Below are positions 1 to 50,855 of a stretch of 50,855 bases of DNA, piece after piece. The notes under the pieces were generated by a model. The model ran no database searches, was not told the DNA's origin, and saw only the letters and a list, made by a program, of their open reading frames with translations. A program made the translations under genes and the position numbers. Positions within the stretch are counted from its first letter, which is position 1. Each line of letters begins with the position of its first letter. Source of the DNA: Chloroflexota bacterium (GTDB lineage Bacteria > Chloroflexota > Limnocylindria > Limnocylindrales > CSP1-4); the NCBI GenBank assembly GCA_017881915.1, contig JADGQK010000010.1:1-50855 (forward strand). The letters run 5' to 3'.

Positions 1-1
1 C

Positions 2-802
2 GGCTCCGATCCGACGGCGTGGACATCTACGGCGGCGGGGCTCGCGACGAAGATCAACGCGATCACCGCGGGCGGCAACACGCCGACCGCGCTCGGGATG
101 CAGACGGCTACGGCGGATCTCATCGCGCCGGGGCACGCCCGGAACCCCGTCGGTGGTGCCGTTAAGCGTGTGGTCATCTTTCTCTCGGACGGTCGCCCGA
201 ATCCCGATCTGGGGCCGAACGGCTTGCCCGCGACGAGCGCGGTGAACAACCAACGGCCGACCCAGGCCGACATCGACGCCTACCTCGGTTCGGCGGACAT
301 CGCCTACTCGATCCTGATCGGCACCTCGCCGTCTTACTACGCGATCGGCCAGGGGCCGCCCCTGAGCCCCGACATCAACGATCCGCCGATGATGAAGCTT
401 CTGGCCACGCCGGACGACCTGACAGCGGTCCCCCCGCAGATCTACTACTACAACGTTGTCGATGCCAGCGGTCTGCCCAGCGTCTTCCATCAGATCGCGG
501 GCCAGATCCTCGGCTCCGGCGCGCATCTCATCCAGCTCTATCCGACGCCGGTCGTCACCAGCGCCAGCGGACCCACCACGTCCGTCTCCATCACGGGCCA
601 GTACTTCACCGGCCTGACCTCGGTCACGATTGGCGGAGCTGCCTGGCCGGTCGTGAGCAGCACGGACACCTCGATCACGGTTACCCATCCAGCATCTCCT
701 CCGTGGACTCCGGGAGCGTCCGGCACGAAGGTCGACGTCATCGTCACGACCCTGGGGGGGACTTCGCCGATTACCAGCGCCGAAAAGTACACGTGGCCTT
801 GA
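2..802 (+). CDS. vWA-domain protein (TadG-like) with C-terminal IPT/TIG-like domain, 5' truncated by window edge
   Basis: Frame open from base 2: GSDPTAWTSTAAGLATKINAITAGGNTPTALGMQTA... resembles a vWA domain; C-term TPVVTSASGPTTSVSITGQYFTGLTSVTIGGAAW resembles IPT/TIG; stop at 800-802. Confidence 0.7.
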   Translation, partial: GSDPTAWTSTAAGLATKINAITAGGNTPTALGMQTATADLIAPGHARNPVGGAVKRVVIFLSDGRPNPDLGPNGLPATSAVNNQRPTQADIDAYLGSADIAYSILIGTSPSYYAIGQGPPLSPDINDPPMMKLLATPDDLTAVPPQIYYYNVVDASGLPSVFHQIAGQILGSGAHLIQLYPTPVVTSASGPTTSVSITGQYFTGLTSVTIGGAAWPVVSSTDTSITVTHPASPPWTPGASGTKVDVIVTTLGGTSPITSAEKYTWP

Positions 803-1180
803 TCCAGGAACCCACGCTGATGCGGCCCTCCTAGCGAACCGGATCGGTTGAACCGGGACCTTGGTGGGCGTCCACGAAACCCAGTGGGCTACCGGGCGAG
901 GATGGCGCCGTGCCACGAGACTGCGCGATCGACTGCTGCCGGCACCTGGTCAACTAGGGCCGGAGCCCGGTGGCAACGGCGGCAGCAATAGGGGCGGATG
1001 ACCCGGCCACGTCTCCCTGCCGATCGCCCGTTTCACGCTAGACGGTAGCAATGCGGTAGCCGACTGGAGCGACGCTGCCGCGTCGGTGGCTGATCGGAAT
1101 GGGAAGCTACCGGATTGCGCCGGCTGGAGCTGCGGGCTGCCCGCCCGAGGTGATTCTCTCGCTGCTGACCGGGATATCGA

Positions 1181-1438
1181 TCAGGAAGCCCGGCCTCGGG
1201 ACAGAGCGCGATAGACGAACAGGACGAGGATCGCGCCGAGCACGGCGATCACGATGCTCTCGACGTTCACGCCGGTCACGTCGCCCTTGTGGAAGACCGC
1301 GGCGGCGATGTAGCCGCCCACGACCGCCCCGACGATGCCCAGGATGATCGTGGCGATCACGCCTTCGCTTCCACCCACGACCATGTTCGCGAGAAACCCG
1401 GCAATCGCCCCGAGAACGATCCAGCTGATGATGCCCAT
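1181..1438 (-). CDS. GlsB/YeaQ/YmgE family (transglycosylase-associated) small membrane protein
   Basis: MGIISWIVLGAIAGFLANMVVGG...GIVGAVVGGYI, typical family sequence. Confidence 0.9.
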   Translation of the reverse strand: MGIISWIVLGAIAGFLANMVVGGSEGVIATIILGIVGAVVGGYIAAAVFHKGDVTGVNVESIVIAVLGAILVLFVYRALSRGRAS

Positions 1439-1547
1439 GGTGCTCCTTCCCTCACAGCGGCTCCCTACCGGCCGACCTTCGAATGATGCGCTAAGAGCGG
1501 GCCGGACGCCATCCGGAACCGAACAACGTTCAGCGGGTCGCCCGGTC

Positions 1548-2288
1548 CTAGGCGACAGGAATCGGGCGTTGCATGCCTCGCTCAGCCCTGCTCCGGATGC
1601 CGAGCAGCTGCTTGCGGATCATCACGAATACGCCAAACCCCAGGACCGGCAGGCTGAGCCTGCTCCAGGGCCGATCGCCGCCGCTGAAGGTCACCCGAAG
1701 TCGTTCGATCAGGCGCGTCCGATTGCCGGGCAGCGGCTCGACGACGAATGCCCAGCTGGCGGCGAACTCGGTCGGCTGAGCTGCGCCCATCAGCGCCCCA
1801 CCGGCCCGCAGGTTGGCCGGGGTCGAGTCCGCAGCCGTGCCGTTCGCGGCTTCGGCCTGCGAGCGCGCGAGATCCGTATCGAGGTACAACACGAGTGCAT
1901 GGTCGGGCTCGATCGCCTTGACCTTGAACCCACCGCCTGGATGGGTGGGCGCCACATCGCCAACGGCGAGCGCCTGAAACTCGGGCAGGATCTGATCGGC
2001 GCTCTTGCCCTTCATGTCGACCACGTCGTAGCTATACCAGCCGGCCCGACCGAAGCCCATCTGGACCAGCCAGGGCCAGACCGCAGCCGGCGGGGCGTCG
2101 ATCGTCACGGCTCGAGTCTCGTGAATGGGCGCGTTCGGGACGACATCATCACCGGGCAGAGGCTTGACCGCCTCCTCGGGATCGACTCCCCAGCGGAGCC
2201 ACCAAGGTCGGACTGTGATCCAGATCGCGGCGCCGCCGAGCGTCAGGGCGCCAGCGATCGCGGCCGTGAGGTAGCCGAGCTTCCTCAT
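1548..2288 (-). CDS. SRPBCC-like protein with N-terminal TM segment
   Basis: MRKLGYLTAAIAGALTLGGAAIW...RAVTIDAPPAAVWPWLVQMGFGRAGWYSYD; start placed at ATG 2288 (minus), the longer ORF upstream lacks family sequence. Confidence 0.75.
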   Translation of the reverse strand: MRKLGYLTAAIAGALTLGGAAIWITVRPWWLRWGVDPEEAVKPLPGDDVVPNAPIHETRAVTIDAPPAAVWPWLVQMGFGRAGWYSYDVVDMKGKSADQILPEFQALAVGDVAPTHPGGGFKVKAIEPDHALVLYLDTDLARSQAEAANGTAADSTPANLRAGGALMGAAQPTEFAASWAFVVEPLPGNRTRLIERLRVTFSGGDRPWSRLSLPVLGFGVFVMIRKQLLGIRSRAERGMQRPIPVA

Positions 2289-2493
2289 CAGATTGCTTCC
2301 TTTCAGCATCGAACGGCACTTGGGGCAGACGGTTAGCCGGCGGACTTCGTCGGTCCCTCGATCATCGGACCCGTGACGGCGGGCTGAAAGTGCCGATTCG
2401 CCTGAAGATGCGATTGGCGAACCAACTCCATCGAGCGGCTTGCCATCGTCGAATTGAGGGTTCGGGCCGGCCCTGCGTGCGCAAGAATGGCAC

Positions 2494-3480
2494 GTGCAGA
2501 TCGGGATCTTCGCGCTCAGCGCGATCGTCAGCCTGACCGCCAGCGTGCTCCTCGTATCGCGTATCGAGCGAGTTGGTGAGCGCCTCGGCTTGTCCGAGGC
2601 CCTGCTGGGACTGATCGCCGCGCTGGCTGCCGATGGTCCGGAGATCACCTCGGCGGTCACGGCGATCGCCGGCGGTCATGGCACGATCGGGGTCGGAGTT
2701 GCGCTCGGCTCGAACGTCTTCAACCTGGCCGCCCTGCTGGGCCTCAGTGCGCTGATCGCGGGCCGGATCGGGCTGCACCGCCGATCGATCGTCCTCGAGG
2801 GCGGACTGGGGGTCCTGATCGCGCTGCTCAGCCTCGCCGTCGTCAGCGGCGTGGTCGGTCCGCTGCTCGGGCTCCTGTTGGCCTTCGTCGCCTTCCTTCC
2901 CTACGTGATCTTCAGTGCCCTGCGCCCGGCGATCCGCCTGCGCGTGAGCCTGCCGCTGCGCTGGTCGGAATGGCTGGTGCTCGCCCTGGCCGAGGAGGAG
3001 TCGGAGCTGGCGATCGCGATCCGTCCCCGCCGGGGCGACGGCCGCGACGTTGCCGTGGCAGCAGTCGCCCTCATCACGGTCCTCGCGGCCAGCGTGGCCA
3101 TGGAGGAGGCGGCGACGAGTTTCGGCGGGCAGGCCGGGCTGGCCCCGATCATCGTCGGCGGCCTGATCCTGGCGGCCGTGACCAGCCTGCCCAACGCCGT
3201 GGCCGCGGTGTACCTCGCCTCGCGGGGACGCGGGGCCGCGATGTTGAGCACGGCCTTCAACAGCAACGCGCTCAATGTCATCGTGGGCCTGCTCATCCCG
3301 GCCGCGATCCTGGGCCTTGGGGCGCCGTCCCAGGACACGGGCTTCGTGGCCCTGTTCTATGTAGGCCTCACGGCCTGGGCCGTTGCCCTGGCCCTCCGCG
3401 GAAGAGGCCTCGATCGCCGCTCAGGCTCGATCATCATCGTGGCCTATCTCGTCTTCGTGGCGGTGCTCGCAACCCGCTAG
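2494..3480 (+). CDS. Sodium/calcium exchanger (CaCA) family membrane protein
   Basis: Multi-TM, alpha-repeat-like LIAALAADGPEITSAVTAI...GVGVALGSNVFNLAALLG and second repeat VTSLPNAVAAVYLA...NSNALNVIVGLL. Confidence 0.85.
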   Translation: MQIGIFALSAIVSLTASVLLVSRIERVGERLGLSEALLGLIAALAADGPEITSAVTAIAGGHGTIGVGVALGSNVFNLAALLGLSALIAGRIGLHRRSIVLEGGLGVLIALLSLAVVSGVVGPLLGLLLAFVAFLPYVIFSALRPAIRLRVSLPLRWSEWLVLALAEEESELAIAIRPRRGDGRDVAVAAVALITVLAASVAMEEAATSFGGQAGLAPIIVGGLILAAVTSLPNAVAAVYLASRGRGAAMLSTAFNSNALNVIVGLLIPAAILGLGAPSQDTGFVALFYVGLTAWAVALALRGRGLDRRSGSIIIVAYLVFVAVLATR

Positions 3481-3493
3481 CCGATGCACCTGA

Positions 3494-3829
3494 CAGTCGC
3501 GGGGCGCTCAATCCAGGTGGAAGATCTTCGACCGGCTCGACGGCGTGATCACGGGTTGCGCGGTGGCGATCGCGGAGACCGGCACGATCGTCCTCGATGG
3601 CGGACCCGACCAGGGCCGGCGGGCGCTTAGCCTCCTGCCCGATCTGCACGTCTGCGTCGTCCGGGCAAGCCAGGTCGTGGGTAGCGTCCCGGAGGCGCTT
3701 GCGCGCCTGTCGCCGAGCCGGCCGCAGACGTGGATCAGCGGACCCTCGGCCACCAGCGACATCGAGTTGGAGCGGGTCGAAGGCGTCCACGGCCCGCGCC
3801 TCCTGGACGTGATCTTCGTCGAGGAGTAG
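3494..3829 (+). pseudogene. Truncated LutC/YkgG (LUD domain) C-terminal remnant
   Basis: [62 protein letters not shown]...[33 protein letters not shown] matches the LUD C-terminal half; an in-frame TGA lies just upstream and the CaCA gene ends at 3480, leaving no room for the N-terminal half. Confidence 0.7.
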
Positions 3830-3853
3830 CGCCGGCGGGAGACCGGTTGGCTC

Positions 3854-5206
3854 ATGCCGGATTCCGCCAGATGGGCCATATCGACGGGTCGGCGGGCAAC
3901 CTATTCTCGCCCGGAAGTGAAGATCGACATTGCTCGGGTCACGGCTGCGATCCGCTCCGAGGAGTACTTCGCGACCTCCAGCGAGCAGCGCTTCCGCGCG
4001 GTCGAGCGCCGCCAGCTCCGTCTCGGGGCGCGCGCCGGCATGCTCGTCGTGCTCCTGGTGGCGCTGTTCGGCGGGGTGACCCTCAGCCTGATCCACCAAC
4101 CGTCGGCCCCACTCGTCATCGTCCTCAACGGCGGACTGGCCAGCCTGGCCGGGGCCGGCTACTGGCTGCTCGGCCGGCGGGCGCGCCATTACCCGGAGGC
4201 AGTGATCTTCGGGGTCACCGTGGCGGTGATCCTGGCCTGCGTCCTGCTGGGGCTCGGGGCCCCGGAGCTGGCGATCCTGACCAGCGGCTACCTGCTCCTG
4301 CTTCCGCCCGTCGTGTCACAGGTCGTCATGTGGCGGTCATGGACCCACACGCTGTGGCTGCTCGTGTTCTTCCTGGCTCTCCTTACCTTCGTCGCCCTGG
4401 CACCCGTGAACAACCTCGCCCCGATCGAGAAGCTCGACGTGCTGGTGCTCGGCCTGATCTCGGTCAGTGCGAGCTTCTCCGGTCATGTTCTGGGCTTTCG
4501 CGCCCGGGTTCGGAGCTTCCGCCAGTTGCGCACGATCCAGACGCTCCATCGGAGCCTGGAACAGCAGCGGCGTGAGCTGGCCCGGGCCCTGGCGGACCTG
4601 GAGCGCACCTCGCGGGTGGATCCGCTTACCCGGGTCGCCAACCGGCTCCGCCTGGATGAGGACTTCGAGGAGGTTCGAGCTCGGATGAATCGGACCGGAG
4701 GATCGTGCGGCCTGCTCGAGGCCGACCTGGACCGCTTCAAGGCGATCAATGACCAGCTCGGCCACCTGGCCGGCGACGCGGTGCTGCGCGCGGTCGCCCA
4801 GGCGCTCCAGCATTCGCTGCGGGCGGGCGACCACGTCTACCGCTATGGCGGCGAGGAGTTCGTGGCGATCATCACCGGCGCCGACGCCGCCGCAACGGAG
4901 GCGACCGCCGAGCGCCTTCGGGCCGCCGTCGAGGCCCTCGCGATCGCGCATCCGGATAACCCGGCGGGCAGCGTGGTCACGGTCAGCGTGGGCGGCACAC
5001 TGATCGGGCCGGCTGATATCGACGAGACGGACGGCGCCCTGTTCGACCGGGCCGACCGGGCGATGTACGCGGCCAAGACGAGCGGCCGGAACCGGATCGC
5101 GATGGATCTCCCGAGATGGTTCAGCTCGTCGTCTCCCGACGGCCGGGTCGCGCCGGACGGAACTGCGCCGGCACGGACCGGGTGGGCGGCGAACATGGGC
5201 GGATGA
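3854..5206 (+). CDS. Membrane-anchored GGDEF diguanylate cyclase
   Basis: N-terminal multi-TM region; DPLTRVANR...FKAINDQLGHLAGDAVLRAVA...VYRYGGEEFVAI; exact start uncertain (GTG ~3917 possible). Confidence 0.9.
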   Translation: MPDSARWAISTGRRATYSRPEVKIDIARVTAAIRSEEYFATSSEQRFRAVERRQLRLGARAGMLVVLLVALFGGVTLSLIHQPSAPLVIVLNGGLASLAGAGYWLLGRRARHYPEAVIFGVTVAVILACVLLGLGAPELAILTSGYLLLLPPVVSQVVMWRSWTHTLWLLVFFLALLTFVALAPVNNLAPIEKLDVLVLGLISVSASFSGHVLGFRARVRSFRQLRTIQTLHRSLEQQRRELARALADLERTSRVDPLTRVANRLRLDEDFEEVRARMNRTGGSCGLLEADLDRFKAINDQLGHLAGDAVLRAVAQALQHSLRAGDHVYRYGGEEFVAIITGADAAATEATAERLRAAVEALAIAHPDNPAGSVVTVSVGGTLIGPADIDETDGALFDRADRAMYAAKTSGRNRIAMDLPRWFSSSSPDGRVAPDGTAPARTGWAANMGG

Positions 5207-6408
5207 ACGAATCGAGCAACCCGCCGAAGTTCCAACCGGATGAGCCGCTGGCCGGCCCACCGGACCCGTGGCAGGGAGCCGACCAGCCAGTCGACCGTGG
5301 TGGTCCGCCCTGGTTCATGACCGAGATGATCGCGGCTGAACCGGCCTTCGCTGCCCGCTGCCTCAGCCGCCTGGCGGCCGACGGGTCGGCCGCTCGTCTG
5401 GCGGTTGAGCTGCGCCTCGCCGCCGCGGCCGGGGCGCCGGTCGTGGTCGTGGGCTGCGGCACGAGCGAGCACGGGGCGATCGGGGTGGCCGCGGTCCTGG
5501 ACAATGCCTGGCGGGCGGCCGGATTGGCCGGCGAGGGGCCCGTTTCCGCGCAGGCCTTCGAAGCGAGCCTCGAGCCGCGCGCCGGCCTGTGCATCGCGAT
5601 CAGCCATGATGGTGGGACGTGGGCGACGAGCCGCGCCCTTGAGGCAGCCCGGGCGGCCGGGGCGCGCACGGCGATCATCACGGTCAGCGGTCGGGCGCCG
5701 GGCGCCCAGGGGATCGACGTCGTGCTCGAGACGCTCGAGCGGGATCAGAGCTACTGCCACACGATCGGCTATACCTCGCCGTTGCTCGCGGCCACGGCAG
5801 TTGGGGCGGCCCTGACCGGCCAGCCCGTCGATCCGGCGATCGTCCGGGGGCTGATGGCGGCCGGTATCGACGCCGCGGCCACGACCGCCGCCGAACTGAT
5901 CGCGGCCGGTCTGGCGACCACCCGGCCGATCCTGACCGTCGGCTCGGGCGCTGATCGCGGAGCGGCCCGCGAGCTCGTTCTCAAGCTCGAGGAAGGGACC
6001 TGGATCCCGGCCGCCATGCGTGACCTCGAGACATTCGGCCACGGTCACCTGCCATCGACCGACGGATCCACGGGCCTGGTCCTGATCCTGGCCGAGCGCC
6101 GCGCCCGAGCCGAGCGGATCGCCCGGGCCCGTCAGGCTCTGGCCGCCGCCGCGGCCATCGGGATCCGGGCGGCCGGCATCTTCTCGGCCGAGGTGGCCGA
6201 GGCACTGGAGCCCGGCCTCACCCCGCTCGGGCGCTTGGTCGTGCCCGAGGCGCCGGCGCTGCCGGCGCCGGTCGCGGCGCTGCTCGGGACGGCGACCCCA
6301 CTCCAGCTGATCGTCGAGCGACTCGCCCGACTGGTGGGCACGAATCCGGACCCGATCCGCCGGACTGATCCCCGCTACGCCGAGGCGGCGGCCGTACTCG
6401 AAGGCTGA
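5203..6408 (+). CDS. SIS domain protein (GlmS isomerase-domain-like)
   Basis: PVVVVGCGTSEHGAIG...CIAISHDGGTWATSRALEAARAAGARTAIIT; ATG overlaps upstream stop (ATGA). Confidence 0.85.
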   Translation: MNESSNPPKFQPDEPLAGPPDPWQGADQPVDRGGPPWFMTEMIAAEPAFAARCLSRLAADGSAARLAVELRLAAAAGAPVVVVGCGTSEHGAIGVAAVLDNAWRAAGLAGEGPVSAQAFEASLEPRAGLCIAISHDGGTWATSRALEAARAAGARTAIITVSGRAPGAQGIDVVLETLERDQSYCHTIGYTSPLLAATAVGAALTGQPVDPAIVRGLMAAGIDAAATTAAELIAAGLATTRPILTVGSGADRGAARELVLKLEEGTWIPAAMRDLETFGHGHLPSTDGSTGLVLILAERRARAERIARARQALAAAAAIGIRAAGIFSAEVAEALEPGLTPLGRLVVPEAPALPAPVAALLGTATPLQLIVERLARLVGTNPDPIRRTDPRYAEAAAVLEG

Positions 6409-6454
6409 CGTCCGCGGGTCACGGGGCAGTGCTCGATCGGACCCTGTTCAGGAC

Positions 6455-6487
6455 GCTGTCAGGGAATTCGGCGGATACTCTGACAGC
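6455..6487. promoter_or_regulatory. Perfect 8-bp inverted repeat upstream of the 6579 ORF
   Basis: GCTGTCAG-N17-CTGACAGC. Confidence 0.45.
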
Positions 6488-6578
6488 GGCGCTGCCGGCC
6501 CTGCCCGGCGGAGCCCGCCCTCCTGTTCTCGGAGCCGTTCTTGCATCCCCGTCCAACACCCTCGGCCGGTGCGCGTTC

Positions 6579-7727
6579 ATGACCGACGAGTCGCTCGACG
6601 ATTTCGACTACGAGCCCCTCCCGAGTCGTCGGACCGTGGTCATCGTCGCGGTCCTGAGCGTCGTCGCGATCGTGCTCGCCGGAGCGTCGTTCGTCCTGAC
6701 CGTCCTTCGGCCGGGGGCCGCCGCTTCCGCGGAAACGTGCCGGGCCCTCTCCTGGGCGTCGCTGCCCGATCCATCGACGTTGCCCGCCGGCTGGACGCTG
6801 GCCGGCAGCGGCTTCTACTCGGATGGCTACAGCACCTCGCTCGTTGGCCCCGCCTCGACCAGCACCACGACGGCCACTCCCTCGATCTATGTCCGGCTCA
6901 ACTGCCTGGGTGGTGACGACCACCTCGCCCTGACCCGCTCACGCGATGCGGCCAAGGCGGCCGGAGCCACCGACCTCTCGTTCGCGAAGCTCGGTGATGA
7001 GTCGTTCGCCCTCCAGGACGCGACGGGCGGTGCAACGGTGTACTTCCGGCGGAGTGGGATCGTCACCTACCTCGTTGCCGCGGCCTCGGTCACGCCGGGC
7101 GAGCTCCAGCAGGCCGCCACGGCCGTCGACCTGGCGATCGCGGCGGCGACCGCGTCAGGGGGCTCGGGGATCATCAGCACGCCGCCTCCCGTACCGAGTG
7201 GGGGAGTGGCCGCCGCTTCGCCGGGCACGGTCACCAGCCCCGGCCCGATCGCAAGTCCCGCGAGCTCGCCCTCGCATGTCGTGCCGGACCTGGAGGCGCT
7301 CCTGCCGCACACGGTCAATGGCACGCCCTTCTCGAGCCAGAGCCTGACCGGCACGGATGCCCTTGGGACCGACGCCGCGAGCGTGGCCCTGGCCGCCTCG
7401 ATCAAGGGCTTCGGGAAGGTGCCAGCTGACTTCCAGGTCGCTGAGACGTATGACGCCTCGGGCACGGTGGCCCTCACCGTGATCGGATTCCAGGTCGTCG
7501 GGATCGATGGGATCCGAGTGCGCCAGGCGATCCTCGCGAGCTGGTTGGCCGCGGCCGCTTCGGGGATGACGACGACACCCACGACCATCGCCGGCAAGGC
7601 GTTGATCAAGGTCGACTATGGCGATGGCGGCCCGCTCGACTACGTCTACGTCCACGGCCAGACGGTGTTCGACGTCTCGACGGCCGACGCGGCCCTCGCC
7701 GCGACCGTCCTCGCCCAGTTGCCCTGA
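6579..7727 (+). CDS. Hypothetical protein with single N-terminal TM and Pro/Ser-rich linker
   Basis: MTDESLDDFDYEPLPSRRTVVIVAVLSVVAIVLAGASFVLTV...; long open frame with coding-like composition. Confidence 0.65.
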   Translation: MTDESLDDFDYEPLPSRRTVVIVAVLSVVAIVLAGASFVLTVLRPGAAASAETCRALSWASLPDPSTLPAGWTLAGSGFYSDGYSTSLVGPASTSTTTATPSIYVRLNCLGGDDHLALTRSRDAAKAAGATDLSFAKLGDESFALQDATGGATVYFRRSGIVTYLVAAASVTPGELQQAATAVDLAIAAATASGGSGIISTPPPVPSGGVAAASPGTVTSPGPIASPASSPSHVVPDLEALLPHTVNGTPFSSQSLTGTDALGTDAASVALAASIKGFGKVPADFQVAETYDASGTVALTVIGFQVVGIDGIRVRQAILASWLAAAASGMTTTPTTIAGKALIKVDYGDGGPLDYVYVHGQTVFDVSTADAALAATVLAQLP

Positions 7728-7772
7728 CGCCGACCGGTCGATCGCGGTCGCCGAGGCGCTACCCTTCAATCG

Positions 7773-7859
7773 GCCGAAGTGGCGGAACCGGCAGACGCGG
7801 CGGACTTAAAATCCGCTGTCCGCAAGGGCGTCCGGGTTCGAATCCCGGCTTCGGCACCA
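7773..7859 (+). tRNA. tRNA-Leu (anticodon TAA), CCA encoded
   Basis: Acceptor GCCGAAG/CTTCGGC, anticodon stem-loop GCGGA-CTTAAAA-TCCGC, long class II variable arm, GGTTCGAATCC T-arm, ACCA end. Confidence 0.97.
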
Positions 7860-7887
7860 CACCCGGGATCGCGCCGGCGGCGACCGC

Positions 7888-8562
7888 TCAGTAGCGGCGG
7901 CCACGCTGGCGGCTGAGGTCGAACGAGGCTGTATCAGCGATGGCCATGACCGCCATCGTGCCGGCCTGCACGGGATCGGAGACGACCAGGTCGACGTGCT
8001 CGCCGATCGAGCCGGCCATGTTCAAGGCGATCACCGGGATGCCCAGCGCCCGCAACTCGTCCACCGCCAGTGAGATCTGGCCGCCCATCAGCGAGCCGGC
8101 GAGGACCAGCATCCGGGCCCGGGGCAGGTCGGCCACGGCACGCACCGCCTCGGCGATCTGCTGCTCGCCCACCAGGGGGATGGTGTCCACGCTGATCCGC
8201 TCGCCGCGCAGGTTGTGGCGATCGGCCTCGCTCACAGCGCCGAGGGCAACCTGGGCGACCTGGGCGCCCGCGCCGATGACGATGACGCGTTTGCCGAAGA
8301 CGCGGCCCAGCGCCCGCGTGATCCGTACTGCCCGCACGACGGGCAGGGCCGAGAGCGTTGCCACCAGGGCCGCCTCCGGCGCTCCCTCGGTCTCCAGCTC
8401 AACTTCCACGAGGGCCGGCTCGCCATCGATGTGACGGACCGTCGACCACGCGAGCAGGCGGCCACCGGCCTGGCCGATGCCGTCGGCGATACGCGCGGCT
8501 GCATCGAGCTGATCCAGGTGATCCAGGCGGAGCGCGACCGGCGCGCTGTGTCTCGCGGTCAT
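7888..8562 (-). CDS. ACT-domain-like protein, possibly DUF5612 family
   Basis: MTARHSAPVALRLDHLDQLDAAARIADGIGQAGG (ACT-like) + ISVDTIPLVGEQQIAEAVRAVADLPRARMLVLAGSLMGGQISLAVDEL. Confidence 0.6.
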   Translation of the reverse strand: MTARHSAPVALRLDHLDQLDAAARIADGIGQAGGRLLAWSTVRHIDGEPALVEVELETEGAPEAALVATLSALPVVRAVRITRALGRVFGKRVIVIGAGAQVAQVALGAVSEADRHNLRGERISVDTIPLVGEQQIAEAVRAVADLPRARMLVLAGSLMGGQISLAVDELRALGIPVIALNMAGSIGEHVDLVVSDPVQAGTMAVMAIADTASFDLSRQRGRRY

Positions 8563-8603
8563 GCTTGGGATAGTACGGCCCAGCCCTCGGGCGTGCGGCC
8601 CGT

Positions 8604-9074
8604 TCAGGCTTGGAAGCTCGGGTCCTCCGGAGGCTTGACGGCGGCAGCGGCAACGTAGTGGGGCAGGAGCGTTGCCCAGCCGCCCTGATTGCGCTGGCGC
8701 CAGTGCTCGCCGTCGGAGCCCAGCCGCTCCCAGTCGCGGTGCTCGATCTCGACGCGGGTCGAGGTCTGACCGCGGGCAACGAACCGGATCTCCACCCGCG
8801 TCGCGTCGGAGCGGTCGCGGTTGAGGTGCCAGGTATAGCCAAGCCGGGTCGGTGGCTCCCAGATCGTGACTTCGCCCCAATCGTGCTCGGTTCCGCTCGT
8901 TCTGCGCTCGAAGATCCGTCCGCCGGGCCGGCCCTCGAGGACGACCGTCAGGCCGTCCTCGGCGGAGACGGTGTGGTCCGTGGGCCACCACTGGGCGATC
9001 CTCGCCGTCCACACATCGAACGCGTGCTCGACCGGGCAGTCGACGTCAAACGCCAGTCGGATTGGCTCGATCAT
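8604..9074 (-). CDS. SRPBCC / AHSA1-type activator homologue
   Basis: VDCPVEHAFDVWTARIAQWWPTDHTV...GGRIFERR...WGEVTIWEPPTRLGYTWH. Confidence 0.9.
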   Translation of the reverse strand: MIEPIRLAFDVDCPVEHAFDVWTARIAQWWPTDHTVSAEDGLTVVLEGRPGGRIFERRTSGTEHDWGEVTIWEPPTRLGYTWHLNRDRSDATRVEIRFVARGQTSTRVEIEHRDWERLGSDGEHWRQRNQGGWATLLPHYVAAAAVKPPEDPSFQA

Positions 9075-9427
9075 CGGCCGGGACGACCTGCGCCGCTGTT
9101 CGTCGCCACCAGCCGAAATCGCAGCGTCGCTTCACCCCATACTCGTTCCATGTAGGCGCGCACCGCCTCGACGCCTTCGTCGTGGAGCTGGTAGATGCGC
9201 CGTGTCCCGACGGGCCGCTCCACGACCAGGCCGGCGCGCTTGAGCACGCGCAGATGCCGCGAGACGGCGGGTCGACTGATCGGCAGCACGTCCGCGATCT
9301 CCTGGACGGAGCGCTCGCCGCTGCCCAGCAGTTCCACGATCGTGCGGCGATTCGGGTCGCCCAGCGCGTCGAACGGGTCACCGGCGGGGAGGGGTACGGC
9401 CACCTGGTCAGGCCGGCTGTTCGACAC
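9071..9427 (-). CDS. ArsR-family winged-helix transcriptional regulator
   Basis: DPFDALGDPNRRTIVELLGSGERSVQEIADVLPISRPAVSRHLRVLKRAGLVVERPVGTRRIYQL; 4-nt overlap with the 8604..9074 gene. Confidence 0.95.
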   Translation of the reverse strand: MSNSRPDQVAVPLPAGDPFDALGDPNRRTIVELLGSGERSVQEIADVLPISRPAVSRHLRVLKRAGLVVERPVGTRRIYQLHDEGVEAVRAYMERVWGEATLRFRLVATNSGAGRPGR

Positions 9428-9833
9428 GCTGATTGAGGCCGTTGGCGAACTGGGCGAACGACGGCCCGAGGTCGGGCATCGAGCGCCACATCATCGACAG
9501 GAGCGGCCCGCTGTATTCCTCCCTGAGCTGAAACCGGATGATCCCCTCGCCGGCTGGTATCAACGTGAACGTACGGACCCCCTTGAACAGCCCAAGCGGC
9601 ATGCCGCCGCTCCAGATCATCGAGCGGTTCGGGTCGAATTGACTGACCTTGACCGGAAACGTGCGGCCCGGACTGGCGCCGGAGACGACCTTGATCGTCT
9701 CGCCGTGCGCGATCTTGCCCTCGACCCTGAGGACTCCCGAGTCCCAGTCCGGGAAGTGCGCACCATCGGTCAGGATTGCCCAGATCCGGTCAGGGCTGGC
9801 ATTGATCGTCGAGCTCGCTTCGAATGACTTCAT
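9408..9833 (-). CDS. SRPBCC family protein
   Basis: MKSFEASSTINASPDRIWAILTDGAHFPDWDSGVLRVEGKIAHGETIKV; overlaps both neighbours. Confidence 0.9.
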   Translation of the reverse strand: MKSFEASSTINASPDRIWAILTDGAHFPDWDSGVLRVEGKIAHGETIKVVSGASPGRTFPVKVSQFDPNRSMIWSGGMPLGLFKGVRTFTLIPAGEGIIRFQLREEYSGPLLSMMWRSMPDLGPSFAQFANGLNQRVEQPA

Positions 9834-10240
9834 CCGATCGCCCGCATCTTGTTGTTCTTGGCTTCGTGGGTGACCTCGGCCAGGCCGAGTGTCTCGAGGA
9901 GCGGCGGCAGATACACGCCGAACCGACCGCGGAGACCCTTCTTCAGGCCGTACCAGCCGCCGACGGGGTTGTCCGCCGCGCGGCCCCAGGCCTCGACCGT
10001 TCCCTCGGCGGCGGCTTTCTGCTCGTCGGCGCCGCCCAGGGGCACCCAGTTGCCCTCCGTCTTGAGCCAGGTGTGCAGGTCATCGATCGCCCGGGCGTCG
10101 TACAGAAGCTTCGTGCCGCCAACCTGGCAGACGATGGTCGGCGGATCCGACGCGGCGTCCCGGAACATCGTGTATTCGGAGGTTCCCGGTGGGGTCTTGA
10201 GGACCCACGGATCGGCCTTCGTGCCACTGCCGGTCGTCAT
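9830..10240 (-). CDS. Conserved-looking hypothetical protein (~136 aa)
   Basis: MTTGSGTKADPWVLKTPPGTSEYTMFRD...; start at 10240 with AGGAG RBS; translationally coupled to 9408..9833. Confidence 0.7.
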   Translation of the reverse strand: MTTGSGTKADPWVLKTPPGTSEYTMFRDAASDPPTIVCQVGGTKLLYDARAIDDLHTWLKTEGNWVPLGGADEQKAAAEGTVEAWGRAADNPVGGWYGLKKGLRGRFGVYLPPLLETLGLAEVTHEAKNNKMRAIG

Positions 10241-10244
10241 GTCG

Positions 10245-10300
10245 GTTGCTCTCCTGTGTAGCTTCTGTAACCGTGTGGCTACCGTAACAACTTTGTCACC
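10245..10300 (-). promoter_or_regulatory. Candidate operator/promoter upstream of the minus-strand cluster
   Basis: Minus strand GTTACGGTAGCCACACGGTTACAGAAGCTAC: direct repeat GTTAC-N-G-N-AGC x2 at 17-bp pitch, plus GTAGC/GCTAC inverted repeat. Confidence 0.4.
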
Positions 10301-10367
10301 GATGGGCAAGCGCCAGATTACCGTCGCGGCGGTGGCCGAGCCGGGGTGCGGGGGCTACCATCGGCTC

Positions 10368-10856
10368 ATGGCTTCACGACTGCCGGCACTGGGTCCTCGC
10401 GGTGAAGGCTGGGTTGTCGCCCAGTTCCTCCTGTTCGGGGTGATCGCATGGCTGGGCTACGCCGACTTCCGGGACCACGGGCCGGCCAACCCGTGGGGCC
10501 CGATCGCCACGGTCTCCGGACTTGCCGCGATCGTGGCCGGTGGGTTGGTGGCCGGGCGCGGGATCTGGGATCTGCGGGCCAGCTTCAGCCCCTTCCCTCG
10601 GCCGCTTGACGGGGCGGCTCTCGTCGATTCGGGCGCCTATCGGCTCATCCGGCACCCGATTTACAGCGGCCTAGTGCTCGCCGCGCTGGGCTGGGGGATC
10701 GTGGCCAGCTCAGCCCTGACGATCGCATCAGCCGGGGTCCTGTTGCTCCTCTTCGCCGGTAAATCGCGCCGCGAGGAAGTCTGGCTAGCGGCGGCGCATC
10801 CCGGCTACGCCGACTATCAGCGCCGCACAAGACGGATGATCCCGTGGGTCTACTGA
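10368..10856 (+). CDS. Isoprenylcysteine carboxyl methyltransferase-like membrane protein
   Basis: GAYRLIRHPIYSGLVLAALGWGIV...SRREEVWLAAAHPGYADYQRRTRRMIPWVY. Confidence 0.88.
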   Translation: MASRLPALGPRGEGWVVAQFLLFGVIAWLGYADFRDHGPANPWGPIATVSGLAAIVAGGLVAGRGIWDLRASFSPFPRPLDGAALVDSGAYRLIRHPIYSGLVLAALGWGIVASSALTIASAGVLLLLFAGKSRREEVWLAAAHPGYADYQRRTRRMIPWVY

Positions 10857-10932
10857 GCGTCCGGAACCGAATGCTCGCTGCCCACCCGGGATCATCGGCC
10901 GGCCCGCCCTCACCCTAGAGGAGACCCTCTTC

Positions 10933-11904
10933 GTGCCCCTCTTCGATCTGCCTATCGCCGAGCTGCGCGCGTATGCTCCGGCGCTCGCCGTCCCAGCCGA
11001 CCTGGATGGCTTCTGGGAATCGAGCCTGGCTGAGGTCCGCGCCTATGACCTGGCCCCCAGCTTCACGCCGGTCGACAGCGGGCTGACCGTGATCTCGACG
11101 TTCGACGTGACGTTTGCCGGCTTCGGTGGGTCGCCGGTCAGGGCCTGGCTGCACCTTCCGGCCGGGGTCAGCCAACCGTTGCCCGTGGTGGTCGAATACC
11201 TCGGCTACGGCGGCGGCCGAGGGCTGGCCCACGAACGGGTCATGTGGGCGGCGGCCGGTTACGCCCATCTCGTGATGGATACCCGCGGCCAGGGCTCAAC
11301 CTGGTCCGTGGGCGACACTCCGGACCCTGACCCGATCGGCGCGCCGTTCCACCCAGGCTTCATGACCCGGGGGATCCTCGACCCCAGCACCTACTACTAC
11401 CGGCGTGTCTACCTCGATGCGGTCCGGGCGGTGGAAGCCGTCCGGCAGCATCCGGCCGTGGATCCCCGGCGGGTGGCGGTGACCGGCGGCAGCCAGGGCG
11501 GCGGAATCAGCATCGCGGTCGCCCGGCTCGTTCCGGACATTGCCGCCGCTCTGCCCGACGTGCCCTTCCTGAGCGATCTGCCGCGCGCGATCACGCTCCT
11601 CGACCGCGATCCGTATGCGGAGGTTGCCCGCTATCTGAAGGCCCATCGCGACCACGTCGACCGCGCCCTGGCAACGCTGGCCTACTTCGACGTGGCGATC
11701 CTGGGTCGCGGGGCGACGGCTCCGGCGCTCTTCTCGGTGGGGCTCATGGACGAGATCGCCCCGCCCTCGACCGTCTTCGCGGCCTTCAACTGGTATGGCG
11801 GCCCGAAGGAAATCCGCGAGTACCCCTTCAACGACCATGAAGGCGGCGAGGGCTTCCATGACCTGGTCAAGATCCACTGGCTCAGGAATCGTCTCGGCGG
11901 CTGA
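10933..11904 (+). CDS. Acetylxylan esterase / cephalosporin-C deacetylase (AXE1 family)
   Basis: MPLFDLPIAELRAYAPALAVPADLDGFWESSLAEVR...VMDTRGQGSTWSVGDTPDP...VAVTGGSQGGGISIAVARL. Confidence 0.92.
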   Translation: MPLFDLPIAELRAYAPALAVPADLDGFWESSLAEVRAYDLAPSFTPVDSGLTVISTFDVTFAGFGGSPVRAWLHLPAGVSQPLPVVVEYLGYGGGRGLAHERVMWAAAGYAHLVMDTRGQGSTWSVGDTPDPDPIGAPFHPGFMTRGILDPSTYYYRRVYLDAVRAVEAVRQHPAVDPRRVAVTGGSQGGGISIAVARLVPDIAAALPDVPFLSDLPRAITLLDRDPYAEVARYLKAHRDHVDRALATLAYFDVAILGRGATAPALFSVGLMDEIAPPSTVFAAFNWYGGPKEIREYPFNDHEGGEGFHDLVKIHWLRNRLGG

Positions 11905-12023
11905 GCTCACGCGGGCGGCTTTGCCGGCGGCTGGAACCATCGGGTCACAGACGGTCGATCAGGACGGTCCTATCTTCGGCTCGAGTCCCTGCTCCGCAGC
12001 CTGAACCGAGGTCCAACTCCCGG

Positions 12024-13124
12024 ATGCCTGGCCCCTCCCGCAAGGCCTTCCTCCCCTCGAAGGGCACGCAGGCGGTCGCCTGGATCGCCGTCCTGGCCCT
12101 GCTCGCCGCAGCATGCACCGCGCATCGGCCCGCATCGCCGGGCGGTCCTGGCCCGGTCGCCCTGGCGAGCGCCAGCGCGGCAGGATCGGGCGCCGCAGGA
12201 TCGGGCGCAGCAGGATCGCACACCGGCTCGAGCCCGACTGCATCGCCCTCACATCCGGCCAGCCCGAGCCCGGGTTTCACGACCGCCCCGTCGCCCCTGG
12301 GCTCGTCGCCGTCCGTGGCGCCTGAGCCATCCAACCTGCCGGCCATTCCGCCGGGGGCGGTGCCGATCCTGTACTACCACCGGGTCCAGGCTCCGCCGGC
12401 CGCCTACGAGTCATGGTCCAAGACGCGCAAGGCGGCGTTCATCGACTACGACGTCGTGCCCAACGCGTTCGCCGCGCAGCTCGACTGGCTCTTCGACCAT
12501 GGCTACACGACGATCCTGCCGCGGGATCTCGCCGCCTATTGGGATCGTGGCGTGCCGTTGCCGGCTCGGCCGGTGATCCTGACCTTCGACGACGGCTGGC
12601 ACGACTGGGTGGGCACCGTCCTGCCGATGCTCCAGGCGCGCGGCATGATCGCCGAGTTCTACGTCACCCTGGGCGCGATCAGCGACGGCAACATCAGCTG
12701 GCCCGAGGTTCAGACGCTGGCCGCGGCCGGCAATGGGATCGGCGCCCACGACGTCCACCACGTCCAGCTGGCCGAGCTCGGCAAGGGCCGGCCGGATGCG
12801 TCGGCGGCAACGATGTGGGCCGAAATCGTGGGGGCGCGCCAGGCGATCGGCCAGCACGTCGGGATCTATCCGGACTCGATGGCCTATGTCGGCGGGGGCT
12901 TCAGCCCGGCTCTCGAGGCCCTCGTCCAGGAAGCCGGCTACACCACGGCTCGCGCGATCCGGCGCGGGATCGTCCAGGGAATTGCCTTGCGCTACCAGCT
13001 CCACGTGGTCCGGATCGGGCCGTACGATGACGTCAGCGACGTGCTGACGGGCACGATCGACCCCAACCTGCCGATCTTCGTCGCCCGGATGCACGGGGTC
13101 TCGGACCAGCGCCCGAGCAACTAG
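12024..13124 (+). CDS. Polysaccharide deacetylase (NodB fold), lipoprotein
   Basis: Lipobox LLAAAC; VPILYYHRV, VILTFDDGWHDW, GAHDVHHVQL motifs. Confidence 0.9.
   Translation: MPGPSRKAFLPSKGTQAVAWIAVLALLAAACTAHRPASPGGPGPVALASASAAGSGAAGSGAAGSHTGSSPTASPSHPASPSPGFTTAPSPLGSSPSVAPEPSNLPAIPPGAVPILYYHRVQAPPAAYESWSKTRKAAFIDYDVVPNAFAAQLDWLFDHGYTTILPRDLAAYWDRGVPLPARPVILTFDDGWHDWVGTVLPMLQARGMIAEFYVTLGAISDGNISWPEVQTLAAAGNGIGAHDVHHVQLAELGKGRPDASAATMWAEIVGARQAIGQHVGIYPDSMAYVGGGFSPALEALVQEAGYTTARAIRRGIVQGIALRYQLHVVRIGPYDDVSDVLTGTIDPNLPIFVARMHGVSDQRPSN
12181..12225 (+). repeat. 15-bp in-frame tandem repeat x3 (AAGSG-type linker)
   Basis: CAGGATCGGGCGCCG/CAGGATCGGGCGCAG/CAGGATCGCACACCG. Confidence 0.8.
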
Positions 13125-13244
13125 CCGGGTCGCCCAGGGGCGACTGGTACCAGCGCGGGAACCGGCGCACGGCCGTCATCGTCCTTCGGTCACAACCAGC
13201 CTGCAGCAGCGGTCCAGGCGTCATTCACCGGAGGTTCGAACGTC

Positions 13245-14150
13245 ATGCGCCGTGGTTCCATCGCGTTCTCCCTGGCCACGCTCGTCCTGGCCCTGGCGGC
13301 GTGCACCGGAGGCGGCCCTGGCGGGTCCAGCCAATCGCCGTCCGGGAGCTCAACGGGCACCCCCGGCACATCGGCTCCCACGGGCAGCTCGGCCGGGCTG
13401 ATCTTCCGGGCATCCGACGAGGGCGGCTTCATCGCGCCGAACGCCCGGCGGGCACAGCTGCCGCTCGTGTCGGTCTACGCCGACGGTCGGATCATGTCCG
13501 GGGGCATGACCCCGGCGATCTACCCGGGCGCGCTTGTGCCCTCAATCGTCTTCCGATCGGTTGGCCCCGACGGGGCGGCCGCGATCCTGCAGGCGGCACG
13601 GGATGCCGGCCTCACCGGGAGCGATGCGAGCTACCCGTCCGGACCGGTCGCTGATGCGCCGACAACGGTGATCACCGTCGTTCACGACGGCAGCCGGACG
13701 GTCTCCCGGTTCGATGCGCTCGGAGCCGGGCCTGGCCAGCCAGCGGCGGGCAGCGAACCGGCCGATCGGATCCGGGTCGCGGCGGCTGCTCTCCTCGCGG
13801 GGCTGATGGGCAGTGACACGTTCGGCGGGTCTCCGGCCGCCGGCGGCACGTACCAGCCGCTGGGCTTCCAGCTCTTCGTGACGCCGGGGTCGCCGGCCCC
13901 GGGCGAACCGAGCCTGGCCCGACCGCCGGTCGCCTGGCCGCTGGCCACGCCGCTGGGGTCATTCGGCCAGGCCGATGCGCTCGGCGGCGACGGCGCCCGG
14001 GTCGGCGTGGTCGTCGGCGCCGATTCTGCGACACTCAGGCCGATCCTCAGCGCCGCGACCCAGATCACCCCGTTCACGTCCGGAGGCAAGCAGTGGACCC
14101 TCGTCGTCAGACCGCTCCTCCCGGATGAGGTGGCGGCACTCGGCGCCTGA
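13245..14150 (+). CDS. Hypothetical lipoprotein
   Basis: MRRGSIAFSLATLVLALAACTGGGPGGSSQSPSGSS signal peptide with LAAC lipobox. Confidence 0.75.
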   Translation: MRRGSIAFSLATLVLALAACTGGGPGGSSQSPSGSSTGTPGTSAPTGSSAGLIFRASDEGGFIAPNARRAQLPLVSVYADGRIMSGGMTPAIYPGALVPSIVFRSVGPDGAAAILQAARDAGLTGSDASYPSGPVADAPTTVITVVHDGSRTVSRFDALGAGPGQPAAGSEPADRIRVAAAALLAGLMGSDTFGGSPAAGGTYQPLGFQLFVTPGSPAPGEPSLARPPVAWPLATPLGSFGQADALGGDGARVGVVVGADSATLRPILSAATQITPFTSGGKQWTLVVRPLLPDEVAALGA

Positions 14151-15063
14151 GCGCCTGACCGAGGGCGTCCGGCGCGCCTGGCCGATCGTCCTGTGCGCCT
14201 GGTTCGCCTGGCAGACGTACCAGCGGATCTCGTTCTTCGTGGTGCGCAACTTCCCGCTCGGGATCGACGCCCGGATCTACTACCGCGGCGTCGTGGCCTG
14301 GCTGGGCGGCGGCAACCCCTGGGATGCCACGGTCGTGGTCGGTGGCAGCTCGTACCACTATGCCGGCTCGCCCGTGACGACCGTCCTCCTGGCGCCGGCC
14401 GGCCTGCTCAGCGAGGACGCGTTCACCGGCGCCTGGCTGGTCCTGACCTGGGTCGCCGCCGCCTGGATCCTGCGGCGGGTGCACCTGCCGATCTGGTGGC
14501 TGCTCTTCCCGCCGATCAGCGAGGCGCTCTTCTCGGCCAACCCGCAGCTGATCGTCCTCGCCCTCGTCCTGGCCGACCGGTCCTGGCTGGCGGCCATCGC
14601 CACCGGCCTGAAGGTCTATGCATTCATCCCGCTGGCCGGCGAAGGCCGCTGGCGGGCGATCGGGGTGGCGATCGTGTTCAACGCGGCGACGATCGTGATT
14701 GCCCCCGGCCTGTGGCTGCGCTACGTCGACCTGTTCGGGACGATCTCAGGCCGATTGGAGTACGAGTCGATCCAGGGCTTCTCGGCGTTCTACTTTCCGG
14801 CGCTGATGGTCCTGACCATCGTTGCCCTGGCGCTGCTCGCCCTTCGTGACCGGCGTGCTGCCGGCTGGCTGGCCGTTCCGGCACTGTGGCCGGCGAGCCA
14901 GCTCCATTACTCGACGATGGCCCTGCCGGTGATGACGCCGCTGCTGGCCTTCTTCCTGGCGATCCCGATCCTGCGCCTGCCGCCCGAGATCATCCTGGTG
15001 GAAGTGGGCCGGCGGCTGCTGCAACCGACCGTGACCGGCTATTTCGCCGGCCGGCGAGCGTGA
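14125..15063 (+). CDS. GT87/DUF2029-like polytopic glycosyltransferase
   Basis: MRWRHSAPERLTEGVRRAWPIVLCAW...GIDARIYYRGVVAWLGGGNPWD; multi-TM. Confidence 0.75.
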   Translation: MRWRHSAPERLTEGVRRAWPIVLCAWFAWQTYQRISFFVVRNFPLGIDARIYYRGVVAWLGGGNPWDATVVVGGSSYHYAGSPVTTVLLAPAGLLSEDAFTGAWLVLTWVAAAWILRRVHLPIWWLLFPPISEALFSANPQLIVLALVLADRSWLAAIATGLKVYAFIPLAGEGRWRAIGVAIVFNAATIVIAPGLWLRYVDLFGTISGRLEYESIQGFSAFYFPALMVLTIVALALLALRDRRAAGWLAVPALWPASQLHYSTMALPVMTPLLAFFLAIPILRLPPEIILVEVGRRLLQPTVTGYFAGRRA

Positions 15064-15076
15064 GTGCTGCCGGGCG

Positions 15077-16348
15077 TCAGCGCTTCCGGCCGAAGAGGCC
15101 GCTCGACTTGCGCTCCTCGACGGGCGCCGGAGCTCCGACCAGGATCGGCGTGCCCTGCTCCGCGAAGGCCAGCGAGGCAATCTGGGCGAATCGCTCGGCG
15201 ATGGCCGTTCGGGCAGCGCCGCGCACGAGCGGGATGCCCTCGTTGACGGCCTTCTGGTAGAGGAACGGGTCGTGGGGCAGGTCGAGCGCGATCCTGGCGC
15301 CCAGGCCATTCTCGACATCGCGCAACTTGAGGATCTCCCGGGCGAACAGGTTGTTCAGGATGAAGGTCGTCTTGGCAACAATCGAGCCGGTCTCATTGAA
15401 GTAGTCGATCAGGAGGTGGGCTGCCTTGAGCGCGGCAATCTCGGGGTAGATCGGGATGATCACGCCCTCCGCCCGCTCGAGCACGGTGAGGCTTCGTTCA
15501 TCGAGGTACGAGCCGGCGTCGACGACTACCGATTCGTAGGCGCCGCAGATGCTCGTAAGGAGCTCCTCGACATGGCCGACGCTGATCGTCTCGGCCAGCT
15601 CCGGCGAGCTTGGCGCAGCAAAGACAGCGAGGCCGTACCCGGTCAGCGCGGCGTACGAACGGACGAGCTCCACGTCGCGACGGGACTGGTCATCCCGGGC
15701 GAGGTCGGCCAGGGTCTGGCGGGGGCGGACGTTGAGATGAGTGGCAACCTGGCCGAACTGGAGGTCAAGGTCGATGATCGCGACTCGACCAGGCCGGCGC
15801 TCGGCCATGACCGTGGCCACGTTGGCTGCCAGGGTCGTCGTGCCGGCGCCGCCCTTCGGGCTGAAGACCGCGACCAGGGTGCGCGGCCGGGTGTGCTTGG
15901 TCTCGCTGGTCATCAGCGGCGCGAGGTCGCGTGACGTCGTGAAGCGGATGGCCAGCGCCTCGACCCGGGCCTCGAGCTCGCGGGCGTCGAACGGCTTGGC
16001 GATCACGTCGTCGGCGCCGGCTTCGAGGAAGCGGATCCGCTCCTCGACGTCGTCGGTCTGGGAGATGCACAGGACGGGAATCGAGGCGAGGGCCAGCCGG
16101 GAACGGATCTCCCGGCAGACGTCGGCGGCGGTCGTCGCAGGATCGGTCACGTCGATGATGACGAGCGCGTGGTCGGCCGCCGCGGCGATCACCGCCGGAG
16201 CGTCCTCCATTACCGTGACGGTCGCGCCGCTCTCTGCCAGGGCACGCCGGACCAGGTCGGCGCCGGCCGGGTCGCGTTCGAGGAGCAGGATGGAACTCGA
16301 GGGCACAGGCTCTCCGGATGGGGCGGTCGGATCGTGCTCAGGATACAA
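15077..16348 (-). CDS. CpaE/TadZ-like: N-terminal receiver-like domain + MinD-like ATPase
   Basis: REC-like ILLLERDPAGADLVRRAL...IIDVTDP...KPFDARELEARV; deviant Walker A FSPKGGAGTTTLAANVA; VAIIDLDLQFGQVATHLNV. Confidence 0.9.
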   Translation of the reverse strand: MYPEHDPTAPSGEPVPSSSILLLERDPAGADLVRRALAESGATVTVMEDAPAVIAAAADHALVIIDVTDPATTAADVCREIRSRLALASIPVLCISQTDDVEERIRFLEAGADDVIAKPFDARELEARVEALAIRFTTSRDLAPLMTSETKHTRPRTLVAVFSPKGGAGTTTLAANVATVMAERRPGRVAIIDLDLQFGQVATHLNVRPRQTLADLARDDQSRRDVELVRSYAALTGYGLAVFAAPSSPELAETISVGHVEELLTSICGAYESVVVDAGSYLDERSLTVLERAEGVIIPIYPEIAALKAAHLLIDYFNETGSIVAKTTFILNNLFAREILKLRDVENGLGARIALDLPHDPFLYQKAVNEGIPLVRGAARTAIAERFAQIASLAFAEQGTPILVGAPAPVEERKSSGLFGRKR

Positions 16349-16496
16349 CCTGTCACGCAGCCGTCAGCGCGCTGACGGTGCGTCCGGTGGCGGCTGCGAT
16401 CGAGACGCGTGCTAGACTGGCCTTCTTGTCCTTTCGGCTCCGCACCGGCAACGCCGGCCCAGCGAGGGCATTCCCACAGGAAGGAGTCATGCGCGC

Positions 16497-16934
16497 GTGC
16501 GCCGATACGAACTGATGCTCGTCCTCCGACCGGACCTGGCCGACGACAAGAGTCAGGCCCTGGTTGATCGAATCACCCGCCAGATCACGACCGGCGGCGG
16601 CCAGATCGTCAAGGTCGCCCCGTGGGGGCGGCGTCGGCTGGCCTATCCGATCGACCGCCATCGCGAGGGTTCGTACCACATCATTCATTTCGAAGCCCCG
16701 GCCGACTCGATCGTCGAGCTCGAGCGCAGCCTGCTCATCACCGAGGAATCGCTGCGCCACCTCATCACCCGCGTCGAGCGTCCGATCAAGGCTTCTCGTC
16801 GCTCCGATTCGCCCGATTCGCTGGGTGAGGACGAGGATCACCTGCTGCCGGGCGAGGACGAGGAGTACGACGAGCCGCGGGGGGAGCTGATCGACGAATC
16901 GGAGAGCGAAGCCGCTCCCGCTGCGATCGACTGA
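16497..16934 (+). CDS. rpsF: 30S ribosomal protein bS6 with long acidic C-terminal tail
   Basis: MRRYELMLVLRPDLADDKSQ...WGRRRLAYPIDRHREGSYHIIHFEA; AGGAAGGAG upstream. Confidence 0.96.
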   Translation: MRRYELMLVLRPDLADDKSQALVDRITRQITTGGGQIVKVAPWGRRRLAYPIDRHREGSYHIIHFEAPADSIVELERSLLITEESLRHLITRVERPIKASRRSDSPDSLGEDEDHLLPGEDEEYDEPRGELIDESESEAAPAAID

Positions 16935-16953
16935 GTAGCCGGAGGACCGCGTC

Positions 16954-17430
16954 GTGTCGCTCAACAAGGCGATGATCATCGGCAATCTCGGCCGTGATCC
17001 CGAGATGCGCTACACCCCTGGCGGCCAGGCGGTCACCCAGTTCACGGTGGCCGTCAATCGCAACTACAAGGGCCAGAACGGGGAGTGGCAGGAAGAGACC
17101 GAATGGTTCCGCGTCGTCGTCTGGGGCCAGCAGGCCGAGCGTGCCGCGGAGTACCTGCGCAAGGGCAACAAGGTCTACATCGAGGGTCGGCTGCAGACCC
17201 GCCAGTGGGAAGACAAGGACGGCCAGAAGCGCTACACGACCGAGCTGGTGGCCAACCAGGTGACCAACCTCGAGCGCCGCAACCGCGATGAAGATGGCGA
17301 TCCGGGTCCCGTGGCGGGGGCAGCCCCGGGTGGCGCCGCCCGACCCGCCCGGCCGGTCCGCGCCGATGAACCGGGCGTTGCCGCCGGCGACAAGCTTGAC
17401 GAAGGCAACTTCGACGACCTTCCGTTCTAG
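16954..17430 (+). CDS. ssb: Single-stranded DNA-binding protein
   Basis: MSLNKAMIIGNLGRDPEMRYTPGGQAVTQFTVAVNR... C-term DDLPF. Confidence 0.98.
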   Translation: MSLNKAMIIGNLGRDPEMRYTPGGQAVTQFTVAVNRNYKGQNGEWQEETEWFRVVVWGQQAERAAEYLRKGNKVYIEGRLQTRQWEDKDGQKRYTTELVANQVTNLERRNRDEDGDPGPVAGAAPGGAARPARPVRADEPGVAAGDKLDEGNFDDLPF

Positions 17431-17491
17431 GCGGTCGAACCTGCCTCGCCGCCAGCACCACTGACCACATCACCGGGAGACCAGACCACCG

Positions 17492-17764
17492 ATGCCCCCA
17501 ATCCAGAGCAAATCGAAGAAGCGTGACGATTACTACCGCGACCGCCGCCGCCGCAAGGTCTGCGCGTTCTGTGCCGACAAGACCGTCCTGATCGACTACA
17601 AGGAGGTCAACCGCCTCCGTCGCTACCTGTCCGAGCGGGCCAAGATCGAGCCCCGCCGTAAGACGGGGACCTGCGCCGGCCACCAGCGCGAGCTGTCCGT
17701 TGCGCTCAAGCGCGCCCGCCACGTCGCCCTGCTGCCGTACGCCCCCCAGCACCTGCGCCCCTGA
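17492..17764 (+). CDS. rpsR: 30S ribosomal protein bS18
   Basis: [65 protein letters not shown]. Confidence 0.98.
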
Positions 17765-17791
17765 CGCCCTGAGCATGTCATCGGTGTACCG

Positions 17792-18844
17792 ATGACGATC
17801 CTGCTCCTACTCGGCGCGTTCGCGGTCATCCTGGTTGGGGCCGAGCTCTTCACCAACGCGGTCGAGTGGCTGGGTCACCAGCTCGGCCTGGCCGAGGGTG
17901 CCGTCGGTTCCGTCCTTGCGGCGGTCGGGACGGCCCTGCCCGAGACGATGATCCCGCTTGTCGCGATCGTCTTCGGGGCAGGCAGCCGATCGGATGCGGT
18001 TGGAATCGGGGCGATCCTGGGCGCCCCGTTCATGCTGGCGACCCTGGCCATGTTCGTGACGGGCCTGGCCGTGATCGTCCGGGTAAGACGGCCGGAAGGT
18101 CGAGCGCAACTCGCGATCGACCCGCTCATCCTGGGCCATGACATTCGCGTCTTCGGGCTGACCTACGGCTTCGCGATCAGTGTCGCCTTCCTACCGGCCG
18201 ACCTGGCCCTCCCGCGCTGGCTGGCGGCCATTGTCCTGATCGGCGCCTACGGCTGGTACGTTCGTGGTCACCTCCGGGTTGAGGCCGGCGAAGCGCCGGC
18301 TGATCTGGCTCCGCTCCGTCTCGGGCGCTTCGATCGGGTCGGTTCAGCCGCACTGGCTGCCCCGCGGCGCAGGATCGTGGTCATCCAGCTCGGCGTCGCC
18401 CTGGCCGCCATCATCGGCGGAGCCGTGGTCTTCGTCAGCGCGGTCGAGACGCTGGCCCGCTCGATCGGGTTGGACGAGACGCTGCTCAGCCTGGTCATCG
18501 CCCCGATCGCGACAGAACTGCCCGAGAAGCTCAACAGCGTGATCTGGATCCGGCGTGGCAAGGACACCCTGGCCCTCGGCAATATCACCGGGGCGATGGT
18601 CTTCCAGGCAGCGATTCCAACCTCGATCGCCCTCGTCTTCGCCTCGAGCCAGTGGTCGATTGGCGCTGGGTCCTGGGTCGCCTTCGCGTCGGCCGGGGTC
18701 GCCCTCGCCTCGACGGCGCTCATCTTTATCCCGATGATCCGGACCGGCCGGCTTCACGGCCAGAGGATGCTGGTCGGCGGCGCCCTGTACCTCGTGCAGC
18801 TCGGGCTGGTGGTCGCCAGCCTGTCCGGCGCGATCGCCGCGTAG
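17792..18844 (+). CDS. Sodium/calcium exchanger (CaCA) family membrane protein
   Basis: GAVGSVLAAVGTALPETMIPLVAI and ETLLSLVIAPIATELPEKLNSVIWIRRGKDTLALGNITGAMVFQAA. Confidence 0.92.
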   Translation: MTILLLLGAFAVILVGAELFTNAVEWLGHQLGLAEGAVGSVLAAVGTALPETMIPLVAIVFGAGSRSDAVGIGAILGAPFMLATLAMFVTGLAVIVRVRRPEGRAQLAIDPLILGHDIRVFGLTYGFAISVAFLPADLALPRWLAAIVLIGAYGWYVRGHLRVEAGEAPADLAPLRLGRFDRVGSAALAAPRRRIVVIQLGVALAAIIGGAVVFVSAVETLARSIGLDETLLSLVIAPIATELPEKLNSVIWIRRGKDTLALGNITGAMVFQAAIPTSIALVFASSQWSIGAGSWVAFASAGVALASTALIFIPMIRTGRLHGQRMLVGGALYLVQLGLVVASLSGAIAA

Positions 18845-19140
18845 CCGAGGGCCCGGGGCGCCCATCAGCCCGAGCGCGGGCTACAGCAGCGGAACGTCCG
18901 GTGGGTCGGCGCTGTCGAAATTGACAAGAGCGCCGTTTGGTGACGCTTATGGTCGATCGCGACGATGGAATGCGGTCGACGGCCTCGGCTCCGCGCGGAT
19001 TCGTGCACGGAGGCGCTCGGCCAGACCTCGATCGAGCCCGAAGACCACCCAACTTCGACCATAACGTGCGCTGGGGCGCGCGTTTGGCAAGAACCCGCAG
19101 GGTGGGTCGGGGTGGGGTCCGTGCCGGGTCCTGGGACGCG

Positions 19141-19344
19141 CCGGGGTGCCCACAGAACATCAAGACGCCGGTCTTGGATCCCGGCAAGCTCCGTGGCCGC
19201 CGCCACCGCTCGAGTTTCGTCCCGGCGTGAGCGTGGCGCGGCACGAATCCGCGCAGCCAAGGCTGAGGTGAACCTCCTGAGGCACCAGCAATGGCGGGTT
19301 TCGGTCCGTCGATGGTGTTTTGATGTTCTGTGTGCACATCCGGG
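19141..19344. repeat. Palindromic intergenic repeat element, copy A (~204 bp)
   Basis: Left arm GGTGCCCACAGAACATCAAGACGCCGG and inverted right arm (rc) GGATGTGCACACAGAACATCAAAACACC; central GTGGCGCGG at +80 from CAGAACA; colinear with copy B. Confidence 0.8.
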
Positions 19345-19367
19345 CGAATCTCGGCTCGGGCCCACGT

Positions 19368-19433
19368 CGGAACCCGCGCCCGGCGGAACGGCCCCACCAC
19401 GGAACCCCGGCCCAGCGCGGAACGCCGGGGGCC
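19368..19433. repeat. Degenerate CGGAAC-N10/12 tandem array (4 units)
   Basis: CGGAAC starts at 19368, 19384, 19400, 19418 (pitch 16,16,18). Confidence 0.5.
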
Positions 19434-19474
19434 CGGGCGCACGAGCCAACGGGGGAGGGGCCACGGGCCGCTGG

Positions 19475-19480
19475 TATGAT
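19475..19480 (+). promoter_or_regulatory. Candidate extended -10 (TGGTATGAT) upstream of ilvE
   Basis: ctggTATGATctgggc 57 bp before the start codon; no convincing -35. Confidence 0.35.
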
Positions 19481-19536
19481 CTGGGCTCATGGTTCGCGCG
19501 CCGCCGTCGCGGCGCCAGGCACAGGAGTTCCCGCCG

Positions 19537-20538
19537 ATGCTGACCGACAAACCCAGCGAGACCAGGACGGCGGGCGCTGCCCCCTCGCTCAGTCCCGTCC
19601 CTGACGCCCCGGCGCCGTTCGACCTCGAGTCGCTGACCTGCTATTTCCAGGGTGGCTACGTGCCGATGCGCGACGCGAAGGTCAGCATCATGACCCACGC
19701 ATTCATGTACGGAACTGCAGTCTTCGAGGGGATCCGGGCGTACTGGAACAAAGAACAGGGCCAACTCTATGGCCTCTTCCTGCGTGAGCACGTCGAGCGG
19801 ATCCGGCACTCCTGCCGGATCATGATGATGGAGCCGGTGCCGCCGGTCGACGAGCTCGTCGCGATCATCACCGAGGTGATCCGCCGGAACCACTTCCGCG
19901 AGGACGTCTACATCCGGCCCTCGTTTTACAAGTCGACCAAGGCGATCGGCGTCCGCCTGCACCACCTCGACCACGACCTGTGCGTGGTCGCCTTACCCTT
20001 CGGCGACTACATCGAGACCGAGAAGGGGGTCCGGGTGATGACCTCGTCCTGGCGGCGCAATGCCGACGAGGCGCTGCCCGCCCGGGGCAAGATCACCGGC
20101 GGCTACGTCAACATGGCCTTCCAGAAATCGGAGGCCGAGATGAACGGCTTCGACGAGGCGATCGTCCTGACCGCAGCCGGCCATGCCTCGGAGGCCTCGG
20201 CGGCGAACCTGTTCGTCGTTCGGGACGGCGTCGTGCTCACGCCGCCGGTCTACGACGACATCCTCGAAGGGATCACCCGCACAGCGATGATCGAGCTATG
20301 TCGGGCCGAGGGCCTGCCGGTCGAGGTCCGTTCGGTCGATCGATCGGAGCTCTACATCGCCGACGAGATCTTCCTGTGCGGGACCGGCGTCCAGGTCTCG
20401 CCAGTGATCGAGGTCGACCACCGGGCAGTTGGCTCGGGCGAGGTCGGACCGATCGGCCGGGCAATCTCCGCCCGCTACTTCGACGCGGTCCGGGGCCGGC
20501 TGCCCGAGTACGGTCACTGGTTGACCCCGATCACCTGA
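19537..20538 (+). CDS. ilvE: Branched-chain amino acid aminotransferase (class IV)
   Basis: HAFMYGTAVFEGIRAYWN...GYVNMAFQKSEAEMNGFDEAIVLTAAGHASEASAANLFVV; CAGGAG RBS. Confidence 0.94.
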   Translation: MLTDKPSETRTAGAAPSLSPVPDAPAPFDLESLTCYFQGGYVPMRDAKVSIMTHAFMYGTAVFEGIRAYWNKEQGQLYGLFLREHVERIRHSCRIMMMEPVPPVDELVAIITEVIRRNHFREDVYIRPSFYKSTKAIGVRLHHLDHDLCVVALPFGDYIETEKGVRVMTSSWRRNADEALPARGKITGGYVNMAFQKSEAEMNGFDEAIVLTAAGHASEASAANLFVVRDGVVLTPPVYDDILEGITRTAMIELCRAEGLPVEVRSVDRSELYIADEIFLCGTGVQVSPVIEVDHRAVGSGEVGPIGRAISARYFDAVRGRLPEYGHWLTPIT

Positions 20539-20575
20539 ACAGGGCGCCGGCGCGGGACCAGGCGCCGAGCCGGCC

Positions 20576-22357
20576 TCAGGGCCCCGGGGGCGGGGTGAGG
20601 GTAGGCGTGGATCTTCCGGTCGTCACGATGATGTCAGCCGTGACGTTCGGATCGTCGACCAGTTGCGCCTGCACGCCGAACACCTTCTGGAGGAGGGCAA
20701 CCGTGGCCGGCAGGGAGGTCTCCCGGCCGTTGTAGACCTTGATCACGGTGGTCGCCGGTGTCGCGGGCGGCCGCTGCGTCTGGGCCACTGCCGCCAGGCC
20801 CTCGTATTCGAGGAAGGCCACCAGCGAGTTGGCCTGGCCCGACTTGCCCGAGCCATTGACGACCCAGATCGTGCCGTCTTCGACCGCGACCGCGTCGCGC
20901 AGGGCCTCGAGCTTGGGATCGATCTTGAACGCATTGAGGACCGTGCTCCGGATCAGCGCGACGTTCGGAAAGAGGTTTGAACTGATCGGGTAGTTCTGGC
21001 TTTCAAAGCGCGGCGGCGAGAAGACGTACGAGCGAATGTTCGAGGTATTGACCTGGCTCGAGAGCTGGATCAGGGCCGGCAGCTGGTCGACCGGGATGTC
21101 CGTCTTGAACGACGTCTTGAGCGTGCTGAGCAGGGCCTGCAGGTTGTTGAGCACCGCCTGCGGGCTGGTCTGCTCGCGGATCGAGAGGATCATCCGCTGC
21201 TGGCGCGAGGCACGGTCGAAGTCATTCGAACCATGGCGCGACCGGGCGTAGATGAGGGCTTGAGCGCCGGTCATGTGCTGGACGCCTGCCGGGATGTAGA
21301 CCCGCAGGTCGGTCCCGTTGTCGCCCGGATACTTGTCATCGACGACCGGGTTCTGGACGTCGATTGTCACCCCGCCGAGGGTGTCCACGACCTGCCGGAA
21401 GCCCTGGAAGTTGACCATCACGTAGTACTGGATGTTGAGGTGGTAGAGCGTGCCCAGGGTCTCCTTCAGGGCGTTGAATCCGCGCGCGTTGCCAGTGCCG
21501 GGAAAGGCGTCGGGACGGTTCCGGGCGTTCAACCAGAGGCTGTTGATCTTGCCCTGGTAGACAGACCCGAAGACGCCCTGCGCAGACGCCGGCAGGGGCA
21601 CGTTGACCGTGTCGCGGGGCAGGCTGAACATCGCCACGTTCTTGGTCACCGGATCGATCGAGACGACGATCATCGTGTCCGTGTTGAAGGTTGTGTCGCC
21701 CTGGCGCTGGTCGACCCCCAGGAGCAGGATGTTCAGGCGCTCGGTATGGTTCCAGGCGGGCACCGGCGACGTCGAGGGGAGAGTCGTACCGACCGGCGGG
21801 AGCGACAGGGTGGGGGTCGGCGAGTCGGTGCTGGCCGGTCCATCGCTCGGGTTGGGCGAGCCGATGGGCGACGCGTCGCAGTTGGCGTCCTGGATGCAGC
21901 TGACGATGTCCTGGGCTGCCCCGCCGTACTTGGCCACAACGGCGTGGGTGCCGGCGATGACCAGGCAGACGGCGGCCAGGCCGGCCAGCGAGATCGGGTT
22001 GAGCCGGACCGTCTGGCGGCCCAGGCGACCGTCGCCGGAGGCCTGGGCGTTGACGAAGGCAACGACCCGGTAGGCGTCGATCGCGGCAATCGCCCGGTAG
22101 ACGAGCGCGACCAGGTTGCCGGCAAGGATCAGCCCCAGGTTTGCCACGACAAGGATCGCCGAGCCGATCGCGCCCATCTTGAGGAAGACCCCAAACAGCA
22201 GGGCGAGCAGCAGCAGGGCCGGCGCAGCGAAGCCGATCGCCCGGGTCCAGGCGTGCGCGTAGGCGTGTCCCAGGCCGGGAAAGAGCAGGGACAGGAACGC
22301 TGCCCCGAAGGCCGATTGCTGGCGCGGACGCGGTCGCGCTTCCTCCGGGGGCTGCAT
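20576..22357 (-). CDS. LytR-CpsA-Psr (LCP) family protein with N-terminal multi-TM region and LytR_C domain
   Basis: NILLLGVDQRQGDTTFNTDTMIVVSIDPVTKNVAMFSLPRDTVNVPL...DRASRQQRMI; C-term VVNGSGKSGQANSLVAFLEYEG. Confidence 0.93.
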   Translation of the reverse strand: MQPPEEARPRPRQQSAFGAAFLSLLFPGLGHAYAHAWTRAIGFAAPALLLLALLFGVFLKMGAIGSAILVVANLGLILAGNLVALVYRAIAAIDAYRVVAFVNAQASGDGRLGRQTVRLNPISLAGLAAVCLVIAGTHAVVAKYGGAAQDIVSCIQDANCDASPIGSPNPSDGPASTDSPTPTLSLPPVGTTLPSTSPVPAWNHTERLNILLLGVDQRQGDTTFNTDTMIVVSIDPVTKNVAMFSLPRDTVNVPLPASAQGVFGSVYQGKINSLWLNARNRPDAFPGTGNARGFNALKETLGTLYHLNIQYYVMVNFQGFRQVVDTLGGVTIDVQNPVVDDKYPGDNGTDLRVYIPAGVQHMTGAQALIYARSRHGSNDFDRASRQQRMILSIREQTSPQAVLNNLQALLSTLKTSFKTDIPVDQLPALIQLSSQVNTSNIRSYVFSPPRFESQNYPISSNLFPNVALIRSTVLNAFKIDPKLEALRDAVAVEDGTIWVVNGSGKSGQANSLVAFLEYEGLAAVAQTQRPPATPATTVIKVYNGRETSLPATVALLQKVFGVQAQLVDDPNVTADIIVTTGRSTPTLTPPPGP

Positions 22358-22454
22358 CGCGGGTAGGATACTCGGACCTCCACTTGTCCGCCGTCCGGGG
22401 TTCAGCCGTCGGTGTCCGGCGAGGGCGAGGTTCCAGACGATCAACCGAGGTCCG

Positions 22455-25400
22455 ATGTTTCGACCCGTCAGCGCCAAGCCCGATCTCATCGGTGCCGAGC
22501 ACGAGATGCTCGCCCGATGGCGTGACCGGCAGACGTTCGCGCGCCTCCGCGCCCAGAACGCCAGAGGTCCGCACTGGAGCTTCCTCGACGGACCGATCAC
22601 GGCCAACAACCCGATGGGCGTCCACCACGCCTGGGGGCGGACGTACAAGGACATCTTCCAGCGCTTCCGGGCGATGCTCGGCTTTGATCAGCGCTTCCAG
22701 AACGGCTTCGATTGCCAGGGATTGTGGGTCGAGGTCAACGTCGAGCGGGACCTGGGCCTGGCCAACAAACGTGACATCGAGGCCTACGGGATCGCCGAGT
22801 TCGTGAGCCTGTGCAAGCAGCGGGTCCTGACCTTCGCCGCTCGCCAGACCGAGCAATCGATCCGGCTCGGGATGTGGATGGACTGGAACGACCCGGACGA
22901 GCTGCGCCGCCTGCGGGACCTGCTGGCGGCGGACCCGGCCACGCCGACGACGATCGAGGGACCGGCCGGTCCGGTCAGCGATTCGGTCGAGATGCTCGTC
23001 GGTCGGCTGGGCATGCCGGACCTGGGCGGCTCGTACTTCACGTTCAGCAACGAGAACAACGACCTGATCTGGGGCTTTCTGGCCGAGTGCCACCGGCGGG
23101 GCTGGCTGTACAAGGGCCACGACACGATGCCCTGGTGCACCCGCTGTGGAACGGGCATGAGCCAGCACGAGATGACCGAGGGCTATCGCGACCGGGAGGA
23201 TCCCGGGCTGACGATCAAGCTGCCCCTCGTGGACCGACAGGGTGAGGCGCTCCTCGTCTGGACGACCACGCCCTGGACACTCACCTCGAACGTCGCGGCC
23301 GCCGTCGGGCCCAACCTGCGCTACGTCCAGGTCCGCCAGGGCGACTCGACCTACTGGCTTGCTCGCGGCACCCTGAAGTCGGCCCTCGACGTGGCCGCCC
23401 ACGGACCGTTCGAAGTCCTGGGCGAGCTGACCGGTTCGGAGCTGGTCGGCTGGCGTTACGAGGGACCGTTCGACGACCTGCCGGCGGTCCGGCGGGCCTT
23501 CGCGCGAGATGGCGATCGCCCGGCCTACGAGCACCGGGTCGTGCCCTGGAGCGAAGTCGGCGAGGGCGAAGGCACCGGGATCGTCCACGTCGCGCCGGGC
23601 TGCGGAGCGGAGGACTTTGCGCTGGGCCGGGTGCTCAACCTGCCGGTCATCGCCCCGCTCGATGAGGCCGGCCTGTACCTCGACGGCTTCGGCTCGTACA
23701 CCGGCCGGGATGTCCGCGACGTGGCCGAACCGATCATCGATCACCTCCGGGGCCACCATCGGTTCTACCGGCTCGAGACGATCACCCACCGCTACCCGCA
23801 CTGCTGGCGCTGCGGAACGGCGCTCGTCTTCCGGCTCGTCGACGAGTGGTACCTGCGGATGGGCGAGGTCTACGATCGTCCGCGCAACGAGCTGAGCGAG
23901 GCCGAGATCGAGGACAGCCTGCGCTATCAGATCATGGCGGCGGTCGATGAGATCCACTGGATCCCGGGCTTCGGCTATGAGCGGGAGCTCGACTGGCTCC
24001 TGAACATGCACGACTGGATGATCTCGAAGAAGCGCTACTGGGGTCTGGCCCTGCCGATCTACGACTGCCCGGCATGCGGCCAGGTCGACGTCATCGGCGG
24101 CCGCGAGGAGCTGCGCGAGCGGGCGGTCGAGGGCTGGCCGGCATTCGAGGGCCACACGCCCCATCGTCCGTACGTCGACGCGGTCAGGATCGCCTGCTCG
24201 GGCTGCGGCGCCGTGGTCAGCCGGGTGCCCGACGTCGGCAACGTGTGGCTCGACGCCGGGATCGTCCCGTTCTCGACGCTCCACTACCGCGAGGACCCGG
24301 CCTACTGGGCGGAGTGGTTCCCGGTGGACTTCGTGACCGAGAGCTTCCCGGGCCAGTTCCGCAATTGGTTCTACGCGATGCTGGCGATGTCGACCGTGCT
24401 GCGCCGCCAGGCGCCCTACCGGACCATCTTCGGGTATGCCACGCTGCTGGCCGAGGACGGTGCCCCGATGCACAAGAGTGCCGGCAACGCGATCGAGTTC
24501 GACGAGGCCGCTGAGCGGATGGGCGTCGACGTGATGCGCTGGATGTACGCCAGCGCCCGACCCGACGACAACATCCTCTTCGGCTGGCAGGCCGCCGATG
24601 AGGCCCGACGGCGGCTGCTGATCCTGTGGAACGTGTACGCCTTCTTCGTCACGTACGCCCGCCTCGCCGGCTGGTCGCCGGCGACGAGCAAGGCCGGACC
24701 GGTTGCGGCCCGCTCCGCGCTTGATCGCTGGGTCCTCTCACGGGTGGCCGGCCTGGCCGACCGGGTCGAGGAACGGCTGCGCGACTACGACACGAACGGC
24801 GCGACCCGGCTGATCGAGGAGACCATCGACGACCTGTCGACGTGGTACCTCCGGCGGTCTCGCCGGCGCTTCTCGAGGGCCGGCGACACGAGCGATCGCG
24901 ATGCGGCCTTCGCCACGCTTCATGCCGTCCTCGTCGCCCTCGTCCGGGTGATGGCTCCGATCCTGCCGTTCATGACCGACGGGATCTACGACAACCTCGT
25001 CGCGACCGGCGACTCGGCGGCGCCCGACAGCGTCCACCTCACGACCTGGCCGGCGGCCGAGCTGGCAGGCCTTCGGGACGACGACCTGGAAGCGGCGATG
25101 GCAACGGTGCGACGGGCCGTCGATCTCGTCCGGACACTTCGTTCGGCGGCCGGTCTCAAGGTCCGCCAACCGCTCGCCCGACTGTGGTTGGCCCTGCCCG
25201 GGGGCGACCTCACCGAACGGGTGGCCCTCCTCGAACTGCTCGCCGACGAGGTCAATGTCAAGGCGGTCGAGCTGATCGGCGATGAGTCCGCGCTGGTGGA
25301 CCGGCGGGTCAAGCCGCTGCTGCCCAGGATCGGTCGGAAGTATGGCGACCGGATCCCGGCGATCATGGCCGCGGCCCGGGCGGGTGAGTTCGAGATCCGG

Positions 25401-25805
25401 CCGGACGGCGGAGTTGACCTGGCCGGGCTGCACCTGGCGGCCGATGAGGTCGAGATCCTGGCTACGCCCCGACCGGGCACGGCCGTCGCCCACGACGAGG
25501 GCCTGGTTGTCGTGATCGACACGCAGCTCACGCCGGCGCTCCTCGCCGAGGGCGACGCCCGCGAGCTCCAGCGGGCAATCCAGGACCTGCGCCGCGAGGC
25601 CGAGCTGGCCCTCGATGCCCGGATCGATGTCTGGCTCCTGCCTCTGCCGGAAACGCTCCAGCCGTATCTCGATGCGCTGCGCAGCGAGACCCTCGCCGAC
25701 ACCCTTCGGCCGGGGCCCGCGCCGAGCGCCCTGCCGCGGGCCGCGGTCGAGCTGGCGAGTGGCATGGTCGAGCTCGCCTTGCGCCCGGCAGCCGGCGACC
25801 GCTAG
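22455..25805 (+). CDS. ileS: Isoleucyl-tRNA synthetase
   Basis: HWSFLDGPITANNPMGVHHAWGRTYKDIFQRF, DLGGSYFTFSNENNDLIWGFL, LLVWTTTPWTLTSN, APMHKSAGNAIEFDEAAERMGVDVMRW. Confidence 0.95.
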   Translation: MFRPVSAKPDLIGAEHEMLARWRDRQTFARLRAQNARGPHWSFLDGPITANNPMGVHHAWGRTYKDIFQRFRAMLGFDQRFQNGFDCQGLWVEVNVERDLGLANKRDIEAYGIAEFVSLCKQRVLTFAARQTEQSIRLGMWMDWNDPDELRRLRDLLAADPATPTTIEGPAGPVSDSVEMLVGRLGMPDLGGSYFTFSNENNDLIWGFLAECHRRGWLYKGHDTMPWCTRCGTGMSQHEMTEGYRDREDPGLTIKLPLVDRQGEALLVWTTTPWTLTSNVAAAVGPNLRYVQVRQGDSTYWLARGTLKSALDVAAHGPFEVLGELTGSELVGWRYEGPFDDLPAVRRAFARDGDRPAYEHRVVPWSEVGEGEGTGIVHVAPGCGAEDFALGRVLNLPVIAPLDEAGLYLDGFGSYTGRDVRDVAEPIIDHLRGHHRFYRLETITHRYPHCWRCGTALVFRLVDEWYLRMGEVYDRPRNELSEAEIEDSLRYQIMAAVDEIHWIPGFGYERELDWLLNMHDWMISKKRYWGLALPIYDCPACGQVDVIGGREELRERAVEGWPAFEGHTPHRPYVDAVRIACSGCGAVVSRVPDVGNVWLDAGIVPFSTLHYREDPAYWAEWFPVDFVTESFPGQFRNWFYAMLAMSTVLRRQAPYRTIFGYATLLAEDGAPMHKSAGNAIEFDEAAERMGVDVMRWMYASARPDDNILFGWQAADEARRRLLILWNVYAFFVTYARLAGWSPATSKAGPVAARSALDRWVLSRVAGLADRVEERLRDYDTNGATRLIEETIDDLSTWYLRRSRRRFSRAGDTSDRDAAFATLHAVLVALVRVMAPILPFMTDGIYDNLVATGDSAAPDSVHLTTWPAAELAGLRDDDLEAAMATVRRAVDLVRTLRSAAGLKVRQPLARLWLALPGGDLTERVALLELLADEVNVKAVELIGDESALVDRRVKPLLPRIGRKYGDRIPAIMAAARAGEFEIRPDGGVDLAGLHLAADEVEILATPRPGTAVAHDEGLVVVIDTQLTPALLAEGDARELQRAIQDLRREAELALDARIDVWLLPLPETLQPYLDALRSETLADTLRPGPAPSALPRAAVELASGMVELALRPAAGDR

Positions 25806-25809
25806 CCTG

Positions 25810-26334
25810 ATGACCGAGGAGACGACACCCGGCGTGACCGAAGCCGAGGTTCGCAGCCGTCCTGCCTGGCTCATCTTCGGCGGCCTGGCCGTCGTTGTCG
25901 TCGTGCTGGATCAGCTGGCCAAGGCGTGGATCGTGGCGAACCTCGTGCCGGGCCAGGTCGTGGATGTCGTGGGCAGCTCGGTCCGGCTCATCTTCTCGCG
26001 CAACAACGGGGCCCTGTTCGGGCTGTTCAGCAGCTCGGCCACCCTGTTCGGGATCGGCAGCCTGGCGGTCCTCGTCCTGATCGTCTGGTACCACGCGCGG
26101 GCGCCCCGCAACCTGCTCCTGTCGATCGCCCTCGGCCTGCTCCTCGGCGGTGCCGTGGGCAACCTCGTCGACCGGCTCCGGATTGGCTATGTCGTTGACT
26201 TCGTGGACATCGGATTGGGTACGCTCCGCTTCTTCACGTTCAACGTTGGCGATTCGGCGATCAGCACGGCGATCCTGCTCCTCCTGATCATCGCGATACG
26301 ACCGGCACCGCGGCCCGCGAATGCCGATGCCTGA
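25810..26334 (+). CDS. lspA: Lipoprotein signal peptidase II
   Basis: VVVLDQLAKAWI, FSRNNGALFG, GGAVGNLVDRLRIGYVVDFVDI, FNVGDSAI. Confidence 0.95.
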   Translation: MTEETTPGVTEAEVRSRPAWLIFGGLAVVVVVLDQLAKAWIVANLVPGQVVDVVGSSVRLIFSRNNGALFGLFSSSATLFGIGSLAVLVLIVWYHARAPRNLLLSIALGLLLGGAVGNLVDRLRIGYVVDFVDIGLGTLRFFTFNVGDSAISTAILLLLIIAIRPAPRPANADA

Positions 26335-27325
26335 CCAGCCGGCCGGCACGATCCCGGAAGCAGAAGGGCCAGCCACCGGCCCACGCACGTTCGTCGTGCC
26401 CGACGGAGCGAGCCAGCAGCGGGTTGATCGGTTCGTGGCCGACCGGGCCGGCCTGTCCCGGAGCTATGTCCAGCGCCTGATCTCGGATGGCCGATTGACC
26501 CACGACGGCGTGGCGCTCAAGGCGAACACGCTCGTCGGCGCCGGGGACGTCCTGGACCTGGATGTCCCGCCGGCCGTCAAGCTGGAGGTGGCCGGTGAAG
26601 CGATCCCGCTCGTGATCGCCTACGAGGACGCCGACCTGCTGGTCGTGAACAAGCCGACCGGCCTCGTGGTCCATCCCTCGCCCGGCCACGACTCGGGGAC
26701 GCTCGTCAATGCCCTGCTTGGCCGGGCCGACGGCGCCGAGTACGGCGGCATCGCCGGAGTGCGCCGGCCGGGGATCGTGCATCGCCTTGATCGGGACACG
26801 AGCGGCCTGCTGATCGTGGCCAAGACGGACGTCGCCCAGGCCAGCCTGATGGCCCAGCTCAAGGCGCGCCGGGTGAAGAAGACCTATCTCGCGCTCGTGC
26901 AGGGCGGCGTCTCGGCCGCGGTCGGGCGGATCGAGGCCCCGATCGGCCGCGACCCGAAGATGCGGACCCGGATGGCGGTGGTCAACGATGGTCGGGCCTC
27001 GACCACCGGCTATCGGGTCCGCGAGCGGTTCGCCGGCTGGACCCTGCTCGAAGTGGACCTGATCACCGGCCGGACCCATCAGATCCGGGTCCATCTCGAG
27101 GCGATCGGCCACCCGATCGCCGGCGATCCGGTTTACGGAACGGGCACCTCGCGGCGCGGCCCGGACGGCCTCGAGCGGCTCTTCCTGCACGCCTGGCGAC
27201 TCGAGTTCAGCTCGCCCACCCGGGGCGACCTCATCCGGGTGACGGCCGAGCTGCCCGACGAGCTCGAGTCGCCCCTGGCCCGCCTGCGCTCAGCGACGCC
27301 CGGTGGGGCGGCTGGGACTCGATGA
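26321..27325 (+). CDS. RluA/RluD-family pseudouridine synthase with S4 domain
   Basis: RVDRFVADRAGLSRSYVQRLISDGRL; VVNKPTGLVVHPSPGHDSGTLVNALL; PGIVHRLDRDTSGLLIVAKT. Confidence 0.96.
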   Translation: MPMPDQPAGTIPEAEGPATGPRTFVVPDGASQQRVDRFVADRAGLSRSYVQRLISDGRLTHDGVALKANTLVGAGDVLDLDVPPAVKLEVAGEAIPLVIAYEDADLLVVNKPTGLVVHPSPGHDSGTLVNALLGRADGAEYGGIAGVRRPGIVHRLDRDTSGLLIVAKTDVAQASLMAQLKARRVKKTYLALVQGGVSAAVGRIEAPIGRDPKMRTRMAVVNDGRASTTGYRVRERFAGWTLLEVDLITGRTHQIRVHLEAIGHPIAGDPVYGTGTSRRGPDGLERLFLHAWRLEFSSPTRGDLIRVTAELPDELESPLARLRSATPGGAAGTR

Positions 27326-27939
27326 CGCCGGGCGAGGGCGCGCCGGGAGCAATGCTCGTCGTCGTCTCCGGGCCGTCCGGCGTCGGCAAGGACGCCATCC
27401 TCGATGTCCTCCAGCGCCTGCCCGGGCACACCGACCACCACTACGTGGTTACCTGCACGACCCGGGCCCGGCGGCCCGGCGAGATCGACGGGCTGAGCTA
27501 CCACTTCCTCGGGCGGGAGCGATTCCTCGCGTTGCGCGACGCGGGCGGCCTGCTCGAGGCGAATGAGGTCCACGGCAACTGGTACGGGACGCCCCGCGAC
27601 CAGGTGGCCGAGGCGCTGGCGGCCGGCCGGCACGCAATCCTGAAGATCGACGTCCAGGGCGCCGAGGTCGTCCGGGCCCGGGTGCCCGACGCCCTGCTCA
27701 TCTTCGTCACGCCGCCCTCGATCGAGGCCCTCGCGGATCGTTTGAAGGCGCGTGACACGGAGACTGCCGCGGAGCTGGAGCTGCGCCAGCTAAACGCGGC
27801 AGCCGAGCTTGCCCGCCAGCAGGACTACGACTACGTCGTGGTCAACGAGACCGGTCAGCTGGCGCGAACCGCCGAGCGGATCGGCGAGATCATCGTGGAG
27901 GAAGCGGCTCGCCACGCGGGGCGCCGGGTCCGGATCTGA
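27322..27939 (+). CDS. gmk: Guanylate kinase
   Basis: LVVVSGPSGVGKDAILDVL...VTCTTRARRPGEIDGLSYHFL; start could be 27352. Confidence 0.95.
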   Translation: MTPGEGAPGAMLVVVSGPSGVGKDAILDVLQRLPGHTDHHYVVTCTTRARRPGEIDGLSYHFLGRERFLALRDAGGLLEANEVHGNWYGTPRDQVAEALAAGRHAILKIDVQGAEVVRARVPDALLIFVTPPSIEALADRLKARDTETAAELELRQLNAAAELARQQDYDYVVVNETGQLARTAERIGEIIVEEAARHAGRRVRI

Positions 27940-30428
27940 TGGCGATTCAGCCTGCGCTCGAGCGACTCGTCGAGGTTGCGATCGATGCGGCCGGGGCGGG
28001 CGGGGCACGGACCTACACCTACGCGGTGCCCGACTCGCTGGCTGGACTCGAGGCGGGTGAGGCCGTCCTGGTTGAATACGGCCGGCGGCAGGCCCTCGGC
28101 GTGGTGATGGGCGAGGCGGCCGGCCGGCCGGGCACCGGCGTCAGGATGAAGCCGATCCTCGAGCGGGTTCGCGCCGAGGGCCCGCTCCTGCCGGCGTTGT
28201 CGCTCGACCTGGCTCGCTGGATTTCCGGCCACTATCTCGCGCCCGCCGCGTTCGTCCTGCGGGCGATGCTCCCGCCGGGGATGCTCGAACGGCTGGAGCT
28301 CGTAGCCGAGGTCCGCCCGGACCGGTTGCCCGGGGCGAGTGAGGATCGAGTCAGCGCCGATCACCAGGGCTCGTTCAGCGCCGAGGATCAGGACCTCGTC
28401 CAGCAGCTCCTGGCCGGCCCCCGTGCCGCCCGTGACTTTGCGGCGCCGGAAGGTCGGGCAGGCCTTCTGCGGCGCCTGCGCAGCCTGGCCGCTCGGGATG
28501 TGATCGACCTCGACTGGACGCTCACCGCCGCCGCGGCCGGGCCGCGCTACGAGCGCTGGGCCCTGGCGACCGAGCCGGGCCGGACGGCCGCGGCAACGCT
28601 GGCCGGTGCCGGGCGGCTCGAAGGCCGCCCGCTCGGGCCGCGCCAGGCTGGCCTGCTGGCGGAGCTGGCCGAAGCTCCCGAAGGGATCGCTGGAGCCGAG
28701 CTGGCCGGTCGGCATGGCACGTCTGCCCTCGCCGGCCTCGTCCGGCGCGGGCTGGTGGCCGTGGACGTCCGCCAACGGCCTCGCCGGCCGCTGGCCCGGC
28801 GCGCCGCGGGACGCCGCGGCGCCCGGCCCCGCGTCTCGCCGTTGACCGGGCCGCAGGCCGAGGCGGCGGGGCTGATCCGGCTCGCCCTTGAGGAGCGCGA
28901 CCCGACGCCCCTGCTGCTGGACGGGGTGACCGGCGGCGGCAAGACCGCCGTCTACGTCGAGGCGATCGCGGCAAGCCTGGAGCTGGGCCGGCCGGTGCTC
29001 CTCCTGGTACCGGAGATCGCCCTCGCGTTGCCCCTGGTGGACCGCCTGCGGGCCGACCTCGATGCCCGGATCGCCCTGCTCCACTCGGGCCTGGGCGAAG
29101 GCGAGCGGGCCGATGAGTGGCGACGGGTCCGGGCCGGAATCGTGGATGTCGTCGTCGGGACGCGCCTGGCCGTGCTCGCCCCGCTCGCCGACCTTGGCCT
29201 GGTGATCGTCGACGAGGAGCACGAAGGGACCTACAAGAGCGACAGGACGCCACGCCTCCAGGCTCGCGACACGGCAATCCAGCTGGCCGAGCTGGCCGGC
29301 GCCGCGGTCGTCCTGGGCAGCGCCACACCCGCCGTCGAGACCGTCGGTCGGGTTCGAGCCGGCACGTGGCGCCGGGTGGCCCTGCCGAGCCGGCCGAGCG
29401 GAGCGCCGCCGATCGTCGAGGTCGTCGACCTGCGGGCGGAGCTGGCTGGGGGTAACCGCGGCCTGATCTCGGGCCGCCTCACTGACGAGCTGGCCCGCCT
29501 CGATCCGGTTTCGGATGAGCGGGCGATCCTGGTGATCAATCGACGCGGCAGCGCGTCGGTCGTGATGTGTCGCGATTGCGGTGCCGTCCAGGTCTGCCCA
29601 GAGTGCGAACGTCCGCTCGTCTTCCACCAGGCCGGGATGAGCTTGCGCTGCCATCACTGCGGTACGGCCGCTCCGCTCGCGACGCGCTGCCCCGCTTGCG
29701 CCTCGCCCCGGATCCGCTATCTCGGGGGTGGCACCGAGCGGGTGGAACGCGAGGTCCGGGGGCGCTTCCCGGGTCTGCGGGTGGGTCGCCTCGACCGCGA
29801 CGTCGTCGAACGCAAGGGCGCCGCCGAGCGCCTGATCGACGCCTTCACGGAGGGCCGGCTGGATGTTCTGGTCGGGACCAGCCTCGTGACCAAGGGACTC
29901 GATATCCCGGAAGTGACCCTGGTCGGAGTCGTCAGCGCGGACATCGCCCTCAACCTGCCCGATGAACGTGCCGCCGAGCGGACCTACCAGTTGCTCGCCC
30001 AGGCCGTTGGCCGGGCGGGCCGGGGCGACCGTCCCGGCCTGGCGATCATCCAGAGTTACCAGCCGGACCATCCGGCGATCCGGGCGGTGGCGACCGCTGA
30101 TCCGGCCGCCTTCTACGATGCCGAGCTCGAATCACGACGGCGGTTCGGCTCGCCGCCCTTCGGACGGCTGGTCAAGCTGACGATCGGGCTCGAGAACGCC
30201 GCGGCGGCCGAGAACGGCGCGCTCCTCCTGGCCGAGGCGCTCCGGACGCGAGCCGCGGAGCGGGGGAGTGCTGTGGCCGTCATCGGCCCGGCCCCGGCGT
30301 TCCTGCGGCGCCGGGCCGGCAAGTGGCGCTGGAACGTGGTCCTTCGCGGCGCTGACCCAGTGGCCCTGCTGGACGGCGGTCCCGACGCACCGTGGGCCGT
30401 GGATGTCGATCCCGAGTCGCTCCTGTGA
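27939..30428 (+). CDS. priA: Primosomal protein N' (PriA helicase)
   Basis: LLDGVTGGGKTAVYVEAI, GLVIVDEEHEGTYKSD, CRDCG..CPECERPL...CHHCG..CPACASPRIRYLGGGTERVE, LVGTSLVTKGLDIPEV. Confidence 0.97.
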   Translation: MAIQPALERLVEVAIDAAGAGGARTYTYAVPDSLAGLEAGEAVLVEYGRRQALGVVMGEAAGRPGTGVRMKPILERVRAEGPLLPALSLDLARWISGHYLAPAAFVLRAMLPPGMLERLELVAEVRPDRLPGASEDRVSADHQGSFSAEDQDLVQQLLAGPRAARDFAAPEGRAGLLRRLRSLAARDVIDLDWTLTAAAAGPRYERWALATEPGRTAAATLAGAGRLEGRPLGPRQAGLLAELAEAPEGIAGAELAGRHGTSALAGLVRRGLVAVDVRQRPRRPLARRAAGRRGARPRVSPLTGPQAEAAGLIRLALEERDPTPLLLDGVTGGGKTAVYVEAIAASLELGRPVLLLVPEIALALPLVDRLRADLDARIALLHSGLGEGERADEWRRVRAGIVDVVVGTRLAVLAPLADLGLVIVDEEHEGTYKSDRTPRLQARDTAIQLAELAGAAVVLGSATPAVETVGRVRAGTWRRVALPSRPSGAPPIVEVVDLRAELAGGNRGLISGRLTDELARLDPVSDERAILVINRRGSASVVMCRDCGAVQVCPECERPLVFHQAGMSLRCHHCGTAAPLATRCPACASPRIRYLGGGTERVEREVRGRFPGLRVGRLDRDVVERKGAAERLIDAFTEGRLDVLVGTSLVTKGLDIPEVTLVGVVSADIALNLPDERAAERTYQLLAQAVGRAGRGDRPGLAIIQSYQPDHPAIRAVATADPAAFYDAELESRRRFGSPPFGRLVKLTIGLENAAAAENGALLLAEALRTRAAERGSAVAVIGPAPAFLRRRAGKWRWNVVLRGADPVALLDGGPDAPWAVDVDPESLL

Positions 30429-30450
30429 GCTTCGATATACTCCGGCGACG

Positions 30451-30999
30451 ATGAGTGTCAAACCGATCGCCATGCTGGGCGACCCGCGGCTGCGCCTGAA
30501 AGGCGAACCAGTCGACAGCTTCGGCAAGTTCCTCCACGGCCTGCTCGACGACCTGGCCGACACGATGCGCCACGCGCCGGGGGTCGGCCTGGCAGCGCCC
30601 CAGCTGGGCGAGGCCAAACGAGCCTGCGTCGTCGAGGTGCAGGCGCGCCTGTACGAGCTGGTCAACCCGCGGATCGTGCGTTCAACGGGCGACGACACGG
30701 ACCTCGAGGGCTGCCTGTCGGTGCCCGGCTACGTCGCCTACGTCACCCGCCGCGAGAAGGTCTGGGTGGTTGCCCAGGATCGCCGCGGTCGAATGTTCAA
30801 GGTCGCCGGCAGCGGCCTCCTCGGACGGGCCCTCCAGCACGAGCTCGATCATCTCGACGGCAAGCTCTACATCGACTACCTCGAATCGATGGACGAGTTG
30901 ATCGCGGTCGGCCAGGGTGACGAGGACGCCGAGTCCGAGCCAGGTGAGGATGGTCCCAGCAGCAGCGCCATTCGCGAGGCGACCCACGCCCTCGCCTGA
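30451..30999 (+). CDS. def: Peptide deformylase
   Basis: GVGLAAPQLG, EGCLSVPGY, ALQHELDHLDG. Confidence 0.96.
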   Translation: MSVKPIAMLGDPRLRLKGEPVDSFGKFLHGLLDDLADTMRHAPGVGLAAPQLGEAKRACVVEVQARLYELVNPRIVRSTGDDTDLEGCLSVPGYVAYVTRREKVWVVAQDRRGRMFKVAGSGLLGRALQHELDHLDGKLYIDYLESMDELIAVGQGDEDAESEPGEDGPSSSAIREATHALA

Positions 31000-31945
31000 C
31001 GAGCGGGCCCGGGTCGTCTTCCTGGGTAGCGGCATGTTCGCCGTGCCGATCCTTGAGGGCCTCCTCGGGGACCCGACGGTCGAGGTCGTCGGAGTGGTGA
31101 GCGCGCCGGATCGACCGGCCGGCCGAGCGGTTGCCGTGCGCGCCGTCCCGGTCGCGACCCTCGCCCGGCGCCGCGGCCTGCGCCTGTTGCAGCCGGCCCG
31201 CGTGCGGTCGCCCGAGTCCATCGTCGAGATCGGCGGTCTGCGGCCTGACCTGGGCCTCCTGGCCGACTACGGCCAGATCGTGCCGTCGGTCCTGCTCGAC
31301 CTGGCGGCGCAGGGCATGCTCAACCTGCATCCCTCGCTCCTGCCGCGCCATCGAGGCGCAACGCCGATCCCGGCCGCGATCCTGGCCGGGGACCGGCAGA
31401 CCGGAGTCAGCCTCTTCCGAATGGACCCCGGCCTCGACAGCGGACCACTCATCGCCAGTGCGGTCCTGCCCCTGGCCGGCACGGAGACGGCGCCCGAGCT
31501 CGAGGCCCGCCTGGCCCGCCTGGCCGCCGATCTGCTGGCTCGCTCGCTGGAGCCCTGGCTCCGGGGCCGGCTCGTGGCCCGGCCCCAACGGGCCACGGGG
31601 ATCAGCCTCAGCCAGCCACTCCGGCGGGCCGATGGCCGTCTCGACCCAGGCCGTCCGGCCAGCGAGCTCGAGCGCCAGGTCCGCGCCTACCTGGGCTGGC
31701 CGGGCAGCTTCATCGAGACAGCCGTGGGCCGACTCGTCGTCCAGCACGCCTCGCTTGGCCCGGATCTCGGTGCCCGGCCCGGCACGATCGTGGCCTACGC
31801 CGGCGACGGCCCAGGCCTGGCCCTGGCGACCGCTGCCGGATCGCTGATCCTGGACGAGGTCCAGCTCGCCGGAAGCCGGCGGATGACCGGCGCCGAGCTG
31901 CGCCGCGGACGCCCGCTGATCGTCGGCGCGCCGGCCGAGCGATAA
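30950..31945 (+). CDS. fmt: Methionyl-tRNA formyltransferase
   Basis: RVVFLGSGMFAVPILEGLL...NLHPSLLPRHRGATPIPAAILAGDRQTGVSLFRMDPGLDSGP; only in-frame start lies inside def (50-nt overlap). Confidence 0.94.
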   Translation: MVPAAAPFARRPTPSPDERARVVFLGSGMFAVPILEGLLGDPTVEVVGVVSAPDRPAGRAVAVRAVPVATLARRRGLRLLQPARVRSPESIVEIGGLRPDLGLLADYGQIVPSVLLDLAAQGMLNLHPSLLPRHRGATPIPAAILAGDRQTGVSLFRMDPGLDSGPLIASAVLPLAGTETAPELEARLARLAADLLARSLEPWLRGRLVARPQRATGISLSQPLRRADGRLDPGRPASELERQVRAYLGWPGSFIETAVGRLVVQHASLGPDLGARPGTIVAYAGDGPGLALATAAGSLILDEVQLAGSRRMTGAELRRGRPLIVGAPAER

Positions 31946-31953
31946 TCGGGCGG

Positions 31954-33213
31954 ATGTCTGCCGATCTTCGACCCGGCCTCGCCGGCCTGCCGCCGGAGTC
32001 GCTGGCGGCCTGGTTCGCCGAGCGCGGCCACGCCTCGTTCCGCGCCCGTCAGCTGAACGCTGGGCTATGGGCCAGCGGCGCCACGGCCGCGTCCTCGATC
32101 GGGACCCTGCCGGCGGCGCTTCGTTCGGAGATCGACGCGGCATTCTCGCTCGACACGGTGGCCGATACGGAGCTCCGGCTGGCCGACGATGGCCGGACCG
32201 AAAAGGCCCTCCATCGACTGGCCGACGGGGCCTTGATCGAGTCGGTCGTGATGCATTACCCGGCCCGGCGGACGGCCGATGGGCAGCAGCGCGAACGCAA
32301 CACCGTCTGCATCTCGAGCCAGGCCGGCTGCGCGGTCGGCTGTCCGTTCTGCGCGACCGGCGAGCTCGGTTTCAGCCGCGACCTGTCGACCGCCGAAATC
32401 GTCGACCAGGTCCGCTCCGCGGCCCGACGACTTGCACATCGTGATCGCCGCCTGACCAACGTCGTGTTCATGGGGATGGGCGAGCCATTGCTCAACCTGG
32501 ATCGCGTCCTGGAGGCCATCGCGGCGCTGGCCGACCCGGATCGCTTTGGCCTGGGCGCCCGGCACATCACCGTCTCGACCTCGGGTGTCGTGCCCGGGAT
32601 CCGCCGCCTGACTGCGCTCGGTCCCCAGTTCACCCTGGCCGTGAGCCTGCACGCGGCGCGGGACTCCCTTCGCGATGTCCTCGTGCCGCTCAACCGTCGC
32701 TGGCCCGTGGCGGAGGTGGTGGGGGCTGCCCGTGACCACGCCCGGGTCACCGGCCGGCGGGTCTCCTACGAGGTCACTCTGATCGATGGCGTGAACGACA
32801 CGGATGCCGACGCCGATGCCCTGGCCGGCTTGCTCCGAGGTGACCTCTGTCACGTCAACCTGATTCCGATGAACCCAGTTGCCCATACCCCCTGGACGGC
32901 CAGTCCGATCGAGCGGATCGAGCGGATCGCCGCCCGCCTCCGGCGCGATGGCATCGCGGTCACGATCCGGCGCAACCGGGGCCAGGAGGTGGGCGCCGCG
33001 TGCGGCCAGCTTGCCGCCGAGCGGGCCGGCGAGCCGGCCGCGCCGGCGGTCGCCCGTCGGCGAGAGTTGCTCGTCGTGCGTAGCGCGGCCGCCCTGCGCG
33101 GTGAGCGGATGACCGAGCCAGCCGAAGCCGGGCTTGTTGCGGCGCTGGCCCACGACGAGGATCGGCTACCGGTTCGGCCGATTCCTGTTGCCTCTGCGCC
33201 GACGGCCGGCTGA
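31954..33213 (+). CDS. rlmN: 23S rRNA (adenine2503-C2)-methyltransferase, radical SAM
   Basis: CISSQAGCAVGCPFCATGELGFSRDLS, NVVFMGMGEPLLNLDRV, ISVSTSGVVPGI-type motifs, VNLIPMNPV. Confidence 0.97.
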   Translation: MSADLRPGLAGLPPESLAAWFAERGHASFRARQLNAGLWASGATAASSIGTLPAALRSEIDAAFSLDTVADTELRLADDGRTEKALHRLADGALIESVVMHYPARRTADGQQRERNTVCISSQAGCAVGCPFCATGELGFSRDLSTAEIVDQVRSAARRLAHRDRRLTNVVFMGMGEPLLNLDRVLEAIAALADPDRFGLGARHITVSTSGVVPGIRRLTALGPQFTLAVSLHAARDSLRDVLVPLNRRWPVAEVVGAARDHARVTGRRVSYEVTLIDGVNDTDADADALAGLLRGDLCHVNLIPMNPVAHTPWTASPIERIERIAARLRRDGIAVTIRRNRGQEVGAACGQLAAERAGEPAAPAVARRRELLVVRSAAALRGERMTEPAEAGLVAALAHDEDRLPVRPIPVASAPTAG

Positions 33214-33215
33214 CG

Positions 33216-33908
33216 GTGGAGGCAGGGTCGGCCGGCGGAGTCCAGATCGCGGCGAGCATCCTCGACGCAGACCTGGCGAACCTGGGCAACGCGCTCCGTC
33301 GAGTGGAGCAGGCCGGCGCCGACCGGATCCATCTCGACGTGATGGACGGCCACTTCGTGCCCAACTTCACGTTCGGCCCGAAGATGATCCGGGCACTCCG
33401 GCCGCGAACCCGCCTGCCGTTCGACGCCCACCTGATGATCTCCAACCCGGCCCGCTACATCGACGAGTTCATCCGCGCCGGCTGCGACTCGATCACAATC
33501 CATGTCGAGATCGATGAACCGGTCGAGCCGACCCTCAGGCTGATCCGCCGGGCCGGGCGGCGGGCCGGCCTGGCGCTCAGGCCGACGACTCCGCTGGCAG
33601 CCCTCGAACGCTACCGCGGTTTGTTCGAGATCGTCCTGGTGATGACCGTCGAGCCGGGATTCGGCGGCCAGTCGTTCCTGGCCGGTGCCGCCGCCAAGAT
33701 CGGCGCCGTTCACGCCGATCGCCGCCTGGGTGATCAGCCCCTCGAGGTTCAGGTCGACGGCGGGATCAACGAGCTGACCGCGGCGGACGTCGGGGCGCTC
33801 GGCGTGGACGTCGTGGTGGCCGGTTCGGCGCTCTTTCGGAAGGGGCGTGACATGGCGGTCGAGATGGGCCGCATCCGGGCCGCGGCTGATGCCGGACGGG
33901 CGCGGTGA
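33216..33908 (+). CDS. rpe: Ribulose-phosphate 3-epimerase
   Basis: IAASILDADLANLGNALRRVEQAGADRIHLDVMDGHFVPNFTFGP...MTVEPGFGGQSF...VDGGIN. Confidence 0.97.
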   Translation: MEAGSAGGVQIAASILDADLANLGNALRRVEQAGADRIHLDVMDGHFVPNFTFGPKMIRALRPRTRLPFDAHLMISNPARYIDEFIRAGCDSITIHVEIDEPVEPTLRLIRRAGRRAGLALRPTTPLAALERYRGLFEIVLVMTVEPGFGGQSFLAGAAAKIGAVHADRRLGDQPLEVQVDGGINELTAADVGALGVDVVVAGSALFRKGRDMAVEMGRIRAAADAGRAR

Positions 33909-35146
33909 CCCAGGAGACGCCCATTTCCGAGGTTGCTGTACCGGACACTCCGCCGGCTCGCCTGGGACGGCGCAACGACCGGATCCTGGCCTGGTCGGTC
34001 GGCGGCTACATCGTGATCCTGTCGGCCCTGATGATCGTCAAGGGCGTCTCAATCACGCCCGATGTCCTGGTGGTCGCCCTGGGCCTGGCCGCGGTGATCC
34101 TCGGCCGGGGCCGCCTCTTCCTGCGCGACTGGATCCCGTTCATCGGCCTGTTCTTCGCCTACGAGCTGATGCGCGGCTACGCCGACAACTTCGGTGCGAG
34201 CATCCATGTCGCTGACTTCATCGCCATCGACAAGTTCCTGTTCTTCGGCCACCTGCCGACCCAGGTCTTCCAGGACTGGTTCCATCCGACGACCGGGATC
34301 GACTACCTCGCGATCGTCGCCACTGTCTTCTACTTCCTGCATTTCCCGCTGCCGCTGGCCGTGGGGTTCTTCCTGTGGCTACGCCGGCGGCGGGTCTACT
34401 ACGACTTCGTGGCCGCGATCATCATCCTGAGCATGGCCGGCTTCGTGACCTACCTGCTCCTGCCGGTCGGGCCGCCGTGGTACGCCGCCCAGCACGGCTT
34501 CCTGCCTGGACCGAACGGCACGCCGGCGATCAGCTACCTGAAATCGAGCGCATTCGACGACATCGCCCGGTTCTTCGGCTTCCAGGGCAACTACCTGTAC
34601 AGCTACACCATCTACGACATCAACCCGAACGATGTCGCGGCATTCCCTTCGCTCCACGCGGCCTACCCGACCCTGGCCTTCCTGTTTGCACGGCGGGCCT
34701 TCGGGCGGATCGGCTACCTGATGATCGGTTACGCGGCCTGCGTCTGGTTCGCCGTCATCTACCTCGGTGACCACTACCTGATCGACGTCCTCGGTGGGAT
34801 CGCCTATGCCGCGGTCGCCTACTGGGCGGTGATCCACGCCCCGGGCTGGTTCCGGCGAGGCATCGACCGGGCGGCCGACGAGGAGATCGAGTCGACCCTG
34901 GAAGCGGCCGGGCCGGGCGCTGGGGCCGGGACCAGTGGCGGGGCGGTGCTTGGCCGCTTGAACCGGCGAGTGCGCTGGCCGGTCGTCGTCCAGGGACTGG
35001 CCCTGGCGGTGGCCGGAGTAATCGCCACGACGGCCCTGATCAAGGGCGATCTCCTGGGCGGCTACTCGACGCCGCTCTACCTGATCCCGTCGGCCGTCGT
35101 GCTGATCGGCCTGTGGCGGGTGGCCCTGGGCGCGTTCTCGCGCTAG
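33905..35146 (+). CDS. PAP2-family membrane phosphatase
   Basis: Multi-TM; AAFPSLHAAYPTLAFLFARR...YLGDHYLIDVLGGIAYA (SLHxx and H...D motifs). Confidence 0.88.
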   Translation: MTQETPISEVAVPDTPPARLGRRNDRILAWSVGGYIVILSALMIVKGVSITPDVLVVALGLAAVILGRGRLFLRDWIPFIGLFFAYELMRGYADNFGASIHVADFIAIDKFLFFGHLPTQVFQDWFHPTTGIDYLAIVATVFYFLHFPLPLAVGFFLWLRRRRVYYDFVAAIIILSMAGFVTYLLLPVGPPWYAAQHGFLPGPNGTPAISYLKSSAFDDIARFFGFQGNYLYSYTIYDINPNDVAAFPSLHAAYPTLAFLFARRAFGRIGYLMIGYAACVWFAVIYLGDHYLIDVLGGIAYAAVAYWAVIHAPGWFRRGIDRAADEEIESTLEAAGPGAGAGTSGGAVLGRLNRRVRWPVVVQGLALAVAGVIATTALIKGDLLGGYSTPLYLIPSAVVLIGLWRVALGAFSR

Positions 35147-35148
35147 GT
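35125..35148 (+). repeat. Direct repeat, left flank of the element-B insert (DR-L)
   Basis: CCTGGGCGCGTTCTCGCGCTAGGT; 22/24 identical to 35621-35644. Confidence 0.85.
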
Positions 35149-35274
35149 GTCTGGGTCGGGGGACGGGCCCGCTCGAGCAACCTCCGATTCCGTGGCTCGG
35201 CGCCAGGGGTCCCGGCCCGAATGGCCAGATGTGGCCGGCATCGACACCGCGCCGTCGATTTCGGCCGAGGCGTC

Positions 35275-35477
35275 AGGATGTGCGCTCAGAACAACAAGAC
35301 GCCGATTTCGAAGCGAGACGAGCCCGGCCGGCACTGTCTTGCGCCCAGCTCCAGCCCAGCCCAAGTGTGGCGCGGGACAAAACGGGCGACGAGGCTCGTC
35401 GTCGACGCGGCCCCAGGTGGAAAGGACCGGCTCCCGGTTCGAAACTGGCGGTTTGTTGTTCTGAGTGCACACACCGG
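35275..35477. repeat. Palindromic intergenic repeat element, copy B (~203 bp)
   Basis: Left arm GGATGTGCGCTCAGAACAACAAGACGCCGATTTCGAA; right arm (rc) GGTGTGTGCACTCAGAACAACAAACCGCCAGTTTCGAA; central GTGGCGCGG at +80 from CAGAACA. Confidence 0.85.
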
Positions 35478-35620
35478 CAGGCGGCGCGTCGGCCGCGACC
35501 CACCAGTTGCCATATGTCGCCCGCAGCGATCTACCCGGCACGGGCACAAGCGTGGCGAAGCCGCGGGCCAACAACGCGCCGGGGCAAGGCCATGGACCGA
35601 AGGGCAGGCCCGCCGAGGGG

Positions 35621-35644
35621 CCTGGGCGCCTTCTCGCGTTAGGT
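35621..35644 (+). repeat. Direct repeat, right flank of the element-B insert (DR-R)
   Basis: CCTGGGCGCCTTCTCGCGTTAGGT; abuts the rpmB stop codon. Confidence 0.85.
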
Positions 35645-35844
35645 CAGCGAGCGGCCTTGACGATCGTCCGGCGGCAGCGGGTGCACACGGACTGCTTCTT
35701 GGGCTCACCCGAGGCGGTCATGATGACCAGCGGCTGCAGGTTGGGCTGATAGCGGCGGTGGGCACGGACGCGGTTCATCCCGGATGACTGCGGGTTGAAA
35801 CCGCCCATCGAAACCTTGCCACACACGGCGCATGCTCGGGACAT
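35644..35844 (-). CDS. rpmB: 50S ribosomal protein bL28
   Basis: MSRACAVCGKVSMGGFNPQSSGMNRVRAHRRYQPNLQPLVI...VCTRCRRTIVKAAR. Confidence 0.96.
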   Translation of the reverse strand: MSRACAVCGKVSMGGFNPQSSGMNRVRAHRRYQPNLQPLVIMTASGEPKKQSVCTRCRRTIVKAAR

Positions 35845-35880
35845 CGCGGATCCTCGGGTCGAACGTTCAGTCATGAAGAA

Positions 35881-35898
35881 CGAGCCGACACCGGCTCG
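35881..35898. promoter_or_regulatory. Perfect 7-bp inverted repeat in the rpmB/asp23 divergent region
   Basis: CGAGCCG-ACAC-CGGCTCG between divergent genes. Confidence 0.35.
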
Positions 35899-35936
35899 AT
35901 CAAACGGTACGATAACACATCGGCTCGCTCCGGCTC

Positions 35937-36425
35937 ATGCCGGCACCGTCTACTCCGCTGCTGGAGGCTGCCCTGCCAAGTCCCGCCCGCCCCGAAGCCG
36001 GCAAGTCGCTCGTGACCCGGCGGGCGATCCGCCAGGTCGTCCGCGCCGCCGTCTCGAGCAGCTACGGCGTCACCGGCCTCAGTGACGATGGCGTTCGGCA
36101 GGGGTTGCTCGCCCGATTCGGCGTTCGGCCGCCGGGGGTCCTTGTCCGTTTCGGCGGCGGCATCGAAGTCGAGCTACGGATCCTGGTCGCAGCCGGCGTG
36201 CCGATTGCCGAGGTGGCCCGCCAAGTGGACTCGGCCGTGCGTTACTCGGTCCGCCGCGCGACCGAACGCGAGATCGAGCGGGTCACGATCTATGTCGGCG
36301 GCCTGCGCTTCGAGGCCGCTCCGATGCCGGGGCCGCTGCCCGCCGCGGCCGAGCTCGACGGCGCCGATCCAGCGGCGGATCCCGGTGTCGCGGTCGAGCC
36401 GATCCCTGGTTCGGACGGCACATGA
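35937..36425 (+). CDS. Asp23/Gls24 family protein
   Basis: VTRRAIRQVVRAAVSSSYGVTGLSD...GIEVELRILVAAGVPIAEVARQVDSAVRYSV. Confidence 0.82.
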   Translation: MPAPSTPLLEAALPSPARPEAGKSLVTRRAIRQVVRAAVSSSYGVTGLSDDGVRQGLLARFGVRPPGVLVRFGGGIEVELRILVAAGVPIAEVARQVDSAVRYSVRRATEREIERVTIYVGGLRFEAAPMPGPLPAAAELDGADPAADPGVAVEPIPGSDGT

Positions 36426-36462
36426 CCCGGTGCGGACGGCGGATGACCGAGCCGGACGCCGG

Positions 36463-38130
36463 ATGACCCAGCGAAGCTGCGATGGCGCCGGGCTCGTCGC
36501 CGCCTTCCGGGCAGGCGTGGCCAACCTCGAGACGCACGTTGAGGAGGTCAATGCGCTGAATGTCTTTCCGGTGCCCGACGGCGACACGGGCTCCAACATG
36601 CTGGCGACCGTCCGGGTCGCCCTCGAGGAGGCCGAGTCGGTCGCAAGCGAGCCGTCCGGGCGGGTGGCCGCCGCCCTGAGCTTCGGCGCGCTGATGGGCG
36701 CTCGGGGCAATTCGGGGGTGATCACCTCGCAGATCTGCCGGGGGCTCGCCGAGGGCCTTGAGGGCAAGCGCCGGTTCAATGGGCTCGATCTTGCCCACGC
36801 CCTGGGTCGCGGCGCGGAACTCGCCTATGCCGCCGTCGGGAAGCCGGTCGAGGGCACGATCCTGACGGTGATCCGCGAGGCGGCCGTGGCTGCCAAAGTG
36901 GCTGCCGAGCACGACGATGACCTCGAGGCGGTCCTCGGCGCAATCGTCAATGCCGCCGAGGCGGCGGTCGCCCGAACTCCTTCACTGCTGCCGGTCCTGC
37001 GTGAGGCCGGGGTAGTTGACGCCGGCGGGCAGGGCCTCTACCGGCTGTTCCAGGGCGCATTGCTCCACCTCGTCGGCCGTTCGCCGGCCGGATCGGTCGG
37101 GGCCCGCCAGCGAGCCGGTGCCAAGCCGTCGGTCCTGGTTGCACATGCCGACGAGGGCTTCGGCTACGAGACGATGCTGCTGCTGCAGCCCCGGCCGGGC
37201 TCGATCCTTGACCCGGATTCGATCCGCCGGCAGTTCGAGAAGATCGGCGAGTCGGTCGTGGTCGTGGGTGACGGCAAGGCGGTCAAGATCCACGTCCACA
37301 GCGAGCACCCCGACGATATCCTGGGGCATGCCCTGACCCTGGGCAGTCTGAGCCGGATCAGCGTCGAGAACCTGGACCACCAGGCGCGCGACGTGCGCGA
37401 GCAGCGGGCCACCGAGTTCACCGACGATGCCCTGCCGCAGCCTGGAGGCGCTTCTTCGTCGGAGCGGCCGGTCATCCCCCTGGCCGTCGTTGCCGTGGCC
37501 GCGGGCGATGGCCTGGTCGCAATCTTCCGCGATTTCGGCGTCTCAGCCGTCGTTCAGGGTGGCCAATCGGCGAACCCGAGCACGGGCGAGCTGCTCCAGG
37601 CAATCGAAGGCGTCAACGCGATCGAGACGCTCCTCCTGCCCAACAACCCAAACGTGATCCTGGCGGCGCGGCAGGTCGCCGCACTGACGTCGCGGGCGGT
37701 CCATGTCGTCCCGACCCGCAACGCCGCCGAGGGGATCGCCGCCCTGCTCGCCCTCGATCCAACCCACGATGGAGCGGCCAACGTCGACGAGATGACCGAG
37801 GCGGCTCGGGCGATCGAATCGCTGTCGGTGACCACCGCGGTCCGCGATGCGAAGGTGTCCGGCCGCAAGGTTCGCCGAGGCCAGACGATTGTGCTCGACC
37901 CGGATGAGGGCCTGGTGGCCGTCGACGGCGATCAGGGGCGAGCCATCGAGGCGGCGATCCGGGGGCTGCGGCCCGGGATCGAGCTGATCACCTTGTTCTA
38001 CGGCGACGGAGCGGACCTGGCCGAGGCGGAGGAGACGGCCCGCCGGATCAACGCGACCCTCGAGGGTGTTGAGGTGGAGGTCCGCCACGGCGGTCAGCCC
38101 CATTACCGGTACCTGATCTCGGCCGAGTAG
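36463..38130 (+). CDS. DAK2-domain protein (YloV/FakA-like kinase)
   Basis: EEVNALNVFPVPDGDTGSNMLATV...GARGNSGVITSQICRGLAEGL...LLPNNPNVILAARQVAAL. Confidence 0.95.
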   Translation: MTQRSCDGAGLVAAFRAGVANLETHVEEVNALNVFPVPDGDTGSNMLATVRVALEEAESVASEPSGRVAAALSFGALMGARGNSGVITSQICRGLAEGLEGKRRFNGLDLAHALGRGAELAYAAVGKPVEGTILTVIREAAVAAKVAAEHDDDLEAVLGAIVNAAEAAVARTPSLLPVLREAGVVDAGGQGLYRLFQGALLHLVGRSPAGSVGARQRAGAKPSVLVAHADEGFGYETMLLLQPRPGSILDPDSIRRQFEKIGESVVVVGDGKAVKIHVHSEHPDDILGHALTLGSLSRISVENLDHQARDVREQRATEFTDDALPQPGGASSSERPVIPLAVVAVAAGDGLVAIFRDFGVSAVVQGGQSANPSTGELLQAIEGVNAIETLLLPNNPNVILAARQVAALTSRAVHVVPTRNAAEGIAALLALDPTHDGAANVDEMTEAARAIESLSVTTAVRDAKVSGRKVRRGQTIVLDPDEGLVAVDGDQGRAIEAAIRGLRPGIELITLFYGDGADLAEAEETARRINATLEGVEVEVRHGGQPHYRYLISAE

Positions 38131-38133
38131 GCG

Positions 38134-40401
38134 ATGGCGAACGGGCAGCCGGGCCGCCGACCTGTCCCGGGGACTTCAGGCCGAGCCGCCCGACGAGTGG
38201 CTCCACCCACCGATCCTGCGGAGCTCCTGATGGCGCCACTGGGCGAAAGCGGCCTGCCCGGGGACCCCGCCCTGCGCCGGGCGGGCCGCCGGCTCGACCT
38301 GCGCAACGTTCGGGACCTGCTTTTTCACCTGCCCCGGCGCTACGAGGATCGGCGCGCCATGAGCACGATCGCCGAGCTGCGCGACCTGGACGATGGCGCA
38401 ACCGCCAGCGTCCGCGTCGTCGTCCGCTCGATCCACGTGGAACAGACCTGGCGGCGGCGGGTGCAGGTGACGAAGGCCGTCCTGGCCGATGAGACCGGCG
38501 AGGCCGAGGCGACGTGGTTCGGCCGGCGGTTCATCGAGAAGCGGGTTCATGCCGGGCAGCGCCTCGTGGTGAGCGGCCGGCTCAGGCAGCGCGGGTTCGT
38601 GCCCGTCTTCGACGACCCCGAATTCTCCCCGGAGGATGGCACGGACCCGCTCCACGCCGGCCGGATCGTCCCGGTCTATCGCCTGACGGCCGGCCTCACG
38701 GCGGCGCGCATTCGGGAAGCGATCCGGGCGGCCCTGGACCGGGCCGGCCTGATGTACGGCGAGTACCTTCCGGCCGATCTCCGCAGCGCGGAGGGACTCG
38801 AACCGATCGGCCGGGCGATCGACCAGGTCCACTATCCGGCCAGCCTCGAGGACCGCGACGCCGCACTGCGCCGGCTCGCCTTTGACGAGCTGTTCGCGCT
38901 CCAGCTGGGCATGGTCGGTCGACGTCGACAACGCGGCCGGACAACGTCCAAGCCGGTGGTCGTCGACGATTGGCGCGACGAGGCAATCCGCAACGCCCTC
39001 GCGACGGAGCTGACCGTCAAGGTCGGCCGGCCAGTCACCCTGACCGTGGACCAGGTTGGCGCGATGGCGTCGATCCGGTCCGACCTGGCCCGCACAGAGC
39101 CGATGCTCCGGCTGCTCCAGGGCGATGTCGGCTCGGGCAAGACCGCCGTCGCAGCCCACGCCCTCGCGCTCGTGGCCGGGCTTGGCCGCCAGGGAGCCCT
39201 GCTCGCACCCACCGACCTGCTCGCCCGTCAGCACGCGGCGACCGTCGGCGACCTGCTGGCGCCCCTCGGCCTGGGGGTGACCCTCCTGACCGGGTCGCTC
39301 AGCGCCGACGGTCGCAAGAAGGCGCTTTCGGCCATCGCCTCGGGCCAGGCCGGCGTCGTGGTGGGTACCCACGCGCTGTTCCAGGAATCGGTTCGCTTCG
39401 CCGACCTGGGCCTGGCCGTCATCGACGAACAGCACCGGTTCGGGGTCGAACAGCGAGGCCTGCTCGAAGCCAAGGCCGGGGGAGCCGCCGACGCCCCGGG
39501 GACACCGGGCGACGCGGAGCCTGCGGCCCTGCGGGCTGCGCCGCACGTCCTGCTGATGACCGCCACGCCCATCCCGCGCACGCTCGGCCAGGTGATCTAC
39601 GCCGACCTCGATGTGTCCGACCTGCGCGTGGTACCCACCGGCCGGCTGCCCATCAGGACCGCGACCCGGACCAGCCTCGAGCTTGATCGGCTGTGGCGGT
39701 TCGTGGCCGAGGAAGCCGTCCACGACCGGCGCACGTTCGTGGTCGTGCCCTTGATCGAGGCAGCCGAGGACGACGCTGCGGCGGCCGCCAAGGACGAGGC
39801 GGTTCGCCTGGGGATGCTGCTCGGATTACCGGTGGGCCTGGTCCACGGACGGATGAAGCCGGCCGAGCGGGATGCCGCGATGCGCCGGTTCCGCGACGGC
39901 GAGACGCGAATCCTGGTCGGGACGACCGTGATCGAGGTTGGGGTAGACGTGCCCGAAGCCACGGTGATGGTGGTCGAGGGCGCCGATCGGTTTGGCCTGG
40001 CCCAGCTCCATCAGCTCCGCGGCCGCGTGGGGCGGGGGACCGAGCAGAGCTACTGCGTCCTTGTCTCGGACGTGACGATCGAGGAGGATCCCGTTGCCTG
40101 GGCACGCCTCCGGGCGATCGAGACGCTGACCGACGGCTTCGAGCTGGCCGAGAAGGACTTCGAGTTGCGCGGCGAAGGCGACGTCCTGGGCCTGGTCCAA
40201 TCCGGCCTGCCCCGGCTGCGGGTTGCCTCGCTCCAGCGAATGGACCATCGCGAGCTGGCGAAGCGCGCCCGACTCCACGCCGAGGCGCTCCTGGACCCGG
40301 CCGGCGAGCTGCCCGGCGACGCCCTGGCTGCGCTGCGCCACGAGCTGACCGCGGGTTGGCTCGAGCCGATCTGGTCGGGCGACCCGGCCAGTGGGGCCTG
40401 A
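38134..40401 (+). CDS. recG: ATP-dependent DNA helicase RecG
   Basis: LLQGDVGSGKTAVAAHAL, VIDEQHRFGVEQR, LLMTATPIPRTL, VEGADRFGLAQLHQLRGRVGRG. Confidence 0.98.
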   Translation: MANGQPGRRPVPGTSGRAARRVAPPTDPAELLMAPLGESGLPGDPALRRAGRRLDLRNVRDLLFHLPRRYEDRRAMSTIAELRDLDDGATASVRVVVRSIHVEQTWRRRVQVTKAVLADETGEAEATWFGRRFIEKRVHAGQRLVVSGRLRQRGFVPVFDDPEFSPEDGTDPLHAGRIVPVYRLTAGLTAARIREAIRAALDRAGLMYGEYLPADLRSAEGLEPIGRAIDQVHYPASLEDRDAALRRLAFDELFALQLGMVGRRRQRGRTTSKPVVVDDWRDEAIRNALATELTVKVGRPVTLTVDQVGAMASIRSDLARTEPMLRLLQGDVGSGKTAVAAHALALVAGLGRQGALLAPTDLLARQHAATVGDLLAPLGLGVTLLTGSLSADGRKKALSAIASGQAGVVVGTHALFQESVRFADLGLAVIDEQHRFGVEQRGLLEAKAGGAADAPGTPGDAEPAALRAAPHVLLMTATPIPRTLGQVIYADLDVSDLRVVPTGRLPIRTATRTSLELDRLWRFVAEEAVHDRRTFVVVPLIEAAEDDAAAAAKDEAVRLGMLLGLPVGLVHGRMKPAERDAAMRRFRDGETRILVGTTVIEVGVDVPEATVMVVEGADRFGLAQLHQLRGRVGRGTEQSYCVLVSDVTIEEDPVAWARLRAIETLTDGFELAEKDFELRGEGDVLGLVQSGLPRLRVASLQRMDHRELAKRARLHAEALLDPAGELPGDALAALRHELTAGWLEPIWSGDPASGA

Positions 40402-40417
40402 TGGACGGCCGGACCTG

Positions 40418-41041
40418 ATGGCCGGCGATGCTGGGCGGGTGATTGCCGGGCGGGCCGCCGGCCGCCGGCTGGCCGCCCCGGGGCCGGGCACCCGGCCGTT
40501 GACCGATCGGGTGAAACAGACCCTCTTTGCGATCCTCGAGCCCGACTTGCCCGGCGCCCGGTTCCTCGACCTGTGCGCCGGGACCGGGGCCGGGGCGATC
40601 GAGGCCCTCTCGCGTGGCGCGGTCGCGGCGGTGCTGGTCGAGCGCGATGCGCGGGCCTGCCGAACGATCGCGGAGAACCTGGAGCGGACCGGTCTGGCCG
40701 GCCCGTCGGTCCGGGTGGTCCGGGCCGACGCCGCGGCGTGGCTCGTGACAGCGGCCCGGGCCACCGCCCGGACTGGGGTCCGCGACCCGACCGACGGCCC
40801 CTTCGATCTCGTCCTGGTCGACCCGCCCTACGACCATCCGGAGCTCCTCGAGGCGCTCCTTGCAACGCTCGGGCGAGAGGCGGCTGGTCGATTCCTCAGG
40901 GCCGACGCCGGGATCATCGCCAAGCACTTCTGGCGGGCGGCCCCGCCCGAACGGATCGGCCTGCTACGATCGGTCCGCGAGCGGCGATTCGGCGAGACCA
41001 CCCTGACCTTCTTTCGCCGGGTCGCCACGGAGGACGGATGA
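40418..41041 (+). CDS. rsmD: 16S rRNA (guanine966-N2)-methyltransferase
   Basis: RVIAGRAAGRRLAAPGPGTRPLTDRVKQTLFAIL...FLDLCAGTGAGAIEALSRGA...LVLVDPPYD. Confidence 0.95.
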   Translation: MAGDAGRVIAGRAAGRRLAAPGPGTRPLTDRVKQTLFAILEPDLPGARFLDLCAGTGAGAIEALSRGAVAAVLVERDARACRTIAENLERTGLAGPSVRVVRADAAAWLVTAARATARTGVRDPTDGPFDLVLVDPPYDHPELLEALLATLGREAAGRFLRADAGIIAKHFWRAAPPERIGLLRSVRERRFGETTLTFFRRVATEDG

Positions 41042-41538
41042 AGGTCGCGGTCTATCCCGGGTCATTCGATCCGGTCACCTTCGGGCACCTCGATGTCGCC
41101 CGCCGGGCGACCGCCGTCTTCGACCGGCTGATCTTCGCCGTCCTGACGAACCCGAGCAAGACTTCGCTCCTGACCGTGGCCGAGCGGCTCGACGCGATCC
41201 GGACCTCGGTCGCGGTGATCGACCCCGGCCTCGTCGAGCGGATCGACGTCCAGTCGTTCGACGGGTTGACGGTTGAGGTCTGCCGCCGGGCCGGCGCCGG
41301 CTTCATCGTTCGCGGCCTGCGGGCCGTCTCCGATTTCGAGACGGAGATGCAGCTGGCCCACAACAACCGGATCCTGGCGCCCGAGATCGATACCGTCTTC
41401 TTCATGACCTCACTCGAGCACGGCTACGTCAGCTCCGCATTGGTTCGCGAGATCGCCCGATTTGGCGGCGACGTCCAGGCGATGGTGCCCGGTCCCGCTG
41501 GGGCTGCCCTTCGCGTGGCGGTTGAGCGGGTGCGATAA
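41038..41538 (+). CDS. coaD: Phosphopantetheine adenylyltransferase
   Basis: MKVAVYPGSFDPVTFGHLDVARRA...FIVRGLRAVSDFETEMQLAHNNR...SSALVREIARFGGDV. Confidence 0.98.
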   Translation: MKVAVYPGSFDPVTFGHLDVARRATAVFDRLIFAVLTNPSKTSLLTVAERLDAIRTSVAVIDPGLVERIDVQSFDGLTVEVCRRAGAGFIVRGLRAVSDFETEMQLAHNNRILAPEIDTVFFMTSLEHGYVSSALVREIARFGGDVQAMVPGPAGAALRVAVERVR

Positions 41539-41595
41539 TTCCGCCGACGGGGCGGCTCCGCCGTTCGCCGTCACCAGCCAGGGAGGGCCGGTCCG

Positions 41596-42138
41596 ATCGA
41601 CATCATCTTCCTCGTCACGCGACTCGAGAACCTGATCGCCAGCGGGAAGAAGCTGCCCCTCACGAGCAATGTCGTCCTTGACCAGAGCGCCGCACTCGGG
41701 CTGATCGACGAGTTGCGGGTGGCGATCCCGGAGGAGATCCGGGCAGCTAAACGGATCAACTCCGAGGGTGAGCGGATCATCGAGAAGGCCCAGGAAGAAG
41801 CCGAGACGATCGTCGGCCGGGCCCAGGAACAAGCCGCTTTCCTGATCGAGGAGCGCGGCCTGACCCAGGCCGCCGAGGATGAGGGGCGACGGATCCTGGA
41901 TCGGACCCAGCTCGAGGCGGAGGGCATCCGGCAGGGCGCCGACGAGTACGCGGCTTCGGTCCTGGCCAAACTCGAGGCTGATGTCGCCCGGACACTTCAC
42001 AGCATCCGCAAGGGCATCGCCCTGCTCGACTCCCGTAACCCGTCCGACGGCGACGAAGATGAGCCAGTCGTTCCGGCCGATGGCTACGCCGACGATGAGG
42101 CCTTCGAGCCGGCGCCGGCCCGCTCGCCGCGCGGGTGA
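41596..42138 (+). CDS. F0 ATP synthase subunit b-like / coiled-coil protein, apparently initiated at ATC
   Basis: (I)DIIFLVTRLENLIASGKKLPLTSNVVLDQSAALGLIDELRVAIPEEIRAAKRI...; no in-frame ATG/GTG/TTG before 41713 although the family-like N-terminus begins at 41596; GGGAGGG 41581-41587 is correctly spaced. Confidence 0.7.
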   Translation: MDIIFLVTRLENLIASGKKLPLTSNVVLDQSAALGLIDELRVAIPEEIRAAKRINSEGERIIEKAQEEAETIVGRAQEQAAFLIEERGLTQAAEDEGRRILDRTQLEAEGIRQGADEYAASVLAKLEADVARTLHSIRKGIALLDSRNPSDGDEDEPVVPADGYADDEAFEPAPARSPRG

Positions 42139-42701
42139 CCCCCGTTTCCGCTGGCGCTGAGCTCACCTATCCGCTGGCCGCCCTGCTGGCCGAACCGGCC
42201 GGCTCCCGACGCGATTACGAGTTCGATGGGCTGTGGCCCGACGTCGGGGCTGATCTCGAGCTCGCGGCGCCCGTCGCCGGACGGGTCCGCTTCAGCCGGA
42301 CGAACCGCGGCGTGTTGATCACGGGCCTGGTCGAGACGGCCCTGGCCCTGGTTTGCAGTCGATGCCTCAGGCCGATCGAGCTGCCCCTCCGGATGACGCT
42401 GAACGAGGAGGCTCTGCCCACCCTCGATCTGGCGTCGGGCAAGCCGCTCGATCCGTTGATCGAGCCCGAGATCGTCCGCCTGACCGATCATCACGAGGTC
42501 CGCCTCGAGCCGATCATTCGCGAGGCGATCCAGCTCGGTGAGCCGATCGCGCCGGTCTGCCGGCCCGACTGCCCGGGCCTGTGTGTCGTCTGTGGCGAAC
42601 GGCTCGACGACGGTCCCCACGAGCACGACGAGGAAGTTCTTGACCCTCGACTGGAGGCCCTCCGGTCGTTCCGGGTCGACGACGACGCCGAGACGGGCTA
42701 G
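42135..42701 (+). CDS. DUF177/YceD family protein
   Basis: GLVETALALVCSRCLRPIELPL...CRPDCPGLCVVCGERLDDGPHEHDEEVLDPRLEAL. Confidence 0.92.
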   Translation: MTPVSAGAELTYPLAALLAEPAGSRRDYEFDGLWPDVGADLELAAPVAGRVRFSRTNRGVLITGLVETALALVCSRCLRPIELPLRMTLNEEALPTLDLASGKPLDPLIEPEIVRLTDHHEVRLEPIIREAIQLGEPIAPVCRPDCPGLCVVCGERLDDGPHEHDEEVLDPRLEALRSFRVDDDAETG

Positions 42702-42712
42702 ACTCGCCCGTC
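42692..42712 (+). promoter_or_regulatory. Perfect 7-bp hairpin spanning the yceD stop, upstream of rpmF
   Basis: GACGGGC-TAGACTC-GCCCGTC. Confidence 0.4.
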
Positions 42713-42828
42713 GGCCCCACATCACGTCGCGCGACGATCGGTGACCGGCGCCGACCCAGATCCGAGCCTGAAGTCGCGCTGCGATCGTCCGCCGCGCACC
42801 AGACACGCCAGAGGAGAAACGAGGAGCG

Positions 42829-43029
42829 ATGGGAGTCCCGAAGCGACGGGTATCGCACGCCCGGCAGGGTGATCGCCGCAGCCACGCGGCACTGACACTG
42901 CCCAGGCTCGAGGAATGCCCGCATTGTCATGAGCCGAAGCAGCCCCACCACGCCTGTCCGAACTGCGGGTACTACGGTGGCCGCCAGGCGATCGACCTGA
43001 AGCGCACGACGGACGAGGCCGCCTCCTAG
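42829..43029 (+). CDS. rpmF: 50S ribosomal protein bL32 (Zn-binding form)
   Basis: MGVPKRRVSHARQGDRRSHAALTLPRLEECPHCHEPKQPHHACPNCGYYGGRQ. Confidence 0.97.
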   Translation: MGVPKRRVSHARQGDRRSHAALTLPRLEECPHCHEPKQPHHACPNCGYYGGRQAIDLKRTTDEAAS

Positions 43030-43033
43030 CCAG

Positions 43034-44092
43034 GTGGACCTCAATGCCGTTCGAGGCGCGACCTCCGACCGTCGCGTCCGGGTCGCAGTGGACGCGATGG
43101 GCGGCGACCACGCGCCCGAGGAAGTCGTCCTCGGAGCGCTGATCCATGCCCGAGCCCATCCCGAGGACGACCTGCTGCTGGTCGGCGACGAGGTCCGGGT
43201 CCGGGCGATCGCGGGACCTGACCTGCCGGCCAACGTCCGGTTCGTCCATGCCAGCGAGGTCGTCGGCATGGACGAGCATGCGGCCCAGAACGTGCGCACC
43301 AAGAAGGATGCCTCGATCAACGTCGCGATGAAGCTGGTTCACGCCGGTCAGGCGGACGCGGTCGTGACGGCGGGGCATACCGGCGCTTGCGTCGCCGCGG
43401 CCTACCTCCACCTGCATCGTGCCCCGGGCGTCGACCGCCCGGCGCTGGCAGTCCAGATGGTCACCGAATCCGGGCCGTTCGTCCTGCTCGACATTGGGGC
43501 GACTACCAACTCGACCGGCGAGCAGCTCTACCAGTTCGCCGAGATGGGCTCCCTGTTCTCCGAGCGGATCCTCGGCGTCGAGCGGCCCCGGGTCGCCCTG
43601 CTCTCGATCGGTGAGGAGATGGGCAAGGGCGACGCCCGGATCCAGCGGGCGACGGCCCTCCTGCAGGGCTCCAGCCTGAACTTCATCGGCAACGTCGAAG
43701 GCAAGGACCTGGTCAAGCACCTGGCCGATGTCGTCGTCTGCGACGCGGTCGTCGGCAACGTCGTGATCAAGTTCTTCGAAGGGCTGTCCCAGTTCATCTT
43801 CGGCCTGCTCCAGAAGGAGTTCGAGCGTCCCCCGTTCGGCCCACCCGCCTACCTCCTGATGCGGCCCGGGATCCGCCGGATCCGCCGGATCTTCGACTAC
43901 GAGGCGTCAGGCGGGGCGCCCCTGCTCGGGGTGAAGGGCAGCGTGATCATCACCCACGGCCGGGCGAAGCGCCGGATGGTCTCGTACGCGGTGGCCGTTG
44001 GGGCGGGCGCCGCCCGGGCCCGGATTCCCGAGCTGATCGCCGAGACATTCCAGCGTACCCCGCCGCCCCCGCCCGGCGAGCCGGCGGCATGA
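43034..44092 (+). CDS. plsX: Phosphate acyltransferase PlsX
   Basis: VRVAVDAMGGDHAPEEVVLGAL...GHTGACVAAAYLHL...LLGVKGSVIITHGRA. Confidence 0.97.
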   Translation: MDLNAVRGATSDRRVRVAVDAMGGDHAPEEVVLGALIHARAHPEDDLLLVGDEVRVRAIAGPDLPANVRFVHASEVVGMDEHAAQNVRTKKDASINVAMKLVHAGQADAVVTAGHTGACVAAAYLHLHRAPGVDRPALAVQMVTESGPFVLLDIGATTNSTGEQLYQFAEMGSLFSERILGVERPRVALLSIGEEMGKGDARIQRATALLQGSSLNFIGNVEGKDLVKHLADVVVCDAVVGNVVIKFFEGLSQFIFGLLQKEFERPPFGPPAYLLMRPGIRRIRRIFDYEASGGAPLLGVKGSVIITHGRAKRRMVSYAVAVGAGAARARIPELIAETFQRTPPPPPGEPAA

Positions 44093-44403
44093 GCCGCCCC
44101 GAGCTGATCGTCGGCCCGGCGGTGATTCGCGAGACCGTCCGGCTGGCGGCGCTCGAGGTGCCCGGGGTCCTGCGCGTCGGCCGGTCGGGTGGCTGGCTGC
44201 GCCAGCGCTTCGCCGGCTCGCCGGTGACGACCCGCTTGAAGGGCGGCGAGGTCAGCGTCCGGGTCGCCATCGTGGCCCGCCCGGGCCAGCCGCTGCGACC
44301 GCTGGCCGGTCACGTCCGGGTGGCGGTCGTGGCCGCTGTCGAGCGCCAGCTCGGGCTCGTTCCGGGCGAGGTGACCGTGAGCGTCGACGGCGTGGGCGCC
44401 TGA
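44089..44403 (+). CDS. Asp23/Gls24-like protein (second copy)
   Basis: IVGPAVIRETVRLAALEVPGVLRVGR...VSVRVAIVARPGQPLRPLAGHVRVAVVAAVERQLGL. Confidence 0.75.
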   Translation: MSRPELIVGPAVIRETVRLAALEVPGVLRVGRSGGWLRQRFAGSPVTTRLKGGEVSVRVAIVARPGQPLRPLAGHVRVAVVAAVERQLGLVPGEVTVSVDGVGA

Positions 44404-44408
44404 GGATC

Positions 44409-44909
44409 GTGGAGGCACCCTCGGGCCGGCCCGGGCGTGAGCAGATTCGTTCGCGCCGCCGGGCTCGGCGACTGGCCCTCGCCTCGATCTTCGAGGCAGA
44501 CTTCGGACAACGTACGCCGGAGGCCGTCCTGGAGCGCCACCTGGCCGAGTCCGAGGATGACCCGGAGGCGGCCCGGTTCGCCCACCGGCTGATCGTCGTG
44601 ACGGTCGACCACCGGGACCAGATCGATCGGAGGATCGAGCAGCTGGCGCCGCAGTACCCTGTGGTCCAACTCGCCCGAATCGATCGGGCGTTGCTGCGAA
44701 CGGCCCTCGGCGAGGTGCTACACTCCGCGGCGACGCCGGCCCGAGTTGCGATCTCCGAATGGGTCGAGCTGGCAAGGATCTACAGTGGAGACCCGGCGCG
44801 ACGCTTGATGAACGGCGTCCTCGGGCGACTCAGCAGGGACGCGGCAGCGTCGACCGAAGAGCTGGTCGACGGATCCGCGGATGAAGATGCCGGCGTTCCC
44901 GCCGGGTGA
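44409..44909 (+). CDS. nusB: Transcription antitermination protein NusB
   Basis: [17 protein letters not shown]...[16 protein letters not shown]...[29 protein letters not shown]. Confidence 0.95.
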
Positions 44910-44934
44910 TGACCAAGCTTCCAGGAGGGATTCT

Positions 44935-45171
44935 GTGGCCACTACCTATGATCGCCTGAAGAAGATCGTCGTCGAGCAGCTCGGCGTCGATGAGGCGGAT
45001 GTCAAGCCGGAGGCGTCGTTCGTCGACGACCTGAACGCCGACTCACTCGACCTGGTCGAGTTGATCATGAGCCTCGAAGAGGAGTTCGGGACCGAGATCT
45101 CCGATGAGGACGCCGAGCGGATCCGGACGGTCGGCGACGCGGTCGAGTACATCGACGAGCGCACCTCCTAG
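44935..45171 (+). CDS. acpP: Acyl carrier protein
   Basis: [54 protein letters not shown] start. Confidence 0.97.
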
Positions 45172-45230
45172 GGCCTGAGCGGCGGGCCGCTGGGCCTTCC
45201 CGCCTCGCTGCCAGGGCCCCAACTGCTGCG

Positions 45231-45977
45231 ATGCCCTCGGCTGCCGCCTTCGCGGCTCAGCTGGCGCTCCCGATTCGCGACCCGGAGCTGTTCGGCCAGG
45301 CCCTCGTCCACAGCAGCTACCTCCATGAGCACCGGTCTGCCGCGGGTGGCCACAATGAACGCCTCGAGTTCCTCGGGGACGCCGTCGTCTCGCTGGTGAT
45401 CTCGGAGGCTCTGTACCGCCTCCGGCCGGGCGACGATGAGGGTGCCCTGTCGGCACGTCGCGCGGCGATCGTCAGCACGGCCGGCCTGGCCCGGCTGGCG
45501 AACCGGCTCGAGCTGGGCGCGTGGCTCCTGCTCGGCGAGGGCGAATCGCAACGCGGCGGCCGGCGCCGGCCCTCGCTCCTCGCCTCCGCCTTCGAAGCGG
45601 TCGCCGGGGCGGTATACCTCGACCTTGGCTTCGAGGCCGTCCGCGACTGGATCGTCGGCGTGGCGGCGCCTGAGCTTGCCTCGGATGCCGCGGTGGGCAG
45701 CCTGAAGAGCCCCAAGAGCCGGCTCCAGGAGCAAACCCAGCGGCTGGCCGGCGAGCGCCCCGCCTATCGTCTCGCCGGGGTCTCGGGCCCCGACCATGAG
45801 CGGGTGTTCGTGGTCGAAGTGAGTGTTGGTGGGCAAGTCGTCGGGCGCGGCGCTGGAGCCTCCCGCCGGATTGCCGAGACGACAGCCGCCAGCGCGGCGC
45901 TCCACGACCTGGGCGAGACCGACGCAGCCAGCCCGCGGGCGCCGCGATCGGCGGCCGTTGGCCCACTGGCCGAATGA
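45231..45977 (+). CDS. rnc: Ribonuclease III (variant metal-site motif)
   Basis: NERLEFLGDAVVSLVISEAL, SLLASAFEAVAGAVYLDLGFEAV, C-terminal dsRBD SPKSRLQEQTQ. Confidence 0.93.
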   Translation: MPSAAAFAAQLALPIRDPELFGQALVHSSYLHEHRSAAGGHNERLEFLGDAVVSLVISEALYRLRPGDDEGALSARRAAIVSTAGLARLANRLELGAWLLLGEGESQRGGRRRPSLLASAFEAVAGAVYLDLGFEAVRDWIVGVAAPELASDAAVGSLKSPKSRLQEQTQRLAGERPAYRLAGVSGPDHERVFVVEVSVGGQVVGRGAGASRRIAETTAASAALHDLGETDAASPRAPRSAAVGPLAE

Positions 45978-48900
45978 GCGGCGCGCGGCTGCTGGCGCTG
46001 CGCCTGCAGGGCTTCAAGTCATTCGCCGAGCGGACGACCGTCGAATTCGGCCCGGGGATCAGCGCGGTGGTCGGCCCGAATGGCTCGGGCAAAAGCAACC
46101 TTGCCGACGGCCTGCGCTGGGCACTCGGGGAGCAGGGTCGGGCGCTGCGCAGCCGCAAGTCCGAGGATGTGATCTTCGCCGGCTCGGACAAGCGGCCGGC
46201 CCTGGGCATGGCCGATGTGAGCCTCGTGCTCGACAACGCCGACGGCCTCCTCCCGATGGACTATCAGGTCCTCGAGCTTGGTCGGCGGCTGTACCGCTCG
46301 GGCGAGAACGACTACCTGCTCAATCGCGGTCGGGTCCGGCTCAAGGATCTGGTCGAGCTGCTCGACGCCGCGCATCTCGCCGACAATGCCTTCCTGTTCA
46401 TCGGCCAGGGGATGGTCGACCAGGCGCTGGCTCTCCGGCCGGAGGAACGCCGGCCGCTCTTCGAGGAGGTCGCCGGGGTTCGCCGCCATGAGCGCCGCCG
46501 CAGGCGCGCCGAGGAGCAGCTCCTCGAGGCGGAGGCCAACCTTGCCCGGGTGCAGGACATCCTGGGCGAGCTTCGTCCGCAGGCCCGTCGCCTGGCTGCC
46601 CAGGCCGAGCAGCAGACGAGCCGAGCGAGCGCCGGCGACGATCTGGCCGCCGCCCTCGTGCTCAGTGCCCATGCCCGCTGGCACTTGGCCGCCGGGCAGG
46701 CGACGAGCGCCGCCGAGCGTCTCGCCCGAACCCGGGCCGAGGCCGAGCGGGCGATCGCGGCCCTCGTCGAGGCCGAGTCGGCGGCTGCCGACGCGAGCGT
46801 GCGGCTGGCCCGTCAGGCTGTGGTCGAGATCGAACGGCGGGACGCCCATGAGTCGGCGCGCAGCACATTGACCGGACTCCAGCTCGACGCGACGCGGCAG
46901 GCCTCCGATTTCGAGGCGATCAGGCGCGAACGGTCTCGGCTCGACGAGGAACGGAGTGCGGCCGAGATCGAGCTGGCGGGTCGACGCCGGGTGCTGGCCG
47001 CGCCCGTGCCCGAGCGCGACGCGGCGCTCCAGGCGGCTGTCGAGGAAGCGGAGGTCGCGCTCGCCGACGCGCGCCGCGAACTCGGCGGACTGCAGGCTGC
47101 CCGGCAGGCCGAGGGCGAGGAGCGAGCAGCGCTCCAACGGGCGTTCGCGGCCCGAACCGCCGAGATCGAGACGGCCAAGCGACGGTTGGCCGATGCCGGG
47201 CGCCGGGCCGGCGACGAACGAACCCGGGCGACCGCCGGCGCGGCCGAACGGGCTGGACTCGAGGCCAGGCTGAGCGTGGCGCGCGACGCTCATCGAGCGG
47301 CGATCGGGGCGGAGCTGAGTGCCGCGGCCGCCCTCGATCAGGCCCGGGCCGAGGCCGATACCGCCGAGGGCGGCCGGCGGGCCGCCGAGGAGCGGGCGGC
47401 GTCGGCCGGTGAGGAGCTCTCGGCGATCCGCGGCAGGCTCGCCGCGGCAACGGCCCGCCTCGCCGAGGATGAAGCGCGCGGAATTGCCCGGGCAGCCCGG
47501 CGGGTTGGCGGCCGCCGAGTGGACAGTGAGCTCCAGGTGGACCCCTCGTTCCGCGTCGCCGTGGAAGCGGCGCTCGGCGAGATCGCCCGTGGCTACGTCG
47601 TCGGACGGGCGGCCGTGGGCGGGCTGGCGACCGAGCGCGGCTGGCTCATCGTGGAGGAGCGCCGGGGGGGTTCGGCCGGCCGCTTGGTTCCAGCGGCGGC
47701 GTCGGATCGAACGAACGCGGTCTTCCGGGACCGCCTGGCAAGCGCCGGCGGCGGCCTCCTGGTCGAGTCGATCCGGCGGGACGAGGTCGGGGCCGCTCGA
47801 GCATTGCTCGAGCGGACGGCCTGGACGCCGGATCTCGCTTCGGCGCTGGATCTCCAAGGGCTGCTGCCCGCCGGCTGGCAGATCGTGGTCCGGGACGGTG
47901 GGGCCGTCGTGAGCGACGCCACTGTGGCGCTGGGGCGAGCGGAAGGGACGCTCGAGCGCCGCGCCGAGCTGGACCGCCTGGAGGCTGAGGTGGGCCGGCT
48001 CGAGACGGAGGCCGGTGGGGTCGGGCCGGCCCGCGCCGAGGCAGCGGCCGAGGCGGCGGCGGCACGCGGCCGCCTGGCGGCTGCCCGGGCCGAGGAGGCG
48101 GGCGTCGGAGCTGCTCGCCGGGCGGCGGAGGAAGCGGAGCGCGTGGCGGCCCGGGCGGTCGAACGTGTAGCCCGCGAGGCGGCCTGGCTGGACGCCGCGG
48201 CCGATCGAGCCGAAACCGAGTTGATCCGCCAGCAGGCCGCCCTGGCCGCGCTCGAGGCGCCGGCCGCCGGGCCATCCCGGCCAGGCGGCGGTCCAGACGC
48301 CAGCGGGTCCGTGGGCGGGCGCGGGGATGCCCGCGCTGTCGATGTGTGGGAGTCTCGCGTCGCCGAGCTCCGGGCGAGGCGGGACCAGCTCGCCAGCGAG
48401 CTCGGCGAGCGCGACCGGGTCCGGTCCGCCGCCGAAGCCGTGCGCGCCCGTGAAGCGGCCGGGGCCGCCATGAGCCAGGACCGGATCGAGCGGGCCGACC
48501 GGGAGATGGCGGCTCTGGGCCGGCACGAGGCAGACGTCGTCCTCGAACGCGACCGGCTGGCCGTCGAGGTGGCCGCCGCAACGAGTCGTGAGGAGACCCT
48601 CCATGCGGCCCTGGCCGAGGCGCGGGCGGCCGACGCGGGCGACCGCGAGCTCCTCGCCACGGCCGAAACGGCGGCGACCGGCGCCCGGGAGCGGCTCCGC
48701 TCGGCCGAGGATCGCCTGCGGGGCGCGGAGGTCGGCGAGCTCGAGCAGCGGCTGGCACTGGAGCTCATCCGGGAGCAGGTCTCGGTCGAACTGGCCGGCC
48801 TCGGTGGCGTTGGCCTGCGCGCCCTTGGCCTCGGCGCTGGTCTGGGCGCCCCCGGCCTGTCGGTGGATGCGGACGAGGAGTCAGCCTTGGACGAGCTCCC

Positions 48901-49675
48901 CTCCGGGGTCCTGCATGAGTGGGCCAGCACACCGCCCCCCGCCGAGCCGCCCGCCCCGGCCCGCCTGGCTGCCTTGCGCCGGCGCTATCACGAGCTGGGC
49001 GCGGCGAACCCGATGGCAATCGAGGAGTACGGCGAGCTGAAGGTGCGGCTGGAGGGCCTCCAGTCCCAGGAGGACGACCTGCGCCAGGCGATCGCGACGA
49101 CCCGGGCCCTGATCGAGGAGCTCGGAACAATGGTCGCGGAGCAGTTCAAGACGACGTTCCGCAATCTCGAGGTCGCCTTCGACGCCCGGTTCAGGCAGCT
49201 CTTCGGGGGTGGCTTCGCGCGCCTCGAGCTGACCGATCCGGAAGACCTGTCGGCGACCGGCGTGGAAATCGTGGCGCGACCGCCCGGCAAGAAGGCCCAG
49301 GCCCTGGCGATGCTCTCCGGTGGCGAGCGTGCCCTGACCGCCGTTGCCCTCCTCTTCGCGATGCTGGCGGTCCGGCCCGTCCCGTTCTGCGTCCTCGACG
49401 AAGTCGACGCCGCCCTCGACGAAGCAAACATCGGCCGATTCGCGGACGCCTTGCGGGAGCTGGCGGCCCAGATCCAGTTCATCGTGATCACCCACAACCG
49501 GGGCACGATCGAGGCGGCAGATGCGCTCTACGGCGTGACCGTCGGGGACGACTCGGTCAGCCGGGTGATCAGCCTGCGCCTGGACGAGGCGACGGCGATC
49601 GCCGAGCGAAACGGCGGCCCCGACGGAACGGCGGCCGAACATGCCGGCAATCCGGCCGGCTCGATCGCGTCCTGA
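45974..49675 (+). CDS. smc: Chromosome segregation SMC protein
   Basis: [44 protein letters not shown]...[39 protein letters not shown]; coiled coils with central hinge. Confidence 0.98.
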
Positions 49676-50809
49676 ATGTTCTGGCGTCGGAAGTCGAACG
49701 ACGGGCTGCCCGCGGAGGGCGATGAGGCGGTCGGGCCGCTCGAGCCGGGTTCACCCGGACCGGAATCGGTTGAGCCCGATTGGCAGCCGGAACCAGCGGA
49801 CTTCGACGACCCAGCAGTCGTTCTTGGCAGCGCACCCGCCGGCCCCGACGCAGCGGCCGCCGGTCTTGACCCCGCATCGGGGAGCATGCCCGATCCACCG
49901 CCGGTGATCACGTCGTCCGGCAGCCTGGAGGCGGGAGTCGCCCGCAGCCGGGGTGGCTTCGTGGCTCGACTGCGGGGCCTGCTGGGCGGCTCGACGACAG
50001 GCGGCCCATCGTGGGAAGACGTCGAGGAGACGTTGATCGGCGGCGACGTCGGCGCTTCGCTGGCGATCGAGATCGTCGAGCGCGCCCGGGCCCGGCACGA
50101 TCCGGCCGGCAACCTGGCCGCCGTCCAGGCCGAGCTGGCGGCCCTGCTCGTGCCTCGTGATGAAGCCTGGCGACCGCGTCCGGCGGTGGCCGGCCAACCG
50201 GCGGTCATGTTGATCGTGGGCGTGAACGGGACGGGCAAGACGACCACGATCGGCAAGCTCGCCAGTCGCTTCCGGGCGGAAGGCCTGACGGTGATCCTCG
50301 CCGCGGGCGACACATTCCGGGCCGCTGCCACCGAGCAGCTCGGGATCTGGGCCAGTCGCTCGGGCACCACGATGATCGCCCATGCACCGGGCGCCGATCC
50401 GGGAGCAGTCGTCTACGACGCCCTCGATGCGGCCGTGGCCCGCCGGGTCGACCTCGTGATCGCCGACACGGCCGGCCGTCTCCACACCAAGGTCAACCTG
50501 ATGGACGAGCTGGCGAAGGTCCGCCGGATCATCGACAAGCGTCTGCCGGGAGCCCGGCCCGACGTCCTGTTCGTCCTCGACGCCACGACCGGCCAGAACG
50601 GGCTGGCCCAGGCCCGGGCCTTCAACGATGCAACCGGCCTGACCGGCATCGTTCTGACCAAGCTCGATTCGACGGCCAAAGGTGGGATCGTCTTTGCGAT
50701 CGAGGCCGCCCTCGGCATCCCGGTCCGGTTCGTCGGGGTGGGGGAGCAGGTTGGCGACCTGCTGCCGTTCGATCCCGACGCCTTCGTGGCGGCCCTCTTC
50801 GCCGAATAG
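49676..50809 (+). CDS. ftsY: Signal recognition particle receptor FtsY
   Basis: [19 protein letters not shown]...[15 protein letters not shown]...[16 protein letters not shown]...[14 protein letters not shown]. Confidence 0.98.
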
Positions 50810-50855
50810 GCAGGGCCGGCGGTGGGGCACGGCGGGCCAGTGGTGCGGCGGATCA

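What the first reader, a model, noticed from the sequence alone, without database searches (positions are those of the whole stretch)
35275..35477. Copy B of the palindromic element, with the cleaner inverted arms
Left arm GGATGTGCGCTCAGAACAACAAGACGCCGATTTCGAA and reverse-complemented right arm GGTGTGTGCACTCAGAACAACAAACCGCCAGTTTCGAA are near-identical over ~38 nt. The TTCGAA palindrome is kept in both arms although the copy A arms diverge there. Arms are more alike within a copy (AACATCAA in both A arms, AACAACAA in both B arms) than between copies. That pattern suggests compensatory or concerted evolution of a stem, i.e. selection on folded RNA or hairpin DNA.
Basis: partly seen in the sequence, partly recalled or inferred. 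Interest (0 to 1): 0.72.

Follow-up and report, generated by a model that had tools for sequence, protein, structure and literature searches.

The report
Mobile DNA element with helix-phased arms
The "palindrome" is one copy of a short, spreading DNA element whose two matched arms sit at whole turns of the double helix from a conserved central site, which points to a protein complex gripping three sites on one face of the DNA rather than to a folded RNA.

Summary
The inverted arms are real (35271-35311 / 35439-35479; second copy 19137-19346) and belong to a dispersed family: 20-25 copies in this genome, ~70 in four species of the genus, relatives in other genera of the family. Each element has three sites: arm 1, a 36-bp core (consensus ATTCATCCCGGC-GTGAGCGTGG-CNCGGGATGAAT) and inverted arm 2. 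Arm 1 lies 85-86 bp from the core dyad in 52 of 61 elements; arm 2 lies at 75, 86, 96, 107, 117 or 128 bp, a 10.5-bp ladder (R=0.83, p~6e-19). The same phasing holds in other genera whose arms have different sequences (R=0.90, n=26). Arms of one copy do match each other better than arms of other copies, but only at a few motif positions; inner arm, core dyad and spacers show no covariation and no extra folding, so RNA or hairpin selection is not supported. In another genus at least ten near-identical copies exist and two insertion sites are empty in a sister species, so the family is or was mobile. No transposase was found. Best reading: a non-autonomous, MITE-like element whose protein-DNA complex needs three sites in helical register.

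The parts
35271..35311 (+). Copy B, arm 1 (proximal arm; motif TGTGCGCTCAGAACAACAA at 35279-35297)
   Evidence: arm profile and pairing
35348..35383 (+). Copy B, 36-bp core (diverged left half; centre CAAGTGTG); arm-dyad distances 86 and 105 bp
   Evidence: core profile
35439..35479 (-). Copy B, arm 2 (inverted, distal)
   Evidence: best single arm match in the family scan
19137..19177 (+). Copy A, arm 1
19214..19249 (+). Copy A, 36-bp core TTTCGTCCCGGCGTGAGCGTGGCGCGGCACGAATC region; arm-dyad distances 86 and 106 bp
19306..19346 (-). Copy A, arm 2 (inverted, distal)

Best explanation
Copy B is one member of a family of short, gene-free, non-autonomous mobile elements (~150-215 bp between arm motifs, ~260 bp as a full unit in the recent subfamily). 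The element works as DNA. Shown by sequence: two inverted arm sites of one specificity type lie on the same helical face as a near-symmetric core site, one arm at a nearly fixed distance and the other at a whole number of turns further in or out. Shown for one genus: recent spread to new sites. Inferred: an enzyme encoded elsewhere in the genome binds the two arms, a second protein (or another domain of the same enzyme) binds or bends the core, and the short stiff DNA between them must be in helical register for the ends to meet. Insertions and deletions in the spacers therefore survive mainly in 10.5-bp steps, while spacer sequence drifts.
For: Three-site anatomy with unconserved spacers. 10.5-bp ladder: R=0.83 at zero phase, n=61; 0 of 2000 jittered sets as periodic; p~3e-13 after dropping orthologue partners. 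Same phasing in other genera with unrelated arm sequences, R=0.90, n=26. Near-identical recent copies in G008 with unrelated flanks; two of them empty in G050, one with a clean junction and direct repeats. One recent copy differs by an 11-bp spacer insertion, span 174 vs 163. Elements crowd at contig ends, 14 of 49 vs 2.7 expected. Most copies are not shared between species.
Against: No transposase or recombinase gene lies between arms or beside elements. No target duplication is detectable in the window's own genus (8.65 vs 8.87 control matches of 12). The duplication in G008 is ambiguous (9-15 bp) and an empty site with a single repeat could be a deletion scar. Some gene intervals are occupied in two species, which could mean host function. 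Genomes are fragmented draft assemblies.
Confidence: 0.6

Rival explanations
1. A host chromosomal device: arms and core are sites for a nucleoid or regulatory protein that builds a small phased DNA loop in intergenic regions, and host selection keeps the sites. Copies spread by occasional duplication.
For: Helical phasing fits any looping complex. Elements sit between housekeeping genes in all orientations. About ten gene intervals hold an element in two species. The core is conserved across genera.
Against: Recent bursts and empty sites; most positions are not shared between species; copy B interval of G001 has no element; in the best orthologous pair, spacers are as conserved as arms and core, so no selection on the sites is shown; many genera of the family have few or no detectable copies.
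Confidence: 0.22
2. A site-specific recombination site: the core (11-13 bp half-sites around an 8-bp asymmetric centre) is a crossover site and the arms are accessory arm sites, as in phage-type attP.
For: Core layout and two flanking arm sites at fixed phase resemble that architecture; insertions in G008 lie at a repeated GCGTGCGAC sequence.
Against: Sites are intact and dispersed, not split into left and right junctions; 30 tyrosine-recombinase loci in six genomes carry no arms, and only one has a core within 1.5 kb; many active sites would scramble the chromosome.
Confidence: 0.1
3. A structured RNA or DNA hairpin whose stem is kept by compensatory change.
For: Copy B folds with z=-5.4 as RNA; arms match within copies.
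Against: No covariation in the inner arm or the core dyad; all excess folding comes from the inverted motifs and none from spacers; 10.5-bp phasing; no Rfam family matches here.
Confidence: 0.04

Closest known systems
Bacterial MITEs, in particular the Correia/NEMIS element of Neisseria (PMC2229807, PMC10969869)
   Same: Short, gene-free, dispersed, inverted ends, mainly intergenic; the 155-bp Correia form has an internal segment with a protein site (IHF) between the inverted ends.
   Different: Here the centre is the conserved part and the arms vary by lineage; arm-core distances form a 10.5-bp ladder; the core is not a known IHF site. The two reviews do not mention helical spacing.
REP/BIME elements of enterobacteria and pseudomonads (for example PMC2817692)
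   Same: Dispersed intergenic palindromic sequences, some composite with inverted units.
   Different: REPs are 20-40 bp hairpins; these arms are long, far apart, phased, and show no hairpin covariation.
Phage lambda-type attP (arm sites plus core site; from general knowledge)
   Same: Core with short half-sites around an asymmetric centre, flanked by arm sites whose phase matters.
   Different: Many intact copies per genome, symmetric inverted arms, no linked integrase found.
IS1202-family insertion sequences (PMC10132070)
   Same: One group has long target duplications (16-28 bp) and another targets specific sites.
   Different: Those are ~1.5-kb elements with 24-26 bp ends and a transposase gene; no relationship to this family was tested.

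Membership tests
MITE (non-autonomous inverted-repeat element) | Under ~500 bp, no coding capacity | tested here: met
   Spans 149-215 bp for nearly all pairs, no gene between arms
MITE (non-autonomous inverted-repeat element) | Terminal inverted repeats | tested here: met
   Inverted arms in all; in the recent G008 copies the unit extends ~5-30 bp beyond the arms, so strictly subterminal
MITE (non-autonomous inverted-repeat element) | Insertion polymorphism / empty sites | tested here: met
   Two G008 copies empty in G050; not shown in the window's genus with a clean junction
MITE (non-autonomous inverted-repeat element) | Target site duplication in young copies | tested here: inconclusive
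   One perfect 14-15 bp direct repeat (L253); others partial; none in the window's genus
MITE (non-autonomous inverted-repeat element) | Related autonomous element with a transposase | tested here: inconclusive
   No long-spaced arm pair with a gene found; draft genomes only
REP/RAYT system | RAYT (HUH tyrosine transposase) gene flanked by the repeat | not tested
REP/RAYT system | Unit is a 20-40 bp hairpin | tested here: not met
   Arms ~40 bp each, ~100 bp apart; core dyad without covariation
Tyrosine-recombinase att site | Linked or cognate integrase with the site nearby | tested here: not met
   0 of 30 PF00589 loci with arms, 1 with a core
Structured RNA family | Covarying helices | tested here: not met

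The most novel reading that the evidence does not exclude
A previously undescribed class of dispersed bacterial DNA element defined by geometry rather than sequence: a conserved central site with two exchangeable, matched arms held at whole helical turns, acting as a three-site looping complex, either as the minimal substrate of an unknown transposition or recombination system or as a domesticated chromosome-organising site.
Probability: 0.35. Interest if true: 0.85.

Novelty: new variant of a known kind. Interest (0 to 1): 0.72.

Why it matters
Helical-phase constraints on protein-DNA loops are usually shown in engineered constructs. Here they can be read from raw sequence at nearly 90 natural loci in several genera, with arm sequences that differ while the geometry stays. 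That gives a direct handle on how very short mobile elements bring their ends together although the DNA is stiff, and it predicts an arm-binding and a core-binding protein that can be looked for by pull-down.

Tried and rejected
RNA stem or hairpin selection: rejected. Rfam scan of the window: only a tRNA. Link to a tyrosine recombinase: not found. Enriched gene family beside elements: none. Co-orientation of cores along contigs looked striking at first, but among contigs with distant copies I count roughly 7 same and 4 mixed (by hand), and tandem copies inflate it; not claimed. Total span in other genera is not periodic (R=0.04) because the start of an arm is arbitrary there; the register-free left/right difference was used instead. 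'Orthologous copies differ by whole turns': the lengths do (203/161, 171/193, 191/182), but in most such pairs the spacers cannot be aligned, so they may be independent insertions; not used as evidence. Plasmid and phage collections: no match. Casposon and IS1202 systems were considered because of the long direct repeat and left untested.

Full report
Observation. The inverted arms reported at 35275-35477 are present (35279-35318 with 35432-35471, 83% complementary) and a second copy lies at 19137-19346. A DNA search of the window's own genome (2.92 Mb, 166 contigs) returned many further arm matches, often as inverted pairs 150-200 bp apart. A pattern search gave 38 arm hits in G000 against 1 for the reversed control, similar excesses in three species of the same genus and in G017, and background elsewhere in the family.

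Anatomy. An arm profile (R1) and pairing with no length rule beyond 90-330 bp gave 70 pairs in the four species of the genus. Inside most lies a third conserved site, a 36-bp core with an imperfect dyad around a strongly conserved asymmetric centre. The profile aligned on the core carries information in arm 1 (about -94 to -55) and in the core (-18 to +18), and almost none in the 36 bp between. In the window: copy B arm 1 35271-35311, core 35348-35383, arm 2 35439-35479; copy A arm 1 19137-19177, core 19214-19249, arm 2 19306-19346.

Helical ladder. Lengths cluster near 150, 161, 172, 182, 192, 202 and 214 bp. One arm is 85-86 bp from the dyad in 52 of 61 elements; the other is at 75-76, 85-86, 95-97, 105-108, 116-117 or 128-129 bp in nearly all. 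The difference between the two distances, which does not depend on where an arm is said to begin, is a multiple of 10.5 bp at zero phase: R=0.83, n=61, p~6e-19. Jittered lengths never reached the observed periodicity (0 of 2000), and dropping one partner of each orthologous pair leaves p~3e-13. Copies are related by descent, so these p-values overstate independence, but the clusters are plain by eye.

Other genera. Searches with arm1+core and with the core alone found the core in several other genera of the family, flanked by inverted arms of quite different sequence. In 26 such elements with clear arms the left/right difference is again close to a multiple of 10.5 bp with one clear exception (R=0.90, p~7e-10). 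Geometry is conserved while arm sequence is not, and the two arms of an element are of one type.

Is it a folded RNA? Within-copy identity does exceed between-copy identity, but only at motif positions such as 14, 16, 23 and 24; the inner arm shows none. The core dyad shows no covariation. Folding energy is low (mean z -4.24 over 59 elements; copy B z -5.4), but shuffling only the spacers changes little (z -0.35), and spacers alone fold like flanks (-0.08 vs -0.25). A stem is not needed to explain the data, and 10.5-bp steps point to duplex DNA.

Is it mobile? Genus g6 (G008, G050) carries a recent subfamily: at least ten near-identical copies in G008 and one in G050, with unrelated flanks. 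Two G008 insertions (L251, L253) are empty in G050. At L253 the empty site GGGTGACAGCGCC-GCGTGCGACGCGCAG-CAAGTGC corresponds to a filled site flanked on both sides by GCGTGCGACGCGCAG. Because a related GCGTGCGAC sequence sits beside many copies, the true duplication may be 9 to 15 bp, and an empty site with one repeat could also be a deletion scar. One recent copy has an 11-bp insertion in a spacer (span 174 instead of 163), a one-turn change in an otherwise near-identical element. Elements also crowd at contig ends (14 of 49 within 500 bp, 2.7 expected), as expected if strains differ at these sites, though repeats that break assembly would do the same.

Function or parasite? Elements lie between housekeeping genes in all gene orientations. 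About ten gene intervals are occupied in two species, among them copy B and G002 L116, whose spacers still align. G001 has 44 bp between the aligned flanks there and no element. In that best pair arms (0.81/0.84), core (0.72) and spacers (0.83/0.68) are alike, so selection on the sites after speciation cannot be shown. A host function remains possible.

The missing enzyme. No arm pair was found to enclose a gene. Thirty tyrosine-recombinase loci of six genomes carry no arms, and one has a core nearby. No enriched neighbour family appeared.

Placement. By size, lack of genes, inverted ends and empty sites this is MITE-like, closest in layout to the Correia element of Neisseria with its internal IHF segment (PMC2229807, PMC10969869). 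The helical ladder, the conserved centre with variable matched arms and the three-site geometry are not mentioned in those reviews, and literature searches found no report of them, within an open-access library only.

What is shown and what is inferred. Shown: family, three sites, helical phasing, matched arms, absence of covariation, recent copies and empty sites in one genus. Inferred: that proteins bind the sites, that the phasing serves synapsis of the ends, and that the window's own genus uses the same mobility.

Noticed in passing
contig ends of G000, G001, G002 (14 of 49 elements within 500 bp): Elements are about five times over-represented at the ends of draft contigs, which may reflect strain-level presence/absence or assembly breaks at inverted repeats.
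   Followed up: partly
L253, L257, L258, L259, L262, L263 (G008/G050): A ~22-bp sequence GGGTGACANNGCCGCGTGCGAC sits next to many recent copies and alone at empty sites; it may be the target or an excision scar.
   Followed up: partly
G017, loci L137-L142: A 137-138-bp variant with arms CAGAACACCAA and a different centre built from the same arm half-motif (CTTCGGTG...CACCGAAG).
   Followed up: partly
L130 (two copies), L091:8024-8169, L131: A ~145-150-bp variant with a different centre resembling TTAGCCG...CGGCTAA instead of the usual core.
   Followed up: no
window 35644-35844 (-): Small ORF beside copy B reads like ribosomal protein bL28 by eye; no profile search was run on it.
   Followed up: no
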